Below are positions 1 to 64,000 of a stretch of 64,000 nt of DNA, piece by piece (the first letter of the stretch is position 1; each line of letters opens with the position of its first letter). The stretch comes from Cloacibacillus evryensis DSM 19522 (lineage in GTDB: Bacteria > Synergistota > Synergistia > Synergistales > Synergistaceae). The position numbers were made by a program, and so were the translations under genes. The stretch lies in assembly GCF_000585335.1 (NCBI RefSeq), contig NZ_KK073872.1:1-64000 (forward strand). The letters run 5' to 3'. Under the pieces are notes generated by a model. It worked only from the letters and a program-made list of their open reading frames with translations. It was not told the origin of the DNA and did no database searches.

Positions 1-489
1 TTAGTTTTCTGAATCTCACTAAATTACACACAAGGATTATTCACATCATGTGGATAATTTTCTGTTTTTCCTCGCCCTTTATCGCTTAATCGCTGTTTAT
101 TGCATTCCTGTTACATTCATATAAAACTATACTTTTATATTCTCCGATGTATTGTTACAAATATTTTATGTTTTATCCACACTATCCACACCGGAGCACA
201 TATATTTTTTTATATCCCGTTTTATTGTAAAAAAAGAGTATCATCAAATATTATCAAACTTTGGGGTTTTTATTTTTTTCAGCGAGAGCTGGCTCTGTTA
301 CCGGTTTTTTATCGTTGTCAACATTTTTGTGTCTTCGGATGTGTATATGTGAATAACTTTTGTGGATTTCTTTAAAAAAAACGACCCGCCCCCTTGACTT
401 AAAAAAATTTTTATGCCTGGCTGAAAAAAACATCACTTCCACGCCCGAAAGAAATCGTATAAATTTATTTTTTGGTCTTTAGCTGATTC
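1..489. other. AT-rich DnaA-box region upstream of dnaA (oriC flank)
   Basis: There is no convincing gene before dnaA. The stretch is strongly AT-rich and holds DnaA-box matches (TTWTNCACA) at 37-45 (+), 49-57 (-, TGTGGATAA), 173-181 (+, TTATCCACA) and 348-356 (-, TGTGAATAA), with a one-mismatch box at 182-190. Together with the boxes downstream of dnaA it looks like one flank of a bipartite bacterial origin and an autoregulated dnaA promoter region. Short open frames here are low-complexity AT-rich noise. Origin function is inferred from box density and the position next to dnaA. Confidence 0.65.
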
Positions 490-546
490 ATGATAAAATC
501 TCTAGTTGGAAGAATCTCTATTTCATCTTCTGTTGGAGTGAACCGA

Positions 547-1881
547 ATGGATCTAGACATTATTTGGAAAGAGTACTACAAGTACTGCATGGAAAAGCTT
601 GGTACTGAGGACAAGACGGCGGAGATATATCTCCAGACATGCATGCCGCTCTCGCTTGACGACGGCGTGCTGACGCTGGACGTCGCCACCCAGTTTGCGA
701 TGGATCAGATAAACTCGAGATACCTCGCAAGAATGAGGGAACTCCTCATAGAGACCAGCTTCGGCACGGATGTAAGGCTCAGGGTATCTTCCGACCAGCC
801 GGAGGATACGAGGGTCCAGGAACCCCAGCCCAAAGCCCAGCCGCCAAAGCCAGCATCCGGGCGCAACGGACTTAATCCGAATTATGTCTTCTCGACATTC
901 GTCGTCGGAAAGTCAAACCGGCTTCCCCATGCCGCCAGCCTTGCCGTCGCTGAATCTCCCGGAAACACGTACAACCCCTTTTTCATCTGGGGAAAGGTGG
1001 GCCTCGGCAAGACCCACCTCATGCACGCCATAGGACATCATATTGAGGCAACAAACAATAACACAAAAATACTTTATGTCAGTGCCGAAAAATTCACCAA
1101 CGACCTGATCACCGCGATAAGAAACAACACCAATCAGGAGTTTCGCGCGCGTTACCGCGAGCTGGATGTGCTGATGATAGACGACGTGCAGTTCATCGCC
1201 GGCAAAGAGCAGACGCAGGAAGAGTTTTTCTGGACGTTCAATACTCTGCACGACGCGAAAAAACAGATAATAATAAGCGCCGACCGGCCCCCCAAGGACA
1301 TAGAGGGGATCGCCGACAGACTTGTGTCGCGCTTTGAATGGGGGCTCGTCACCGACATACAGCCGCCTGATCTTGAGACGCGCGTCGCCATACTGCAGAA
1401 AAAGGCCGAGATGAAGAAGTACATGAACATCCCGGAGGATGTCATTATGTTCATCGCGCAAAACATACCGAGCAACATACGCGAACTCGAGGGCTCGCTG
1501 AACAGGATCGTCGCCTGTTCGGACCTCAACCACGAGCCAATAAACATAGAGAACGCCAGCGTCTGGCTGAAGGACCTGATCAAGGAGCACCCGGTCGGAA
1601 CGGTGAGCATCGGCCTGATACAGCAGATGACGGCGGAGGCCTTCGGCTTCTCCGTCGAAGAGCTGCTCTCCAAGAAGAGGACGGCAGACCTTGCCCTCGC
1701 GCGCCAGGCGGCGATGTATGTGGCGCGCAACAAGACAAACGAGGCGCTGATCCAGATCGCCTACGCCTTTAACAAGAAGGATCATACCGTCGTCATCCAT
1801 GCCTGCAGGAAGATCGCCGAACTGATAAAGACCGACCTCAGGATACGCTCTTTTGTGGATAACATTGTGAATAAGTTATGA
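547..1881 (+). CDS. dnaA: Chromosomal replication initiator protein DnaA
   Basis: DnaA is the AAA+ protein that binds DnaA boxes and melts the origin. The chosen ATG at 547 follows a GGAGTG ribosome site and gives the family-typical start MDLDIIWKEY (444 aa); an in-frame ATG at 490 would add 19 unusual residues. Domain I is followed by a Pro/Gln-rich linker at about residues 85-105. The Walker A loop GKVGLGKTH is at about 149-157, and Walker B (LMIDDVQF, Asp pair near 212) follows. The C-terminal helix-turn-helix carries the box-binding signature KKDHTVVIHACRKI. DnaA boxes lie within its last codons (1854-1862, 1866-1874). It heads the dnaA-dnaN-recF block. Confidence 0.98.
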   Translation: MDLDIIWKEYYKYCMEKLGTEDKTAEIYLQTCMPLSLDDGVLTLDVATQFAMDQINSRYLARMRELLIETSFGTDVRLRVSSDQPEDTRVQEPQPKAQPPKPASGRNGLNPNYVFSTFVVGKSNRLPHAASLAVAESPGNTYNPFFIWGKVGLGKTHLMHAIGHHIEATNNNTKILYVSAEKFTNDLITAIRNNTNQEFRARYRELDVLMIDDVQFIAGKEQTQEEFFWTFNTLHDAKKQIIISADRPPKDIEGIADRLVSRFEWGLVTDIQPPDLETRVAILQKKAEMKKYMNIPEDVIMFIAQNIPSNIRELEGSLNRIVACSDLNHEPINIENASVWLKDLIKEHPVGTVSIGLIQQMTAEAFGFSVEELLSKKRTADLALARQAAMYVARNKTNEALIQIAYAFNKKDHTVVIHACRKIAELIKTDLRIRSFVDNIVNKL

Positions 1882-2039
1882 TTTTTTGCGCAAAAATGGT
1901 GTGCTGATTTGTGGGCAGTTTTAGATTACGAATTTTCCACACAAAAATTGTGGATAATGTGAATAAGTTTGTGAATTAACAAAAAGCTTTTGCACATTGA
2001 AAAATTGCGTCACGGCGGGGCATAAAGTACTTTTCCACA
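1854..2039. other. Candidate oriC: DnaA-box cluster between dnaA and dnaN
   Basis: Six DnaA-box matches are packed into less than 190 bp: 1854-1862 and 1866-1874 (both -, TGTGGATAA and TGTGAATAA), 1933-1941 (+, TTTTCCACA), 1949-1957 and 1958-1966 (both -, directly adjacent), and 2031-2039 (+, TTTTCCACA). The remaining DNA to dnaN is AT-rich (about 2061-2098) and could be an unwinding element. The dnaA-dnaN gap is the classic origin site. The boxes are seen directly; origin activity is inferred. Confidence 0.75.
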
Positions 2040-2110
2040 TTTCCACAGCCCCTACGACGACGAATACGATTTTATTTATAAATAAGGTGTATTAATAGGA
2101 GGGCTCGTCT

Positions 2111-3277
2111 ATGAAGCTTACAATCAACAAAAAGCAGTTCCTTGCAAGCTGGGGTCTCGCCGAAAGAAGCACGTCCGCCTCCGGGTCGGTAAGCATTCTC
2201 TCGTCAATCCTCGTCAAGGCCGGCTTTGAGTCGGTACTGCTGCAGGCAACCGACATAAAGACGTCGATAATCTGCTTTGCGTCCGGTGTTACCGTAAATG
2301 AACCGGGAGAGGCCGTGTTTCCCATCAAGATGGTCAGCGACCTCTTTAAGAAAGCGCCGGGAGAGGAATTTACCGTCGAGGTGAACGAGGGAAGGGTCAC
2401 GCTGAGAGCCGGCAGGAGTAAATATAACTTCTCAAGCTACCCCGTGCGTGAATTTCCCGCGCTGCCCTCCTCGGACAACGCCGGCGTCTTCTGCAGGCTG
2501 TCGGCGGCGGACCTCGCTAAGGTGATCGACGAGGGGACTCTCGCGGCCTCGACCGGCGAGGAGTTTCCGCTCTATCTCTCTTCGGCAAATCTGCAGATAT
2601 CGCAGAACAGGCTGAGCATCATCTCCACCGACACGAGAAGGCTCGCTATTTCTTCCGCGCTGGCGGCCGACGGCGTCGAAGACGCGGCCGCGCTGCTGCC
2701 GATGAAGGGTGTAAAGGAGTTGCAGAGGATTCTCGGCTCGCTGAATCCGGAGACGGAGGTAAAGGTACTGTATGACAGCGCGCAGTTTTATTTCAAGACC
2801 GATACGCTCGAATTCACCGTCCGCCGCGTGGAGTCGAAGTTCCCGCCGTATGAGAAGATACTGCCGAAAAACAGCACTCTCAACGTCGTTACCGACAGGG
2901 GCTCCCTTATATCGGCCCTTGAGCGCGTCGACGTCATCGTGCGGGATTTTAACCGCATGGTGGTCCTCGACATCATCCCCGGCGCGGAGATCGTGCTGCT
3001 CGCCAAGGCCCCTGATTTCGGGCAGGCCAAAGAGGAGATAGGCGCCGAGGCCGAGGGCGAAAAGCTGAGGATCGCCGTCAATTCTAAGTTCTTCCTCGAG
3101 GCCCTCAAGGTCATGAGGGACCCGGAGGTAAAGCTTTCTTTCAACGGCCAGGCCGGACATATGGCGGTAAAACGCGGCGACAGCGACGATTTCTTATGTC
3201 TCATCGCGCCGATCAACCTCTCTGAGGAAGAACTCAGGATGTTTGATATGGAGCAAAACGGGACGGATGGGATTTAG
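2111..3277 (+). CDS. dnaN: DNA polymerase III beta subunit (sliding clamp)
   Basis: The beta clamp forms a dimeric ring that tethers DNA polymerase III to the template. The 388-aa product has the usual clamp length and three-repeat pattern. It begins MKLTINKKQFLASW and ends with a clamp-like segment rich in acidic residues, though the last residues (FDMEQNGTDGI) extend beyond the usual terminal -R-L. The start is supported by GGAGGG about seven bases upstream. It lies 229 bp after dnaA across the candidate origin and overlaps recF by 11 bp, so the two are probably translationally coupled. Confidence 0.97.
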   Translation: MKLTINKKQFLASWGLAERSTSASGSVSILSSILVKAGFESVLLQATDIKTSIICFASGVTVNEPGEAVFPIKMVSDLFKKAPGEEFTVEVNEGRVTLRAGRSKYNFSSYPVREFPALPSSDNAGVFCRLSAADLAKVIDEGTLAASTGEEFPLYLSSANLQISQNRLSIISTDTRRLAISSALAADGVEDAAALLPMKGVKELQRILGSLNPETEVKVLYDSAQFYFKTDTLEFTVRRVESKFPPYEKILPKNSTLNVVTDRGSLISALERVDVIVRDFNRMVVLDIIPGAEIVLLAKAPDFGQAKEEIGAEAEGEKLRIAVNSKFFLEALKVMRDPEVKLSFNGQAGHMAVKRGDSDDFLCLIAPINLSEEELRMFDMEQNGTDGI

Positions 3278-4334
3278 CCGGGTTCGATTCAATAATTTTA
3301 AAAACCTTGAGCCCCGGGAGATGAGATGGTCCCCGGGGCTGAATTTACTGACGGGGGAAAACGGCGCCGGCAAGACGAACATCCTCGAGGGGATCAACAT
3401 AATATCCGGGTGGGGGCCGCTTGAACGCGGCACGAAGGCCCTCTCCATGCCGACCTGGGGGAGCGGCTCGTCTGATGTGCAGCTGACGGGAGAGCTTGAA
3501 TCCGGCGGGATAATCCGCGTTAAAATTTCGCGCCGCTACATGCTGCGGCTCGACGACAAGGCCGTTACCGCCGCCGATCTGCGCTGGAACATCCCCGTGC
3601 TGACCTTCCTTCCCGACGACATGTCGATCGTGGAGGGATCGTCGGTATTTCGCAGAAGGCTGCTCGATATGCTGCTGGCCCTGATACTCCCCTCTTACGC
3701 GATGAGGCTCGCCGAATACCGGCGCGGCGTCCGCCAGAAGGCCTTCTTTCTCAAGCGCGGCATGCCGGCGATGATCGCCGACCGGGCGCTTCTGCCGTTA
3801 GCCTCCTGGATATGGCGTATGCGCGAAGAGGGGGTAAAACTGCTCTCGTCGTGCCTCGAGGGGATGAGCGAATTAACGCCGGCCAGGATCACGCTCTCGC
3901 TGAAGAGGGGCGGAGCCGGTTTTGACGACGACTGCGAGGACGACTACACGAAGGCGGTCATCGCGAACAGGGGCCGCGAGGCGGCGGTAAGATTTCCCGT
4001 CGTCGGGCCGCACCGAGACGATATCATGATCACTGCCGGCGACAGGCCGGCCTCCGAGGCGTTGAGCCGCGGCCTCAGGCGCCGTACGGCGATAGCGCTG
4101 ATGCTCGCCGCGGCCGACGGCGTAAAGAGAAAGATCGGCCGCGATCCGGTGCTTTTGCTCGACGAAGTCACGGCGGAACTTGACTCTTCCGGACGTTCGC
4201 TTCTCTTCGAGGCGCTGCTCTCGCGCGGGACTCAGGTGTTCGCGGCTACCGCCGAACCCTTCTGCGAGAATTTTCCCGGCCTCATTCACAAAGTTTCCGG
4301 AGGACGGATAACGGAAAGCCGCGAAAACCGATAA
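3267..4334 (+). CDS. recF: DNA replication and repair protein RecF
   Basis: RecF is an SMC-like ATPase that helps load RecA at single-strand gaps. The N-terminal Walker A GENGAGKTN is at about residues 32-40, and near the C-terminus LLLDEVTAELD supplies the Walker B/D-loop. I chose the ATG at 3267 (start MGFSRVRFNNFKNLEP, 355 aa), because RecF proteins usually begin just before the VRFNNFKN strand; an in-frame ATG at 3243 would add eight residues and lengthen the overlap with dnaN. It sits in the conserved dnaA-dnaN-recF order. A 38-bp gap separates it from mnmG. Confidence 0.95.
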   Translation: MGFSRVRFNNFKNLEPREMRWSPGLNLLTGENGAGKTNILEGINIISGWGPLERGTKALSMPTWGSGSSDVQLTGELESGGIIRVKISRRYMLRLDDKAVTAADLRWNIPVLTFLPDDMSIVEGSSVFRRRLLDMLLALILPSYAMRLAEYRRGVRQKAFFLKRGMPAMIADRALLPLASWIWRMREEGVKLLSSCLEGMSELTPARITLSLKRGGAGFDDDCEDDYTKAVIANRGREAAVRFPVVGPHRDDIMITAGDRPASEALSRGLRRRTAIALMLAAADGVKRKIGRDPVLLLDEVTAELDSSGRSLLFEALLSRGTQVFAATAEPFCENFPGLIHKVSGGRITESRENR

Positions 4335-4372
4335 AACTACGGAATTTTTTTATATTTTACGAAAGGCGAAAG

Positions 4373-6253
4373 ATGCGGATAAACGACAGATATGACGTAA
4401 TAACCATCGGCGCGGGACACGCCGGATGCGAGGCGGCGCTGGCCGCGGCGAGGATGGGCGCGCGCACGCTGCTCATATGCCTGTACCTCGACAGCATCGC
4501 GATGATGCCCTGCAACCCCTCCATCGGCGGACCGGCCAAAGGACATATGGTGAGGGAAATAGACGCCCTCGGCGGCGAATGCGCGGCGGCGGCGGACGAC
4601 GCCACGCGGCATCTGCGCTGGCTGAACACCTCTAAAGGGGCGGCTGTGCGCACCCTGCGCGCGCAGTGCAGCCCGAGGCGCTACAGCGATCATTACCGCG
4701 CGGCGCTGCTGTCGGAAAAGAACCTTGAGCTGCACCAGGCGCAGGCCGCGGAGCTCGTCATCGAGCGCGGCGAGGCGCGCGGCGTCAAAATAAAGACGGG
4801 ACAGATATTTTACGCTGACTGCGTGATACTCGCCACCGGCACATACCTCGATTCAAAGATACATATCGGCATGACCTGCCATAAATCGGGCCCGCTGGGG
4901 ATGGTAGCCTCGACGGAATTCGCGCGGAGCCTGCGCAAAAGCGGCCTCGAGATCGGGCGCCTGCGTACCGACACGACGCCGAGGCTGCATTTCGACACGA
5001 TAGACTGGGATTCCCTCGACTGTCAGCGCAGCATCGCGGAGCCGCAGGCCTTCTCCCATTTTGGGCCGAAGCGGGTGTATGACGAGATGATATGCGGGCT
5101 TACGCGTACCAACGCGGAAACTCACAGAATAATCAAAAAATATTTTTCCGAATCCCCCCTCTATATGGGCAGGCTGGATACGGAAGGGCCCAGATATTGC
5201 CCCTCCATCGACGACAAGATAATGAAGTTCCCCGAAAAGGATACCCATCCCATCTTTCTCGAACCGATATCCTCCGAGGGCCGTGAGGTCTATGTCCAGA
5301 ATTTTTCCACCTCGATGTGCCTTGAGGCGCAGTTTGAAAGCATAAAGACGATCAAGGGATGCGAACACGCCCATATCCTGCGTCCCGGCTACGCCATAGA
5401 GTATGATTTCGTCATTCCCACGCAGCTGAACCCCTGGCTGGAGACGAAGCCGGTGAAAAACCTGTTCCTCGCGGGACAGATAAACGGCACCTCGGGATAC
5501 GAAGAGGCGGCGGCGCAGGGGCTGATCGCCGGCGTCAACGCCGCGCTGCGCGTAAAGGGGGAGGAGCCCTTCGTGCTGCGGCGCGACGAGGCATACATCG
5601 GCGTACTGATAGACGACCTCGTGACGAAGGGGACGGGCGAACCATACAGGATGCTCACCAGCCGCTGTGAATACAGGCTCCTGCTGCGCCACGACAACGC
5701 CGCCGCCCGCCTCTGCGGGGCCGGTCGCCGCGTCGGGCTCCTTTCAGACGAAAAATACGGACGCTTCCGCGCGATGGCCGAGGCCGGAGAGGCCGAAGAG
5801 ATACGTCTTGAAGGATTGAAGATCCCTCCCACCGCCGAGGTCAACGAAAAACTGGCCGCGATATCCTCCTCGCCGCTTGACGAAGGGATATCGGCGAAAA
5901 ACCTTCTGCGGCGTCCGGAGGTAAGCTGGGCCTTCATCGCCGCCCTTACCGGCTCGGAACTCGATCCTGAATACGGTGAAAAGATCGCGAACGAGCTCAA
6001 ATATGAGGGCTATATCAGCCGCCAGCAGAGGCAGGTCGAAAAATTCCGGCGCATGGAACAGCTTAAAATACCGGCCTATATCGATTTCGGCGAGATCCGC
6101 GGCCTCTCCGCCGAAGGATGCGGAAAACTTGAAAAAATCAGACCGGCGACGCTTGGCCAGGCCTCGCGCATCCCCGGAGTGCCGCCGACCGATATACAGC
6201 TTTTGTGGGTCGCGATAGAGAACGGGCGCAGGAAACAGAATGAAAAAGGTTGA
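4373..6253 (+). CDS. mnmG: tRNA uridine-5-carboxymethylaminomethyl modification enzyme MnmG (GidA)
   Basis: MnmG, with MnmE, installs the (carboxymethyl)aminomethyl group at U34 of certain tRNAs using FAD. The 626-aa product starts with the dinucleotide-binding motif IGAGHAGCEAA (about residues 12-22). It contains the family signatures CNPSIGGPAKGH (about 43-54) and GYEEAAAQGLIAGVNAA (about 374-390), and ends in the C-terminal MnmE/tRNA-interacting helical domain. The length matches the family. It overlaps the following DciA-like gene by 14 bp. mnmE is not in the window. Confidence 0.97.
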   Translation: MRINDRYDVITIGAGHAGCEAALAAARMGARTLLICLYLDSIAMMPCNPSIGGPAKGHMVREIDALGGECAAAADDATRHLRWLNTSKGAAVRTLRAQCSPRRYSDHYRAALLSEKNLELHQAQAAELVIERGEARGVKIKTGQIFYADCVILATGTYLDSKIHIGMTCHKSGPLGMVASTEFARSLRKSGLEIGRLRTDTTPRLHFDTIDWDSLDCQRSIAEPQAFSHFGPKRVYDEMICGLTRTNAETHRIIKKYFSESPLYMGRLDTEGPRYCPSIDDKIMKFPEKDTHPIFLEPISSEGREVYVQNFSTSMCLEAQFESIKTIKGCEHAHILRPGYAIEYDFVIPTQLNPWLETKPVKNLFLAGQINGTSGYEEAAAQGLIAGVNAALRVKGEEPFVLRRDEAYIGVLIDDLVTKGTGEPYRMLTSRCEYRLLLRHDNAAARLCGAGRRVGLLSDEKYGRFRAMAEAGEAEEIRLEGLKIPPTAEVNEKLAAISSSPLDEGISAKNLLRRPEVSWAFIAALTGSELDPEYGEKIANELKYEGYISRQQRQVEKFRRMEQLKIPAYIDFGEIRGLSAEGCGKLEKIRPATLGQASRIPGVPPTDIQLLWVAIENGRRKQNEKG

Positions 6254-6773
6254 CGGAGCCAGAGCCGCCGGCGATATATTCAGAGAGGTGACAAAGAGCG
6301 GGGGACGGCCCGCGGCCGACTCCGAAAGATGGGCGCAGCTCTCGCTCTCCGTCAAACTCGCCGAGCTGGAAGAGCGCTGGGAAGAGATCGCCGGCTCGCC
6401 TCTGGCGCAAAAGAGCCAGCTCGCCGTCTGTGAATTCGCGGGCGAGGTGATGACGCTCACAGTCAACGTCTCGGAGCAGAGCATCCTGTCGGCGGTGCGG
6501 TTCCGCCGCGCACAGGTTGAAAAGCGGCTGGCGGCGTTCTTCGGGTGCAAAAAGATCAAAGTGGACTTTCGCGTCGGGCCGGTAATACGGCATTCGCAGG
6601 CCCAGCCGCCCCTGCCGTCGTACAAAAGGCGCGCCCCCGTCGTCCTCTCCGAGGAGGACGTCGAGGCGGAGAAGCGGGATTTTGAGGAATCCGGCCTCTC
6701 CGGGGAACTTGCGCTGAGAATGGCGCGCGTCAAGCTTTCACTGGAAAAACTTTCGCGGAGATCGTCAGGTTAA
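6240..6773 (+). CDS. DUF721 / DciA-like protein
   Basis: This 177-aa protein matches the DUF721 (DciA) pattern: a compact domain (about residues 30-110) with LEERWEEIAGSPLAQKSQ, then LTVNVSEQSILSAVRFR and a short Lys-rich strand. DciA is the ancestral loader or recruiter of the replicative helicase in bacteria lacking DnaC/DnaI. Position in the origin block, overlapping mnmG by 14 bp, fits a replication role. The C-terminal 60 residues are charged and probably flexible. Family assignment is by pattern; the helicase-loading role is inferred. Confidence 0.75.
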   Translation: MKKVDGARAAGDIFREVTKSGGRPAADSERWAQLSLSVKLAELEERWEEIAGSPLAQKSQLAVCEFAGEVMTLTVNVSEQSILSAVRFRRAQVEKRLAAFFGCKKIKVDFRVGPVIRHSQAQPPLPSYKRRAPVVLSEEDVEAEKRDFEESGLSGELALRMARVKLSLEKLSRRSSG

Positions 6774-6862
6774 CGATAAATACATTTTTATACCTGTAAT
6801 CAGACGGAAAATAATAATAAAGATATGTATTTTTACTCTTATATACACAAAAGGGATAGTTT

Positions 6863-6922
6863 ATGATAGAATTAGTGTGGGTAATTAAAAAACAATATAA
6901 AAATCTAATAATGGAGGAATAG
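6863..6922 (+). CDS. Possible 19-aa leader peptide ahead of superoxide reductase
   Basis: An ATG at 6863, preceded by an AAAGGGA ribosome site, opens 19 codons (MIELVWVIKKQYKNLIMEE) and stops with TAG at 6920-6922, two bases before the superoxide reductase ATG. Its last codons contain the downstream gene's ribosome site (GGAGGAA). This is the geometry of a translationally coupled leader. It may also be chance in AT-rich DNA, since no homologue is recognisable by eye. Confidence 0.25.
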   Translation: MIELVWVIKKQYKNLIMEE

Positions 6923-6924
6923 AA

Positions 6925-7320
6925 ATGAAAATCGGAGAAGTAATGAGAGACGGAGATTTTAAAGCTGAGAAACATGTGCCGACGATAGAGGCCCCCGAGA
7001 AGGTAAAATTGGGAGAAGAGGCGCTCGTAAAGGTAATGGTGGGACAGGAGATCAAGCACCCGAACACCCCGCTCCATCACATCCGCTGGATCCAGCTCTA
7101 TTTTAAGCCCGACGACGCCACCCCCGTCATCGAAGTCGCGAAGTTTGACTACAGCGCCCACAGCGACACGATGAATCCAGACATGCCGGGCTGCGCAGCG
7201 GCCGATCCGGCCAGCTGCGTAAAAGTCAAGCTGACAAAGTCCGGGACGTTCATCGCCGTCAGCTACTGCAATATCCACGGCCTTTGGGAGAGCGCGAAGA
7301 AGATCGAAGTCGAGGCGTAG
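6925..7320 (+). CDS. Class II superoxide reductase (neelaredoxin type)
   Basis: Superoxide reductase converts superoxide to hydrogen peroxide without making oxygen, a typical anaerobe defence in the cytoplasm. The 131-aa product has the single-iron centre ligands in order: His in EKHVP (about residue 17), His in IKHPNTPLHH (about 43 and 48-49), Cys and His in SYCNIHG (about 116 and 119). The N-terminal rubredoxin-like desulforedoxin domain of class I enzymes is absent, so this is class II. The start is supported by GGAGGAA. A strong hairpin follows (7347-7378). Electron donors are not adjacent. Confidence 0.93.
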   Translation: MKIGEVMRDGDFKAEKHVPTIEAPEKVKLGEEALVKVMVGQEIKHPNTPLHHIRWIQLYFKPDDATPVIEVAKFDYSAHSDTMNPDMPGCAAADPASCVKVKLTKSGTFIAVSYCNIHGLWESAKKIEVEA

Positions 7321-7640
7321 CCTCTGATTTTTAGAGCCCGGTCATGGGCCGCGGCATTCCGTTTGGGATGCCGCGGCCAAGTCTTTTATAAAAAATATAA
7401 AAAGGGCTTTTCACAAAGATAAAGAATTACGGGGCCCGCACGTTATCAACATGTTAATCCACCATTATCTTCAACTTATCCACATCATCCGGCAAAAAAG
7501 GTACGCCTTTAGTCCCCTGACAGTGCAAAAATACGGGCTTGCCCACATATATGTACACATTTTGTGCATAACTCTGTAGATAAGTCGGTGTACAGATGGC
7601 GCGCTTTACTTTATTTTGCCGTCTCAGGCAAGCTGAAAAT
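7321..7640. other. Terminator plus isolated DnaA-box cluster
   Basis: After superoxide reductase a GC hairpin (7347-7357 pairing with 7368-7378) followed by a short T-rich run looks like a terminator. Beyond it, gene-free DNA up to about 7640 carries a perfect DnaA box TTATCCACA at 7476-7484 and a consensus-matching box on the minus strand (TGTGCATAA, 7563-7571), with several near matches between. It could titrate DnaA or be an outlying origin element, 5.4 kb from the dnaA-dnaN cluster. Confidence 0.5.
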
Positions 7641-7696
7641 TATCCAAAGTTCCGATAAATTTTCACGGGAGGCTGAAGCGGACGCCTCGCGTTTAT

Positions 7697-7742
7697 AAAA
7701 AAACCCCGCCGCTGTTTTGTATTCCAGCGGCGGGATTTTTTA
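7697..7742. terminator. Bidirectional rho-independent terminator
   Basis: The arms CCCCGCCGCTG (7704-7714) and CAGCGGCGGG (7725-7734) form a strong stem with A/T runs on both outer sides, so it can stop transcription on either strand. It lies 15-50 bp past the stop codon of the leftward cupin gene. Confidence 0.85.
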
Positions 7743-7756
7743 TATCGCTTTATCCG

Positions 7757-8104
7757 TTATGCGCGCTTTGCGATCGCGGCTCCGAGCACAAGCGTCTCTT
7801 TTCCGGTGTTCTCTATGCCGTGCGAGCGCCCCATGCGGCAGAGCATGATGTCTCCCGCCTTTACCTGCCGGCTTTCGTTCTCTTCGGTATATAGGCCCTC
7901 GCCGCCCATGACGAAGTATACCTCTTCGTTGTCGGCGTGCAGATGATAGCCTACGGACGCTCCCGGCTCCAGTTCAAGGCGGGTCGTCATTATAAAGGCG
8001 CCGTCCTGGTCCGGGATAGTTATCGGGAAGGCCAAAGCGTGTCCCTTTCCGCTGCCTCCCAGTTTTTCTCTCTTTATGCCCTCTTCCTGGTTTTTTAATA
8101 TCAT
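7757..8104 (-). CDS. Small cupin-domain protein
   Basis: This is a 115-aa single-domain cupin. Motif 1 is GYHLHADNEEVYFVMGGEG (about residues 52-70; metal-type His-x-His then Glu) and motif 2 ends in CRMGRSHGIENTG. Small stand-alone cupins commonly bind a metal and a small ligand, but their substrates vary and none can be assigned here. The start ATG follows AAAGGAG. A candidate promoter lies at 8150-8177 and a bidirectional terminator follows the gene, so it is probably monocistronic. Confidence 0.85.
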   Translation of the reverse strand: MILKNQEEGIKREKLGGSGKGHALAFPITIPDQDGAFIMTTRLELEPGASVGYHLHADNEEVYFVMGGEGLYTEENESRQVKAGDIMLCRMGRSHGIENTGKETLVLGAAIAKRA

Positions 8105-8149
8105 CTTAGAGTCTCCTTTTACATTACATTTTTGTTTCTCTCAAAGGAA

Positions 8150-8177
8150 ATTATATTACCTTGACGGCAGATGTCTA
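8150..8177 (-). promoter_or_regulatory. Candidate sigma-70 promoter of the cupin gene
   Basis: On the minus strand TAGACA (8172-8177) and TATAAT (8150-8155) are separated by 16 bp. It is correctly placed about 45 bp before the cupin start. The rest of the 8105-8507 gap shows nothing else I can support. Confidence 0.45.
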
Positions 8178-8507
8178 TTCATTTTTTGAAGGTAAAAGAG
8201 TTAATTATTATTGACTTTTAGTGACTATTATAGACGCGGAGCTGCGCGGCAGAATACGGAAAAGCTGCGAAGAGAAAATTGCGGCCGCTAAAAAATAAGA
8301 CAGGCCGGCGGCGACAGTATCTCCGTATAGATGAAAGACCGGCTGCCGGCAGTTTTCGTCTTCGCGCGGCTCTCCTTTAATTTCAAAAGGCCCTCCGCGT
8401 GATAAAATTATCAGCGGGTTTTTAAAGAAAAAATCAGGCAGAGAGCAAAGATATCTGCCTGTGATCTGGTGCGGTCCGCTCATTTTTTCTATCAGGGGGA
8501 GAGAGTA

Positions 8508-9620
8508 ATGCGTTCAAAGGTATATTTCACGAATATGAGGGCGACGCCGGAACTTAATCTGCTTCAGAAGCTCGCGAAGCTGATAAAGAGCGCCGGCATC
8601 GAAGAGATCGATTTCAAAAAGCAGTTCGCGGCGATAAAAATACATCTCGGGGAGCCGGGAAACATCGCCTATCTGCGCCCGAACTTCTCAAAGGTGGTGG
8701 CGGACCTCGTCAAAGAGCTTGGCGGTAAGCCCTTCCTTACAGACAGCAACACGCTCTACGTCGGCCGCCGCAAGGACGCGCTCGAGCATCTCGACGCCGC
8801 CTACGAGAACGGCTACAACCCGTTCTGCACCGGCTGCCAGGTGATCATCGCCGACGGCCTCAAGGGGACCGACGAGGCCTTGATCCCGGTAGAGGGCGGC
8901 GAATATGTCAAAGAGGCGAAGATCGGCCGCGCCATCGCCGACGCCGATATCGTCATCTCGCTATCCCACTTCAAGGGGCACGAACTGACCGGTTTCGGCG
9001 GCGCGATCAAAAATCTCGGCATGGGTTCGGGGTCGCGCGCCGGCAAGATGGAGATGCACAGCGACGGCAAACCCGACATCGACGAGGAAAGGTGCATCGG
9101 CTGCGGCCGCTGCGCGAGAAACTGCGCGCACAAGGCTATCTCGATCAAAGCCGGCAAGGCGCACAACGACCACGGCAAATGCGTCGGCTGCGGCCGCTGC
9201 ATCGCCGCCTGTCCCTTCGACGCCGTGCAGCCCGACTGGGAGGGCTCTAACGACGTCCTCAACAAAAAAATGGCCGAATACGCGAAGGCCGTCATCCAGG
9301 GCAAACCTAACTTTCATATCTGCCTCGTCATCGACGTCTCGCCCTTCTGCGACTGCCACGCGGAAAACGACGCCGCCGTCACGCCCGACATCGGCTTCTT
9401 CGCCTCCTTCGACCCGGTGGCGCTCGACCAGGCCTGCGCCGACGCCGTGAACAAGGCTCCCGCGATATCCGGCACCTATCTGACGGACAAACTTCACGAA
9501 AACGGCGCCGACGCCGACCACTTCCACGCGATGCACCCCGACACTAAATGGCGGGTTATGCTCGAACACGCCGAAAAGCTCGGCATCGGCACGCGCGGAT
9601 ATGAGCTTATAGAGGTGTAA
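8508..9620 (+). CDS. DUF362 protein with two 4Fe-4S ferredoxin motifs
   Basis: The N-terminal two-thirds is a DUF362 domain, a family common in anaerobes whose reaction is unknown. Two ferredoxin-type cluster motifs are inserted around residues 192-235: CIGCGRCARNCAHKAI and CVGCGRCIAACPFDAV, each CxxCxxCxxxC. The protein is 370 aa and has no signal peptide, so a cytoplasmic electron-transfer role is likely. The ATG at 8508 follows GGGGGAGAG and removes 13 residues from the longest frame. It stands alone, followed by a bidirectional terminator at 9625-9664. Confidence 0.88.
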   Translation: MRSKVYFTNMRATPELNLLQKLAKLIKSAGIEEIDFKKQFAAIKIHLGEPGNIAYLRPNFSKVVADLVKELGGKPFLTDSNTLYVGRRKDALEHLDAAYENGYNPFCTGCQVIIADGLKGTDEALIPVEGGEYVKEAKIGRAIADADIVISLSHFKGHELTGFGGAIKNLGMGSGSRAGKMEMHSDGKPDIDEERCIGCGRCARNCAHKAISIKAGKAHNDHGKCVGCGRCIAACPFDAVQPDWEGSNDVLNKKMAEYAKAVIQGKPNFHICLVIDVSPFCDCHAENDAAVTPDIGFFASFDPVALDQACADAVNKAPAISGTYLTDKLHENGADADHFHAMHPDTKWRVMLEHAEKLGIGTRGYELIEV

Positions 9621-9624
9621 AAAA

Positions 9625-9664
9625 TCAGAGGCGCGCACCGGCGATCGGCGATGCGCGCCTCTGA
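9625..9664. terminator. Hairpin terminator between convergent genes
   Basis: TCAGAGGCGCGC pairs with GCGCGCCTCTGA across a 16-base loop, between the convergent DUF362 and mntP genes. A-rich DNA precedes it, which would give a U-tract on the leftward transcript. Confidence 0.7.
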
Positions 9665-9720
9665 TACATACATATAACATAATGCGCCTGTGAATAAAAA
9701 AGCAGGCGGGACAGGATTTC

Positions 9721-10284
9721 TTACAACGCGTCGAAGATTATCTTCGCGGCGATCGCGAGGAGGACGCCGCCTCCCAGGTATTCGGCCTTTTTGCCGAAGG
9801 TGCTCCCGAGGCGTTTGCCGACGAGCGCGCCGAAGATCGAAAGGGAAAGGGTGATGATCCCCGCAAGCACGGCGAGGGTCAGCGCCGAACCGCCGGTGCT
9901 CTCTATCGAAAAGCCCACCGCGAGGGCGTCGAGCGACGTCGCCAGCGCAAGCACGGCGACGCTTTTAAATGTCACCGACATACAGCTTTTGCCGCCGTTT
10001 TCGCAGTCCCGCGCCTCCTTTATCATATTGACCGCCACCCATATTATGAGCGCGGCGGCGATCCACGGCGTCCAGATATCGAAGAAGCCGCTCAAATGTT
10101 CGGCGATCTCGCCGCCGAGCAGCGGCATAAAGAACTGAAAAAAGCCGAAGGCCGCGCCGAGAATGAGGGCCTCGCGCAGCCGCAGCCGTTCATGGCAGAG
10201 GCCGATGCAGATCGAGACAGAAAAGGCGTCCATCGCGAGAGAGGCCGCGGTCGCTCCGAGCGTAAGATATTCTCCGAACATCAT
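9721..10284 (-). CDS. mntP: Putative manganese efflux pump MntP
   Basis: MntP-type proteins export Mn(II) across the inner membrane. The 187-aa product has six predicted membrane segments and the family's paired Asp motifs: SLAMDAFSVSIC in helix 1 and ATSLDALAVGFS in helix 4. The ATG at 10284 is preceded by AGGAGG and overlaps the stop of the upstream permease by one base (TAATG), so the genes are translationally coupled. No yybP-ykoY Mn riboswitch is evident upstream. Confidence 0.92.
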   Translation of the reverse strand: MMFGEYLTLGATAASLAMDAFSVSICIGLCHERLRLREALILGAAFGFFQFFMPLLGGEIAEHLSGFFDIWTPWIAAALIIWVAVNMIKEARDCENGGKSCMSVTFKSVAVLALATSLDALAVGFSIESTGGSALTLAVLAGIITLSLSIFGALVGKRLGSTFGKKAEYLGGGVLLAIAAKIIFDAL

Positions 10285-11393
10285 TATCTTTCCTGCCTCC
10301 TGAGCCAGCGTTTCCGATAGAGGTCGCACACCGATACGAAAAGTACGAGGATGAGCGGGCCGACGAAGATCCCCAGGAATCCCCAGACCATGACCCCGCC
10401 GAAGAGCCCCATTATTATCAGCAGGGTCGGTATCTCGCCGCGGCCGCTGCGGCCGCCGCTGATAAGGAACGGGCGCAGTAGGTTGTCGATCGTGCCCACG
10501 ACCAGGAGGCCCCAGACAAAGAGGATCGCCGCGTTTTTAATGTCTCCCGTCAGGGCCAGGTATATGGAGCCTGGGACCCAAACGACAGCCGTGCCAGCGG
10601 GAAACATGCCGAAAAAGAACATCAGCATCCCGAAAAGCGCCGGGCTGCCGAGGCCGACGAACCACCAGCCGACGCCGCCGACGAGGGCCTGCAGCGCGAC
10701 GGTGAGGATGATGCCGTAGACGATGGAGTTCAAAATGCTGCCGGTGCGGAAGAAGAAGGCCTCGTTCTCCTCAGGCGAAAGCGGGACCACGCTCTTCACG
10801 TAATTGACGATCTTTTCGCCGTCGCGGATGAAGAAAAAAGAGATCATCGTAGCTATCATCGCGTTGAGAATAAAGCTCGAACCCTGTTCGATAATATGGG
10901 CGGAGAGAGAACTGAGGAATTTCGCGGACCATTGGGCGAAGAACTGGAGGGCGGTTTTTACGGCATCGGAATTTTCCAGGAAGGAGGTCAGATAATCCGC
11001 GGCCCATAAGGGCAGCCACGCGGGGAAGTCAAAATCCCTGCCGCTGTAAGCCTGATGCTGTATCTTCGCGAGAAGCTGCGAGAATTTGGCCCCCATGCCG
11101 GCCGCCTCGCTTCCTAACGTCGAGAGCGCGTATAGGACGGGGACGATACAGATCAGCAGAAGCAGCGCCAGCGTAACGCCGGAAGCGACGCTCGGAAAGC
11201 GGTTCCGCATCAGCCGCCGGCTGATCAGGCGGTATATCGGCATCGATATGAAAGAGAGCACCGCCGCCCAGAGGATCGGCGTCGATATTGGAGCCGTTAT
11301 ATCCCAGGCGAGAAAGGCGAATAGCACAAAAAATATTATAAACGGCATATTGTCGCCGCCGAAAAAATTTACCGATTCTTCATGAGGTCTCAT
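10284..11393 (-). CDS. AI-2E family membrane permease
   Basis: This 369-aa protein belongs to the AI-2E/PerM/YdiK transporter family, with about eight membrane segments, the soluble coiled region between early helices, and the late Gly/Pro-rich helices (FGMLMFFFGMFPAGTAVVWVPG; LIIMGLFGGVMVWGFLGIFVGP). Substrates across the family are mostly unknown. The first ATG is kept, although an internal ATG at 11348 (MPFIIFFVLF) is also plausible. It is co-transcribed with mntP and divergent from ftsZ. Confidence 0.87.
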   Translation of the reverse strand: MRPHEESVNFFGGDNMPFIIFFVLFAFLAWDITAPISTPILWAAVLSFISMPIYRLISRRLMRNRFPSVASGVTLALLLLICIVPVLYALSTLGSEAAGMGAKFSQLLAKIQHQAYSGRDFDFPAWLPLWAADYLTSFLENSDAVKTALQFFAQWSAKFLSSLSAHIIEQGSSFILNAMIATMISFFFIRDGEKIVNYVKSVVPLSPEENEAFFFRTGSILNSIVYGIILTVALQALVGGVGWWFVGLGSPALFGMLMFFFGMFPAGTAVVWVPGSIYLALTGDIKNAAILFVWGLLVVGTIDNLLRPFLISGGRSGRGEIPTLLIIMGLFGGVMVWGFLGIFVGPLILVLFVSVCDLYRKRWLRRQER

Positions 11394-11478
11394 ATAATAA
11401 AATTCCTCTCGATGTTATAATAAGATGCGGAGAATATTATACATCAACCAGATAGAGAAAGAGGTGGGTGTTTTGAGC

Positions 11479-12858
11479 ATGCCGGCGGAAAATTTATATT
11501 ACCGGGAAGAGGAAGGCCTTGTACTTCCCGGAAGCGCCGATAGATCGGAAACTGATATGTCATATGAAGCGGAACCGAAATCCCAAGCGGTCTTTAAAAA
11601 AGCGATAAAGGTCATAGCCGTGGGCGGCGGCGGCGGAAATGCCCTCAACCACATCATATCCCGCGGCATTGAGGGCGTTGATATGCTCGCCGTGAACACC
11701 GACATCCGTTCGCTTGAAATGTCGCTCTGCGATTCAAAGATAATCCTTGGAGAACAGGTCACGAAAGGGCTGGGCGCGGGGGCGATACCGGAGATCGGTG
11801 CGCGCGCCGCGCTTGAGTCGTTAAACGATATCCGGGCATACCTTAAAGGTACCGATATGGTCTACCTGGCGGCGGGAATGGGAGGCGGCACGGGAACGGG
11901 CGCCATCCCTATAATCGCGCGCGCCGCGAAAGAAATGGGCATCCTCACGGTGGCGGTCGTGACAAAACCCTTCTCGTTTGAGGGGAAGCGCCGCCGCCGC
12001 TATGCGGAAGAGGGGATCGAGAGACTGTTCCCCGAGGTCGACGCGCTTATCGTCGTGCCAAACGACAGGCTGCTCGACATCTCCCATCGGGCGACGCCGA
12101 TCACGGAATCATTTTCCCTTGCCGACGAGATACTCCGCCAGGCGGTGCAGGGCGTTACCGACCTTGTCACGCGCCCCGGACTTGTGAACGTAGACTTTGC
12201 CGACCTTAAGACGGTCATGAAGGGCGCGGGACGCTCCGTGATGGGGATCGGCTCCGCAAGCGGCGAGGATTGTGTCATAAAGGCCGTGAAAAACGCGCTT
12301 GAAAGCCCGCTGATGGAATGTTCGATGTGCGGAGCGAAGGGCGTGCTGATGAACATCACTTACAGGGGCGAACTGCCTCTCTACGAAATAAGCCGCGCCG
12401 CGGAGCTTGTGGAAGATGTCATCTCCGACGACTCCAACTTTATCTGGGGCTGCGTCTCCGATCCGCTGATAGAAAATGATGTCGAGATAACGGTGGTCGC
12501 CGCCGGCTTCGACGAATCGCCGGCGCTGGACGTTATCCCGCAGGCGGCGAAAGAAGAAAAGCCCGCGGCCGCTCCTGAACCGGCGCTGACGAAGAGCGTC
12601 GCCGTGATTTATGAAGAGGCCGAAGCCGCCGCGCCGGCCAAAGAGACGGCCGAAACGGCGCCGGAGCCGCGGTATGAACGGCGCCGGCCGATTGAGCGGG
12701 ATGCCCATGTCCCCGCCTGGCTGCTTGAGGAAGAACCGGCGGAGGTCAAGGCCGCCGACGGCCGGAGGCCGACGAACTACACAAGGCCCTCCGCATACGA
12801 AGCCTACGAAAACCCGACCTTCGTCCGCCGCGGAAACAGCCTGAAAAAGCCGCAGTAA
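11479..12858 (+). CDS. ftsZ: Cell division protein FtsZ
   Basis: FtsZ is the tubulin-like GTPase that forms the division ring. The tubulin signature GGGTGTG lies in [14 protein letters not shown] (about residues 132-145) and the T7-loop segment [11 protein letters not shown] at about 235-245. The first 45 residues are an unusual acidic extension before the [14 protein letters not shown] strand. After the core comes an Ala/Glu/Pro-rich linker and a C-terminal AWLLEEE element. The ATG at 11479 has GAGGTGGG ten bases upstream; the frame extends to 11425. It is not next to ftsA or a dcw cluster, unlike in many bacteria. Confidence 0.95.
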
Positions 12859-12902
12859 TCGATCAGCCCGCTCTCTTAAAAACGTTATCAGTCAAAAATA
12901 CC

Positions 12903-12939
12903 GGAAGCTCTTTCCTTTATAAGGAAGGGCTTCTTTTTT
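12903..12939 (+). terminator. Rho-independent terminator after ftsZ
   Basis: A stem GAAGCTCTTTCCTT / AAGGAAGGGCTTC with a four-base loop is followed by a run of T residues, 45 bp after the ftsZ stop. Confidence 0.85.
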
Positions 12940-13013
12940 GTTTTCGCCTAAAAGTCTTTTGCGGGCGGGTGATATAGGTCAATAAAAATCAAACTAATAA
13001 TACACATTTATAG

Positions 13014-13031
13014 TGTGGATAGTGTGGATAA
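13014..13031 (-). promoter_or_regulatory. Tandem DnaA boxes
   Basis: TGTGGATAG (13014-13022) is immediately followed by the perfect minus-strand box TGTGGATAA (13023-13031) in the AT-rich gap after ftsZ. They may titrate DnaA or regulate the next gene. Confidence 0.5.
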
Positions 13032-13136
13032 ATCGGCGTTTGCTTTGGCGGCGCGGGTAAAAAACCTTGCCGAATGATATAATATAAGGGTTTCGTGAAG
13101 AAGAAACAGCCACGCCATTAAACGGAGGAATAAAAA

Positions 13137-13637
13137 ATGTCCGTCAAGACAGACGCAGAATTTGATTATGAGATATGTTCAAGCAAGATAAGGCCGATAG
13201 CCGAGGCCCTCATAAAGAAATATGACGAGCTGCACCACATAGATCCAGACAAAATACTCTTCGTCGTCAATCACAAGAGCGCGGGAAGCAAGAAGCAGAT
13301 GACGCTCGCGAAGACGACGAGGATCTCGCCAAAATGGACGGAGCTGATCTATCAGCTCGGCTCCTGCTCTTATTTTTATATGATAGAGTTTTACGCGAAG
13401 ACGACGGCGACGATGGACGAGAGCCAGATGGTGGCGCTCGTATATCGCGAGCTGCGCCGCATCGGGCCCGAGGGCGAGATACTTACCCCCGACGTGCATG
13501 ACTGGTGGCAGATACTGATGGGGCTCGGGCGCAAGTGGTTTTATCCCGACAGCACATGTCCCAACCTTCTCGACGACAACGTCGACTGGAAAAAGCTGAT
13601 GGGGACCTACTACGAGGAGATACATCAGGGCGAATAG
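13137..13637 (+). CDS. Phage-metallopeptidase-like protein with degenerate zinc motif
   Basis: The 166-aa protein resembles the putative phage metallopeptidase family (HELxH type): a DPDKILFVVNHKS segment, a central MIEFYAKTTATMDESQMVALVY helix, and a HDWWQILMGLGR segment. In that family the zinc helix reads YHELRHI; here it is YRELRRI (about residues 101-107), so both zinc histidines are replaced by Arg and only the Glu remains. It has a clean AACGGAGGAA ribosome site. No phage genes surround it, so it looks like a domesticated, probably non-catalytic homologue. Family recognition is from memory of the pattern. Confidence 0.6.
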   Translation: MSVKTDAEFDYEICSSKIRPIAEALIKKYDELHHIDPDKILFVVNHKSAGSKKQMTLAKTTRISPKWTELIYQLGSCSYFYMIEFYAKTTATMDESQMVALVYRELRRIGPEGEILTPDVHDWWQILMGLGRKWFYPDSTCPNLLDDNVDWKKLMGTYYEEIHQGE

Positions 13638-13750
13638 CGTCCCACAAAATCCACATATTTTCAACACATAAACGCTAAATATAGTCCATAAAACCTTCAC
13701 ATCGGCGGCCTATACTCTGTTTATCGAGATCAAAGCAGAGGATGGTGCTG

Positions 13751-14053
13751 ATGATGAAGGTTTTTTTCAATAAGATTAAGAAAATCACAGTGATCGCATT
13801 GACCGTGACGGTCGTTTCGGCCGGGAGCGCCCTCGCCGCCCCCCGGGGCCCCTGGATGCAGCCGAATAACCCGGGACAGGCGGCGCAGCGTTTCTACCGC
13901 GCTCCGCAGCCAAAGCCGGCGCCTCATATCGCTTTTGCTCCCGCGCCGGCTCCGCGCCGCCACGACGGCGGCTCCGGCGACACTGCCAAAGCCCTTGCCG
14001 TCGGCGCCGTCATCGGAGCTGTCATAGGCAGCCTCGCCGCAAGTTCAAGATAG
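13751..14053 (+). CDS. Small secreted Pro-rich, glycine-zipper protein
   Basis: This roughly 100-aa protein has an N-terminal signal peptide (basic start, hydrophobic VIALTVTVVSAGSALAA, likely cut after Ala), an Ala/Pro/Gln-rich middle, an Arg/His/Asp patch, and a C-terminal glycine-zipper helix (AVGAVIGAVIGSLAASS). Such proteins usually sit in the envelope, but no function is known. I place the start at the ATG at 13751, one codon before another ATG, because AGAGG is well spaced to it; the frame also has an ATG at 13742. The architecture resembles the next gene. Confidence 0.7.
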   Translation: MMKVFFNKIKKITVIALTVTVVSAGSALAAPRGPWMQPNNPGQAAQRFYRAPQPKPAPHIAFAPAPAPRRHDGGSGDTAKALAVGAVIGAVIGSLAASSR

Positions 14054-14157
14054 ATGTTATAAGTAAAAGCCCGATTGCCGCAAAAGTCGTTTCGCATTAT
14101 TTTTGCTGTGGCCAATCATAGACGACAGCGATTTCAGAAAGGTGAGGAGGTGTAAAA

Positions 14158-14658
14158 ATGAGATTTCTAAACAGATCCGCGGCGGCGCTGACGCTGCTGC
14201 TCTTTGCCGCCGGCGGAGCCTTCGCCGCTCCGCCGGGGCCGCCTCCGGGCCAGAAGATGCCGATGGGGCCGGGGCCGGTAAGGATCAACGGCTCTATGCC
14301 GGCAATGCGGGGAAACGGCGGGCCGCGGCCGGGAGGCCCTGGCCCTCTGATGCGTCCGATGCCGCCCGGTCCCGGAGCGATGAGGCCTGGCGGGCCGCCG
14401 ATGGGGCCGGGCGCGGTAAGGCCGGTGCCCCCGCGTCCCAACATGGGCCACGGGCCCATGCGGCCCCCTGTCGGCCCAGGACCGCAGCTTCCGAACTACC
14501 GCGGGCCGGGCTGGCAGGCGCATCCGCAGCCCTATTACGGTCCCTATCGTCACAGGGACAGGGACGACGACGATAACACTGGCAAGATCGTGCTCGGCGT
14601 CATCGGCGGCCTGATTCTTGGAGGGATATTGAGCAACGCGGCCGGCAGTTCCAATTAA
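14158..14658 (+). CDS. Secreted Pro/Gly-rich protein with C-terminal glycine-rich helix
   Basis: The 166-aa product has a signal peptide (FLNRSAAALTLLLFAAGGAFA), about 100 residues of Pro/Gly/Met-rich low complexity, a charged patch (YRHRDRDDDD) and a C-terminal hydrophobic Gly-rich segment (IVLGVIGGLILGGILS). It is preceded by GAGGAGGTG. It shares its layout with the gene at 13751-14053 and the N-terminal half of the PDZ protein at 44158-45153. I recognise no enzymatic domain; a surface or envelope role is inferred. Confidence 0.7.
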   Translation: MRFLNRSAAALTLLLFAAGGAFAAPPGPPPGQKMPMGPGPVRINGSMPAMRGNGGPRPGGPGPLMRPMPPGPGAMRPGGPPMGPGAVRPVPPRPNMGHGPMRPPVGPGPQLPNYRGPGWQAHPQPYYGPYRHRDRDDDDNTGKIVLGVIGGLILGGILSNAAGSSN

Positions 14659-14687
14659 GCGCCCGGCCGGGCGCGGGCCGGTGAAAA

Positions 14688-14723
14688 GCGGCAGGGAGCG
14701 GATTACGTCCGCCGCCCTGCCGC
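14688..14723. terminator. GC-rich hairpin between convergent genes
   Basis: GCGGCAGGG pairs with CCCTGCCGC around an 18-base loop in the gap between two convergent genes. There is no strong T-run, so termination is only suggested. Confidence 0.45.
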
Positions 14724-14771
14724 CCTTGTCTCTCTTCCCGCCTCCCGCGCCGCGGGAGATGCCGGAGCTTA

Positions 14772-15158
14772 TCAGGAGCCCAGTTTTATCCTTTCGTACC
14801 GCGGTTCAAGTTTGTCGTCGGCGGTAATGGAGAATATTTCGAGTATCGGCAGCCGCCGCCAGATTATTTCCCCGCCCTCTTTCAGGGTCAGCTTGAGGTC
14901 GCTGAGTCCGAGTATCCCGTCTCTGCCGATGTCGCAGGAGGCGGAAGCTCCGGCTGCGAGCGGTCCGCTGAGCCTGTTCGGAGACCAGCTTTCCCTGCCG
15001 GTTTGAGATAGGAAGAGCCCCGTTATCTCGCGCCCGCTTTTATTGACTATCTCCAGCGGCGCGCCTCCTCCCGAGCATTCCGCGGCATAGAGCGTTCCCG
15101 CCGCCATGAACGCAGAGATCAGCGCCGCCGCCAATAAGATAAAAATTTTCCGCCGCAT
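14772..15158 (-). CDS. Secreted hypothetical protein
   Basis: A 128-aa protein with a clear signal peptide (ILLAAALISAFMAAGTLYAA) and a compact mature part beginning at a Cys-containing ECSGGG. The core pattern, IVNKSGREITGLFLSQTGRESWSPNRLSG followed by LAAGAS, resembles a widespread small beta-sandwich family of secreted proteins with the same ...W..N.L.....L..G layout. No catalytic residues stand out. It is convergent with the Pro/Gly-rich gene and upstream, in the same direction, of nothing obvious. Confidence 0.65.
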   Translation of the reverse strand: MRRKIFILLAAALISAFMAAGTLYAAECSGGGAPLEIVNKSGREITGLFLSQTGRESWSPNRLSGPLAAGASASCDIGRDGILGLSDLKLTLKEGGEIIWRRLPILEIFSITADDKLEPRYERIKLGS

Positions 15159-15190
15159 TCTTCCTCCGCCCCCTTCATTAAAAGTTAAAA

Positions 15191-15850
15191 TCAGCGCCAG
15201 CGCTCGCGCACCAGCGGAACCTCATCCCATCTCAACTCCGTAAGAAACGACCGCTGCGCCATCTCCGAAAGCGGAGCCTCTATCTCGGCTCTCATCGAAA
15301 ACGGCACCTCGAGCCGCATGACGACCTCGGCTCCGTATTCGACATTGACGCGCTCTTCGGAGAATCCCCACTTGCGCAATGTGGAGGAGAGCGTCTTTGA
15401 GTAGTCGTAGCCGCACCGCAGCAGAAGCGCGTTGCTGAATTCCATCTCCACGGCCCCCGCCCGCTCGATGGCGAGCTCGGCGGCAGCCTTGTAGGCGTCT
15501 ATCAATCCCCGCACGCCCAGCTTTATCCCCCCGAAGTAGCGTGTGACGACGATGAGCGTATTGGTAAGCTCGTGGCGTTTGATCGCCCCCAGGATCGGGC
15601 GTCCCGCGGTGCCGGCTGGTTCGCCCGCGTCGGAGCAATGTTCGAGCGCCGCGCCGCCGCCGATGCGGTAGGCCCAGCAATGGTGGTTGGCCTTCGGGTA
15701 GAGCTCGGGGAATTTTTTGATCATCTCCGCCGCCTCGTCGGCGTTCAGCGCGATCCTCACGGAACCGATGAAACGCGAGCGCTTCTCGGTGAATTCCGCG
15801 TCGCAGTCTTTGCGAGGCGCGCGGAAGATGCTTAACCGATCGTCGGCCAT
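15191..15850 (-). CDS. YigZ / IMPACT family protein (UPF0029)
   Basis: The 219-aa product has the UPF0029 N-terminal domain with its hallmarks KRSRFIGSV, HHCWAYRIG, CSDAGEPAGTAGRPIL (about residues 72-87) and TLIVVTRYFGGIKLGVRGLIDAYK (about 99-122). A C-terminal DUF1949-like domain follows. The family is linked to translation regulation in eukaryotes, but the bacterial role is unclear. Its start overlaps the upstream HIT gene by 19 bp, so the two form a leftward operon. Confidence 0.92.
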   Translation of the reverse strand: MADDRLSIFRAPRKDCDAEFTEKRSRFIGSVRIALNADEAAEMIKKFPELYPKANHHCWAYRIGGGAALEHCSDAGEPAGTAGRPILGAIKRHELTNTLIVVTRYFGGIKLGVRGLIDAYKAAAELAIERAGAVEMEFSNALLLRCGYDYSKTLSSTLRKWGFSEERVNVEYGAEVVMRLEVPFSMRAEIEAPLSEMAQRSFLTELRWDEVPLVRERWR

Positions 15851-16335
15851 ATCGCCTTCAGCCTGGAATATGCCGAGGCGAGCGACTCCGAGACGACCCT
15901 GACCTCGCCGATGACCGGCATAAAATTCGTATCGCCGTTCCAGCGCGGCACGACGTGCATGTGCAGGTGCTGGTCGATGCCGGCTCCGGCCACCTTGCCG
16001 AGGTTCATCCCGATGTTGAAGCCGTGCGGCTGCATCAGGGCGGTGAGCGCCTTGACGGATTTCTGAACCAACGCCGTCATCTCGCCGAACTCCTCCGCCG
16101 AGAGGGAGGTGACGTCCGCGGTGTGCCGGTAGGGGACGACCATGAGGTGCCCGGGATTATAGGGGTAGGCGTTCATTATCACGAAACAGTATCTTCCGCG
16201 CTCGACGATCAGGCGTTTCTCGTCCTCGTCAAGCTTTGGAAAATTGCAGAAGATGCAGCCCTTCTCCTGCGGGTCGTTGTTGTCTGAGTTTGAAAGTATA
16301 TACTGCATGCGCCAGGGTGCGAAAATTTTATCCAT
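15832..16335 (-). CDS. HIT family nucleotide hydrolase or transferase
   Basis: The histidine-triad motif is QHLHMHVVPRW (about residues 117-127), and CIFC (about 27-30) supplies a Cys pair seen in Ap4A-phosphorylase-like HIT proteins. These act on nucleoside phosphate esters such as Ap4A. The ATG at 16335 gives MDKIFAPWRMQYI, the usual start, and follows AAAGGACG; a longer frame reaches 16395. It overlaps yigZ downstream by 19 bp. Confidence 0.9.
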   Translation of the reverse strand: MDKIFAPWRMQYILSNSDNNDPQEKGCIFCNFPKLDEDEKRLIVERGRYCFVIMNAYPYNPGHLMVVPYRHTADVTSLSAEEFGEMTALVQKSVKALTALMQPHGFNIGMNLGKVAGAGIDQHLHMHVVPRWNGDTNFMPVIGEVRVVSESLASAYSRLKAIWPTIG

Positions 16336-16587
16336 TACATATACCGTCCTTTCCCGCGATTCCTTGTGCGGAAGCTGCGGCTTCTCCCGCGTCATGCGCC
16401 GCGTTAAAACCCGCCGCGGAGTTGAATTCCGTTCGGAGGCCGGAAGAGCCGCCTCTCAGCGTCTCTCCGTTCATGCCTTCATTAATTGCATATACATAAT
16501 TATATTGCTTTTAATGGTTTTGATGGAGCATTTATCATAAAATAATAATATAATAAAGGAGAGACCACAAAATAAGGAGGAAACGGG

Positions 16588-17286
16588 ATGAAATTCAGCA
16601 GAAAAATCATGATCTTCGCGCTGCTTGCGCTTCTTGTCGCCGGCGCGGCGCAGGCCGCCTTCGCCGAGACGGCGCATATGAGGCGCATCCGGCTTTCGGC
16701 CGATCTTATCAATAAGATGGCCAACGAGCAGGACGCCGACGCGCTTGCGGACGTCATAAAATCCGGCAAAGGCGTCGCCATCTTCCCCGCGGTGACGAAG
16801 GCTGGGCTCGGTATCGGCGGACAGACGGGCGAGGGCGTCGTCTTTCTCCGCCAGTCCAACGGCAGATGGAGCGGACCGGCCTTTATGGGGATATCGGGAG
16901 CTTCGATCGGTTTCCAGATCGGCGTGCAGTCGGTAGGACTGGTGCTTGTGATCACCAACGAACAGGGGCTGCGCGCCTTCACGGGCGGCAACAGCTTTAA
17001 GCTCGGCGCGGACGTGGCGATCGCCGCCGGGCCGGTGGGGCGCGACGCCTCCGCCGCGACGGACGGACGCGCGAAGGCCTCTATCTACAGCTACTCCATG
17101 TCAAAGGGGCTCTTTGCCGGCATCTCCATCGACGGCTCGGTCATAAACCAGAACCGCGATGCGAGCAAGGCATATTGGGGACGCGATATCTCCGCGGCGA
17201 ACGCGCTGAAGAAGCCCGCGACGGACAAACGGGTAGCGCCGCTGATCAAGGCGCTCAACAATCTCGTTAAGAAGGCGCCAAAGTAA
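16588..17286 (+). CDS. Secreted SYLF (Ysc84) domain lipid-binding protein
   Basis: The 232-aa protein has a signal peptide (FALLALLVAGAAQAAFA) and a single SYLF/Ysc84 domain: KGVAIFPAVTKAGLGIGGQTGEGVV (about 60-85), GGNSFKLGADVAIAAGPVGR (about 133-152) and the signature SYSMSKGLFAGISIDGSVI (about 169-187). In other organisms SYLF domains bind phosphoinositides or other anionic lipids. A periplasmic or envelope lipid function is inferred. GGAGGAAAC precedes the start. A paralogue with the same layout is at 17905-18606. Confidence 0.9.
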   Translation: MKFSRKIMIFALLALLVAGAAQAAFAETAHMRRIRLSADLINKMANEQDADALADVIKSGKGVAIFPAVTKAGLGIGGQTGEGVVFLRQSNGRWSGPAFMGISGASIGFQIGVQSVGLVLVITNEQGLRAFTGGNSFKLGADVAIAAGPVGRDASAATDGRAKASIYSYSMSKGLFAGISIDGSVINQNRDASKAYWGRDISAANALKKPATDKRVAPLIKALNNLVKKAPK

Positions 17287-17305
17287 CTCCGGGCGGACGC
17301 GTTGT

Positions 17306-17500
17306 AAATCGGCGTTTATAAAAATCGGCGCGAATAAGCACCGTATGCGTCATAAGCCGGCCCCTGAGTGTCCTCGCCGTATGGAGAATACGGCTCCGGT
17401 ACTCAGAGACCGGCTTATTTAGCCTACGGCACTTCTTCGCGCCGATTTTTTGTTATTATGCAAAACTGCTATCGTTGATTTCCTTTGGGAGAGGGGAAAG
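17306..17500. repeat. MITE-like palindromic element, short form (copy 1)
   Basis: The core 17321-17450 is an imperfect inverted repeat of about 50 bp per arm. The left arm starts AAAATCGGCGCGAATAAG and the right arm is its degenerate reverse complement ending CGCGCCGATTTTT. An inner palindrome CCGTATGGAGAATACGG sits near the centre. Conserved flanks (GGCGTTTATA left, TGTTATTATGCAAAACTG right) also recur at the other copies (31376-31640; around 37840-38105). This copy lacks an 84-bp centre found in the others. No ORF is present. Confidence 0.85.
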
Positions 17501-17527
17501 ATAAATAGCGATTTAGCGCCTTTAAAG

Positions 17528-17718
17528 GCTCCCTCTTAGAGGGGGCTCCCGCCGAAGGCGGGTGGAGGAGTCTTGACCTTGGTTTTGTTTTTGGCCTTCC
17601 GCGGCTTGCGCCGCGGGCACTGTGTGGCGCGGAAAACATGCGCCGCGCAGTGCAACACTCCTTCCGACCCGGCGCAAAATCGCGCGCCGGCCCACCTCCC
17701 TCGGCGAGGGAGGCTTAA
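17528..17718. repeat. Imperfect palindromic repeat with GC-rich ends
   Basis: The stretch starts GGCTCCCTCTTAGAGGGGG and ends, inverted, in CCTCCCTCGGCGAGGGAGG. Inner inverted arms such as GGTGGAGGAGT and ACTCCTTCC(GACC) continue the symmetry. It fills most of the gap between the MITE-like copy and the second SYLF gene and encodes nothing convincing. It looks like a mobile palindromic repeat of another family. Confidence 0.6.
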
Positions 17719-17904
17719 AAATATAAATCGCTGTTTACCGTTCACTCCCAATCGCGTAAATCCCAATTTATCCTCTGTTTTGATCTGTTGATCCGGCGCC
17801 CCAATACGGCAAAATTGCCGCCCGCGGCTAAGGCAATTTGCCCTCATCCGCGCACCCTTTCCGAGGTAAAACTATAGTCATAAAGCAGGAAAGGGGAAAC
17901 AAAA

Positions 17905-18606
17905 ATGAAAAAACTTATAGGAATTTTTTGTTTCATGATAATAGCGGTGTTCACTGTTATATTTGTCAACGAGGCCTATGCCGCGGAGACGCCGCTCTAC
18001 ATGAAGCGAATCGATATGGCGGCGGATCTTGTAAATAAGATGGCGCTGCAGGCGGATGCCGCGGGGATGGCCGATACCATCCGCTCGGCTAAGGGCGTGG
18101 CGGTATTCCCGGACGTTGCCAAAGCCGGTTTTATCATCGGAGCCGAAGAGGGGCAGGGGATCGTGCTGCTGCGCACGGAAAACGGCGGCTGGAGCGGTCC
18201 GGCCTTTATGGGAGTGTCGGGAGCATCGGTCGGCTTTCAGGTGGGGGCCGAGTCTATCGGGCTCGTGCTGGTGATAAATAACGATAACGGCCTGCACGCC
18301 TTCACCGGCGGCAACAGCTTCAAGCTTGGCGCCGACGTAGCCGTCGCCGCGGGCCCGGTCGGCCGGCAGTTTGGCGCCTCGACGAACGCGCCGCTCAAGG
18401 CCTCCCTCTATAGTTATTCGATGACGGAGGGTCTCTTTGCGGGGATCTCTGTCAGCGGCTCCGTCATCAATCAGAACAGGGACCTCAACCTCGCCTACTG
18501 GGGAAAGCGGATGACCGCTCAACAGGCGCTCGCGGAGCCGGCGACCGACTCGCGGATACTGCCTCTGGTGAATGCGCTGAACGGCCTGACGGAGAAAGGT
18601 AAATAG
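17905..18606 (+). CDS. Secreted SYLF (Ysc84) domain protein, paralogue
   Basis: The 233-aa product aligns along its whole length with the SYLF protein at 16588-17286: signal peptide (IFCFMIIAVFTVIFVNEAYA), KGVAVFPDVAKAGFIIGAEEG, GGNSFKLGADVAVAAGPVGR and SYSMTEGLFAGISVSGSVI. It is a tandem duplicate now separated by about 600 bp of repeat elements. It probably has the same lipid-binding type of activity in the envelope. AGGAAAGGGG precedes the start. Confidence 0.9.
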   Translation: MKKLIGIFCFMIIAVFTVIFVNEAYAAETPLYMKRIDMAADLVNKMALQADAAGMADTIRSAKGVAVFPDVAKAGFIIGAEEGQGIVLLRTENGGWSGPAFMGVSGASVGFQVGAESIGLVLVINNDNGLHAFTGGNSFKLGADVAVAAGPVGRQFGASTNAPLKASLYSYSMTEGLFAGISVSGSVINQNRDLNLAYWGKRMTAQQALAEPATDSRILPLVNALNGLTEKGK

Positions 18607-18660
18607 GGGAAAATACAGCGCCGGGCAAAACGGCGCTTTATAACATAAATGGACATGGTA

Positions 18661-18707
18661 AAAAAGCCGGAAAGCCTTCCCGCAAAGGAGAGGCTTTCCG
18701 GCTTTTT
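18661..18707. terminator. Bidirectional terminator
   Basis: AAAAAGCCGGAAAGCCT pairs with AGGCTTTCCGGCTTTTT around a 13-base loop. It serves both the rightward SYLF gene and the leftward pst operon. Confidence 0.92.
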
Positions 18708-18722
18708 AAGCTTCGGCAGCAG

Positions 18723-19484
18723 CTATAGCAGCTCTTCGAGAAAAGCTTCGGCCGCCTCTCCGCGCGGAAGCTCGTCTCTTTCGAGCTCGTTGATTATGCG
18801 CCCGTCGCTCAGGATCTTGAAGCGGGCTCCGAGCTTCCTCGCCTGCGCTAGGCTGTGCGAGACCATGATCACCGGTATCCTGTCTTTGAGTCTGTCAAGA
18901 TGCTCCTCGATGAGCTCCGCCGATTTTCTGTCGAGCGAGGCCGTCGGTTCGTCAAGCAGAAGGATGTCGGGTTCGAGCGCAAGCGTCCTCGCGAGGCACA
19001 TCCTCTGCTGCTGGCCGCCGGAAAAACTTGCGGCGTGCCGGTTTAAGCGGTCTTTCACCTCATCCCAGAGGCCGACGTCGCGAAGGCTTTTTTCCATACG
19101 CAGCTCGGCCTCGTCTTTTTTGAGATTCAGCGTCAGCTCAAGCGGCAGCGTCATATTTTTTCTGAAAGAGAGCGGCAGCGGATTCGGGCTTTGGAAGACC
19201 ATGCCGACGGAACGCCGTATCCGCGTTAGATCCGGTGCCCCGCTGCCATAGATCGGCCTCATGCCGCCCATTATCGCCAGCCGCACCTCTCCCTCTCCCT
19301 CGTACCCGGCGAAGCTTTCATTCAGCCGGTTCAGGGCGCGCAGCAGCGTCGTCTTGCCCGATCCCGAGCGTCCGAGCAGGACGGTGACGCCGTGCCGCGG
19401 AATATCGGCGGTGATGCCGTGCAGCACCGTTTCTCCATTGAAAGATACGCGCAGCCCTCTTATCTCGGCGCAGTTTTCCATCAC
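18723..19484 (-). CDS. pstB: Phosphate ABC transporter ATP-binding protein PstB
   Basis: The 253-aa ABC ATPase has Walker A GRSGSGKTT (about residues 38-46), the signature SFSGGQQQRM (about 151-160), Walker B ILLLDEPTASLD (about 173-184) and the switch His in MVSHS. It powers phosphate import with PstA/PstC. The sequence is somewhat divergent from textbook PstB (no NPF between the motifs), but the position as last gene of pstS-C-A-B makes the role secure. It ends 16 bp before the terminator, and no phoU follows. Confidence 0.9.
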   Translation of the reverse strand: MMENCAEIRGLRVSFNGETVLHGITADIPRHGVTVLLGRSGSGKTTLLRALNRLNESFAGYEGEGEVRLAIMGGMRPIYGSGAPDLTRIRRSVGMVFQSPNPLPLSFRKNMTLPLELTLNLKKDEAELRMEKSLRDVGLWDEVKDRLNRHAASFSGGQQQRMCLARTLALEPDILLLDEPTASLDRKSAELIEEHLDRLKDRIPVIMVSHSLAQARKLGARFKILSDGRIINELERDELPRGEAAEAFLEELL

Positions 19485-19485
19485 G

Positions 19486-20364
19486 TCAATATATCCCCTT
19501 CCAACGGCGCTCCATACCCCTCTGGCAGAGCCAGGCGACCCCCATCAGGAGGGCCGAGAGCAGCAATAAAACCAGCGAGGCGCCGAATCCGCGCAGCAGT
19601 TCGCTTTCGTCGGCGTACTGCGCCGCGGTGTAATAGATCAAAAAAGGCAGGGCCTCAAACTTGGCGGCGAGCCCCGCCGGCAGCCCGGAATTTACAACGA
19701 CGCCGGTCAGCATTATGACGGCGGTATCCTCCGCCGCGCGCCCCATGGAGAGGATCATCCCTCCGAGAATGCCGCGGGCGGCGGCGGGAACCAGCAGGCG
19801 GCGCAGGATCTGATTTTCCGAAAAACCCAGCGAGGCACCGGTCAATTCAAGCATCGGCGGCAGACTTTCGATCGACGAGCGCGTCGTCACGACGAGCGCC
19901 GGCATCACAAGCAGCGCTAGGCAGAAGGCGGCGAGAGAGATGCTCGTCGTCGCGCCGGGCGCCAGCGTGTGCCGCAGCGCGAGGATCAGCACGAAGCCGA
20001 AGAGGCCCATCACAATGGAGGGGACGCTTGCCAGCAGATTTATCGCGAGCGACAGCGTTTCTTTCGTGCGGCCCCTGGCGAACCGCGCCAGATAGATGCC
20101 GCAGCCGATCCCCGGGACCGCCGCCATAAGCATCGTGAGGAGGACCAGGCAGAATGTGCCCGCGAAAGCCGGCCAGATGCCCTCCCAGACGGGACGGAGC
20201 CCCATCATCGCCTCTAAGGGGGGCGTATCGCCGAAAAAGAGCCGTGTGCCGAGAACGGGAAGCCCCTTATCGGCGAGGAAAAAAATCAGCGCCCCGCAGG
20301 CTCCGGCCACATAGAGCGCCCCCGCTCCGGCGATCATCCGGCAAAATAATAGCCGCCCCTTCAC
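19486..20364 (-). CDS. pstA: Phosphate ABC transporter permease PstA
   Basis: The 292-aa inner-membrane permease has six predicted membrane segments and the binding-protein-dependent permease motif region LLASVPSIVMGLFGFVLI (about residues 109-126) and EALPFLIYYTAAQY. The loop LELTGASLGFSENQILRRLLVPAAARGI, about 172-199, is the EAA-type contact for PstB. It overlaps pstC by 4 bp and is 1 bp from pstB, indicating one operon. Confidence 0.93.
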   Translation of the reverse strand: MKGRLLFCRMIAGAGALYVAGACGALIFFLADKGLPVLGTRLFFGDTPPLEAMMGLRPVWEGIWPAFAGTFCLVLLTMLMAAVPGIGCGIYLARFARGRTKETLSLAINLLASVPSIVMGLFGFVLILALRHTLAPGATTSISLAAFCLALLVMPALVVTTRSSIESLPPMLELTGASLGFSENQILRRLLVPAAARGILGGMILSMGRAAEDTAVIMLTGVVVNSGLPAGLAAKFEALPFLIYYTAAQYADESELLRGFGASLVLLLLSALLMGVAWLCQRGMERRWKGIY

Positions 20365-21209
20365 CTTGTATTCCTCCCGCGGCGGACCGCCCTGAAAATA
20401 ATATTCGCCCCCGTGCTCAGCACAAGCAATATGCCGCCGGCAACGAAGAGGGAATAATAGGCCGTGCCGCCGACATCCGAGGAGAGCACGAGCCCGATGT
20501 GCGCCGTCAGCGTGCGGATCGCTTCAAAGGGCGAGGTCGGATACTGCACGGCGTTGCCGGCCAGCATCGTGGGGATCATCGTATCCCCCGCCGCGCGCCC
20601 GAAGCCTAGCAGCGCGGCTCCCCACAGCCATTCCCGGCACGCCGGCAGCACGACGCAGACGAGGTGCTCGGCGCGCGAAAGGCCGAGGGCTTCGGCGGTG
20701 AGGCCGCTCTCGCGCGCGACCTGCGACACGGCGCTCTCCATCGTCAGCACCATCGTCGGCGTGATGAGCAGCGAAAGGACGAGCGCGGCCGTGAACCAGG
20801 AAAAGCCGGAGCCGCCGAGGCCGTCGCGTATCAGCGGAACGAGGAGGAATACGGAGGCGAAGCCGTAGACCACCGTGGGGATCGCCGTCATGATGCGCAG
20901 GAGTGACGAAAGCAGCGAGGCGCTGTATTTTCCGCCAAAACCATATATGTGGCAGATACAGCCGAAGGCGACCAGCCAGCCAATGGCCAGCGAAGAGAGG
21001 GAGAGCGCCGCTGTCGCCGCGATCATCGGCAGGATGCCGAATTCCTGCGTCTCGGGATGCCAGACGGAGGTAAACAGAGTGGGGCCGCTCATGAAGAGTC
21101 CCTCGGCGGCACAAAAGGTTATAAAGACGAAGACGGTCGCCAGCAGCGCCGTGACGTAAAAAGCGGAAGCCCGCAGCCAAAACGGGGTGTTTGGAGAATC
21201 TATCATCAT
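20361..21209 (-). CDS. pstC: Phosphate ABC transporter permease PstC
   Basis: The 282-aa permease has about six membrane segments. Diagnostic stretches are IMTAIPTVVYGFASVFLLVP (about residues 107-126) and the EAA-type loop ESGLTAEALGLSRAEHLVCVVLPACREW (about 168-195). It partners PstA to form the channel of the phosphate importer. Gene order pstS-pstC-pstA-pstB and the 4-bp overlap with pstA support the assignment. Confidence 0.93.
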   Translation of the reverse strand: MMIDSPNTPFWLRASAFYVTALLATVFVFITFCAAEGLFMSGPTLFTSVWHPETQEFGILPMIAATAALSLSSLAIGWLVAFGCICHIYGFGGKYSASLLSSLLRIMTAIPTVVYGFASVFLLVPLIRDGLGGSGFSWFTAALVLSLLITPTMVLTMESAVSQVARESGLTAEALGLSRAEHLVCVVLPACREWLWGAALLGFGRAAGDTMIPTMLAGNAVQYPTSPFEAIRTLTAHIGLVLSSDVGGTAYYSLFVAGGILLVLSTGANIIFRAVRRGRNTR

Positions 21210-21271
21210 AAAGCCGTCCTTTGCAGGAAGGGGACGCCGAAAGGTTTTTCCGGCGCCCCGCAGTGTTTTTG

Positions 21272-22096
21272 CTACTTTCTGGGAAGAGGGATGTAGCCGC
21301 TGTCCTTGATTATCTGCGCGCCCTCCGGCGAGTAGATGTAATCGATGAAGAGCGCCGTAAGTCCCGCCGGCTTACCCTTGGTGTTCATGAAGAGGTCGCG
21401 CACGACGGTATACTTGCCGCTCGCGGCGTTCTCCTGCGTCGCGGTCATCCCCGCGAGCTTGGGAGCCTTGACGGAGCTGTCGATGTGGCCGATCCCCACG
21501 TAACCGATCGCGCGCGCGTCCTTGGCGACGGCGGTCTTCATCGCGCCGTTGGAATTTACGACGTTGGCCTTGGCCGAAACATCGCCCTTCTTGATCGCCT
21601 TGTCGGTGAAGACCTCGCGCGTGCCGCTGCCGTCCTCGCGTACGTAGAGGTTGATCTCCGCGTCGTCGCCTCCGACCGCCTTCCAGTTGGTGATCTTACC
21701 GGCGTAGATGTCGATAAGCTGCTCGAACGAAAGCTCGGCGACCTTATTGGCTGGGTTCACGACCACCGCGACGCCGTCGATCGCGAAGGGGAACGTCTCA
21801 AGGCCGTACTTCTCGACCTCGTCCTTTTTCAGCGGGCGGCCGGTGTTGCCGATCTCCACGAGCCCTTCGCCGACCTGCTTGACGCCGACGCCGGAGCCGC
21901 CGCCGGCCACGGTGATGCGGATATCGGGGTTGACGCCCATGATGCGCTTGGCCGCCTCTTTCATGACGGGGATGTGCGCGGTGCCGCCGGCGATGTCGAT
22001 CTTGCCCTTCCGGCCCTTAAAAACGTCCAGAGGCGAGGCGGCGAAAGCCGTCGCCGCAAAGAGGCATATTACCGCCGCGATGAGAAACTTCTTCAT
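21272..22096 (-). CDS. pstS: Periplasmic phosphate-binding protein PstS
   Basis: The 274-aa substrate-binding protein has a short signal peptide (FLIAAVICLFAATAFA) with no lipobox Cys. Phosphate-contact stretches are visible: AGGGSGVGVKQV, IGNTGRPLKKDE, and REDGSGTREVFTDKA (about 156-170). As first gene of the pst operon it captures phosphate and delivers it to PstC/PstA. AAGGAGTG precedes the ATG. The 62-bp gap to pstC has no strong hairpin. Confidence 0.94.
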   Translation of the reverse strand: MKKFLIAAVICLFAATAFAASPLDVFKGRKGKIDIAGGTAHIPVMKEAAKRIMGVNPDIRITVAGGGSGVGVKQVGEGLVEIGNTGRPLKKDEVEKYGLETFPFAIDGVAVVVNPANKVAELSFEQLIDIYAGKITNWKAVGGDDAEINLYVREDGSGTREVFTDKAIKKGDVSAKANVVNSNGAMKTAVAKDARAIGYVGIGHIDSSVKAPKLAGMTATQENAASGKYTVVRDLFMNTKGKPAGLTALFIDYIYSPEGAQIIKDSGYIPLPRK

Positions 22097-22221
22097 TGAG
22101 AAACACTCCTTATGTAATTTTTATGTTGTTTATTGCAAAAAACCAAATAACAGACCAACAACAGGCCGCCGCCGCGAGGGGGCCGCCGTGCCGCAACGCA
22201 ATATCAATGCAGGGGGGATTC

Positions 22222-22251
22222 CTTATATCAGTGGGCCGGGGACAGAGTCAA
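22222..22251 (-). promoter_or_regulatory. Candidate proximal pst promoter
   Basis: On the minus strand TTGACT (22246-22251) and TATAAG (22222-22227) are spaced by 18 bp, about 125 bp before pstS. Confidence 0.4.
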
Positions 22252-22368
22252 TCTTGTTCAAGGGAGAAAACTGGACGAAGGGCGTGTCCGGCGGCCGTGC
22301 AATGCATCCCGTGCATTTTATCAGCGCTAGATCACGTCATCTTTTTCCACCGTCCTTAAAATCGTTAC

Positions 22369-22414
22369 ATTACATTTACTCATGTAATATCACACTGAAC
22401 CAGATAAATGTCAA
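22369..22414 (-). promoter_or_regulatory. Candidate distal pst promoter with an inverted-repeat operator
   Basis: A perfect minus-strand TTGACA (22409-22414) is followed after 16 bp by TGATAT (22387-22392). A perfect inverted repeat ATTACAT-N6-ATGTAAT (22369-22388) overlaps the -10. Nothing else in 22097-22524 looks like a gene. Phosphate control is a guess from location; the repeat does not match the E. coli Pho box spacing. Confidence 0.4.
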
Positions 22415-22524
22415 TGCAGGATTCTGCCTTAAAGTTGAGATTTAGGCATAAAAACAAAAAATAAAAGAGAGCCCGCCGGAGAAAGGCCCTCTTGATCCGG
22501 TTTTGCCGCGTCGTTCGGCGGCGG

Positions 22525-22965
22525 TTACAGCTCCGAGGTGCAGTGCGGGCAGCGCGTCGCCTTTTCGTTGACCTCCGAGAAGCAATAGGGGCAAAGGCGC
22601 GGCGGCTGTGCCGGCTCCGCTGGTTTCTCCGCCTTCAGTTTATTGGCGAACTTGATGACCATGAAGATGGCCCAGGCCTGGATGAGGAAATTGATGACCG
22701 TGTTGATGAAGACGCCGTAGGCGATCACGGGGATATTCTGCGCCTGCGCCTCGGCGAGCGTCGCCGCGTGCGTGCCGGAAAGGCTGATGAAAAGGTTTGA
22801 AAAATCTATCCCCCCGACCAGCAGCCCGATCGGCGGCATGAGGACGTCATTGACCAGCGAGGTCACGATCTTGCCGAAGGCCGCGCCGATGATGACGCCG
22901 ACCGCCATATCCATAACATTGCCGCGCATGGCGAATTCCTTAAAATCATTGAGCATGCCCTTCAT
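22525..22965 (-). CDS. mscL: Large-conductance mechanosensitive channel MscL with C-terminal zinc ribbon
   Basis: MscL opens under membrane tension to release solutes during osmotic downshock. The 146-aa product has the family start [41 protein letters not shown], a periplasmic loop, and TM2 ([24 protein letters not shown]). The usual C-terminal cytoplasmic helix is followed by [18 protein letters not shown], a two-CxxC zinc ribbon (about residues 125-142). The ribbon is a variant tail whose role here is unknown. GGAGGC precedes the ATG. Confidence 0.95.
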
Positions 22966-23090
22966 AAAGAAGCCTCCTGTCGTTCTTTTTTCAGTGATAA
23001 AAACTTCGGATTTTATGATACCACAACGCGGATAAGAACAAATCGGGCATATTCCTTATTCAGCCCGGCTTTTTGCGCGAAAACAAGAAA

Positions 23091-23117
23091 GCGGCGGGAG
23101 GAAGCGACTCCCGCCGC
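23091..23117 (-). terminator. Terminator of the reductase/symporter operon
   Basis: GCGGCGGGAG and CTCCCGCCGC form a 10-bp stem with a 7-base loop. On the minus strand it is followed by TTTCTTGTTTT, 22 bp past the symporter stop. Confidence 0.8.
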
Positions 23118-23138
23118 GCGGATATGACGCGGCGGCTT

Positions 23139-24806
23139 TTACGCCGTCAACGTGTATTTTTTGAAGGCCTTGTCTATCATCGTCACGCAGAGATACATGC
23201 CGATGATGCCGGCGATGATGTATATCCAGTTGATGTACATGCCGAAGCCGACGGAGATGAGCAGACTGCCGGCCGTTCCGAATACGCAGCCCTTGAGGAC
23301 GCTGTGGTCGATCTCCTGGCCGTGCTCGTTGAATCCGGGAAGCAGCGGCTTCTGCTCGGAGGCGGTGGCGAAGGAGACGCCGGCGATGGCGATCAGCGAA
23401 GCGGCGACGCCCCAGACTATCGGCAGCGGCAGCTTCAGATAAACGCCGGCCGAGCAGGCGAGGCAGCCGGCGACCATTCCCGCGACGCAGCCGGAGCCGG
23501 TGCAGCGCTTCCAGTAGAGGGCGCACATAAAGGGCAGGAACATCATCGACGAGAAGGTGCTGTAGCCGACGGCGACAATTGTAAGTATACCTTTGAACTG
23601 CAGCACGAGCAGCGAGGCGGCCACGGCGATCAGCAGGGTCAGCAGGCGGCAGCAGAAGAGTTTCTGCTTTTCCGTGGTGGTCTCGGGAAGCGCCGGTTCG
23701 ACGATATCCACCATCAGGCAGAGGACGCAGACCTGAAGATAGGAGTCGAGCGTCGAGATGGTAGTGGCAAGGATCGCCGCGACGAAGAGGCCGATGAGGC
23801 CGTGCGGGAGCACTTCGGAGATGAGCGCGAAGAGGACGCCGTCAGTATTCTTTCCGATAATGGCGGGGTCTACGAGCATCGCGGCCCCGAGGCCGAGGAA
23901 GGTGACGACGCCGGCGAAGAGCGTGCAGTAGGCAAAGCCGAGCATACTTCCTTTGACGGAGGTCTTTTCATCTTTGGCGGAGATGAAGCGCTGTACATGG
24001 GTCACGTCGCAGCAGGAGGCGAGCAGGCCGGAGAGCAGGTAGCCGAGCCACCACATGTTCGGCCGTAGCGAGAAGAACTGCGCCGCGTCGAGGGTACTGT
24101 GCATCGCCTGCGGCGTAACGCCGTGCATCAGTATCATCGAACCTGGCAGGACAATGAAGATCATCGGCGTCATTATCAGCCACTGGAAGACGTCGTTGTA
24201 GACGACGGAGACGAGGCCGCCGATGCTGACGTAGGTGAAGGAGACGATGATCCCGATGACGAGCGCCAGCTCATAGGTCATGCCGTATTTGCTGAACATC
24301 AGGTGGATCAGCAGGCCGAGAGCCGCCATCTGGCTGCAAAGTATCGAAAGCGCGAGCCAGGCTCCGGCGACGCCGGAAAGTTTTCTCAGCGCCGGCTTTT
24401 CAAAGCGTGCGACGAAGACGTCGCCGATGCTTGAAATATCCAGCTTATCGGCGCATTTTCTCAGCTTGCGCGCCATGCCGCAGGCGATCGAGAACCACGC
24501 GCCCAGGCTGTAGCACTGTCCCGGGATGAGCGTGCCGCAGCCGTTGACGAATGCGCCGCCGCTGTAGCCGAGCAGCGCGCCGGAGCCCTTCATTGACGCG
24601 CCCTGCGTGCAGAGGGTGGCGAAGACGCCGAAGGATTTTCCGCCGACGAGGAAGCTGTCCGTGCCGGAATCGCCGCCCTTAGCCTTTTTCAGCTCCCTTG
24701 TCTTTTTGCAGCTGAAATATATTCCGTTTCCGATCAATACGCAGAAGTAAAGCACCAAAACTATAATATCCAAACTGTTGGTCCTGAGGTAATCCATTGC
24801 TCCCAT
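23139..24806 (-). CDS. Sodium:solute symporter (SSS family)
   Basis: The 555-aa membrane protein has about 13 predicted helices and SSS-family landmarks: DSFLVGGKSFG in the first loop, FTYVSIGGLVSVVYNDVFQWLIM (about 190-212), and a late helix AAILATTISTLDSYLQVC (about 340-357). SSS carriers use sodium to import amino acids, betaines, sugars or carboxylates. As last gene of the operon with component-B-like reductase genes and an AraC regulator, it probably imports the reductase substrate; that link is inferred. GGGAGGAAG precedes the start. Confidence 0.9.
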   Translation of the reverse strand: MGAMDYLRTNSLDIIVLVLYFCVLIGNGIYFSCKKTRELKKAKGGDSGTDSFLVGGKSFGVFATLCTQGASMKGSGALLGYSGGAFVNGCGTLIPGQCYSLGAWFSIACGMARKLRKCADKLDISSIGDVFVARFEKPALRKLSGVAGAWLALSILCSQMAALGLLIHLMFSKYGMTYELALVIGIIVSFTYVSIGGLVSVVYNDVFQWLIMTPMIFIVLPGSMILMHGVTPQAMHSTLDAAQFFSLRPNMWWLGYLLSGLLASCCDVTHVQRFISAKDEKTSVKGSMLGFAYCTLFAGVVTFLGLGAAMLVDPAIIGKNTDGVLFALISEVLPHGLIGLFVAAILATTISTLDSYLQVCVLCLMVDIVEPALPETTTEKQKLFCCRLLTLLIAVAASLLVLQFKGILTIVAVGYSTFSSMMFLPFMCALYWKRCTGSGCVAGMVAGCLACSAGVYLKLPLPIVWGVAASLIAIAGVSFATASEQKPLLPGFNEHGQEIDHSVLKGCVFGTAGSLLISVGFGMYINWIYIIAGIIGMYLCVTMIDKAFKKYTLTA

Positions 24807-24933
24807 ATGCGGCTTCCTCCCTTAATAATTGCGATAAAATACTGCGCGCAGCGACCGGGAGCGGCGTCAAAGGAGGCGTGAAACGCTCCCCGGATATAGC
24901 CCCGGCACAGCCGCGAAAAAAAGAATTTTCCGG

Positions 24934-25758
24934 CTATTCGCTGACAGTGCGCTGAATGTTTCCGTAGTGCACGGGGTTTACACCCGTGACTTTCAAAAAG
25001 GTCTTTGAAAAATGGCTCTGGTCCGTGAACCCAAGCTCGTACGTTATCTGAAGCAGCGGCATCCCGTCCTCTATCATCTCTTTGGCCTTGTTTATCCGCA
25101 GCTGATTGATGTAGGCGTGGGGCGAAAGCCCGATCTCTTCCTTGAAGAGTCGCATGAGGTAAAAGGGGCTGATGTGGGCGATCTTCGCCAGCTCTTCGAT
25201 GTTGGGCGCGGCGGCGAAGTTATCCTTGAGATACTCTTTAACGGTCAAAATGTGCGGGGACCTCACGAGCATACGCGAGAGCACGAAATCCGGCATACGC
25301 GAGAGCAGCTTCTCGGAGCGGCCGATGATCTCGCCGATGTCGGACTCCGAGCCGGATTCGATGCCGCGCTGTATATTCAGATAGTCTTCCCACATCGTAA
25401 GATCGGAAAAACAGGAGATCGTTAAATTTTCTCTCGCGATGGCCGTCTTGAGCTCGTTCGACAAATATTCTTCCTTCACAAAGACGGTGCGGTACGAACA
25501 GCGGCCCATCTGAGGGGAAAAATTAAAATTATGCGGAACGTCGGGGCCGAGGATGAGAAAATCTCCCGGTTTCAGATCGAGCTTGAACTCGCGGAAATTT
25601 ACCGGCAGAATCCCGTCCTCGACGATGCTTATCGTATACCCGTGGTGCAGATGAGAGGCGGCTCTTTCGGCGGGGAGATTTTCCGCCGTCAAAAAATCCA
25701 TGCCGCGAAGAGATTTCCTCCTCCACAGTCTCCTGACGGGCCTTCTCTTTTCTCTCAT
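24934..25758 (-). CDS. AraC family transcriptional regulator with cupin sensor domain
   Basis: The N-terminal half is an AraC-type cupin sensor (HHGYTISIVEDGILPVNFREFKLDL... PGDFLILGPDVPHNF, about 40-80). The C-terminal half has two helix-turn-helix units: NIEELAKIAHISPFYLMRLFKEEIGLSPHAYI and LLQITYELGFTDQSHFSKTFLKVTGVNP (about 180-265). I start at the ATG at 25758, 7 bases after GGGGGAG; a GTG two codons earlier is possible. Lying between grdB-like and symporter genes, it is probably the substrate-responsive activator of this operon. Confidence 0.9.
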   Translation of the reverse strand: MREKRRPVRRLWRRKSLRGMDFLTAENLPAERAASHLHHGYTISIVEDGILPVNFREFKLDLKPGDFLILGPDVPHNFNFSPQMGRCSYRTVFVKEEYLSNELKTAIARENLTISCFSDLTMWEDYLNIQRGIESGSESDIGEIIGRSEKLLSRMPDFVLSRMLVRSPHILTVKEYLKDNFAAAPNIEELAKIAHISPFYLMRLFKEEIGLSPHAYINQLRINKAKEMIEDGMPLLQITYELGFTDQSHFSKTFLKVTGVNPVHYGNIQRTVSE

Positions 25759-25818
25759 ATGCACTCCCCCTAACGGACACGGCCGCCTGCCGGCGTATTG
25801 TCGCCGGCAGGCGGAATT

Positions 25819-27096
25819 TTATTTTGCAACCCTTTCCAGAGCATTAAGTATTATATTTTTTCGCTCGTTATATTCTGTTTCCCGGTCTTCATTTGGCTTT
25901 GCAAGCGGGTGAGGGATCGATACTCCGTGGACGACTCTGTTGCTTCCGAATGTGTGCGCGATGGGGTCGATGGCCGTGATGTGCGCGCAGGGGATTCCCG
26001 AACGTTCGACTTCCTTTGTTATTGCTGCGCCGCAGCGTGTGCACGATCCTCAGGTGGAGACCATGATCGCGGCGTCGACGCCCGCTTCCTTCAAAGCTCC
26101 GGCGATTCCGCGCCCGAAGGCCTCTCCGTTAAGCAGGGACGCCCCCGTGCCGACCGTCGTGTAGAAGGTCTCGTGCATCTTGCCGATGACGCCCTCCTTT
26201 TCAAGGCCGCGCATCACGTCCACCGGCACGATGCGGTTGGGGTCGGCGTTCGCGAAACTGGTGTCATAACCGCCGTGTATTGAGATTATTTTGCCCGCCT
26301 CAAGCCGCTCGCAGCCCGCGGCGGAGTAAGCGCCGTACTTTGTGGCGGACGAGCTTTCGATCTTGTCCGGATTGCCGGCGGGAACGATGCCGCCGGTGTT
26401 GAGCAGCGCTACCGTGGCCTTGGCAAGATCCTTCACAGGGGGCGCGATCGCGACCTTTTCCGGTATCTCCTGCAAATATTCGGAGACGAAAGGCTCTCCG
26501 CTCATCTTCTTCAGCAGCATGTCGACGGCGCGCTTGCCGCCGTTCTCGGCGCGGAAGAAATTTTTTCTCACATGGCGGTGGAAATAATTTTCAAAGACGG
26601 CGGAGCCGAGCGGCTCTTTCGCGAGAAGCTTCCCGACGAGCGCCGCCATGTCTTCCAGCGCCGGCTTCATCGCCCTTACGGAATTTCCCGTCTTAATTAT
26701 GTACATATCGTCGCGGAACATCTCGACGGCGGGGCTTTCGTTGTTCATTCCGGCTATCCCCGGGATGCCGAGAAGCTCCTGAGCCTTTTTGATGACGTGG
26801 CCGCAGGCGAAGCCGTATCTTCCGGCGTAGAAGGAGGGGCCGGCGATGATGAGATCCGGCTCTTCCCGCGCCAGCACCTCGGCGAAATCCGCGAGGACCT
26901 CGTCCGTATGCTCGGCGAAATAATTGTCTCCGCAGACGTAGGTCATGGAGATGTCGGCCTTGCCGCCGAAAAGCTTTTCTAGCTGCACTCCGGGCCCCAT
27001 CGCGCCGGATACCGCCTTCGGCTCGAAATCTGCCTTGTCCTCCCCGCCGACTCCGGCGAAGAACTGATTGATATAGTGAAGGATTTTATATACCAT
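25819..27096 (-). CDS. Selenoprotein: glycine/sarcosine/betaine reductase component B-like, GrdB type (Sec at UGA 26050-26052)
   Basis: Component B proteins bind an amine substrate and pass it, via selenocysteine, to component A in reductive deamination. Read conventionally, the frame stops at TGA 26050-26052 after 348 residues. Reading through as selenocysteine gives 425 aa, the family length, with IMVST-Sec-GSCTRCGAA at residues 344-357, matching the GrdB active-site pattern. The readthrough frame then runs 76 codons to TAA (25819-25821), with a plausible tail (SGIPCAHITAIDPIAHTFGSNR). A hairpin 13 nt past the UGA could be the SECIS. Substrate (glycine, sarcosine, betaine or another) is not determined; grdA, grdC and grdD are absent. 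The GrdE-like gene lies 15 bp upstream. Confidence 0.93.
26024..26036 (-). promoter_or_regulatory. Candidate bacterial SECIS hairpin
   Basis: In the mRNA, GCUGC and GCAGC pair around a GGC loop, beginning 13 nt after the UGA codon. Bacterial SECIS elements are short hairpins at this distance inside the coding sequence that recruit SelB. The stem is short and GC-rich; flanking bases might extend it. Confidence 0.55.
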
Positions 27097-27111
27097 CCCT
27101 GCGCCCCTCCT

Positions 27112-28419
27112 TTAAATCCAGTCCGCCGACAGGCGGCTGATCCCGGCCTGCGCGCATGAGCAGGGGATGTGGATAAGCTCGGTGTAAAACAGCCCGCTGT
27201 CCTCCGGATGGCTGTCGATGACGGCGCGGATGATATCCATCGAATCCTCGTTGCCGATAAATGTCTCCAGCGCCTTGGGTACGGCGAGGAGCTGGTGCAT
27301 ATTGCCTACGCTCACCATCGCGCCGCACTCCGGGACCCAGTCCGCGAGCCCGGGGCTCCTGCCGTCGCGGCCGCCCATCTCGTCGGAGATGATGACCGTC
27401 TTCACGCCCTCGTCTTCCAGAGCCTTGACGTTGAGCATGATATCTTCGTCAGGATTGCCGTGGCCCTCCGTGACGAGGATCGCGCCGCTTGCGCCCATCA
27501 TCTTCGCGAGCTTCGCCGTAAAGGCGCTGGCGCGGAGCTTACCCTCCATCGTCGTGACCTCGTTATGCACGATGACGCCGAGAAAGCGGACCTTCTTGCC
27601 GTGCTGTTCGTAAAACTCTTCGATCACGGGGCTGTTCTGGACCTCATACATATACTGCTTGTCCGCGCAGACCGTGCAGTGAGCGCCGAGGAACGTCGTC
27701 ACCGCGCCGTCGAGCACCTCGTTGGGATGGACGACGGTCGGTATCAGCGTCGTGCCGGCAAGCTGCCCGTAGACGTGAAAATCGATGATCTCGGGGTTCT
27801 GGGCCAGCAGCTGCATGACATATACGACGCCGGGCAGCCTCTCGTCGGCCTTGCCGAGCTCATACGTCCTGACCTCGTCGGCCCTCGCATCCGAGCAGCT
27901 TTGCGCGAGATAGACGGCGAGGCGGAAAGAGGCGAGGCGGCAGGCTTCATCCGTCGTCAGCGTCTCTTCCTTTAAAACCTCGGGCTTTACGCGGGCGCAG
28001 AGGACGACGTTGAAAGTCTTTGAAAATGGCGAATAAGCCGCGGCCGGTCCGCTCATATCCACCAGCCCGCCCGTTCGGCATTTCGCCTCTTTATCGCCGC
28101 TCTCCGTTACGAGCACGGCGCAGTTCTTCAGCGCGAGAGTCTCTCCGATCCCCGCCTGCTCCATATCTCCCACAATACCAGGGAACATCGATCCCTGCCG
28201 TGAAAGCTTACATCTCGGCTCGACTGCGGCCTTGACCGGCAAGATCCTGACACTCTCCCCCGGGCGCGCAATGTGCAGTGAAAAAGAGGCTACGGCCGGA
28301 AAAACGCCGCAGGCTTGGATCGCCTCTTCCTTGTTCACATAAAGAACGCCGTCGCTGACGGTTGTCTTTTCTCCCCACTCAAGACCCTTGATATACAACT
28401 TATGAAAATCAAGCTTCAC
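27112..28419 (-). CDS. Glycine/sarcosine/betaine reductase component B proprotein, GrdE/GrdG/GrdI-like
   Basis: GrdE-type proproteins are cleaved to give two subunits, one with an N-terminal pyruvoyl group made from a Cys, which forms a Schiff base with the substrate amine. The 435-aa product begins with the family pattern KLYIKGLEWGEKTTVSDGVL, then IARPGESVRI and DMSGPAAAYSPFSKTFNVVL. A conserved HPNEVLDGAVT stretch (231-241) precedes HCTVC; Cys248 or Cys251 is where I would expect processing. The GTG at 28419 has GGGAGGG five bases upstream, better than the longer frame to 28449. It is first in the operon, 15 bp before the selenoprotein gene. Confidence 0.9.
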   Translation of the reverse strand: MKLDFHKLYIKGLEWGEKTTVSDGVLYVNKEEAIQACGVFPAVASFSLHIARPGESVRILPVKAAVEPRCKLSRQGSMFPGIVGDMEQAGIGETLALKNCAVLVTESGDKEAKCRTGGLVDMSGPAAAYSPFSKTFNVVLCARVKPEVLKEETLTTDEACRLASFRLAVYLAQSCSDARADEVRTYELGKADERLPGVVYVMQLLAQNPEIIDFHVYGQLAGTTLIPTVVHPNEVLDGAVTTFLGAHCTVCADKQYMYEVQNSPVIEEFYEQHGKKVRFLGVIVHNEVTTMEGKLRASAFTAKLAKMMGASGAILVTEGHGNPDEDIMLNVKALEDEGVKTVIISDEMGGRDGRSPGLADWVPECGAMVSVGNMHQLLAVPKALETFIGNEDSMDIIRAVIDSHPEDSGLFYTELIHIPCSCAQAGISRLSADWI

Positions 28420-28774
28420 AACGACCCTCCCTTCCCATCCCTTCGCCATGCCGGCGTATGGCGGGAGACGCTTTCATATAAAACTGAGAAAATAATATAT
28501 CGAAGGAACGGCAAGGTCTTGTAAAAAAATGCAATACAGATAAAAATATACGATTTAAATATATTGGCGATTAAAAATCATCACGTAAAACGGTAAATCG
28601 CGGGGTATGATGAACATGCGGACAGACTTTCACTCCCTCGGGCAAAAATATTTTGCGTAAAAAGTATACTGTAAATAATATAAAAAAGGAAGAGAAACTA
28701 TAGTTTCACTTCCCGAATTAAAAAAATACGACGGCAAAAACACCTTCCGGCGGCATCCTAAGAAAACAGAGGAA
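28420..28774. other. Gene-free region: reductase operon promoter area and a terminator
   Basis: The stretch holds AT-rich DNA likely to include the leftward promoter of the reductase operon, and at 28688-28713 a near-perfect palindrome (GGAAG-N-GAAACTATAGTTTC-N-CTTCC). On the minus strand the palindrome is followed by TTTTTT, so it is best read as the terminator of the BFD-like gene. No convincing gene is present. Confidence 0.6.
28688..28713 (-). terminator. Terminator after the BFD-like gene
   Basis: The 12-bp-armed palindrome with one internal mismatch is followed on the minus strand by six T residues, 60 bp after the gene's stop. Its near-perfect symmetry means operator function cannot be excluded. 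Confidence 0.7.
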
Positions 28775-29125
28775 TCAAGCGCCGCACCCCGTACAGCCGC
28801 CGCAGGCGTCGGTGCGCGTGCCGGAACAGCCGTCGGGTTTTGGCTGAGGCTTGCTGTGGCGGCAGCCTCCGCCCTCCGTCATCATCTCATAGACGGGGAG
28901 ATAAATGGAGATGAGGGCCTCGACATTCTCGCGGCAGCCGCGTCCCGAGGGATTGCGCTCCGCGCATTCATTATCCGCACAGAGCGGCGTCGCCTTGGCC
29001 ATCGCCTCATAGCTGTGCGCGCCGTCCATCATCGCGTTGAGGATCATATTCTTCGTCGTGCCAGTGACCGTACAGACGGGCGTGTCAGCCTTCGCGTCGC
29101 GCCAGAGGCTCACCAAGTCTATCAT
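28775..29125 (-). CDS. Small Cys-rich protein, possibly BFD-like [2Fe-2S]
   Basis: The protein is about 116 aa. The middle resembles the helical BFD [2Fe-2S] fold (TPVCTVTGTTKNMILNAMMDGAHSYEAMAKATPLC), but Cys spacing is unusual: VCTV, PLCADNEC, GRGC, then a C-terminal cluster GCSGTRTDACGGCTGCGA. It could carry an iron-sulfur cluster or bind metal. The ATG at 29125 follows AGGAAGGGA at good spacing; upstream in-frame ATGs are less likely. It precedes the reductase operon in the same direction but is separated by a terminator. Confidence 0.55.
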   Translation of the reverse strand: MIDLVSLWRDAKADTPVCTVTGTTKNMILNAMMDGAHSYEAMAKATPLCADNECAERNPSGRGCRENVEALISIYLPVYEMMTEGGGCRHSKPQPKPDGCSGTRTDACGGCTGCGA

Positions 29126-29245
29126 GAAAGTCATTCCCTTCCTGTTTTTATACATTATAGTCCATCGGCGGCGCGGTTGACTCTCGTGAAAAAAGCAGTT
29201 ATAAAACATAAGACTAATATATATGGCCATGGGGAGGCGGATGCG

Positions 29246-29803
29246 GTGATCGAGACGGAAAGGCTCATAATGCGCGAAATAACCGAAGCGGACTTTGAGG
29301 CCGCGTCACGGATACTCGGCGACGCCGGGGTGATGTACGCCTGGGAACACGGATTCTCCGAAGAAGAGGTTCGCCGGTGGATAGGGGAATGTATCAGGCG
29401 CTACAAAGACGACGGCTTCAGCTATCTCGCCGCGGTCGAAAAAACGAGCGGCGAAATTATAGGCTTTATCGGCCCTCTCGTCGAAACTATCGAGGGATGC
29501 CGCCATTTCGGCGTCGCCTACATATTGATGAAAGAACGCTGGGGCATGGGCTACGCGACGGAGGGCGCGAGGGCCTCGCTGGCCTGCGCCTTTGAACGTC
29601 TGGGAGCGGAACGGGTGATCGCCGTGATACGCCCGGAAAACAGCGCCTCGCGCGGTGTCGCCGAACGCCTCGGTATGGAGATAGAGGGGCGCTTTATAAG
29701 ACATTATAGGGGAAAAGAGATGCCGCATCTTATTTACGCGATTTCAAAGGAAAAATGGAAGGCGGCCTCGGAGATCGCGCCGCCCTCCGCGGGGTCTGTT
29801 TAA
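29246..29803 (+). CDS. GNAT acetyltransferase (RimJ/RimL type)
   Basis: The 185-aa product has the RimJ/RimL-like start ETERLIMREITEADFEA and the acetyl-CoA loop LMKERWGMGYATEGARA (motif A, about residues 91-107), followed by RVIAVIRPENSASRGVAERLGM. Members acetylate amines on proteins, peptides or small molecules, and the target is unknown here. The GTG at 29246 has GGGGAGG eight bases upstream. The end overlaps the convergent acetyltransferase gene by 4 bp. Confidence 0.85.
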   Translation: MIETERLIMREITEADFEAASRILGDAGVMYAWEHGFSEEEVRRWIGECIRRYKDDGFSYLAAVEKTSGEIIGFIGPLVETIEGCRHFGVAYILMKERWGMGYATEGARASLACAFERLGAERVIAVIRPENSASRGVAERLGMEIEGRFIRHYRGKEMPHLIYAISKEKWKAASEIAPPSAGSV

Positions 29804-30561
29804 ATATCCTCCGTCAGCGAGCAGATCGGCACCTTGTCGATCACCTTGAAGCCGTAATTGATATAGAAGGGCAGCCCTGCCTCCGTCGCGAGGAGTACGA
29901 GGGGCTTGCCCTTATGCGCGAGAGCCGCCGTGAGGCCGTCCATCAGGCGCAAGGCGAGGCCGCGGCGGCGGTGCTCCGGCAGGGTGGCAAAATAGTAGAG
30001 GCCGACGGTGTTCTCCGTCTCGTGAATGAGCGCGGTCGAAAGATATCTGCCGCCGGCCTCAAGCGCGAAAGCCATGTTTGACTCGTGCGCGGCGAGATAG
30101 GCCCCGTAGCCCCTGTAGGAATCCGTGTCAGCGGCATCATCCCCGCCAAAGGCGTACCAGGCGGCCTCTCCCCACCGCCGCGCCTCTCCCTCAGTTATCC
30201 GTGAAACATCCTTTGGCGGCTCTCCCGCCCGCATACTCTCGGCGGGGAGATACATCGAAGTATATATCCGGCGGCGCAGCAGCCCGCGCTCCTCGAAAAT
30301 CTGCGCGAGGCCGTAAGGGGTCTGCGGCAGCCACGGCGCGACGAACTCCGCGCGGCGTTCGCTGAAAAACGATAGCGCCGCCGTCACATCCTCGTTCCCC
30401 GCGCCGATGCCGAAAATTGCGTAATTCTCTCCCGCGTAGGGCTGTCCGCTCGCGGCGGCCAGCGACGGCGCGGCAAAACGGAGCAGCGAACCGCCCGGCG
30501 CGCTTCCGAGCATCGCGGCAAAAGAGAAAAAGTTTTCGTCAAAGGCCTCTATTCTATTCAT
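29800..30561 (-). CDS. GNAT family acetyltransferase
   Basis: The C-terminal third contains a GNAT fold with motif A PEHRRRGLALRLMDGL and the terminal pattern EAGLPFYINYGFKVI. The first half is less conserved and may be a degenerate second GNAT-like domain. I start at the ATG at 30561 (MNRIEAFDEN), with AGG about eight bases upstream; the frame reaches 30582. It is convergent with, and overlaps by 4 bp, the RimJ/L-type gene. Its substrate is unknown. Confidence 0.8.
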   Translation of the reverse strand: MNRIEAFDENFFSFAAMLGSAPGGSLLRFAAPSLAAASGQPYAGENYAIFGIGAGNEDVTAALSFFSERRAEFVAPWLPQTPYGLAQIFEERGLLRRRIYTSMYLPAESMRAGEPPKDVSRITEGEARRWGEAAWYAFGGDDAADTDSYRGYGAYLAAHESNMAFALEAGGRYLSTALIHETENTVGLYYFATLPEHRRRGLALRLMDGLTAALAHKGKPLVLLATEAGLPFYINYGFKVIDKVPICSLTEDI

Positions 30562-30781
30562 AAAAATACCTCGCTTATCCATATTTCATTCTTTTATAAT
30601 TAAATAGCCTAAACTTAAAAACAACAAGGGCGGATTACATATCTCGTATAAAAAAGCGGAACCGGCGGCCGGCCGCGCGAGTCTCTTTGTGTCCGCGGCC
30701 AATCGATACCTTACAGCGCCATCTTACTCTATAATTCTGGTAACCGGCAACACTTGCGATACCTGTGGGAGGATAAAGCTG

Positions 30782-31225
30782 ATGAAAGAGAAAAAGAATA
30801 AAAAACTTACGGAGGGGGAAGGTTTTTCCCTCTCGCGCCAGGGGCCGCTCGGAATATCGCTCGGAGCGCTGCTGGGAGCGGAAAAGACGGCGGAACCGGC
30901 GGTTTCCGACGCGGCCGATAGCGGGACGGAAACAAAAAAAGCCTCGCCGCCGCCGGCCCGGGAGAAAACGCAAACCGAAACGAAGATATCAAAAGTCTCC
31001 CTGCGCCGCGAACGCGCGGGGCGCGGCGGCAAGACCGTGACGATCGTAATGCTGCCGCAGGACTACCGCGGCGACACGGCGGCGCTCGCGAAAGATCTGC
31101 GCAAAGCCCTCGGCTGCGGTTCCGCAATGGAAGAGGGAAAAATCGTCCTCCAGGGCGACATCATGGAGCGCGTGGAGGCCTGGTTCCTTAAAAAAGGGGC
31201 GGCAAAGGTAACAAAGAGCGGATAA
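30782..31225 (+). CDS. SUI1/eIF1 domain translation factor (YciH-like)
   Basis: The C-terminal half is a SUI1 domain: VSLRRERAGRGGKTVTIVMLP, then LAKDLRKALGCGSAMEEGKIVLQGDIMERVEAWFLKKG. Bacterial YciH-type proteins bind the 30S subunit and influence initiation fidelity. The N-terminal 70 residues are charged, with SLSRQGPLGISLGALLG and a Pro/Ala linker. The ATG at 30782 has GGGAGG ten bases upstream; the long frame starts at 30689. 147 aa. Confidence 0.88.
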   Translation: MKEKKNKKLTEGEGFSLSRQGPLGISLGALLGAEKTAEPAVSDAADSGTETKKASPPPAREKTQTETKISKVSLRRERAGRGGKTVTIVMLPQDYRGDTAALAKDLRKALGCGSAMEEGKIVLQGDIMERVEAWFLKKGAAKVTKSG

Positions 31226-32096
31226 AAGCGTAAAAATAATTTGATTTATGTTGACTATATATTGCCGCCTCGGCACGGAGGCCGGAATGACAGAACAACA
31301 AACCCGGGCCGCTGGTGGGCCCCGGGTCAAGCCCGGGGCGACGGAGCGTCGGAGCCGGCATGACAAGCTAAACCGGCGTTTATAAAAATCGGCGCGAATA
31401 AGCACCGTATGCGTCATAAGCCGGCCCCTGAGTGTCCTGCGGCAAACGCACCCGCATGCCGCGGCAATGTGGATAATTTAAAAAGAGTTCCCCGCCAATG
31501 GCGGGGAACATTGCCTTGCAATCGCCGTATGGAGAATACGGCTCCGGTACTCAGAGACCGGCTTATTTAGCCTACGGCACTTCTTCGCGCCGATTTTTTT
31601 GTTATTATGCAAAACTGCTATAGTTGATTTCCTTTGGGAGAGGAGAAAGATAAACTGCGATTTACCGCTCTGTCCTTCCGTCGCTCCGGCCTCCGAGCCG
31701 GAGCCAGGGGGCGTTGGTTTTTGCTTTACAATCGATGTTGGAACAAACCTGAAGCCACTAGATGCCGGGTCAAGCCCGGCATGACAAGATAAACCGCAGT
31801 TTAACGCTGTGCCCTTCCGTCGTTCCGGCCTGCGAGCCGGAGCTGAGTGGCGTTGGTTTTATATGCGCTGGCGGAGCAAAAACATCAAGCCGCTGGATTC
31901 CCGATAGGAGCATTCGGGAATGACGGGTCAACGGCGCTGGATTCCGGCTCGGAGGCCGGAATGACGGAACAACAAACCCGAGCCGACGGAGCGCCGGAGG
32001 CCGGCATGACAAAACAACAAACATAAAGCCAGTCTTACACTTCCCTTTTTACGCCATTTACCTGATTTGATGTATAATATCGTAGGGTGAGAAGCG
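31226..32096. repeat. 870-bp gene-free block built of repeat modules
   Basis: No gene is supported here. The block holds a MITE-like copy (31376-31640) and several shorter modules. GGCCGGAATGAC(A/G)GAACAACA occurs near 31280 and again near 31951. A module beginning TTTGCTTTACAATCGATG (31718-31793) recurs at 35401-35475. Hairpins of the GCCGGGTCAAGCCCGGC and CTCCGGCC...GGCCGGAG kinds occur throughout. Phrases like AAACTGCGATTTA recur at module edges. Confidence 0.8.
31376..31640. repeat. MITE-like palindromic element, long form (copy 2)
   Basis: The core 31385-31598 matches copy 1 (17321-17450) except for an extra 84 bp at 31439-31522. The extra piece contains a perfect hairpin (GTTCCCCGCCA/TGGCGGGGAAC) and a perfect DnaA box (TGTGGATAA, 31468-31476). 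The outer arms are inverted repeats of about 50 bp. The conserved right flank (TTATTATGCAAAACTGCTAT) is also shared. Confidence 0.85.
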
Positions 32097-33461
32097 ATGA
32101 AAACCTTGAGAATGATACCTATTATTATATTGATCTTCCTTGCCGCGTTTCTCGCCGTGCGCGCGGACTCCCTCGTCTGGACGCCGCCCGTTGCCGATCC
32201 GGCGCCGGAGACGAACGGCGACGTCGTTATCACAAAATTCGACGAATGGAACCCCTATACCTACGCGTTCGCCGTCGAGGCTGGGCAGGCCACGGAAGAG
32301 GAAATAATCGAAGAGCTTGACGCCGCCAACTGTTACGCCTATGGCAGCGACGGCTCCGGCGCACGGCATGAATTTGAAATAAAATGGACGGCCTCCGGCA
32401 CGGACATGACGAAAGCCGGCGTCTTTAAAATTACCGGCGAACCGGTCATCGCCGACGGCTTCTCCGTCGCTGCCGGCACGGAAACGCCGCACCCCTTCAT
32501 CCCCGTCTCCATACAGGAAAAAGGCAAACCGCAGCTCAACGTCTTCCACACGGCAAGGGCGGGGTCATACACCTTTCCCTGGGTGGAGCCGCCATGCGAT
32601 CCCGAGGAAATGACCGTCTGGATCTCCGAAGACGGCGGCGAATGGACCGAGCTTGAACACGACGACTGCATCTCCGTCTTCAAAACCAACCTCGTGCTCT
32701 ACGGCTTCCTGCTCAAAGACGGCTCCTCCTACCGGCTCCAGGCCGACTACACCGGCGGCCGCACAAACATGTTCTCATTTACCTTCGACAAAAACATCGT
32801 CGAATACAACTTCTCCGGCGGCGACCGCGACGGAGGGGACCTCGACGCGGCGGCTCCGCCTGAGGTCGAACAGCCGGTCGGCGACGAAGATGACGGCGTG
32901 GACGATGCCGGCGGCGACGCCCCCGTCGTCGATACTCCGGTCATAGGTACCGAATCCTCGGCGGCGGCCTCGGCCGCATACACCGGCAAACGCATAGACT
33001 TTATGCGCGGCGGAGAGGGCGGCATCAGCGTCTCACGTTCCACCTTCGACCTTGAAATACCCAAAGAGACGCTGGACGCGCTCGCGGTCGGCAAAAACGA
33101 CACGCTTTCAGTCTCCGTGACGCGCGGCGAAAACGGTGAAATAACCGTCGCGCTCGCGAAAAACGGCCAGCCCGTAGACGACGCCGGGCCGCTCACCCTC
33201 TCCATCCCCTATGAGAGCGGGCAAAGAACGGAACCGCCGCTCCTTCTGGACTCCGGCGTAAAAATCGCCGCGAATCCGGACGCGCAGGAGGAAAACATGG
33301 CCTCCTTCACCGTGAGCGGGCCGGGTACGTACACCCTTGACGAAAGCGGCGGCAAGGCCGCCCCGAACGAGAGCCAAAGTTTGGATTTGGCGAACCTGGG
33401 CGCGCTGGCCATGAGCTTCCTCTCCGTGGCGGCCTACGCCGTCCATAAAAGATTTATATGA
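32097..33461 (+). CDS. Secreted, membrane-anchored protein of unknown function
   Basis: The 454-aa protein has a signal peptide (MIPIIILIFLAAFLAVRA), two beta-rich regions (about 25-240 and 295-420) separated by an acidic Gly/Asp/Pro linker (GGDRDGGDLDAAAPPEVEQP onward), and a C-terminal hydrophobic helix (LGALAMSFLSVAAYAVHKRF) that would anchor it with its bulk outside. I recognise no enzyme motif. It overlaps the histidine kinase gene by 4 bp (ATGA), so it is probably an extracytoplasmic partner or ligand sensor for that kinase. Repeat modules flank the pair. Confidence 0.75.
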   Translation: MKTLRMIPIIILIFLAAFLAVRADSLVWTPPVADPAPETNGDVVITKFDEWNPYTYAFAVEAGQATEEEIIEELDAANCYAYGSDGSGARHEFEIKWTASGTDMTKAGVFKITGEPVIADGFSVAAGTETPHPFIPVSIQEKGKPQLNVFHTARAGSYTFPWVEPPCDPEEMTVWISEDGGEWTELEHDDCISVFKTNLVLYGFLLKDGSSYRLQADYTGGRTNMFSFTFDKNIVEYNFSGGDRDGGDLDAAAPPEVEQPVGDEDDGVDDAGGDAPVVDTPVIGTESSAAASAAYTGKRIDFMRGGEGGISVSRSTFDLEIPKETLDALAVGKNDTLSVSVTRGENGEITVALAKNGQPVDDAGPLTLSIPYESGQRTEPPLLLDSGVKIAANPDAQEENMASFTVSGPGTYTLDESGGKAAPNESQSLDLANLGALAMSFLSVAAYAVHKRFI

Positions 33462-35341
33462 ACCCGGGGCGGGTGCCCCTCGCGCTGCGTGTCGCGGCCG
33501 CGGCGGCGCTCTCCGCGCTCTTTTTTATCCTTATCTGCAAATTCGACAATAAATACACATATCCGTCGCCTCAGCCCATCGGCGGCGTTCTTTGGCTTGA
33601 CGCGGCGGCCCTCAAAAAACACCCCGCCGGCTTCCTGCGCGACGGCTGGATAGTCTACCCCGGAAAATTGCTCACACCGCGCGAAATACGCGAGGGAAAA
33701 TGGCGCAGAGAAGAAATACGCATCGGCGGCGGCGCGCTCACCGACGGAAAATCACCCGTCGGCGCGGCAACATACCATCTGCGGATACGGCTGCCCGAAG
33801 AAGAGCGCGGCTACGCGCTCGAACTGCCGGAGATATTCTCCGCCTACAAACTTTACGTCAATGGCCATGAAACGGAACAGGTCGGCGACCCCGCGGCGGG
33901 GCTCGAACTTACCGGCGCGCGCCTCATAAGCTTCCGCGCCGCCTCATCCGCCGACATCGTAATCGCGGCGGCCAACAGAAACCACTTCTACGGCGGCCTC
34001 GTCTACCCGCCGGCATTCGGCGAAACGCGCGCCGTGCAGCGGATTATCCTCGCCCGCCTCGCAAGAGCGCTCGCCGTCGTCGCCTTTGCCCTCGCGTCGG
34101 CCGCGGCGTCGCTCTACTTCGCCGTTGCGCTGGCATACGTTCCGGCGCGGCTCTACTCGCTGCTCTGCCTCGCATTCATCGGCAGCTCAAGCTATCCCAT
34201 CATCCACGCGCTCTTCGACCTGCCGCTGCGTCCCTGGTACGCGCTGGAAATATTCTGCGGCTACCTCGCGATCGCCCTCGCCGTCACCCTTCACAATAGA
34301 ATATGCGGCGTAACGGGCCGCTGCGCCCGCGTGGTGGAATGCGCGGCATACCTGGTGGCCGCCGCCTCCCTCGCCTACGGCCTCCTCTCGCCGCGCCTGC
34401 CGTTCGCCGCGGAACTCTTCCCGGAAATGATATTCCTCTACAAAAGCGCCGTCGCGGCATACCTCATAAAAGGCGCGATCGGTGCGGGTACGGCCGGCAA
34501 AACGGAATCCTCGCCGCTGCCTTTGCTCTGCGCCGACGTATTCTTCGCCGCTTCCATCCTCTTTGACAGGATATACCCAGAATTTGAGCCGATAATCACC
34601 GGCTGGTTCCCAGAAATGGGAACATTCGCTCTCGTCGCCGCCATCGGCATTCAGCTCTGGCGCGACCTGGCGCAGGCATGGCGAGAACGCCGCGCACTGC
34701 GCGAAAACGAACGCCGCGCCGAAAAAGAGCTCGGCATCCACCTCTCATACATCGAAGCCCTGCGCGAAAAAATAGACGAAAACCGCCGCTTCCGCCACGA
34801 CCACCGCCAGCTCCTCCACACACTGACGGCGCTTGCGGCGGGAGGCGACGAAAAGACGCTCCACGAATACATCAAAAACCTTGAAAACGCCGCGCCGCCC
34901 GCCTCCGCCGTCAAATACTCCGAAAACGCCGTAATCGACGCGCTCATCGGCCACTACGCCGCGGCGGCGAAAAAGAACGGCCTGCCTTTCGACGTGATCG
35001 CCCCCATCCCCGCAGACTTCGCCCTCAGCGACACGGAACTTTGCCGCGTGCTAGGCAACCTGATAGAAAACGCCGCGGACGCCGCAGCCGGCGCGAAAGC
35101 CCCATACGTGCGCGTCTCCGGCTCCGAAACCAACGCGCAGAGCATCATCATAATAGCAAACAGCTACGGCGGCACAATAAAAAAGAGAGGCGGAAAATAC
35201 CTCTCCTCCAAACACGAAGGCGCGGGACTCGGCATCGCCTCCGCGCAAAAAATAGCCGAACAAAACGGCGGCTCGCTCATCATCGAAACGACGGAAAAGA
35301 CCTTCACCGCCACGCTGTTCCTGCCGAAAGCGGGACGGTAA
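33458..35341 (+). CDS. Membrane sensor histidine kinase (GHKL, AgrC/CitS-like core)
   Basis: The 627-aa protein has an N-terminal helix, an extracytoplasmic beta-sandwich region (about 55-185) resembling 7TMR-DISM-type sensor domains, then about seven membrane segments (about 190-405). A coiled region leads to the phosphoacceptor motif FRHDHRQLLHTL (about 443-454). The ATP-binding domain has NLIENAADAA (N box, about 533) and GAGLGIASAQKIAEQNGGSL (G box, about 588). No response regulator lies nearby. Overlap with the secreted protein gene suggests they act together. Confidence 0.85.
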   Translation: MNPGRVPLALRVAAAAALSALFFILICKFDNKYTYPSPQPIGGVLWLDAAALKKHPAGFLRDGWIVYPGKLLTPREIREGKWRREEIRIGGGALTDGKSPVGAATYHLRIRLPEEERGYALELPEIFSAYKLYVNGHETEQVGDPAAGLELTGARLISFRAASSADIVIAAANRNHFYGGLVYPPAFGETRAVQRIILARLARALAVVAFALASAAASLYFAVALAYVPARLYSLLCLAFIGSSSYPIIHALFDLPLRPWYALEIFCGYLAIALAVTLHNRICGVTGRCARVVECAAYLVAAASLAYGLLSPRLPFAAELFPEMIFLYKSAVAAYLIKGAIGAGTAGKTESSPLPLLCADVFFAASILFDRIYPEFEPIITGWFPEMGTFALVAAIGIQLWRDLAQAWRERRALRENERRAEKELGIHLSYIEALREKIDENRRFRHDHRQLLHTLTALAAGGDEKTLHEYIKNLENAAPPASAVKYSENAVIDALIGHYAAAAKKNGLPFDVIAPIPADFALSDTELCRVLGNLIENAADAAAGAKAPYVRVSGSETNAQSIIIIANSYGGTIKKRGGKYLSSKHEGAGLGIASAQKIAEQNGGSLIIETTEKTFTATLFLPKAGR

Positions 35342-35480
35342 ACTGCAATTTAGCGCCCTTCCGTCGCTCCGGCCTCCGAGCCGGAGCCTAGGCGCTTGGG
35401 GTTTTTGCTTTACAATCGATGTTGGAACAAACCTGAAGCCTCTGGATGCCTGGTCAAGCCCGGCATGACAGGATAAATCG
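35342..35480. repeat. Repeat module after the kinase gene
   Basis: The module starting TTTTGCTTTACAATCGATG matches 31711-31793 with few differences, including the GGTCAAGCCCGGCATGACA hairpin. An adjacent CTCCGGCC/GGAGCC palindrome matches those at 31670-31700. The same module bounds the secreted-protein/kinase pair on both sides. Confidence 0.75.
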
Positions 35481-35499
35481 CGCTTCTAAGCGCCGATTT

Positions 35500-35982
35500 T
35501 CATTGGTTCAGATGCTGCGCTTCATGCATCAGCAGAAAACTCTTTACGTCAAGGCCGCCGCCGAAGCCGACAAGTTTTCCGTCCGAACCTATGACGCGGT
35601 GGCAGGGAATTATGATCGCGATCGGGTTCCTGTTGTTTGCCAGCCCCACCGCGCGAAAACCCTTCGGCGAACCCACGGCCCGCGCGATATCGCCGTAGGT
35701 CGTCGTAGCGCCGTAGGGTATCCGCAGCAGCGCCTCCCAGCAGCGCAGCTGGAACGGCGTTCCCTTGGGTGCGAGCGGGAGTTCGAAGCTCTTACGTTCT
35801 CCGGTGAAATATTCGCCTAACTGCCGGCACGCCTCGGCGAGAAGCGGCGTTTCACTCATCATCAAGTCTCCGCCGGGGTGGGTGCCGCTGCTGGCGAAAT
35901 GCAGATCGGTCAGCTTACCATCATCTTCGCCAAGCGTCAGAGTCCCGACTCCGTCAAAATAATATTTCGCGTAACATTTCAT
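35500..35982 (-). CDS. ogt: Methylated-DNA--[protein]-cysteine S-methyltransferase
   Basis: The 160-aa protein repairs O6-alkylguanine by transferring the alkyl group to its own Cys. The active site is IIIPCHRVIGSDGKLVGFGGG (about residues 124-144), preceded by the DNA-binding segment PYGATTTYGDIARAVGSPKGFRAVGLANNRNP. Its length fits Ogt-type single-domain enzymes. The ATG at 35982 (MKCYAKYYF) follows GGGGTG; the frame extends to 36024. The 3' end nearly touches a repeat module. Confidence 0.95.
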   Translation of the reverse strand: MKCYAKYYFDGVGTLTLGEDDGKLTDLHFASSGTHPGGDLMMSETPLLAEACRQLGEYFTGERKSFELPLAPKGTPFQLRCWEALLRIPYGATTTYGDIARAVGSPKGFRAVGLANNRNPIAIIIPCHRVIGSDGKLVGFGGGLDVKSFLLMHEAQHLNQ

Positions 35983-36711
35983 GACGACACCCCATTTTTT
36001 TTGGTTTGATTGACCAGACGACAATATATTAATCCATATCGCCAGGTTTTATATACTGTTTATTATGCACAATTTTTCTCAAACCTATTATCTCTTTTAT
36101 ACCAACTTTTGTCATAAATCAATAAAATCATATCCCTCTGGGGTTTTCTCCATTTGACTTCTTAAAAATTTTTGTTTAGACTATATTCGTTTTCTTAAAA
36201 AGAAAAATTTTTATCTTAGGAGAACAGGGAAATTATACCTTATAATCTGGAAATACGATAAAAAACCATAAAAAAGACGGCGTGACACGAACGGAGCTCT
36301 CCGAGTTCCGTGAGATGCGGCCGGCGGTTTGGTACTTTACAGCATTTTCGCCGCATAACAACGTGAAGAACACCGCAGCTCTTTATAGAGATAGATTTAT
36401 ATGATTTTTTATAAATAATGTATAATATATCGTGGATTATGTTATTATCTGTTTTTCGGCATTGCGATTTCACCGCGTTAAAGTTCTGCCTGATCTATTT
36501 CATACAGGCGGACAATTTTTGGACGTAACCGGATAAAGAGGGCGGCGGCATTTTTCTAAGTTCCTTTTTATCTCTTTATTTATAATTTTTCTATTATCAG
36601 TTATCTGATAATAGAATGGTTTTAAAAAAACAAAAAGAGGAAATGCCACGGGGGACTGGTATTTCCCGATTTCGGATAAAAATATATTGAATGAAAAAGA
36701 GGGAAGTTGAA
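35983..36711. other. AT-rich gene-free region with a perfect inverted repeat
   Basis: About 730 bp without a supportable gene. The notable feature is a perfect inverted repeat CTATTATCAG-TTAT-CTGATAATAG at 36591-36614, about 100 bp before the AspA/AstE-type gene, without a T-run; it reads as a possible operator. An open frame of 77 codons at 36240-36473 (minus) shows no ribosome site or family features. Confidence 0.5.
36591..36614. promoter_or_regulatory. Perfect 10-bp inverted repeat (possible operator)
   Basis: CTATTATCAG and CTGATAATAG are separated by TTAT, upstream of the AspA/AstE-like gene. It lacks a U-tract, so a protein-binding site is more likely than a terminator. No regulator is known. 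Confidence 0.35.
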
Positions 36712-37653
36712 ATGGGAGGAAAAAAGACAGAGCTACTACAATTCCAGACAGAGGAAGGCCGGAAGTTCGAACTTCCCGTCGCTTTGGTGATCGGCGACGC
36801 CGAAGGACCTGACGCGGTCGTCACCGCGGGAATACACGGAGGCGAATTCTGCGGCGTGCTGGCGGCGGTAAAGCTGTTTCGAGAGCTATCTCCGTCTGAT
36901 GTCAAAGGCAGCGTAAAGATAATCACCGTGTGCGATACCTCCGCTTTTGAATCGCGCCGCGTGTCGCTTTCTCCCTTGGGCGGCGACAACCTGAACCGCA
37001 ACTTCCCGGGCAGGACGAAGGGAGATCACAGGGATATGCTGGCGGCAAAAATTTTTGACGAGATAAAGGGCGCCGACTATCATATGGATCTTCACTGCGG
37101 CGAAGTGCTGGAAAGGTCCGCGCCATTCGCAATATATCATCGGGGCCGAAAAGGCGATCTCAACGACCGTTCACATGAGATGGCCTATTACTATGGCCTG
37201 CCCAATATCATGATTACTGAAACGGATGGGCGCTGGTCGGACAAAGGCACCTGCTACGCAAGCGTCTACGAAAATATCGGCATTCCCTCAGTCTTGTTCC
37301 AGACCGGAGGGCTGGGGATCGCCTCGGCCGACAACGTGAACACCCACACCGAGGGAATAAAAAACGTCATGCGCCGTTTCGGGTCGTTACGCGGCAGCGT
37401 CCAGCCGGTAGGACGGCCGCAGATATTTGAAAACATGGAGCTGGTGTGCACAAAGGGAAGCGGTATCCACTACAGAAGGGTCAACGTAGGAGACGCCGTC
37501 AAACGCGGCCAGATGATAGGGATGCTCACCGACTATTTCGGCACGCCGACGGAAAAGATCCTCTCGCCGATCGACGGCAAGGTCCTGTTTATATCCGAAA
37601 GCTCCGCGATGTCCGAAAGGGACTTCGTCGCCGCCATCGGAGTCGGCCGCTGA
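36712..37653 (+). CDS. AspA/AstE (M14-type) zinc amidohydrolase/deacylase
   Basis: The 313-aa protein fits the succinylglutamate desuccinylase/aspartoacylase family. Zinc ligands are visible as AGIHGGEFCG (His and Glu, about residues 42-45) and a later His in YHMDLHCGE (about 130). NLNRNFPG gives the substrate-contact Arg pair. The C-terminal beta domain ends VLFISESSAMSERDFVAAIGV. Members remove acyl groups from N-acyl amino acids. The ATG at 36712 follows GAGGGAAG; the frame extends seven codons upstream. It stands alone between repeat-rich regions. Confidence 0.88.
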   Translation: MGGKKTELLQFQTEEGRKFELPVALVIGDAEGPDAVVTAGIHGGEFCGVLAAVKLFRELSPSDVKGSVKIITVCDTSAFESRRVSLSPLGGDNLNRNFPGRTKGDHRDMLAAKIFDEIKGADYHMDLHCGEVLERSAPFAIYHRGRKGDLNDRSHEMAYYYGLPNIMITETDGRWSDKGTCYASVYENIGIPSVLFQTGGLGIASADNVNTHTEGIKNVMRRFGSLRGSVQPVGRPQIFENMELVCTKGSGIHYRRVNVGDAVKRGQMIGMLTDYFGTPTEKILSPIDGKVLFISESSAMSERDFVAAIGVGR

Positions 37654-37917
37654 TGGGTGTGTCCGAAGTGTAAAAGAATAAAAACTGCGATTTATCTTGT
37701 CATGCCGGCACTGGTACTCCGTCGCCCCGGGCTTGCCCCGGGGCCAAGCGGCTCTATGTTTTTGCTCCACCAGCGCATGTAAAATCAACGCCACTTGGCT
37801 CCGGCTCGGAGGCCGGAGCGACGGGAGGGCAGAGCGGTAAATCGCAGTTTATCTTTACCCTTTCCTAAAGGAAATCAACGATAGCAGTTTTGCATAATAA
37901 CAAAAAAATCGGCGCGA
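37654..37917. repeat. Repeat modules before the IS element
   Basis: Gene-free DNA with the same vocabulary as 31226-32096 in the opposite orientation: AAACTGCGATTTATC, a CCCGGGCTTGCCCCGGG hairpin, GGCTCCGGCTCGGAGGCC, and the AATCGCAGTTTATC edge. From about 37840 it merges into a MITE-like copy whose body became the IS target duplication. Confidence 0.75.
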
Positions 37918-38105
37918 AGAAGTGCCGTAGGCTAAATAAGCCGGTCTCTGAGTACCGGAGCCGTATTCTCCATACGGCGATTGCAAGGCAATGTTCCCCG
38001 CCATTGGCGGGGAACTCTTTTCAAATTATCCACATTGCCGCGGCATGCGGGTGCGTTTGCCGCAGGACACTCAGGGGCCGGCTTATGACGCATACGGTGC
38101 TTATT
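37918..38105. repeat. 188-bp direct repeat (left target duplication; MITE-like copy 3)
   Basis: Identical base for base with 40225-40412. It is the body of a long-form MITE-like element (with the 84-bp centre) and abuts the left end of the IS. Together the two copies are the expected footprint of one insertion with an unusually long target duplication. Confidence 0.92.
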
Positions 38106-40224
38106 CCCGACTTCGGCACTTTTCTCAAAATACGATAATACGAACCATTAGTGAAATAGTGATTAACAAGTAGCACCAACAACTTCCAAATGTACCCCAA
38201 AAAGAGGGCAAAAAACCCAAAAATGTAGTACCTAGTGAATACTACCTATTGCTTTTCTCCCGGTTTTTAGATATAATGTCTTTATGTATATAAGAGCGAA
38301 TAAATCACCCAACAGCCCAAGGAAGGCAATACAGATCGTTGAATCGGTGCGGCACGGTAAGTCTGTCTCGACCCGGATCATCCAGCATATTGGCGTGGCT
38401 TATTCAGATGAAGAGGAGCAGCAGATGAGGGCTCTTGGAGCTAAGATCATCGAATCTCTGGAGCAGGAGAGGGCAAAGAAGGCTTCAAGCCAGACTCTTC
38501 TTTTTGAACCTTCCGTCGAGGAGGCGGAAGAAGGGATCTGCAGATATGAACGCCCGGTCGAAGATGGCGCGTATATAAAGATCTCGGATATGGTGAATGA
38601 AGCGACGATCATAGAGGGGCCGATGAACGCGGCAGAAAAGCTGTACGATCTTTTGGGGTTGGACCATATTTTCAAAAGCAGCGCGCGTGAGATGGGCAAG
38701 GTCTCTCTCTTGAAGCAGGCGCTTGCCAATACTATGGCTCACCCCTCCAGCAAGCGTGGCATGGTGCAGTGGCTTCGCGAAGCGTGCCGCAGCGAAGTCT
38801 CTGTGGACCGTATGTATCGACTCATGGATACTCTGTGCGAACGGGAAGAAACGGTAAAGAGGATAATAAAGAGCCAGACAGAGGGTCTTTTCGCGTCAAA
38901 ACCGACGCTTATCCTCTTTGACGCTACCACACTATATTACGAGAGCTTTAAAGAGGACGGTCTGCGGCAGTGTGGTTACAGCAAAGACGCAAAATTCAAA
39001 GAGACGCAGATAATAATGGCGCTGGCGGCGACGACGGAAGGGCTGCCGCTGTGGTATGAAATATTCCCAGGGAAAACGTGGGAAGGAGATTCAATAAAGT
39101 CGTTCGTCTCAGACTGGCGCAGAAACGTTTACGAGGAAAGCGGAGGCGTAGTGGTAGCCGACAGCGGCATGCTTACCAAAGAGAATATGGCAAAACTCAA
39201 CGAAGAAGGGCTGAACTATATCGTAGGCGCCCGCCTCAAATCGATGAAGAAAAGCGAGAAGGCAGAGATACTGGAGCTTTCGTCCTATACGTCGTTTACA
39301 GCGCCGGTTCATTGTTTTGACGAGGCAGACTCAGTTTCAGACACAGAAAACAAACGTATCCTTAAATACAAAGTAATGAAGCTGGAAGGCGGACGGAACC
39401 TGCTTGTCACCTGGGACAGCAAAAGAGCCGAAAAAGACGCCTGCGACAGGGAAGAACTTCTCACAAGATTGGAAAAGAAACTTAACGGCAGCGGTAAAGT
39501 AAAAGGGAAAAACCTCATAGGCAACAGAGGGACCTCGCGCTTCCTTAAAGTTGCGGAGGGAGAAAACGAAGCCAGTTACGAGCGTGACACGGTAAAAATA
39601 GAACAGGACGGCAAATGGGACGGCCTGCACGGAATAATGACCGATCTGCCGCTCGGGACGGAAGAAGAGATAAGAGAGGCGCTCTCCCGCTACCATTCAT
39701 TATGGAAAATAGAAGAGAGCTTCCGCATATCGAAGAGCGACCTTAAGATCCGTCCGATGTATCATTGGACGGAATCCAGGATACGCGGCCATATAGCGCT
39801 CTGCTACATATCCTTTGCGATGATGAGGCAGCTTCAGAAGAGACTGCTTCTTCAGCAGCAGGACCAGATGAGCGTGAAGCGAATCAGGGAGGCATTGCTC
39901 GGCGAAACGTCTGTAATAATAAGAGACAAAAGCAACGGAAGGCGTTTGCGCGTCCCGATGGAACAGACGTCAGAGATGAAAAAGATAAACAAAGTGCTTG
40001 GTATCAAACGCACCACCGTTCCGAGAGAAATAACGTCCATGGTCCAGTACAGGAACCGGTATAACTCCGTACAGTAAAGAAGAGCGTAAAAGAAGCGGAG
40101 TCCTCATAATTCATAATAATGAAAAACACAAGGTGCTGCATGCCCTACTAGTAAATGTAGTACCTTGTGTTTTTGAAAAGGCTTGATATCACCGGATTCG
40201 TGAGACAAAAGTGCCAAAGTCGGG
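38106..40224 (+). mobile_element. IS1634-family insertion sequence, intact (2119 bp)
   Basis: The ends are inverted: left CCCGACTTCGGCACTTTT, right the reverse complement of CCCGACTTTGGCACTTTT. A single full-length DDE transposase gene occupies most of the element. It is flanked by a perfect 188-bp direct repeat. Established knowledge: IS1634 and its relative IS1549 produce unusually long target duplications. A hairpin (AAACACAAGGT... ACCTTGTGTTTTT, about 40126-40173) after the transposase probably terminates transcription. Confidence 0.9.
38284..40077 (+). CDS. IS1634-family DDE transposase
   Basis: The 597-aa transposase carries an RNase-H-like DDE core with an inserted beta segment typical of the IS4-superfamily IS1634 group. 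Catalytic candidates are Asp in LILFDATTLYYES (about 213), Asp in VVVADSGML (about 293) and Glu in SLWKIEESFRISKS (about 477), the last in the family's Y/W-x-I-E-x-x-F-R setting. No frameshift or stop interrupts it and both IS ends are present, so it is potentially active. The start MYIRANKSPNS is the first ATG in the frame. Confidence 0.93.
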   Translation: MYIRANKSPNSPRKAIQIVESVRHGKSVSTRIIQHIGVAYSDEEEQQMRALGAKIIESLEQERAKKASSQTLLFEPSVEEAEEGICRYERPVEDGAYIKISDMVNEATIIEGPMNAAEKLYDLLGLDHIFKSSAREMGKVSLLKQALANTMAHPSSKRGMVQWLREACRSEVSVDRMYRLMDTLCEREETVKRIIKSQTEGLFASKPTLILFDATTLYYESFKEDGLRQCGYSKDAKFKETQIIMALAATTEGLPLWYEIFPGKTWEGDSIKSFVSDWRRNVYEESGGVVVADSGMLTKENMAKLNEEGLNYIVGARLKSMKKSEKAEILELSSYTSFTAPVHCFDEADSVSDTENKRILKYKVMKLEGGRNLLVTWDSKRAEKDACDREELLTRLEKKLNGSGKVKGKNLIGNRGTSRFLKVAEGENEASYERDTVKIEQDGKWDGLHGIMTDLPLGTEEEIREALSRYHSLWKIEESFRISKSDLKIRPMYHWTESRIRGHIALCYISFAMMRQLQKRLLLQQQDQMSVKRIREALLGETSVIIRDKSNGRRLRVPMEQTSEMKKINKVLGIKRTTVPREITSMVQYRNRYNSVQ

Positions 40225-40412
40225 AGAAGTGCCGTAGGCTAAATAAGCCGGTCTCTGAGTACCGGAGCCGTATTCTCCATACGGCGATTGCAAGGCAATG
40301 TTCCCCGCCATTGGCGGGGAACTCTTTTCAAATTATCCACATTGCCGCGGCATGCGGGTGCGTTTGCCGCAGGACACTCAGGGGCCGGCTTATGACGCAT
40401 ACGGTGCTTATT
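40225..40412. repeat. 188-bp direct repeat (right target duplication)
   Basis: Perfect copy of 37918-38105. It is followed by the rest of the MITE-like element's arm (CGTGCCGATTTTTATAAACG), so removing the IS and one copy rebuilds a complete long-form element ending right at ecfT. Confidence 0.92.
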
Positions 40413-40437
40413 CGTGCCGATTTTTATAAACGCCGAT

Positions 40438-41196
40438 TTACAGGATAAAGGCGACAAAAAATCCTACCGCGCTCACCGCGGCGGCCGCTGCCTCTTTTAT
40501 ACCGACGGGGTAGCGCTTGTAGCCGCTCTCACGGCGGCGCAGCTCGAAGCCGCGCAGTTGGGCGGCGACGGCGCTGTTTTCTATTTTACGGACGCAGGAA
40601 AGCAAAAGCGGCAGGCAGAGAGGGACGATGAGAGCCGCCTTTTTCAGCGGGTTGCGCACCTCGAAGTCTATCCCGCGCGCGCGCTGCGCCTCCATTACCT
40701 GAGCCATTTCCGAGGCTAGGGTGGGGATGAATTTAAGCGTCGCGGTCAGCGCGAAGGCGTACCGGTAGGGCAGGCGGCAGTTCTGCACGAGGGAGTTCGC
40801 GAGGTCGCCGCGCTGCGTGGCGGAGAGCGCCAGCATCAGCGGCAGGGAGGCGGCGATGAGCTTTGCCACCATCAGCAGCGAAAAGCGCAGCCCTTCGTCG
40901 GTGATCATCAGCGGCCCCGCCGCAAAGATCACCTGTCCGCCCCTCGCGCAGAGAAGCTGTATCACGAACAGCAGCGTTGATATTTTTACAAGCAAAAGGG
41001 CCATTGACAGAGCCTTCCTGCCGAGGCCCGAGATCGCCGCGGCCGCGACCGTCAGCGCCGCGATAAAGAGCGCGCCCGTGATGCTCTTCACGGCGAAGGC
41101 GGCCATGCCCGCCGCGAAGGCGATCAGTATCTTTACCGAAGGATTCAGGCGGTATATGAAACCGTCGCCGCCCGCGCAGTCAAAAAGTCCGTTCAT
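40438..41196 (-). CDS. ecfT: Energy-coupling factor transporter transmembrane protein EcfT
   Basis: The 252-aa membrane component has about five helices, and near the C-terminal side the coupling motifs: MAQVMEAQRARGIDF (first Ala-Arg-Gly, about 165-179) and AVAAQLRGFELRR (about 208-220), equivalent to the ARG/xRG motifs that contact the ATPases. It begins 1 bp after the upstream ATPase gene. It is the last gene of a T-box-led operon. Its stop lies just inside the repeat arm next to the IS duplication. Confidence 0.9.
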   Translation of the reverse strand: MNGLFDCAGGDGFIYRLNPSVKILIAFAAGMAAFAVKSITGALFIAALTVAAAAISGLGRKALSMALLLVKISTLLFVIQLLCARGGQVIFAAGPLMITDEGLRFSLLMVAKLIAASLPLMLALSATQRGDLANSLVQNCRLPYRYAFALTATLKFIPTLASEMAQVMEAQRARGIDFEVRNPLKKAALIVPLCLPLLLSCVRKIENSAVAAQLRGFELRRRESGYKRYPVGIKEAAAAAVSAVGFFVAFIL

Positions 41197-42006
41197 CTAT
41201 GCCACCATCCTCTTTTTTCTCTCTTTTATGATTTCTGCCATCTCGTCCACAGAACCGGCCTTCGCGAAGTCACCGCCGAGAATATCGGCCAATTCGCGCA
41301 TTTCGGTGCGGCGCAGCGAGGATCTCTCCATAAGCTCCCCGTCTGACAGCAGCTCCGCCGCCGGGCCGTGAGCCCTCACCGCGCCGCCTCCGACAACCAG
41401 CATCTCGTCGGCGGTCTCTTCGGCAAGCTCCATGTCATGCGTTACCATCAGCACCGTCGCTCCCCGCTCCCGCGCCTCTCTCAGCTTACGGGCGACGAAG
41501 CCGTACTGGCGGCAGTCGAGTCCGGATGTCGGCTCGTCGGCGATCAGAATCCTGGGCCTGCGCGCCAGCACCGAGGCCAGCGCAAGCATCTGACGTTCGC
41601 CCCGGCTCATGTAGAAGATCTCCTGATCCGGTGAAAATCCGAACTCCTCGATCATCTCCGCGGCGGCGTGTTCGGCCTCTTTGACGTTGGAACTTATGCA
41701 GCGCAGGCCGAACATTATCTCCTCATAGACGGTGGCGCGGCAGATCTGGCGGTCGGGATTCTGGAACAAAAAGCCGGTGAACGCGGCGAATGCGGCCCCC
41801 TTTTCCTTTGAGGTGCAAAGGCCGTTGCTTACGATCTCCCCGCCCGTGGGGCGCAGCAGCGCCGCCGCGAGGCGGCAGAGCGTCGATTTACCCGCGCCGT
41901 TCTCGCCGGCCACGGCGGTGAAGGAGCCGTCCGCGAGATGGAAAGAAATGTTTGAAAGCAGCGGGCCGTCTCCGTAGCTGTATGAGACATTCCTAAACTC
42001 TATCAT
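41197..42006 (-). CDS. ECF transporter ATP-binding protein (second ATPase)
   Basis: The 269-aa ABC ATPase has Walker A AGENGAGKST (about residues 33-42), a slightly divergent signature YMSRGERQMLALA (about 132-144) and Walker B ILIADEPTSGLD, followed by MVTHDMELAEE. Two ATPases plus EcfT and an S component form a dedicated ECF importer. It overlaps the first ATPase gene by 14 bp and touches ecfT. Confidence 0.92.
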   Translation of the reverse strand: MIEFRNVSYSYGDGPLLSNISFHLADGSFTAVAGENGAGKSTLCRLAAALLRPTGGEIVSNGLCTSKEKGAAFAAFTGFLFQNPDRQICRATVYEEIMFGLRCISSNVKEAEHAAAEMIEEFGFSPDQEIFYMSRGERQMLALASVLARRPRILIADEPTSGLDCRQYGFVARKLREARERGATVLMVTHDMELAEETADEMLVVGGGAVRAHGPAAELLSDGELMERSSLRRTEMRELADILGGDFAKAGSVDEMAEIIKERKKRMVA

Positions 42007-42838
42007 TGCATATCCCCCTCACCATCGCCGCCGCCCGCGGGATATCGAGCGGCATGTCCCCGTCGTATAGCCCCTCCGCGCGGAGCCGCGCGCCGAGCTC
42101 TATCCGGCGCGGGCGCATGACGCCGGCCGCGGCGAGCGCCGCCGTATCGTTCATCACCTGCTGCGCCGCGCCGCAGAGAAGCGCGCCTCCGTCGTCCATC
42201 ACGATCATCTGTGTCGCGAAACGGCAGAGCGTGCCCACCTTCTGTTCCGCCGCGATCACCGTCATGCCGCGTGAGTTGAGCGCGGCAAGGGCGTCGTAGA
42301 GGCTCTCGGTAGCCGCCGGGTCGAGCTCGGCGGAGGGGTTGTCAAGGATAAGCACCTGTGGCGAAAGGGCCAGCATCGCGGCAAGCGCGGTCTTTTGCCT
42401 CTGCCCGCCGGAGAGAGAAGATATCTTCCGTCCGCGCAGCGGCGAGATGGAGAGCATCTCAAGCGCCGCCGCGAGGCGCGGCTCGATCTCTTCGCGCGGC
42501 ACGGCGAAGTTTTCCAGGCCGAAGAGGAGCTCTTCCTCCACCGTTTCGCAGATCATCTGGCTCTCGATATCCTCCCCGACGAAACCGACGATATGCGCGA
42601 TCTGCTGCGGAGCGGTGTCGAGCGTGTCCAGGCCCCCCACCTTCACCGCCCCGAAGAAACGGCCGCGCAGGTAATGGGGCACGATCCCCGCCATCGCGCG
42701 AAGCAGCGTGCTCTTCCCCGAGCGGCTCGCTCCCGTCACTCCAACGAAAGCTCCGCGGGGAATGCGCAGCGAGATCTCGTTCAGCGCGCGCCGCTCAGAG
42801 CCGTCATAAATGAATGAGAGGTTTTCGACGGAGATCAT
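41993..42838 (-). CDS. ECF transporter ATP-binding protein (first ATPase)
   Basis: The 281-aa ABC ATPase has Walker A GASRSGKSTL (about 35-44), signature SSLSGGQRQKTALA (about 140-153) and Walker B VLILDNPSAELD (about 162-173). In Walker B the usual catalytic Glu is Asn (LDNPSA rather than LDEPTA), so this half-site may be weak, with the partner ATPase keeping Glu. It is 12 bp after the S-component gene and overlaps the second ATPase by 14 bp. Confidence 0.9.
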   Translation of the reverse strand: MISVENLSFIYDGSERRALNEISLRIPRGAFVGVTGASRSGKSTLLRAMAGIVPHYLRGRFFGAVKVGGLDTLDTAPQQIAHIVGFVGEDIESQMICETVEEELLFGLENFAVPREEIEPRLAAALEMLSISPLRGRKISSLSGGQRQKTALAAMLALSPQVLILDNPSAELDPAATESLYDALAALNSRGMTVIAAEQKVGTLCRFATQMIVMDDGGALLCGAAQQVMNDTAALAAAGVMRPRRIELGARLRAEGLYDGDMPLDIPRAAAMVRGICNDRV

Positions 42839-42850
42839 CGGGCGCCGTCC

Positions 42851-43429
42851 CTATCTTGCCGCCGCGCGCATTTTGAGGGCGGCGGAGACCGGTATGTAGA
42901 GCACCTGTACGATTATGCTGTTTACGGCGGCGGTGCCGAAGATTATCCCCGCGAAGACCGCGAGCGGCGCGGGGGCCGTCGTGCCGCCGGAGAAGAAGAG
43001 CGCGTAAAGCAGCGCCATGAAGACGCCGCCGCTCACCACCGTCGTGACGAAGGTCGAAACCGCCGGCATGAGGAAGCCGCCAGCGCGGCCGTCCATCCTG
43101 GCGAAGAGCGCCATTACAAGCGCCCCCGCCAGCTCGCTGGGGAAGTTGAGATATGGTGTGCCGGGGAAAAACTGGCAGACCGCGCCCGCGAGCAGCCCGA
43201 TTATCGCCGCCTCCTTAAAACGCGGCCGCACGAGGAGTATCGCGAGGCAATACATGGCGATGATGAAATTCGGCTTCATCCCCGCCGAAAATATCGAACC
43301 GATGAAAAACTTCATCACCGCCCCCGCCGCCAGCAGTACCGCCACCAGCATTATCTGTGCCACGGAAAGCCCCGCGGACCTCTCTTCCACCATTGCCGTT
43401 CTCTCTCTGCCTGTCTCTGTGCTGTTCAT
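42851..43429 (-). CDS. ECF-type substrate-binding membrane protein, TrpP-like (tryptophan)
   Basis: The 192-aa protein has about five or six membrane helices and looks like the TrpP S-component family: LSVAQIMLVAVLLAAGAVMKFF near the N-terminus, then MKPNFIIAMYCLAILLVRPRFKEAAIIGLLAGAVCQFFPGTPYLNFPSELAGAL. It captures the substrate for the downstream EcfA-EcfA-EcfT module. Tryptophan is inferred from this family pattern and from a UGG codon in the T-box leader. The first ATG is used; the first 17 residues may be optional. Confidence 0.82.
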   Translation of the reverse strand: MNSTETGRERTAMVEERSAGLSVAQIMLVAVLLAAGAVMKFFIGSIFSAGMKPNFIIAMYCLAILLVRPRFKEAAIIGLLAGAVCQFFPGTPYLNFPSELAGALVMALFARMDGRAGGFLMPAVSTFVTTVVSGGVFMALLYALFFSGGTTAPAPLAVFAGIIFGTAAVNSIIVQVLYIPVSAALKMRAAAR

Positions 43430-43798
43430 TCTTATCTGTCCTTTCTGATCTTGTCTGTTCTAAAATCTCTTGTCTATAAAAAAATCTGTCCTTCGGCATG
43501 GATCTCTCTCATGCCGAAGGACAGATTGATTTTTATCTGCGGTGCCACCTTCGTTGGCCGTATACACGGCCCGCTCGCAGAGCGCTAACACGCTCCCGCG
43601 CTTTTAACGCCGCGCCCGCGTCGTACCATACTCGGGGAAACCCCTTTCCGTACGCCCTCTGCGGTCCATTTACCCCTCTGCCGTTCCCGCGGTTTCTCAC
43701 CATCCCCGCTCTCTGTAAGGCGCATATAGAGATTTTATCTCCGCCTCATCGGTTTCCGTATTCAACTTGTGTGTGAGGATACTACCGGGAAAATAATT
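43430..43798 (-). ncRNA. T-box riboswitch, probable tRNA-Trp sensor, before the ECF operon
   Basis: On the minus strand the antiterminator T-box AAGGTGGCACCGC lies at 43540-43552. It is followed by a terminator hairpin whose arms CTGTCCTTCGGCAT and ATGCCGAAGGACAG (about 43484-43526) lead into TTTTTTTA. Upstream is a long stem-I region with AGAGAGCGGGGAUGG and GUGAGAAACCGCGGG. UGG in GGUAAAUGGACCGC (about 43666) is the best specifier codon, followed by A as usual. Uncharged tRNA-Trp would stabilise the antiterminator and switch on uptake. T-box identity is confident; the specifier is inferred. Confidence 0.85.
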
Positions 43799-43910
43799 TG
43801 TCAAGCAATTTGATAATGTTTTTCCGCTGTTAATTGCACTGTTAATTGCACGTGATTTAGCGATGCAAATTTCGCACCCGCAGCGTACCTGAAGAAAAAC
43901 ACAATAAGAA

Positions 43911-43942
43911 AACGGGGCTCTCCGAAAAAACCGGAGGCCCCG
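43911..43942 (-). terminator. Terminator after tRNA-Arg
   Basis: On the minus strand CGGGGCCTCCGG pairs with CGGAGAGCCCCG around TTTTTT, followed by TTTTC, 29 bp past the tRNA. Confidence 0.75.
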
Positions 43943-43970
43943 AAAGTTGTTGCTATCGCAGATTTTTTAA

Positions 43971-44047
<77 letters not shown>

Positions 44048-44157
44048 GCTTGCACAAACATTAGTCTATCACGACTTCCGCGGTTGGCGCAATACTTTTT
44101 ACAAAATTTCGCGGCGTTCCGGCTCCGTTCACCGGTACCGGACGGCGCGCCGGCCGC

Positions 44158-45153
44158 TTATAGCTTGATGTTGGCCGTTTTCTGCTTTCCGCCGTCGGAG
44201 AAGGTGATCTCCACCGCCGCGTCGGCGTCGGCGCGGCCCTTTATGTATGCGCCCATCTGTTCAACTCCGACCTGGGCGGTGCTGTAGCCGTCGATCTTAT
44301 AGAGCACGGCCCCGTTTTTCAGCCCCACGTAGGCTGCCGCCGTCGCCGGCGTCACGTCGCGCACGAGCAGGAAACCTTCGGGGCTGCGCGCGTCGTCCGC
44401 AACGGTAAAGCCCATCATCCTGGCGGCGCTCTTCGCCGGCGCCGCCGGCGCGGGAGGTGTGTACTGCGCGGTGCTGCTCTCCGAAATACTGTACTGGGGA
44501 GCGTTCACCGTCACGGTGACGTTCTGCCGCGACTGGTCCACGGTATAGAGTATCGTTAGCTCCTGCTGAAAACCCGCGACTTTGAGCACGCTGACGGGGG
44601 TGCGGGCGTCAAGAAACGTTGCCTGCCCCTGCGCCTGCCAGTAGCTGTTGAGATCCTGCAGGGCATATTCTGGCCCAGCCTGCGATATTATCTGCATCAC
44701 GTGGGCGCTCTGCGTCGAGGCGATGTCACGGGCGGCGTTTTGGACCTCCGCGACCTTACGTTCGTAGGCCTGCTGCTTGGCGATCGCGTTCGCCTCGGCC
44801 TGCGCCTGCGCCTGGTTATTCAGCATCGTGCCGAGGAGCACTCCGATCCCCAATCCCCCGCTGAACCATCCGGTATCCCAGCGATAGCTGTCGTATCTGT
44901 GATATCTGTCGTATCTTGGCGGCGGTGGCGGCGGAGTCGGCCTCCATCCGGGTGCCGGTCCCGGCCTGTATCCCGGAGGGGGTCCCGGCGGCATCGGACG
45001 CGGCGGCATCGGGCGCGGGGGAGGCCCTGAACCGGGCCTGGGTCCCGGGGGCGGTCCCGGTCTGGGTCCCGGTCCGGGGCCTGGTCCTCCGTTGTGATGC
45101 GGCGGGGGGCCGGGCGGGTTCGCGGCGGCCGCCGCGGCGAAAATAAGCGTCAT
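44158..45153 (-). CDS. Secreted Pro/Gly-rich protein with C-terminal PDZ domain (5' end in doubt)
   Basis: After a truncated hydrophobic start (MTLIFAAAAAA) come about 60 residues of Pro/Gly/Arg, a Tyr/Arg patch, a Gly-rich hydrophobic helix (GGLGIGVLLGTMLNN), an Ala/Gln coiled segment, a conserved middle, and a PDZ-like end (EGFLLVRDVTPATAAAYVGLKNGAVLYKIDGY). The annotated ATG lacks a ribosome site and a basic signal-peptide start. Upstream, AAAGGAG and a GTG would fit, but GTGAAAAAATAA stops at once; one more A in the six-A run (45171-45176) restores KKIISALLMTLIFA. A frameshift, sequencing error or phase variation is likely. Confidence 0.7.
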   Translation of the reverse strand: MTLIFAAAAAANPPGPPPHHNGGPGPGPGPRPGPPPGPRPGSGPPPRPMPPRPMPPGPPPGYRPGPAPGWRPTPPPPPPRYDRYHRYDSYRWDTGWFSGGLGIGVLLGTMLNNQAQAQAEANAIAKQQAYERKVAEVQNAARDIASTQSAHVMQIISQAGPEYALQDLNSYWQAQGQATFLDARTPVSVLKVAGFQQELTILYTVDQSRQNVTVTVNAPQYSISESSTAQYTPPAPAAPAKSAARMMGFTVADDARSPEGFLLVRDVTPATAAAYVGLKNGAVLYKIDGYSTAQVGVEQMGAYIKGRADADAAVEITFSDGGKQKTANIKL

Positions 45154-45222
45154 GAGCAGCGCCGATATTATTTTTTCACAGCATTCATCTCCTTTTCGTT
45201 TTTCACGGGTTTACTCTGTTAT

Positions 45223-46194
45223 TCAGTCCTCTTTGTAGGAGGCCGTCAGTTTATGGAACGCTTCAAGGTTTTTCGGTATATTTTTGCGCGCGATGCCCAC
45301 CAGCAATGTCACCTTGGATGATTTAAAAATCACCGCCTGGTAGATGAGGGACTGCGGTTCCCCCTCGGTATAGGCTACGGTGACGATCGCCGGCAGCCCG
45401 TTTACCGTCTCCTGCGTCCGGGATATTATCTCCAGCTTCGCTCCCCGTTCGACGTCGGCGATGTGTTCTTCCGCAAACGATCCGCGTTTTTCCGTGGGGA
45501 TGTATTGGCCGGGAACGTGCGAGATGACATAGAGAGCCTGGTCGGGGTCCTGTGTCGGAATGCGCCCGTCCTTCGTGTATATCAGCGAATCCTGCCGGAA
45601 ACCCGCGATGCGGAAGGGCGTTCCCTTCGTATTGACGTTTGCAGGCAGCGTGGCCGCCGCGGCCGGCCGTCCCGTTCCGTCCGCGGGCCACCAGGAGCTC
45701 TTTATGGTGTCCAGCATGGCCTGCGCCGCTTTTGTGTCTTTGGCGTTGTAGGCTCCGCTTATCATCCAGCATGTATCGGCCCCGCGGTCGACGATGAGCA
45801 CCCATTTCCCGATCACGGTCTTGCCGTTGGGCTGGAATATTTTGAGAAGTTCCGCCGCGCTGCCGTTCCAGATGAACGAGGAGCGCGACTTGACCTCCAT
45901 ATTTCCCTTCTTCAGGCAGTCGTTGGTTATCTCATCCAGCAGCCGCGTGTAGGGCATATGGAGCAGTACGGCGTCCAGCGAGACCTTTTTAGCATTGTCG
46001 GCGACGCCTGATTCCGTTTTTTTGAAGTTGTAGCCCGCGCGCGGCACCACGGCGACGGGGATCTCAAAGTAGTTTTTATGAAGAGGGCTCTTCGCGACAT
46101 CCATCGCTTTCGGCACGGAAGCGCCGGAGGCGGGAAACACCGTGAATCCAAGCAGCAAAAGCGCCGCCGGGAGCCCTTTGTATTTTATCCGCAT
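45223..46194 (-). CDS. Secreted protein of unknown function
   Basis: The 323-aa protein has a signal peptide (GLPAALLLLGFTVFPASG) and what look like two related halves. Each contains a W-containing strand and an 'IxxSWWP/VxxS' type pattern; one includes MISGAYNAKDTKAAQAMLDTIKSSWWPADG. The second half has TPFRIAGFRQDSLIYTKDGRIPTQDPDQALYVISHVPGQYIP. I recognise no named family. It is 26 bp downstream of the TPR gene and upstream of the PDZ gene, all leftward, so the three may act together in the envelope. Confidence 0.65.
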   Translation of the reverse strand: MRIKYKGLPAALLLLGFTVFPASGASVPKAMDVAKSPLHKNYFEIPVAVVPRAGYNFKKTESGVADNAKKVSLDAVLLHMPYTRLLDEITNDCLKKGNMEVKSRSSFIWNGSAAELLKIFQPNGKTVIGKWVLIVDRGADTCWMISGAYNAKDTKAAQAMLDTIKSSWWPADGTGRPAAAATLPANVNTKGTPFRIAGFRQDSLIYTKDGRIPTQDPDQALYVISHVPGQYIPTEKRGSFAEEHIADVERGAKLEIISRTQETVNGLPAIVTVAYTEGEPQSLIYQAVIFKSSKVTLLVGIARKNIPKNLEAFHKLTASYKED

Positions 46195-46220
46195 ACCATT
46201 TTCCTTTCGCCGGGCGGCAG

Positions 46221-46766
46221 TTAGTCTTCGGTTCCGGGCACGGCGTTTTTCAGCGCGTCAGGGATGCCGCCGGGAATGATCTTTTTCAGGAGCTCGTCAA
46301 AGAAACCTTTCACGGCCCCCGTCTGGATCGAACTTTTCAGTTCGTCGGCGTATCCCTTCGCCTCTTCCGAGCCTATCTCCTCAAGCGCCGAGATCTCGGA
46401 CCTGGCCGCCCCGAAGTTCTTTTCGTTGACGTATATTTTTCCCAGTTCGTACCTGGCGGCGGCGTTTCGCGGCTCCAGGGAGATGACCTTTTCAAGGCTG
46501 CCCTTAGCCGCCGTGATGTCGCCGAGCTTCAGGCGCGCTTCGGCGAGGTGAAAGAGCACCGCCGCGTCGGGGCGCAGCGAGTAGCGCGCCGCCTTTTCCA
46601 AACAGAGCGCGGCCTGGGTGTAGTCGCCTCTCTCCAGGCTGGCCAGCCCCTGCTCGACGTTATGTTTTCTCAGCGTGCCTATCACGAGCCACGCCGTCGC
46701 GGCAAGCATCGCGACGACGATCATTATCACCAGGACCGTCGTTATACCGCCCCTATTTTTTCTCAT
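46221..46766 (-). CDS. Membrane-anchored TPR protein
   Basis: The 181-aa product has an N-terminal membrane helix (TTVLVIMIVVAMLAATAWLVIG) and then about three TPR repeats: EQGLASLERGDYTQAALCLEKAARY, AVLFHLAEARLKLGDITAAKGSLEKVI, AARYELGKIYVNEKNFGAARSEI. TPRs mediate protein contacts. The ATG at 46766 follows AGGAGG; the frame extends nine codons upstream. It is in the same direction as the two secreted proteins that follow. Confidence 0.8.
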   Translation of the reverse strand: MRKNRGGITTVLVIMIVVAMLAATAWLVIGTLRKHNVEQGLASLERGDYTQAALCLEKAARYSLRPDAAVLFHLAEARLKLGDITAAKGSLEKVISLEPRNAAARYELGKIYVNEKNFGAARSEISALEEIGSEEAKGYADELKSSIQTGAVKGFFDELLKKIIPGGIPDALKNAVPGTED

Positions 46767-46808
46767 CTTACCGCCGCCTCCTGTTGGGCGCAAAGGCCCC
46801 GGATGTTT

Positions 46809-47432
46809 TTACACCGCCGCTTTGAGCAGCGGCAGCCAATTGTACTGATACATTCGCATACGCCCGTTCGCCGGCTCCAGTACGTGGATGCCGCAGTAGT
46901 CCTGCGAGAAGAAAAACATGTCGTTGAGGTCGAGGCCGAAACAGCGCGCCATTATGCTCCATATCGCCGCGCCGTGCGCCACGATGAGGATGGCGCCGCT
47001 CCGGCGGGCCGACAGTATCTCCTCAAAGGCCGGCACCGTGCGCCGCTGCAGCTCGCCAAAGGTCTCGCCGCCGGGAGGAGCGACCTCCGCGAACTTCACG
47101 CCGCGCGCCTCGTATATCTCGCGGAACTGCTCCCGCACCTCGTCGTAGCCGCGTCCTTCCCATTCCCCCAGGTTTACCTCGCGCAGGGCGGGGACCGTCG
47201 TTATCGGAAGGTAGGGCGCCACTAGCCGGGCCGTCTGCTGCGCGCGTATCATATCGCTTGCGTACAGATAATCAAAGGTAATTTTACCTTTCAGATATTC
47301 CCCTACCTCTTCCGCCGCCGCGATCCCCTGGGCGGAGAGGGGGTAGTCTGTCTGTCCGTAATATACCCGGCCGTTCATCGGCAGTTCGGGCTTAGCGTGC
47401 CTCATCAGGTATACGCGCCTTTTTTCAGCCAT
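46809..47432 (-). CDS. Histidine phosphatase family protein
   Basis: The 207-aa protein has the phosphoacceptor motif YLMRHAKPE (His at about residue 11), the Glu-containing REVNLGEWEG and the second catalytic His in LIVAHGAAIW (about 152). The substrate, possibly a sugar phosphate, cobalamin precursor or other, is undetermined. The ATG at 47432 (MAEKRRVYLMRHA) is preceded by AAAGGGTAA; the frame extends twelve codons upstream. It precedes the TPR gene by about 40 bp. Confidence 0.88.
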   Translation of the reverse strand: MAEKRRVYLMRHAKPELPMNGRVYYGQTDYPLSAQGIAAAEEVGEYLKGKITFDYLYASDMIRAQQTARLVAPYLPITTVPALREVNLGEWEGRGYDEVREQFREIYEARGVKFAEVAPPGGETFGELQRRTVPAFEEILSARRSGAILIVAHGAAIWSIMARCFGLDLNDMFFFSQDYCGIHVLEPANGRMRMYQYNWLPLLKAAV

Positions 47433-47545
47433 AACTTTTACCCTTTCAGGGCCTCGGGCCCATTTCATTCTTTATACCGCTCCATTTTATCATCACGTTG
47501 TGTGTTTTTTATGGCCTCGGCGTAAATCCGCGGCGCAAAAAGGCA

Positions 47546-47583
47546 AAAAAGGGCCCTCCGGCGCGATTGGGCCGAAGGACCTT
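47546..47583 (-). terminator. Terminator after glycerol dehydrogenase
   Basis: GGTCCTTCGG pairs with CCGGAGGGCC and is followed on the minus strand by TTTTTT, 25 bp past the gldA stop. Confidence 0.85.
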
Positions 47584-47607
47584 TGTCGGTCTTTTATGCG
47601 GAAGAGC

Positions 47608-48693
47608 TTATTTGCCTTTGTAGAAGCGGCCGAGCGCGTCGGCGCCCATGATCGCCGCGTAGACTTTGTCCGGCGTCACCTCGAAGGGCATGTTGTGGAT
47701 CGTTTCGGCGGGAGCGCAGGTCGCCTCCGCCGCCGCCATGATCTCTTCGGGCTTCGGGTCGGTGATGCCGATATCCTCAAGGCAGACGGGCAGGTCCACG
47801 TCGAGGCAGAAATCGATGACCTCTTCGATCTCCTTGGTCGGCGCGTCTTCAAGCACGAGCTGGACAAGCGTTCCGAAGGCGACCTTTTCGCCGTGGTAGA
47901 ACTGGTGGCTCGCCTCAAGGACGGTCAGCCCGTTGTGTACGGCGTGCGCCGCGGCGAGCCCCCCGCTCTCAAAGCCGATGCCGCTGAGGAGGGTGTTGGC
48001 CTCGATGACGTTTTCGACGGCCCTGGTGCAGACGTGGCGTTCGACGGCGAGTTTCGCGCGCAGGCCGTTCTCGATCAGCGTGTCGTAGCAAAGCTTCGCA
48101 AGCGAGATCGCGGCGTTCGTCGCCTTGCCGCCGGCGCAGGTGCCGGAGTCGGAGGCCTTTACCGCGCGGGCCTCGAAATAGGTCGCCAGCGCGTCGCCCA
48201 TGCCGCTGACGAGCAGGCGGGCGGGCGCCGCCGAAACGACGTCGGTGTCGACCAGCACGAGATTCGGATTCGCGGGCAGGAAAAGGTACTCCTCAAAGAC
48301 GCCCTCGTCGCTGTAGATGACGGAGAGCGCGCTGCAGGGGGCGTCGGTCGAGGCGATCGTCGGCACGATGACGACGGGCTTCTTCGCGTAGTGGGCGACG
48401 GCCTTTACGGTGTCGAGTATCTTGCCGCCGCCGACGCCGATGACGACGTCGCAGTCGCCCATCTTCCCGATGAGGCGGTTTATCTCCTTTTTGCTGCACT
48501 CGCCGCAAAATTCTTCAAAGAGCGGCGTCGTCGCGCCGAAACTCTTTGTGATGGGTTCTTTTACACGTTTCATGCCGGAGGGGCTTACCAGAATAAACGG
48601 CTTCGAGCCGAGTTTTTCCACATAGCCGCCGAGCTTTGAGAGCTCGCCCTTGCCCTGTACATATTTGCCGGGAGCGATAATGATGTTTGACAT
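47608..48693 (-). CDS. gldA: Glycerol dehydrogenase (iron-type ADH superfamily)
   Basis: This 361-aa NAD-dependent enzyme interconverts glycerol and dihydroxyacetone with a divalent metal. GVGGGKILDTVKAVA (about 87-101) and PTIASTDAPCSALSVIY (about 112-128) match GldA. Metal ligands are Asp in GMGDALATYFEARA (about 166), His in AAAHAVHNGL (about 251) and His in FYHGEKVAFG (about 268). The ATG at 48693 (MSNIIIAPGKY) follows AAAGGATG; the frame extends three codons. Single gene with its own terminator. Confidence 0.92.
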   Translation of the reverse strand: MSNIIIAPGKYVQGKGELSKLGGYVEKLGSKPFILVSPSGMKRVKEPITKSFGATTPLFEEFCGECSKKEINRLIGKMGDCDVVIGVGGGKILDTVKAVAHYAKKPVVIVPTIASTDAPCSALSVIYSDEGVFEEYLFLPANPNLVLVDTDVVSAAPARLLVSGMGDALATYFEARAVKASDSGTCAGGKATNAAISLAKLCYDTLIENGLRAKLAVERHVCTRAVENVIEANTLLSGIGFESGGLAAAHAVHNGLTVLEASHQFYHGEKVAFGTLVQLVLEDAPTKEIEEVIDFCLDVDLPVCLEDIGITDPKPEEIMAAAEATCAPAETIHNMPFEVTPDKVYAAIMGADALGRFYKGK

Positions 48694-48973
48694 AAAAATC
48701 ATCCTTTCTCAAATTGATAAGTCATCTCTATGCTACATAGGAGGGAGGCCGCAGCCTCATTTCCCTTCGTCGCGCTTTTAATATCGATTATATTTTATCG
48801 ATATCAACGAGTATATTTAAATCTTTCGTACCAATTGTGTCAATATTCACTTTTATATAGCGCTATGCCATTATCGCGATAGCAATTTTTTGCAGATGAA
48901 ACAGAAAACAGGAAAAGAAATCAGAGGGCTCCCCGGAAGGCTCGCGCGTCCCGGGGAGGCGCGGGACAGGTAT

Positions 48974-49876
48974 TTATCTGTTTTTTACCGACTGCTTGGC
49001 GTGGAGGATGGAGATGATCCCGTCCACCAGCCCCACCTGCGGCACGATTATCGTCGGCGCGCGGCAGAGTTTGCTGACGGTGAGGAATATTTTCAGCGCC
49101 GGAATGATGACGTCGGCGCGGTAGGGGTTGAGTTTGAAGTTTTTTATCCGTTCCTCAAAGGTCATTTTTTTCAGCGTGTCGTAGAGCATCCTGAGCTCGA
49201 CGAAGTTCAGCGGCTCGCCCACCCGTTTGTTGAGCAGCTTTTGCGCCTTGTTTATGTTGCCGCCCGAGCCGATCATGCGCAGATTCTGATATTTATCGCC
49301 GATCTTTCGCAGCTCGCTTTTGAAGAGTTCTTTCTCCTCCTCTTTGACGGCGTTTTTCAGCATGCGCACCGTTCCGAGCCGGAAAGAGTGAGACTCCGCG
49401 ACGCGGCCGCCGGCGTAGACGACGATCTCGGTGCTGCCGCCGCCGACGTCGATGTGGAGGGAATCTTTCCAGTTTTCGCCGCCGGCCGTGGGAACGCCCG
49501 CCGCGTATATTATTTCCGCCTCCTCAAGGCCGGATATCACCTCCACGGAGATGCCGCTCTTTTCCCGGATCTCCTCGAGGACCTCGCCGCCGTTTTTCGC
49601 TTCGCGCATCGCGCTGGTGGCGCAGGCGCGGTAATCCTTCACATCGAAGGTCTTCATGAGATGGGCAAAGCCCTGCATCGCCTCGCAGAGCAGCGCGCGC
49701 CTGCGCGAGCTTATCCGCCCCTCGGTGAAGACGTCCTCGCCGAGACGCACGGGTACGCGCAGGAAAGCGACTTTCCGGCATTTCTTCGCGTCGCATGATT
49801 CTTCTATATTGCAGATCAGAAAGCGGACGGCGTTGCTCCCGATGTCGAGCGCCGCTATCGTATTCATATCTCTCAT
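48974..49876 (-). CDS. Exopolyphosphatase / pppGpp phosphohydrolase (Ppx/GppA family)
   Basis: The 300-aa protein contains only the actin-like N-terminal ATPase-type unit: ALDIGSNAVRFLI (phosphate 1 loop, about 9-21), LEEAEIIYAAGV, HIDVGGGSTEIVVYAGG (about 140-156) and IGSGGNINKA (about 202-211). Members shorten polyphosphate or convert pppGpp to ppGpp. The C-terminal HD-like domain of long Ppx is missing, as in many short homologues. It overlaps ppk1 by 4 bp, pairing synthesis with breakdown. Confidence 0.92.
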   Translation of the reverse strand: MRDMNTIAALDIGSNAVRFLICNIEESCDAKKCRKVAFLRVPVRLGEDVFTEGRISSRRRALLCEAMQGFAHLMKTFDVKDYRACATSAMREAKNGGEVLEEIREKSGISVEVISGLEEAEIIYAAGVPTAGGENWKDSLHIDVGGGSTEIVVYAGGRVAESHSFRLGTVRMLKNAVKEEEKELFKSELRKIGDKYQNLRMIGSGGNINKAQKLLNKRVGEPLNFVELRMLYDTLKKMTFEERIKNFKLNPYRADVIIPALKIFLTVSKLCRAPTIIVPQVGLVDGIISILHAKQSVKNR

Positions 49877-51936
49877 TGTTCTTCGTCCCCCTTTTCGGCG
49901 GCTTTCTTGTAAAAATCATGGAGGGCCAACTGTGAACGGCATCTCTCTTTCCCTTCGCCCTTTACGTATTCGTTGGCTCCAAATACAGCCATGTCCCGGG
50001 CCTTGACGTTGTCGCCCCATTGCATTTCAAAGACCTTTTTCAGCTGTCTGCGGATGGCGGGATCGTAGACCGGCGTGCCGACTTCGATGCGGCGGTTGAG
50101 GTTCCGCGTCATCCAGTCGGCGCTGAGAATAAAATATTTCTCCTCGCCGCCGCCGCAGAAGATCGCCATCCTCGCGTGTTCAAGGTAGATGTCGATGATG
50201 CTTATCACCCTGATGTTCTCGCTGAGGCCTTCGACTCCCGGCTGGAGGCAGCAGGCTCCCCTCACGATGAGGCTTATCCTGACCCCGGCGCGGCTCGCCC
50301 TGTATAGCAGGTTTATCATTTCCGGGTCGGTAAGGCTGTTGAACTTCGCCTTGATGTAGGCCTTCCTGCCCTTTTTCGCCTGTTTTATCTCCTCTTCCGC
50401 AAGCTCCTCGAAGCGGGCGCGCATATTGTAAGGCGCGACGAGGAGCTCCTTACAGGAAAGCGGCTTGTGCGAGACGATGGAATCAAAGACGGCGCGCGTC
50501 TCAGATACGATCTCGCGGCGGCAGGTGAGCAGGCCGAAGTCGGAATAGATCTTCGCCGTCGATTCGTTGAAGTTGCCGGTGCCGATATAGGCGTAGCCTT
50601 TGACGCCGCCGCGCTCACGGCGTTCTGCGAGTATCAGCTTGCAGTGCACCTTCAATCCGGCGACGCCGTCGATGACGCGCACCCCCGCGCGCTGGAGGAT
50701 GTCGGCGTATTCGATGTTCTGCCCCTCGTCGAAGCGCGCGAGCAGCTCCATGATGACGGTGACGCGCTTGCCGTTTTTCGCCGCCCCGATGAGGGCGTTT
50801 ATCACCTTGGAATGCTCCGCCGTCCGGTAAAGGGTGATGGAGATGCTTTCCACCTTCGGGTCGATCGCCGCCTCGCGCAGGAAGTCTATCACATGGTTGA
50901 AGGTGTGGTAGGGGAAGTGGAGCATCACGTCGCGCTTCGCGGTCGCCTTGAAGACGCCGGCGAAGGGCGCGATCGCGGGGTGGCGCATCGGCGCCGGCAG
51001 CTTCTCTTCGAGGCGCGGACAGACGCGCGGGAATTTCATGAGATCGCGCTTGAGATGATAGCGTCCGCCGGGGTCGAGAGAGGGGCCGAGCTTCAGGGAC
51101 AGCTTGGATACGATCAGTGAGAGGAGGTCCTCCGGCATATCGCGGTCATAGATCAGCCGCACAGGATTGCCGCGGTACCTGTTTTCGATGCCCTCCTCCA
51201 TCTTTTCCATCAGGCTCTTGGAGATGTCGCCGTCCATCTCGATCTGCGCGTCGCGCACGACGCGGAAGGTGTGCGCGCTGATCGTCTCACAGCTGAACAT
51301 AAAGAATATCTCGCGCAGACAGAGCCGGATTATGTCGTCAAGAAAGATGATGTCGCGGCGTCCCTCCGCCGAAGGCAGCTCGACGAAGCGCGGGCAGGCG
51401 CTGCTCACGGGGATCTGAATAAAGGCGTAGCGCACATTTTTGCCCTTGCCGCCGGTCATCTTCACCGCCAGGTAGATATCGCCGTCGCCGATAAAGGGCA
51501 TCTTCGTAGTCTTGCGGATCAAGAGCGGCACGATGCGCTCGCTGACGACGGAGGCGTAATAATCGGCGCAGAACTGCTCCTGCCCCTCCGTGAGCCGCCG
51601 CTCGTTCACCACGTTTATCCCGATCTCCGCCATCTCCGCGAGAATGCCGTAATATATTTCGTCAAACTTTTCCTGCGACTCGGACATACGCGCGTAGAGC
51701 AGGGGCAGGACCTCGGCTGCGGCGCGCGCCTTAGCGGCCTGCGCCCCCTTGAGTCCTTTGAGGCGGCTCAGGCGTATCAGCTTCGCGACGCGCACCTTCA
51801 CGAATTCGTCCTGATTATTTGAAAAAATCCCGAGGAACTTGAGCCGCTGCATCAGCGGCACGCTCTTATCCTGCGCCTCCTGCAGCACGCGGTCGTTGAA
51901 GACCAGCCAGCTCAGCTCTCTGTTGTTCATTATCAT
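49873..51936 (-). CDS. ppk1: Polyphosphate kinase 1
   Basis: PPK1 makes polyphosphate from ATP. The N-terminal domain starts NNRELSWLVFNDRVLQEAQD. The catalytic segments include LKVHCKLILAER (phospho-acceptor His) and YIGTGNFNESTAKIYSDFGLLT, and a second DRD-type RGACCLQPGVEGLSENIRV region follows. The full frame is 714 aa to 52017; I prefer the ATG at 51936 (MIMNNRELSW), which has AGGAG about eleven bases upstream and matches family starts, but the ATG at 51975 is possible. It is coupled to ppx and divergent from the PPDK-like pair. Confidence 0.95.
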   Translation of the reverse strand: MIMNNRELSWLVFNDRVLQEAQDKSVPLMQRLKFLGIFSNNQDEFVKVRVAKLIRLSRLKGLKGAQAAKARAAAEVLPLLYARMSESQEKFDEIYYGILAEMAEIGINVVNERRLTEGQEQFCADYYASVVSERIVPLLIRKTTKMPFIGDGDIYLAVKMTGGKGKNVRYAFIQIPVSSACPRFVELPSAEGRRDIIFLDDIIRLCLREIFFMFSCETISAHTFRVVRDAQIEMDGDISKSLMEKMEEGIENRYRGNPVRLIYDRDMPEDLLSLIVSKLSLKLGPSLDPGGRYHLKRDLMKFPRVCPRLEEKLPAPMRHPAIAPFAGVFKATAKRDVMLHFPYHTFNHVIDFLREAAIDPKVESISITLYRTAEHSKVINALIGAAKNGKRVTVIMELLARFDEGQNIEYADILQRAGVRVIDGVAGLKVHCKLILAERRERGGVKGYAYIGTGNFNESTAKIYSDFGLLTCRREIVSETRAVFDSIVSHKPLSCKELLVAPYNMRARFEELAEEEIKQAKKGRKAYIKAKFNSLTDPEMINLLYRASRAGVRISLIVRGACCLQPGVEGLSENIRVISIIDIYLEHARMAIFCGGGEEKYFILSADWMTRNLNRRIEVGTPVYDPAIRRQLKKVFEMQWGDNVKARDMAVFGANEYVKGEGKERCRSQLALHDFYKKAAEKGDEEQ

Positions 51937-52154
51937 CGTCGGATCATCTCCTGTCTGGAGCCTCTTCTCTAACATCATTATCACCATTATTATCTTAAAC
52001 CACGCAGCAAAGCGCACAGTAAAAAAAACGTTAAAATATTGTTGCGTTTATGTAACTTGCGCCAGCCCCCTTTGAACCGCGGCGCCCGGCGGACGGGACA
52101 CGTTTCCCGGCGCGGCGAGATCGCGCGAACATTTCATCATGTTAAATCTGTGCT

Positions 52155-52182
52155 TTGAAGAAATTAAAATATAGTCTATAAT
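52155..52182 (+). promoter_or_regulatory. Candidate promoter of the PPDK-like pair
   Basis: TTGAAG (52155-52160) and TATAAT (52177-52182) are 16 bp apart, about 65 bp before the first PPDK-like gene, in the divergent gap with ppk1. Confidence 0.5.
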
Positions 52183-52245
52183 AATGAGTTACAATGACGG
52201 AATTTTTAGTCATGGGATGAGATGGAACCTGTTAGGAGGGACGCT

Positions 52246-53973
52246 ATGAATTACGGAGATTTCTATAGGAGTTTCGACCCGGCCCCATTTTATGAAGAGC
52301 GCGGCTGGCTGATCGGCGACGGGCGTATCGGGGGAAAGGCGAAGGGGCTCTCTTTCGCGCACCATATTCTGGAAAAGAACGGGCTGCTGGAGGACGTGCA
52401 TCTGCCAAAATATTCCTTCGTCATCACCACCTCGGTCTTCGACGAATTCATGGAGCAGAACAACCTCTGGGAGAGGCTGATGAATCTGCGCGCGCACTCG
52501 GACGCGCCAGAGCTTTACAAAATATGCGAGGCGGCCAGCCTGCCGCCCTCGCTCGACGGGCCGATCGAAAAGATACTGGACCTGATAGAGGTCCCTATCT
52601 CCGTGCGTTCCTCCTCGACGCTTGAGGACGACGTCAACCTCTCATTCGCGGGAAAATACGCGACGCGCTTTTCATCCAACGCCGGTTCGCGCGAAGAACG
52701 CCGCGCCGAACTCGTAAGGGCGATAAAGATCGTCTACGCCTCCACCTACAATCCCGCCGCGCGGGAATACAAACGCAAGCACGGCATCCAGTGGGGAGGG
52801 GAGCGCATGGCCGTCCTGATCCAGCCCATCGAGGGACGCCGGTACGGGAACATGTTCTATCCCGAGCTTGCGGGAGCCGCCTTCTCGAAGGTCTTTCGCC
52901 GGCCCTCGCCGCGGATCAGGAAAGAGGACGGCGTCGTGCGCATCTGCTTCGGCCTCGGCACCCGCACCGTCGACAGGGCCTACGCCAGGACATTTTACCT
53001 GACAAACCCCAACCTCCGCCCCGAGGGGACGAAGCCCCATGAGATAGTGACCCATTCGCAGGAGCACTACGACTATGTCGACATCGAGCACCGCAAATTC
53101 ACCTCGCAGCACATTTCCGTCACCATCAAGGACATCCTGAAAAAACACCGGATGGCTCCCACCTACCTGCAATGGTTCGACGACAACGCGTTCCACTGGA
53201 TACACACAGATCCAAGCAACATGAACGCTCCGCGCCCGGTCTTCACCTTTTCCGAGCTGCCGAGCCGCTGCCCCAAACTCTTCACGCGGCTCAAGAAACT
53301 CCTTTCGCTGTTTGAAGAAGAGCTCCAGCTCCCCGTGGACATGGAGTTCGCCTATGAGGTGAGCGACGACCGCTTTACGCTCGTGCAGCTGCGCCCTCTC
53401 TCCGTCTACGACGACAAGGGGCGTGTGGAGATCCCCGACACGCCGCCGCGGAAGACCATCCTGCGCGGCGACCGCATGGTCGCCAACGGCAGACTGGAAT
53501 GCACGCGGCACATCGTCTTCGTCGATCCGGATATTTACGGCAAGCAGGCGGACTTCGCCGACATCGCGCGCGCCGTGGGAGAGATAAACGACAGGCTTGA
53601 CGGCGAGCGCTACATCCTCGTCGGCCCGGGCCGCTGGGGCAGCTCGAACCCGCTGCTCGGCGTGCCGGTGCGTTACAACGAACTCTCCAACTCCGGCTGC
53701 CTCGTGGAGCTCGGCATCCCGCAAAAGGGCATGGCCCCCGAGCTTTCATACGGGACGCACTTCTTCCTCGACCTCGACGGGGACAACATCCTCTATCTGC
53801 CGGTATTTGACGGCGTGAAAAACAACGTATATAACAGAGAGTGGTTCGAGAGTCATCCGTGGCAGACGATATCACACCCAGCCGTAAGACACTACGAAGG
53901 GTGCTTTGACGTACTGCTCGACGGAGACACGGAGACCGGAATCGTAATAGACAAGACCCCGGAAGGCAAGTGA
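52246..53973 (+). CDS. Stand-alone PEP/pyruvate-binding (PPDK N-terminal) domain protein, paralogue A
   Basis: The 575-aa protein carries the ATP-grasp half of PEP synthase/PPDK: IGGKAKGLSFAHHIL (29-42) and VPISVRSSSTLEDDVNLSFAGKYAT (about 115-139). The swivelling phospho-His domain (GGxTSHxAI) and the PEP barrel are absent. Instead there is a conserved C-terminal region with GPGRWGSSNPLLGVPVRYNELSN and ELSYGTHFFLDL. It might transfer phosphate from ATP to a separate partner, but its reaction is unknown. GGAGGG precedes the ATG at 52246. A paralogue starts 4 bp after its stop. Confidence 0.8.
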   Translation: MNYGDFYRSFDPAPFYEERGWLIGDGRIGGKAKGLSFAHHILEKNGLLEDVHLPKYSFVITTSVFDEFMEQNNLWERLMNLRAHSDAPELYKICEAASLPPSLDGPIEKILDLIEVPISVRSSSTLEDDVNLSFAGKYATRFSSNAGSREERRAELVRAIKIVYASTYNPAAREYKRKHGIQWGGERMAVLIQPIEGRRYGNMFYPELAGAAFSKVFRRPSPRIRKEDGVVRICFGLGTRTVDRAYARTFYLTNPNLRPEGTKPHEIVTHSQEHYDYVDIEHRKFTSQHISVTIKDILKKHRMAPTYLQWFDDNAFHWIHTDPSNMNAPRPVFTFSELPSRCPKLFTRLKKLLSLFEEELQLPVDMEFAYEVSDDRFTLVQLRPLSVYDDKGRVEIPDTPPRKTILRGDRMVANGRLECTRHIVFVDPDIYGKQADFADIARAVGEINDRLDGERYILVGPGRWGSSNPLLGVPVRYNELSNSGCLVELGIPQKGMAPELSYGTHFFLDLDGDNILYLPVFDGVKNNVYNREWFESHPWQTISHPAVRHYEGCFDVLLDGDTETGIVIDKTPEGK

Positions 53974-53977
53974 TAAC

Positions 53978-55732
53978 ATGACCTCTGCAGACCGAGCAAG
54001 AGAACTCTACTTTGAATGGCAGCCGCATGACGACCCTGAGTTCGCACCGCTGATCTGCGGGCGCGGCACGATCGGGGGAAAGGGACGTTCGCTGCTCTTC
54101 GCGCTGCGGCAGCTTCGCGACAGCGGCGACGAACAGATGAGCAGGACGAAGGTGCCGCGCTCCATATACCTCAGCATCGAGATCTTCCACCAGTTTCTCG
54201 AAAAGGTGCCGCGCCTCGGCACGCTGCTCGCGAACAACGATCCGCAGGAGATCGAGCGGGTCTTCCTTGAGACGCCGCTGCCGGAGACGGCCGGCATGTA
54301 CATCCGCACCTTTCTTGCGGATATGCACGACCCCGTCGTCATCCGCAGCTCAAGCCGGCTGGAGGACGACGTAAAACATTCCTTCGCCGGCAAATACCTG
54401 ACGAACTTCCTCGGCAACAACTGCGGGAACCTCGAGGCGCGTGCCGCCGCCGTCGAAAACGAGGTGCGGCGCATCTACTCGCGCACCTTCTTCCCCGCGG
54501 CCGCCGACTACCGGGCGCGCCACGACCTCGGCGACGACGATATGGGAATAATCATCATCCGCATGGCGGGCCGCTGGCGAGGGCGTTATTACTACCCGAC
54601 GATGGCCGGCGTCGGCTACTCGCAGAACTTCCGCCGCTGGACGACGCGCGTAAAACAGGACGACGGGCTTGTGCGCATGGTCTTCGGCATGGGCACGATG
54701 AGCACAAAACGCGGCTACGCGCGCACGGTGTCGCTGACCAATCCGATACTGCGCCCCGAAGGCTTCGCCCCCGAGAGGATATCGGCGATCGCGCAGGAGT
54801 CCTTTCACGTCATCGACGAAGAGCGCCCCAACCAGATAACGACCCTTGATATCAAAAAAGAGTGGAAACAGCTGCTCACCTACCATCCCGATTTTGCCGC
54901 CTACGCGCAGATATACCGCTGCGACGAGGGCGAAGGCTGCTTCTTCCAGATAATGAAAAATATGGCCTCGCTCTCGCCGGGAACGAAGGTCTGCTTCACC
55001 TTCGACAGCTTCCCGCGCATGTATCCGGACTTCTACAAACGCATCAAAAAGACGCTGAAGCTGCTGGAGGGCAAGATGGGCGTTCCGGTCGACATGGAAT
55101 TCGCCTTTGAGCCCACGGAGGACTCCTTCTGCCTTATCCAGGCGCGTCCCTTCTGGTCCAACAACCACCTCGAGGGCGGCATCCCCGCGCTCTCGCCGAA
55201 GCAGATCCTGCTGCAGGCCGACCGCATGGTGACACACGGCGCGATACCGCAGATAACCAAGATCGTCTACGTGGACTTCAACCTATACTACGCCCAGCGC
55301 GACTTCTACGGCACGGCGCGCCTCCTTGGCGAGCTGAACAGGGCCTCGGACGGAGAGCCCTACCTCCTCGTCGCCCCCGGGCGCATCGGCTCCAGCAACC
55401 CCGAGCTTGGCGTGCCGGTACAGTACAGCGAACTGACGAACTGCCGCGGCATGGTGGAGCTCGGCATCCCGCGCCTCGGCTTCATGCCGGAGCTCTCCTA
55501 CGGCACGCACTTCTTCTCCGACCTCGAAGTCGACGGCGTCCTCTACATGCCCGTCTTCGCGGGAGAGGACAGAAACATCTTCAACACGGATTGGTTTGAA
55601 AGCAAAAGCTGGGAACCGTGGTGCAGCCCGGCGATACGCGTCTACCGCGGCAACTTCGCCGCCTACATGGACGGCGAGACCAACCGCGGCGTGATCGTCG
55701 ACAAAGACATGGGAGAAGAGAACGGCGGCTGA
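53978..55732 (+). CDS. Stand-alone PEP/pyruvate-binding (PPDK N-terminal) domain protein, paralogue B
   Basis: The 584-aa protein shares the whole layout of its upstream neighbour: IGGKGRSLLFALRQL (about 32-46), VVIRSSSRLEDDVKHSFAGKYLT (about 119-141), LLVAPGRIGSSNPELGVPVQYSELTN and ELSYGTHFFSDL. It too lacks the phospho-His and PEP-utilising domains. The 4-bp gap to paralogue A suggests co-expression, possibly as a heteromer. Its last 168 bp of coding sequence and its terminator are duplicated at 61954-62194. Confidence 0.8.
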   Translation: MTSADRARELYFEWQPHDDPEFAPLICGRGTIGGKGRSLLFALRQLRDSGDEQMSRTKVPRSIYLSIEIFHQFLEKVPRLGTLLANNDPQEIERVFLETPLPETAGMYIRTFLADMHDPVVIRSSSRLEDDVKHSFAGKYLTNFLGNNCGNLEARAAAVENEVRRIYSRTFFPAAADYRARHDLGDDDMGIIIIRMAGRWRGRYYYPTMAGVGYSQNFRRWTTRVKQDDGLVRMVFGMGTMSTKRGYARTVSLTNPILRPEGFAPERISAIAQESFHVIDEERPNQITTLDIKKEWKQLLTYHPDFAAYAQIYRCDEGEGCFFQIMKNMASLSPGTKVCFTFDSFPRMYPDFYKRIKKTLKLLEGKMGVPVDMEFAFEPTEDSFCLIQARPFWSNNHLEGGIPALSPKQILLQADRMVTHGAIPQITKIVYVDFNLYYAQRDFYGTARLLGELNRASDGEPYLLVAPGRIGSSNPELGVPVQYSELTNCRGMVELGIPRLGFMPELSYGTHFFSDLEVDGVLYMPVFAGEDRNIFNTDWFESKSWEPWCSPAIRVYRGNFAAYMDGETNRGVIVDKDMGEENGG

Positions 55733-55805
55733 CGGCAAAAATTTTAAGCGGCGGCCCCGGCCGAGCCACCCCCAAAGGGAGGCGCGGCCGGGGCCGTTGT
55801 TTGGC
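55565..55805. repeat. 241-bp direct repeat, left copy
   Basis: It covers the last 168 bp of PPDK paralogue B, its stop codon, and the terminator. It is identical to 61954-62194. A further 7-bp match (TCGCGGG) lies just before both copies, after one mismatched base. Confidence 0.95.
55753..55803 (+). terminator. Terminator after PPDK paralogue B
   Basis: GGCCCCGGCCG pairs with CGGCCGGGGCC around about 21 bases and is followed by GTTGTTT. It falls inside the duplicated segment. Confidence 0.8.
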
Positions 55806-55820
55806 TCACGCCTTTTTATC

Positions 55821-57011
55821 TTATAAGCCGCGGGCGGAATTCAAATATTCCAACGGAGAGAGCGAGTAAGCGTATATATAGAAAATGACCGTTAGTTTGA
55901 AACGGACCTCGGGATCGTCAAGGTTTTTGCCCAGCAGTGCCGCGATCTTGTTGTAGCGGTATTTCATCGAGTTGTAATGCAGCCAGAGTTCCTTAGAGAC
56001 GGCGGTGAGGTTCCAGCTGTGGCAAACAAAAGTATGGAGCGTCATCATCAGGCGGCTCTGATGCGTTTCGTCGTACTTTATTATCTCCTTCAGGCAATCG
56101 GCGGCATAGGCGCTAAAGTCGGCGGACTCCGACAGCGCGGCAAAAACCCGCCAGAGGCCAAGCTCTTCCCACCTAAGGACGGGAGGAACGGCTCCGCGTA
56201 TGAGGCCGTGTTTCACCACAAAGAACGCCTGCGAGAGGCAGCGCGGGATGTCGCCGTATGACAGCCCTTCGCCGCTCCAGCCCCAGCATATTCTGCCCTC
56301 GGAAGATATCTGTCCCTCTCGCGCGGAATGTTCCCATAGTGTGATAAGGTTGGTAACGATAGTTTGACGCATTCCGCGGCCGTTATGGAAGATGATGAAG
56401 TTCTTTACCCGTTCGTCCCCGGAGACAAAAAATTTGACGCCGGCGCCCTCCGCAATACCGCGAAAGCGCTCCAACAGCCTGGCCTCCGCCGGGCCGCCGA
56501 GCTCCGAGAAGAAGGATGCCGCGCAAAACCCTTTCGATAGTTCAACGCCGCCCTCTCTGAGCATTCCAAGGCAATACGCTTCGTCTTCCTCTTTGGCGGC
56601 AAAGAGCTTCGCCGTGAAGGAACTTTCCTCCCCGCCATCGGCCAGGCAGCGCGTGAATTTACTGAGATGGCAGACCGCCAGCGCATCGGCCACAAAGGGA
56701 GCTTCCGCCTGACAGGCGCACTCACTTCCGGCGGGAGACGCGGCTACAAGCCAGCCAAGCCGGCATGACTGCCTAGTCACCTCCCAGGCGGAATAGATGC
56801 GCAGCAGCTCCATGACCGGATATAGCTGAAGCTCTTCATAAAACTGCGGTTCGCCCCGCGTACAGCAGATAGCTTTAGTGCGCGCGTCGATATAGGCAAA
56901 ATCGAGGCCGCTCCAGTCACGAAAAAGCGAGAGGACGCGCTGAATGTCGCCGCTCTCAAGCGCGGTGCGCATCGTATCCCGTAAAAAGCGGTCACGATCT
57001 TTCTCCGGCAA
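55821..57011 (-). CDS. PucR-family transcriptional regulator
   Basis: The 396-aa protein has a variable N-terminal half with several Cys (EFxSECACQAE) and a C-terminal PucR/CdaR-type helix-turn-helix: LMMTLHTFVCHSWNLTAVSKELWLHYNSMKYRYNKIAALLGKNLDDPEVRFKL. PucR-like proteins control purine, ureide and amino-acid catabolism. As the last gene of the leftward cassette with creatininase and symporter, it probably regulates that cassette. No clear operator is visible. Confidence 0.88.
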   Translation of the reverse strand: MPEKDRDRFLRDTMRTALESGDIQRVLSLFRDWSGLDFAYIDARTKAICCTRGEPQFYEELQLYPVMELLRIYSAWEVTRQSCRLGWLVAASPAGSECACQAEAPFVADALAVCHLSKFTRCLADGGEESSFTAKLFAAKEEDEAYCLGMLREGGVELSKGFCAASFFSELGGPAEARLLERFRGIAEGAGVKFFVSGDERVKNFIIFHNGRGMRQTIVTNLITLWEHSAREGQISSEGRICWGWSGEGLSYGDIPRCLSQAFFVVKHGLIRGAVPPVLRWEELGLWRVFAALSESADFSAYAADCLKEIIKYDETHQSRLMMTLHTFVCHSWNLTAVSKELWLHYNSMKYRYNKIAALLGKNLDDPEVRFKLTVIFYIYAYSLSPLEYLNSARGL

Positions 57012-57039
57012 CGTCCCTCACTCTCCCATACTCTAAACT

Positions 57040-57810
57040 CTAATTAAATCGTTCCCTTATTATTGGAACAAGCCCTTTAACGACTTCGGAGACCAATCGT
57101 TCGCCGATCTCCGCCGACGCGCCCTCAGCCGGCGCATACATGCCGGACGGCGGACGCACCTCCTGCGGCTGGGGGAAAATTTTATAGGGCAGCGGTTTAG
57201 GAATGACGCCGGCGTCCGCCAGATCCGCCCTCACTAAATCGGGATAAAGGGCGAGCATTATGGAGGTCTCCGTGAGCGCCGCGTGCTCGGCAACCCAGCC
57301 GGGCCATCGATCGGCGAAGAGCTCGCTGATAAGCTCGTCCCCGATAAAATCCCACCAGTTGACCGACATCACCCGAACATCATCGCGCCCCTCCGCAGCC
57401 AGCTCTATCCCCTCGAGAATGAACGAATAACTTTCAAGATGACCGTTCAGCAAGACGACCTTTTTTATCCCCTGCCGAAAGAGACCCTTTATGATATCAC
57501 GAACCACAAACGTGAGGGTATTCCCGTCAAAGTTCAGCGTACCGCGCCAGCCGTCGCTCTCTTTCGCGTAAGTATGGAAAAGAGGCGGCAGCATCACAAG
57601 CCGCCCGGCCACATCGCCGGCCCCCGGAAGAGAGGCGATACGGTCGGCCATCCCCATCGCGATATAGAGATCGGTGCCGGTGGGGAGGTGCGGTCCGTGC
57701 TGCTCGACCGAACCGCTCACGATCAGAGCGATCATCTCGCCGCGCTCCGCCTCGATCTCCTTCCAGGTCATATCAGTCCAACGCCGCAGATTATCACGCA
57801 AAAAAATCAC
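57040..57810 (-). CDS. Creatininase-family amidohydrolase
   Basis: The 256-aa protein has the family's metal-site motifs: SVEQHGPHLPTGTD (about 33-46), LLNGH (about 119-123) and EHAALTETSIM (about 173-183). Family members hydrolyse creatinine, formamides or related cyclic/linear amides; which one is not clear. The first codon is a GTG at 57810 close behind AAGGAAAG; a TTG at 57801 is an alternative. It overlaps the upstream unknown gene by 4 bp, inside the catabolic cassette. Confidence 0.88.
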   Translation of the reverse strand: MIFLRDNLRRWTDMTWKEIEAERGEMIALIVSGSVEQHGPHLPTGTDLYIAMGMADRIASLPGAGDVAGRLVMLPPLFHTYAKESDGWRGTLNFDGNTLTFVVRDIIKGLFRQGIKKVVLLNGHLESYSFILEGIELAAEGRDDVRVMSVNWWDFIGDELISELFADRWPGWVAEHAALTETSIMLALYPDLVRADLADAGVIPKPLPYKIFPQPQEVRPPSGMYAPAEGASAEIGERLVSEVVKGLVPIIRERFN

Positions 57811-58307
57811 CTTTCCTTGATACCCTCATTAATGGGGATTATTCCATACTCTCCTGTAAGCGTATCGAGCGAGATACCGCTCTCCGAACCGTTTGAATAA
57901 CGTACGCGCCAAAGCGAGCACTCCTTATACACCAGCTCGATGCCGTTGATCGTGTAACTTATATCGGACCAGGCGCGCGCCCGTTTTTTCATGCCGAACC
58001 TTATCATCTGTGACAGCCGCGCGCCGTCCAGTTCATCTTTGGCGATATGAGGGGAGACCAGCTCATCTTCGTCGGCCTCCGTCTCATAGATGCCGCCCGG
58101 AGGCGGGAATCCCGCCCCCGAATTCACCGCGTCGACCGCCAGAAGCAACCGTTCCCTGCGCGGAGCGATAAAAGGAAATTTTACCGAGACCGCCAGATCA
58201 AGAAGCCAGTACGGATAAAAATATCGTCCGAACTCGCCGGCCTCACAGGCATTCCCCGCGACCTCCGCGGGAAGCTCAGTTACCCGCCGGTGCCAGCACC
58301 TTATCAA
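57807..58307 (-). CDS. Hypothetical protein in the creatininase cassette
   Basis: A 166-aa protein of unknown family. It has no signal peptide or membrane helix. The N-terminal part contains WLLDLAVSVKFPFIAPRRERLLLAVDAVNSGAG; the rest is charged and ends in a beta-rich YTINGIELVYKECSLWRVRYSNGSESGISLDTLTGEYG. The TTG at 58307 has GGAGGGAG four bases upstream and overlaps the symporter 3' end by 32 bp; downstream it overlaps the creatininase by 4 bp. The tight overlaps argue for a role in the same pathway. Confidence 0.65.
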   Translation of the reverse strand: MIRCWHRRVTELPAEVAGNACEAGEFGRYFYPYWLLDLAVSVKFPFIAPRRERLLLAVDAVNSGAGFPPPGGIYETEADEDELVSPHIAKDELDGARLSQMIRFGMKKRARAWSDISYTINGIELVYKECSLWRVRYSNGSESGISLDTLTGEYGIIPINEGIKER

Positions 58308-59847
58308 AAAACTCCCTCCGTTCGTTCACGGCGGCGCGCGCCTCACAGCTGACCGCGGCGGACGCGCCGGCGGCGACGGCCTTAGGGACATCGCCGTATT
58401 CGGAGGCGGCATCAAACAGCGCCAGCGTCTGTTTATGCGGCGGCTCCGTAAACAGCGAAACGACGACCAGCACCGCCACTGCAACGACAAGCCCTGCGAT
58501 AAAGGGGTGCAGCCCCAACAGGTTCCAGTTGCCCAAAGTCGCTCCGACATAGATAAAGAGCGAGCATATCATACTGGCGATGACTCCCGCGGCGGTCGTG
58601 CGCTTCCAGAAGACCGAGAAAAGATTCGGTACTCCGAAGGCGAGCGCCATCCCGCCAAAGACAAAGATCACGATCGTGAAGACAAGCGCCGGCGGATTCA
58701 TGGCGACGATGAAAGAGAGCACGGCGACGAGGAGGACAAGCACCCTCGAAATAAAGAGCCGCTTCTTTTCCGGTATTTCATGCTTTGAAAAACGGTTGAG
58801 CAGATCATGCGCGATCGTTGAAACAAGAAGCAAAAGGAAAGAGTCGGCGGTCGACATCAGCGAGGCGACGGCGGCCGAGCTCAAAAAGCCGGCCCAGAAA
58901 GGCGGCAGCACCGAAAACCAAAGCTTTACTCCTGCCTGCTCCACATCGGCAAGCCCCTCGCCGAGAATTACCCTCGCGAGGCTCCCCGTCATGTAATAGA
59001 CAAAACTGAAAAGCACGACGAAGACCCCCGTTATAAGCATCGCCTGGCGCGCCGTGCTCGGATTGCGCATGGAAAAGTGCTTGATCGTGATATGCGGCAT
59101 TCCAAAGCTGCCCATAATAATAAGAATTATCGGCGTGGCCGCCGCAAGCAGTCCGTAATAGGCCATATCCGGCCCCCACGGCGTGACCAGCGCGGGGTTG
59201 ACGGCGCCAAGTTTGTCGTTCAGCGCGGCAAAACCCCCTACCTTGAAAAGGGCCACCCAGAAAAGCACCTGCGTTCCGGCGAACATCAGCAGTCCCTGAA
59301 TAAAGTCCGTATAGACCACCGCCAGGTAACCGCCCATGATGGTATAAAGAAGGACGACGACGCAGCCGATCAGCATGCCGGTGAAATATTCCGTACCGAA
59401 GACGACGCTCAGCAGCTTGCCGGAGGCGGTCCACTGTGCCACCAGGTGCATACTCACCGTGAGCAGGATTACCAGCGCGGCGATCACGCGCAGCGCCGGG
59501 GAGTTAAAACGTTTTTCGTAATACTCCGGCAGCGTGATCGCGCCAAGCAGCTCGGAATATTTTCTCAGGCGGCGTCCAAGAAGGCCGAAACTCATCGCGT
59601 TGCCCGGAGCGTCTCCCGTCGCCCACCAAAGCACCGAGTACCCGCCGGCATACCCGAGTCCCGGGGCCGCCGTATAAGTATATCCGCTCATATAAGACGT
59701 TATCAGGGCAAAAGACGAGACCCATGGTCCGATCCTTCTCCCGCCGATAAGAAAATCCTCATAAGTATTGCCGATCCTCATAGTGACTACGCCGACGAGG
59801 CATATCGCCGCCAAATAAATAAAAAACGAAACCAACGCCCAATTCAT
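58276..59847 (-). CDS. Sodium:solute symporter (SSS family, PanF/PutP-like)
   Basis: The 523-aa carrier has about 13 helices and family landmarks: EDFLIGGRRIGPWVSSFALITSYMSGYTY (about 30-58), GGYLAVVYTDFIQGLLMF (about 171-188) and SSAAVASLMSTADSFLLLLVSTIAHDL (about 320-346). The C-terminal cytoplasmic tail is Ala-rich. It likely imports the substrate for the cassette's amidohydrolases. A 45-aa membrane protein gene precedes it by 29 bp. GGAGG precedes the ATG. Confidence 0.93.
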   Translation of the reverse strand: MNWALVSFFIYLAAICLVGVVTMRIGNTYEDFLIGGRRIGPWVSSFALITSYMSGYTYTAAPGLGYAGGYSVLWWATGDAPGNAMSFGLLGRRLRKYSELLGAITLPEYYEKRFNSPALRVIAALVILLTVSMHLVAQWTASGKLLSVVFGTEYFTGMLIGCVVVLLYTIMGGYLAVVYTDFIQGLLMFAGTQVLFWVALFKVGGFAALNDKLGAVNPALVTPWGPDMAYYGLLAAATPIILIIMGSFGMPHITIKHFSMRNPSTARQAMLITGVFVVLFSFVYYMTGSLARVILGEGLADVEQAGVKLWFSVLPPFWAGFLSSAAVASLMSTADSFLLLLVSTIAHDLLNRFSKHEIPEKKRLFISRVLVLLVAVLSFIVAMNPPALVFTIVIFVFGGMALAFGVPNLFSVFWKRTTAAGVIASMICSLFIYVGATLGNWNLLGLHPFIAGLVVAVAVLVVVSLFTEPPHKQTLALFDAASEYGDVPKAVAAGASAAVSCEARAAVNERREFFDKVLAPAGN

Positions 59848-59876
59848 AAAACTACCTCCTTAAACTCAGTGACCGT

Positions 59877-60014
59877 TTAGCCGGCTTTTTTCCCAGCCTC
59901 TTTTTCCTTTTTCCCCATATAAAAATACAGCGCGACGATCAACACCAGCACAAGCGCCTGACCGGCGAAGAGCATCCAGGTCCCGGACTGCCAGAAGATC
60001 TCATTTCCACTCAT
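59877..60014 (-). CDS. 45-aa membrane protein (symporter small accessory type)
   Basis: This short gene encodes a single hydrophobic helix (MLFAGQALVLVLIVALYFY) flanked by a polar N-terminus (SGNEIFWQSG) and a Lys/Glu-rich tail (KKEKEAGKKAG). It has a good ribosome site (GGGGGTGAGAG, ten bases before the ATG at 60014). Located 29 bp before the symporter gene in the same operon, it fits the small partner proteins that accompany some SSS carriers. Function is inferred from position. Confidence 0.75.
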   Translation of the reverse strand: MSGNEIFWQSGTWMLFAGQALVLVLIVALYFYMGKKEKEAGKKAG

Positions 60015-60043
60015 ATCTCTCTCACCCCCTTTTTCAGCAAAAA

Positions 60044-61186
60044 TTATTCCGACATATATTTTTCATATATTTTCTGAGCGGCACACACCTTGCTCATATA
60101 TACATATTCATCCATCCTGTCGTCAAAGACCCGCTCCCCCGGGCCAAGGATCACAAAGGGGACGCCGAGCTCCTTGACAATGACCGAAGAATCTGAAAAA
60201 TAACCGAGCCCTGACCGGGCGTTCTCGATCCCTTCCCGCCGGCAGATGGACTCGATTCGCCTGACGATAGGGGAATCGGCGCTCACGCCGACCGGCGGCC
60301 GCGCATTTAGAATGTCATAATCTATCGAAAGCCCCGGGACCTCTTCCGTCATCTCCGCGATCAGGCGGTCTGTATCCTTAATAAAACCGGCAAGATCAAC
60401 GCTTGGTATCAGCCTTATATCGATATTTCCGCACGCCGATTCCGGCAGGATACATACTTCTTTTTCGCTTGTGGAGACCCCGGTCAGATATACGGTGGAG
60501 CCGCCCAGCAGGAAATGCGGGCGCGCCTCTTTCAGGAGCCCCTTAATACGGCGGACAAATTCCAGCAGCCAATAAAGCGCGTCTATCCCTTTTTCCGCTT
60601 CGAGCACATGCACGCGACGGCCGGAGACCCTGGCCTTCATCCAGACCGCCCCCTTTTGCGCGGTCGCGATGCCAAGCCCGGTGGGGTCCGCGAAAATAAC
60701 CTCTGATATTCCATCGAGGAAACCACCCTCCAAGAGCGACCTGGCGCCCATTCCGTCGTCGTCGCCGCCCGCCGTGAAACAAAGCAGCGTATCCTCAAAA
60801 GGCGGACATTTTTTCTCAAGCAGCGAAAGCGCCGCGGCACAAATTGCGGCGACGCCGCCCTTTGAACTTGAAGCGCCGCAGCCATATACCTTTTCCCCGT
60901 CAAAATCGGCGGCAAACGGAGCATGGCGCCACCGCCGCGGTTCAAGCGGACTCACCGTATCCAGGTGGGCCATCAAAGCCCTCTTCGCGCCATTCCCGTC
61001 TCCCTTCAGCGAAAGTACGAGCGACGCCCTGTTGTCCCCGTGCCGCACGATATTGGCGGCCGTACCGTAAGGTTCGAAAAGCGAAACAATATATTTGACG
61101 ACATCGAGCTCGTCGCCCTCTGGCAGACAAGAACGGATGCGTATCAGATTTTGCAGTATCGTCAGCGTCTTTGCCGAATATTCCAT
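60044..61186 (-). CDS. M20-family peptidase homologue with altered metal site
   Basis: The 380-aa protein is M20 (ArgE/DapE/CPG2)-like: MAHLDTVSP (about 72-80) keeps the first metal His and the catalytic-support Asp, and the GRG, TA and GPG landmarks are in order. However, the bridging Asp of GRGASDMKGG is Ser here (GCGASSSKGG), the ADEE catalytic-base/ligand pair is AGGDDD, EPT is DPT, and the final His position in GPG...AH is Asp (GPGERVFDD). It may use a different metal or be non-hydrolytic. It is the first gene of the cassette. Confidence 0.8.
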   Translation of the reverse strand: MEYSAKTLTILQNLIRIRSCLPEGDELDVVKYIVSLFEPYGTAANIVRHGDNRASLVLSLKGDGNGAKRALMAHLDTVSPLEPRRWRHAPFAADFDGEKVYGCGASSSKGGVAAICAAALSLLEKKCPPFEDTLLCFTAGGDDDGMGARSLLEGGFLDGISEVIFADPTGLGIATAQKGAVWMKARVSGRRVHVLEAEKGIDALYWLLEFVRRIKGLLKEARPHFLLGGSTVYLTGVSTSEKEVCILPESACGNIDIRLIPSVDLAGFIKDTDRLIAEMTEEVPGLSIDYDILNARPPVGVSADSPIVRRIESICRREGIENARSGLGYFSDSSVIVKELGVPFVILGPGERVFDDRMDEYVYMSKVCAAQKIYEKYMSE

Positions 61187-61318
61187 CTATCCACGTCGCC
61201 TCCAAACGGCGGCCCATCTTAGGCTGCCAGTTATTTAAGAGATATTAAATATAAATTTAAATTTTGTATATAGAGGTAACTTATAAATATATTTGGCAGT
61301 CGCTTACATATACGGACA

Positions 61319-61350
61319 GGCCGCCGCCCCCCTGGAGAGGGGGCGGCGGC
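61319..61350 (-). terminator. Hairpin after the LarA-like fragment
   Basis: GGCCGCCGCCCCCC and GGGGGCGGCGGC can pair around a short loop, 31 bp beyond the stop of the truncated LarA-like gene. The T-run is weak. It suggests that the fragment kept its native 3' end. Confidence 0.5.
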
Positions 61351-61380
61351 TCGGCGATATCCTAATTTGAAGGCAAAAAA

Positions 61381-61953
61381 TCAGGGCAAATCTATGAGAT
61401 TGTCATCTGTGCCGAATTCCATTTCGGCGGGGCCGGAAATCATTTTGAGACTTTGGTTCGCCTCTATCTCCGGCAGATAATTTTCTGAGACCCAGATATG
61501 GTCAAGCTCCAGGGTGTTGTGGATTCTCACTATCCGCACGTCTTTTATTTCCGTCTTGCCGCAGGCCGAGGCCGCCGCGTAGATCGTATCGGAATCGTTG
61601 TTCATCACCATCGGGATCTTCGCCATGCAGAGCGGCGAGGAGAGGCTGTTGGTGTATGTGGCGGCGAGGTCGAGCTCCTCGGCGAAACGCCTGCAGACGA
61701 AATCGGCGATGCCAAGCCCCGCGGCGTTGCCGTGGCTCATCTCCGTCATACGTAAAATAGCTATTTTTTTCGGATGCGGATAGCCCTCCATCTGTTTTTC
61801 CGGCGCGAAGAGAAAGCGTCCCGTAATATTGGGGTCCATGCCGGCTCCGCTTATCTCCTTGCCGTACTGGTCGACGACAAGCGTATCTATATCTTCAAAA
61901 GCGATCTTCGGCATAGCCGCGGCAGCCTCTTTAAGCAGTTCCGGCTCGCGGGC
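61381..61953 (-). pseudogene. LarA-like (DUF2088-type) protein, 5'-truncated fragment
   Basis: About 190 codons of a nickel-pincer lactate-racemase-like C-terminal region remain: IDTLVVDQYGKEISGAGMDPN, KKIAILRMTEMSHGNAAGLG and SDTIYAAASACGK. The reading frame on the minus strand then enters the 241-bp duplicated DNA at 61953/61954, where it reads the antisense of PPDK paralogue B. So the continuous open frame 61381-62205 is a chimera without a real start. The native 5' half (including the LarA N-terminal domain) is missing. The fragment is joined to foreign DNA, not gradually decayed. Confidence 0.85.
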
Positions 61954-62194
61954 GAGGACAGAAACATCTTCAACACGGATTGGTTTGAAAGCAAAAGCTG
62001 GGAACCGTGGTGCAGCCCGGCGATACGCGTCTACCGCGGCAACTTCGCCGCCTACATGGACGGCGAGACCAACCGCGGCGTGATCGTCGACAAAGACATG
62101 GGAGAAGAGAACGGCGGCTGACGGCAAAAATTTTAAGCGGCGGCCCCGGCCGAGCCACCCCCAAAGGGAGGCGCGGCCGGGGCCGTTGTTTGGC
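61954..62194. repeat. 241-bp direct repeat, right copy
   Basis: Identical to 55565-55805, 6389 bp apart. It includes the last 168 bp of PPDK paralogue B out of context and a second copy of its terminator. To its right the DNA continues to the IclR gene; to its left lies the truncated LarA-like gene. Confidence 0.95.
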
Positions 62195-62285
62195 CGCGGC
62201 GACATTCACGATATGCCGCGATACAGGCGTTGACTGATTCCGCCATCTAAACGCGGCAATACCGTCTGCTCCGCATAGGTAAAAA

Positions 62286-63077
62286 TCAATCCATACCTAC
62301 CCTGAACGATTCCTCCACGCGTCTGCACGCCGAGATCAGGGCCGGCGCGACTTCGAACATCCGTTTTTCCGTGAAGCGGAACGACGGCCCCGCGACGCTG
62401 ATGAAAGCCACCGGCCTCTTATCATATATTATCGGCGCCGACACGCCGTTTTCTGATTCGCTGAGTTCGCTGAGGATCATTCCGAAACCGCGTTCCCGCG
62501 TTTTGTTTATCTCTTCGATAAGCTGTTCCCTGTCCGTGATGGTCTGCGGTGTGAAGGGCGGCCGCGGGAGGGCGAGAAACTTTTCCAGCTCCGCCTCGGA
62601 AAGGAAGCTCAGCGCCATCTTGCCGTTCGAGGTCCCGTAGAGCGGCGATGTGGTGTTAATGTAATCCCGCAGCCGTATCGAGAGCGGCGACTGCACCTGC
62701 GCGATGGTGACAGTGCAGTTATACTTCGGCACCGCCAGAAGCACTGATTCCTGCGTGATCTCCGCAAGCTCTTCCATCGCCTGACGGGAATGCCTGATGA
62801 TCGGTTCGTTTTGCGCCGCCGCGTCCGCGCAAAGCAAAACGGAGCTCAATCCGAGCTGGTAACATTTTGTCGAAACGTCGCGGTCTATAAAGCCGTTATT
62901 CACGAGCGTTGACAAAAGCCGCCACGCCGTGGTCCTGTTGAGCTCAAACTCCTGGCATATCAAACCTATAGGCACAGGCCCCTTTTCCGCCGCAATATAC
63001 TTGAGTATCTGCAGCGCCCTGTCCGCCGTCTGCGCGCCGCCTGCCGCGCAGGCGGGCTTGTCCTTGTTCAAAAGCAC
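62286..63077 (-). CDS. IclR-family transcriptional regulator
   Basis: The protein has an N-terminal winged helix-turn-helix (DRALQILKYIAAEKGPVPIGLICQEFELNRTTAWRLLSTLVNNGFI) and a C-terminal ligand-binding IclR domain (YGTSNGKMALSFLSEAELEKFL ... GVSAPIIYDKRPVAFISVAGPSFRFTEKRM). IclR proteins sense small organic acids or aromatics and control adjacent catabolic genes. The start is uncertain: GTG at 63077, TTG at 63071 or TTG at 63092 are all near GGGGG. Its target may be the divergent rightward NfnA gene or the region to the left. Confidence 0.9.
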   Translation of the reverse strand: MLLNKDKPACAAGGAQTADRALQILKYIAAEKGPVPIGLICQEFELNRTTAWRLLSTLVNNGFIDRDVSTKCYQLGLSSVLLCADAAAQNEPIIRHSRQAMEELAEITQESVLLAVPKYNCTVTIAQVQSPLSIRLRDYINTTSPLYGTSNGKMALSFLSEAELEKFLALPRPPFTPQTITDREQLIEEINKTRERGFGMILSELSESENGVSAPIIYDKRPVAFISVAGPSFRFTEKRMFEVAPALISACRRVEESFRVGMD

Positions 63078-63304
63078 ACCCCCACAACACAATTTAGTTT
63101 ATTCTAATACAGAGGGGGCCTTTTGAAAACAGAACGTTTGCGCAGAACAAATCATATGATAAAGTTGCCGCGATATGAATTGTTCATAGGCGAAACGCTC
63201 TCTTCCTACAGCCCTGACGGCAGCCGTCCGCACACGGCGCGGGATGAGATACCCTTGTTGCATTTTTTGTTTCAATAAAAACGACTTACAAAAAACGCTC
63301 TGCA

Positions 63305-63333
63305 TTGACAAACAAAAGCTGCAATGATAATAT
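63305..63333 (+). promoter_or_regulatory. Candidate promoter toward the NfnA-type gene
   Basis: TTGACA (63305-63310) and TAATAT (63328-63333) are separated by 17 bp, 280 bp before the NfnA-type ATG. The surrounding 63078-63612 is AT-rich and gene-free; I see nothing else there. Confidence 0.5.
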
Positions 63334-63612
63334 CACATTATTTCAAATAACGCACTATATATTTATATATTGAACATATAAAAATAAGAACGATAAAAAT
63401 CGATAGCAACCAAGATAAGGAAACGGCAAATATATCGTTCGGAACGGCGTTTGTTCCGATTCTATCACATATGCGCAATGTAAATATATTTAAAATTTAA
63501 CGCCGTAAAACTTTTGAAAGTTTAATATGGATAGACAACGGCGGCCCAAAATCACGCTGCGCGCGGGCGGAGTCGCGATTTTTTAAGAATATATACTTAG
63601 AGGAGGTACATC

Positions 63613-64000
63613 ATGTTCAAAATCGTATCAAAGCAAAAGCTTGCGCCGAAAGAATTCGACATCTGGGTCGAAGCTCCGCGCATCGCCGACCACGCGAAGG
63701 CGGGACAATTCGTCGTACTGCGCGTCAATGACCATGGAGAGAGAATACCGCTCACCATCGCCGATTATGACACCGAAAAGGGGCTTATCCGCCTCATCTT
63801 CCAGGTCGTCGGCAAGACGACCGCGGCGATGTCGGGCCTCAATGTCGGCGACTGCATCCAGGACATCTCCGGCCCTCTCGGCTCGCCGAGCGAGATCGAG
63901 AACTACGGCACGGTCCTCATGGTCGGAGGCGGCGTAGGCATCGCGGCCCTCTACCCCATCATCAAAGCCCTCAAGCTCGCCGGCAACAAAGTCATCACCA
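63613..64000 (+). CDS. NfnA/SudB-type FAD/NAD-binding flavoprotein (partial)
   Basis: The visible 129 residues are the start of a ferredoxin-NADP reductase-like subunit: AGQFVVLRVNDHGERIPLTIADYD (FAD-binding RxPxTI pattern, about 33-56), RLIFQVVGKTTAAMSGLNVGD, and MVGGGVGIAALYPIIKAL (NAD-binding Gly motif, about 103-120). This fits the alpha subunit of NADH-dependent reduced ferredoxin:NADP oxidoreductase (Nfn) or a dihydroorotate-dehydrogenase-type electron-transfer subunit. GGAGG is eight bases upstream. The gene is cut by the window end; the beta subunit would be expected next. Confidence 0.88.
   Translation, partial: MFKIVSKQKLAPKEFDIWVEAPRIADHAKAGQFVVLRVNDHGERIPLTIADYDTEKGLIRLIFQVVGKTTAAMSGLNVGDCIQDISGPLGSPSEIENYGTVLMVGGGVGIAALYPIIKALKLAGNKVIT

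Follow-up and report, generated by a model that had tools for sequence, protein, structure and literature searches.

A GrdB-type gene of Cloacibacillus evryensis with a conserved in-frame UGA belongs to a distinct clade

Introduction

One of the questions raised by the start of the Cloacibacillus evryensis DSM 19522 genome is whether a GrdB-type gene that appears to end early encodes a full-length selenoprotein, and, if so, what this protein does. The gene, which we call B', and that of its partner subunit, E', are located in the window, i.e. the whole stretch of 64,000 nucleotides that was analysed. A gene caller that relies on frame alone yields a 348-aa ORF for B', stopping at a TGA. The original prediction was that this codon is read as selenocysteine (Sec). 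Recoding of this kind is textbook material and has been published for the genus. For Cloacibacillus porcorum MFA1, Leong et al. listed eight hypothetical grdB genes, each with a predicted Sec and a SECIS element, together with a complete Sec machinery (PMC10838667). A further case adds little beyond corrected gene models. What is new here is a distinct E'B' clade, with its own gene cluster and with a B' that scores under the glycine, sarcosine and betaine reductase cutoffs; it is this branch, more than the recoding, that matters.

Coding across the in-frame UGA

The B' frame is interrupted by a single TGA (Table 1), with 348 codons before it and 76 after. Read through, the product is MVYKILHYINQ...AAIMVSTUGSCTRCGAAITKEVERSGIP..., with U349 in the active-site string STUGSCTRCGA; the frame, the place of the TGA and the total length are all as originally described.

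Table 1. Features of the E'B' cluster in the window. Paired scores are bits and model cutoff.
Feature	Position	Strand	Basis
Na+/solute symporter, SSS family	23139..24806	minus	PF00474, 122 bits; PutP model, 107/515 bits
AraC-type regulator with cupin-like binding domain	24934..25764	minus	PF12833, 82 bits; PF02311
13-bp palindrome between the B' stop and araC	25783..25814		scan; T-run on the plus-strand side only
B', GrdB-type selenoprotein gene (predicted)	25819..27096	minus	425 aa, Sec349; ATG at 27096, TAA ending at 25819; TIGR01918, PF07355
SECIS-like apical hairpin GCUGC-GGC-GCAGC	26024..26036	minus	conserved position; C-G/U-A covariation
In-frame UGA, predicted selenocysteine, residue 349	26050..26052	minus	aligned relatives; Sec machinery in the genome
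Shine-Dalgarno-like AAAGGAGGGG	27104..27113	minus	read from sequence; ahead of the B' ATG, overlaps the E' stop
E', GrdE/GrdG-like proprotein gene, partner subunit	27112..28449	minus	PF09338, 414 bits
Cys261 codon of E', predicted pyruvoyl-forming (GAHCTVC-ADK)	27667..27669	minus	aligned with GrdE GNCVSAC-DKN

Purifying selection acts as strongly on the codons after the UGA as on the part before it. In a codon comparison with the orthologue from the same-genus genome G137 (81% identical) dN/dS was 0.112 before the UGA and 0.063 after it, and with a second clade member, L010 (also 81% identical), the values were 0.096 and 0.083. In these two closest comparisons the ranges are therefore 0.10-0.11 before and 0.06-0.08 after the UGA. 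Past the UGA the differences from both G137 and L010 fall mostly at third positions (10, 6 and 40 at codon positions 1, 2 and 3 for G137). The frame beyond the UGA is more than chance, and a reading of this part as a pseudogene was rejected on the selection test.

Residue 349 tells the same story. All eight clade members have one TGA, at codon 349, and the 40 residues that follow are nearly perfectly conserved within the clade. The original prediction depended on homologues having Sec or Cys at this position; among 36 aligned relatives 35 have Sec and one, the paralogue L009, has Cys. T348 and G350 are invariant among these relatives, and within the clade an invariant TUG is followed by a CxxC; the UxxCxxC active site of B' consists of U349, C352 and C355. 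In an AlphaFold2 model of B' (mean pLDDT 91, pTM 0.55, with 89-98 for the blocks after the UGA) residue 349 lies inside the C-terminal domain, with a strand (342-346) before it and a helix (350-365) after it. Ending the protein at this strand-helix junction would therefore cost it three C-terminal helices and two strands. Tryptophan as the meaning of the UGA was rejected, as no relative has Trp at 349 and UGA ends other genes.

Could the UGA nevertheless be a true stop, with the frame beyond it a decayed or unused remnant? Ordinary UGA stops do occur elsewhere in the genome, and the hairpin after this UGA is weak in energy. Against this stand the low dN/dS past the UGA, the near-perfect conservation of the next 40 residues, the common position of the TGA throughout the clade and the place of the codon within a folded domain. 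We consider a true stop very improbable, and UGA 26050-26052 is almost certainly read as Sec, a reading that comes from comparative sequence analysis.

Selenocysteine machinery and a SECIS-like hairpin

This reading also calls for selA, selB, selC and selD, and a search of the genome (one contig of 3,488,464 bases) returned everything that defines a Sec-decoding organism. The profile scores were 567 bits for SelA (cutoff 268), 386 for SelB (cutoff 242) and 317 for SelD (cutoff 125). The tRNA-Sec scored 76 bits against a gathering threshold of 47 and was also called by ARAGORN as tRNA-SeC with anticodon tca (UCA). The SelD gene (G000:C1:1728349-1729275) itself has an in-frame TGA.

The short hairpin that had been noticed 13 nt downstream of the UGA is exactly as described, running from 26036 to 26024. 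Hairpins with a GGN triloop occur at the equivalent place in the other TGA-bearing paralogues of the genome, with that of L008 displaced by 1 nt and carrying a 5-nt loop. One stem pair is variable. In 86 distinct sequences it is UA in 75, CG in 6, UG in 2, AU in 1, GU in 1 and unpaired in 1, i.e. paired in 85 of 86, compared with 75.0 expected from shuffles. For an 11-sequence alignment, 27 of 500 shuffles reached the observed covariation score, whereas no slid version did. The number of events behind it is small, since most of the covariation accompanies a single Thr-to-Ala change in the B' clade. For the window sequence alone the folding energy is no better than that of shuffles (z = +1.28), and the Rfam SECIS_4 model (RF01990) matches 26012-26049 at 18.3 bits (E = 8), below its gathering threshold of 38. 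The support for the hairpin is comparative, not energetic. Given the few covariation events, the sub-threshold SECIS_4 match and the unremarkable energy, its status as a SECIS element is plausible, not proven. The original observation at this locus is confirmed, and its interpretation is supported at the level of the protein family.

Family assignment

The name "GrdB-type" holds at the superfamily level and fails if it is shortened to GrdB, GrdF or GrdH. TIGR01918 matches residues 4-421 of B', across the UGA, at 503 bits (cutoff 65), and PF07355 matches up to residue 348 at 462 bits (cutoff 22). B' further has a UxxCxxC near residue 350 and an adjacent GrdE-like gene, the other two marks of the superfamily. 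Its Sec is residue 349 of 425, while that of GrdB from C. sticklandii is residue 350 of 436. However, B' scores far under the curated cutoffs of the named models, with 446 bits against an equivalog cutoff of 602.2 for glycine reductase GrdB (TIGR01917), 505 against 800 for sarcosine reductase GrdF (NF040794) and 471 against 775 for betaine reductase GrdH (NF040795), and for this reason it should carry none of these names. The D-proline reductase model PrdB (TIGR04483) gives 96 bits, cutoff 300.

The nearest named models for both subunits are those of sarcosine reductase, with E' scoring best on NF040793 (GrdG) at 306 of the required 780 bits. GrdF and B' share the place of the Sec and the CxxC after it; the pair differs in its low scores and in the E' processing site, GAHCTVCADKQ rather than GNCVSACDKN. 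PrdA/PrdB have the pyruvoyl and Sec chemistry that is predicted for the window pair, and the C-terminal half of B' is related to PrdB, but the E' score on PrdA is 38 bits (cutoff 700) and the gene set is another one. The fluoroacetate reductase of Cloacibacillus, FarB/FarE (PMC10838667, NF053623), resembles the pair as a divergent protein B with its own transporter that is thought to use the shared GrdA. It is encoded at a separate locus in the genome, FarB has no CxxC and FarE has no Cys site, whereas the window pair keeps both; E' scores 163 bits on FarE (cutoff 675), and B' is not FarB. A phmmer search of the PDB with B' found no relative, and Foldseek with the B' model matched sugar-binding and SIS-domain proteins only weakly; the near-full-length hits had low TM-scores, and these matches were set aside.

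The clade, its gene cluster and its paralogues

TIGR01918 matches eight loci of the genome, and seven of these carry one TGA. In each of the six full-length GrdB-type genes other than B' this TGA is at the place of the B' UGA. L002 is of the glycine type (649 bits, cutoff 602), and L003, which adjoins the only grdA of the genome, reaches 593 of 602 on the same model. L004 scores best on the betaine model (678/775) and lies beside a BCCT transporter gene (633/650 bits). L008 is part of the fluoroacetate reductase locus, where FarE scores 912 bits (cutoff 675) and an MFS transporter is near. L005 (with L112; G000:C1:2648024-2649313, minus strand) is a GrdB-type selenoprotein gene under every named cutoff. 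It is near TRAP-TAXI transporter genes, and the site in its GrdE-like partner is unusual. Beside the fluoroacetate reductase genes is also L009 (G000:C1:1306768-1307484, minus strand), a half-length GrdB C-terminal part with Cys for Sec (TSTCGTSTRCGA), which is either a relic or a separate Cys paralogue.

In the tree B' and L007 (G000:C1:3136775-3138040; 67% identical) fall into one separate clade with support 100/100. At E <= 1e-150 the clade occurs in 5 of 188 Synergistota genomes, with two members each in this genome and G137, and further members in G163, G166 and G009, those of G166 and G009 being L010 and L011 of the contig scan. Among the best 80 loci of that scan only L012 was added to the clade; its contig is short, of low coverage and assigned to Caldisericia. 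No curated model names the substrates of the window pair, L007 and L005.

The order E', B', AraC, SSS is kept in the window and in G137, G166, G009 and G163. The SSS symporter is the likely importer of the substrate, and the palindrome after B' may be a terminator or form a hairpin at the 3' end of E'B'. The cluster of L007 (L111) and its G137 orthologue share AraC and SSS genes with the window cluster, the active site AIMVSTUGSCTRCGAA is common, and B' and E' are 67% and 64% identical between the two. They differ in that two genes of the proline-racemase family accompany the L007 pair, and in that its E' has Asn in place of the first Cys of the site. Upstream of E' the window (28775-29230, minus strand) encodes a small protein that is rich in Cys and gave a weak 2Fe-2S (CopZ N-terminal) match. 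Such a gene is also found 5' of E' in G137 and G166 and is absent at the other clade loci. In G163 the gene directly upstream of E' (L124 3397-4518, G163:C35) resembles, by eye, that of a MobA-like nucleotidyltransferase.

E' aligns with GrdE but carries a 3-residue insertion, and the sequence and spacing of its processing site are altered. The site reads GAHCTVC-ADKQ in the window E', GSHNTVC-SDKQ in L007 and GSHNTVS-SDKQ in L012, against GNCVSAC-DKN in the glycine and sarcosine types; at this place a Cys is lacking in betaine-type L004 and in FarE. In GrdE of C. difficile this Cys becomes a pyruvoyl group (PMC9908766). Seven of the eight clade E' proteins keep it. The exception is L012 (2312-3646), with a Ser (TVS) that may be a sequence error given the low coverage of the contig (3.2x). 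As E' keeps the pyruvoyl-type Cys, the probable substrate of the window pair is an amine, primary or secondary, or an imino acid, and would be able to form an imine.

Proposed function of the E'B' pair

Our best explanation, which as a whole we hold with a probability of roughly 0.85, combines Sec decoding with a protein B role for E'B' in a GrdA and GrdC/GrdD cycle. SelB and tRNA-Sec would decode the UGA, directed by the stem-loop just downstream, to give a 425-residue selenoprotein. The AraC protein would turn the cluster on in the presence of the substrate, which the Na+ symporter would import. E' and B', together forming a substrate-specific protein B, would bind and activate it. Sec349 would then attack the alpha carbon with release of the leaving group, a carboxymethyl-type selenoether would be handed to the single GrdA of the genome, and GrdC/GrdD would release an acyl phosphate for ATP formation. 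That E'B' acts as a protein B feeding GrdA, through a catalytic cycle modelled on its homologues, seems to us probable.

This fits the published model for the genus, in which one common reductase is fed by several protein B complexes (PMC10838667). Besides this genome, with its one copy, GrdA is present in G137, G166 and G009, the remaining clade genomes with a completeness of at least 85%; counting against the model, neither G163 (55% complete) nor the bin holding L012 yielded a GrdA. GrdD is present in this genome, and in L012 grdC-grdD lie directly upstream of the E'B' pair. We also count in favour of the protein B model that other paralogues have their own transporters, e.g. BCCT for L004 and MFS at the FarE locus. 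We see even odds that the window pair and its paralogue form the substrate-binding part of a selenium-dependent reductase that has an altered pyruvoyl-forming site and acts on something other than glycine, sarcosine, betaine, D-proline or fluoroacetate. The protein B types named by Leong et al. are those for glycine, proline, betaine, sarcosine and fluoroacetate (PMC10838667), and their work does not settle the substrate of the E'B' clade. As fluoroacetate reductase illustrates, protein B paralogues of this group can make new electron acceptors available, and the substrate of the window clade, once found, would add to the Stickland-type acceptors of anaerobic Synergistota a new one that can be tested.

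Two other accounts of the pair deserve weighing. E'B' may work like D-proline reductase, with pyruvoyl-E' holding a D-proline-like imino acid, Sec349 cleaving the C-N bond and a product formed free of GrdA, as an electron sink. The sister cluster, with its two racemase genes and PutP-like symporter kept in G137, points this way, as does strain MFA1, for which a "proline" protein B is listed close to a proline racemase (PMC10838667). Moreover, the niche of D-proline reductase could be open, since no PrdA over the cutoff of 700 bits was found in this genome (best 45) or the clade genomes (best 553, in G009). However, the window cluster itself has no racemase, PF05544 genes are present at other places in the genome too, the weak similarity of B' to PrdB is no higher than that of the glycine paralogues, and grdC and grdD stand in line with E'B' in L012. 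On this evidence we find D-proline-type chemistry unlikely. Alternatively, the pair could simply be the diverged sarcosine (GrdF/GrdG), betaine (GrdH/GrdI) or glycine reductase of the organism, as might be suggested by the sarcosine models scoring highest for both subunits. These scores are far under the cutoffs, though, and the genome has better candidates for glycine (L002) and betaine (L004, with its BCCT transporter). The separate clade and the insertion and altered processing site of E' argue against this account as well, and we give it a slightly smaller chance than the D-proline-type one.

A point against the protein B model is that the two racemase-family genes suggest a chiral substrate for the L007 cluster, whose pathway need not end in acetyl phosphate. 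Both proteins keep the Cys of MCGHG and of CGTGTS, which we take to be the motifs that hold the two Cys expected in the family. An N-terminal DSHTC/DTHTS motif was considered as the source of the catalytic Cys and was dropped, as the expected Cys are present. The proline-racemase family includes members with Cys/Cys, Ser/Cys and Ser/Thr pairs (PMC4113996).
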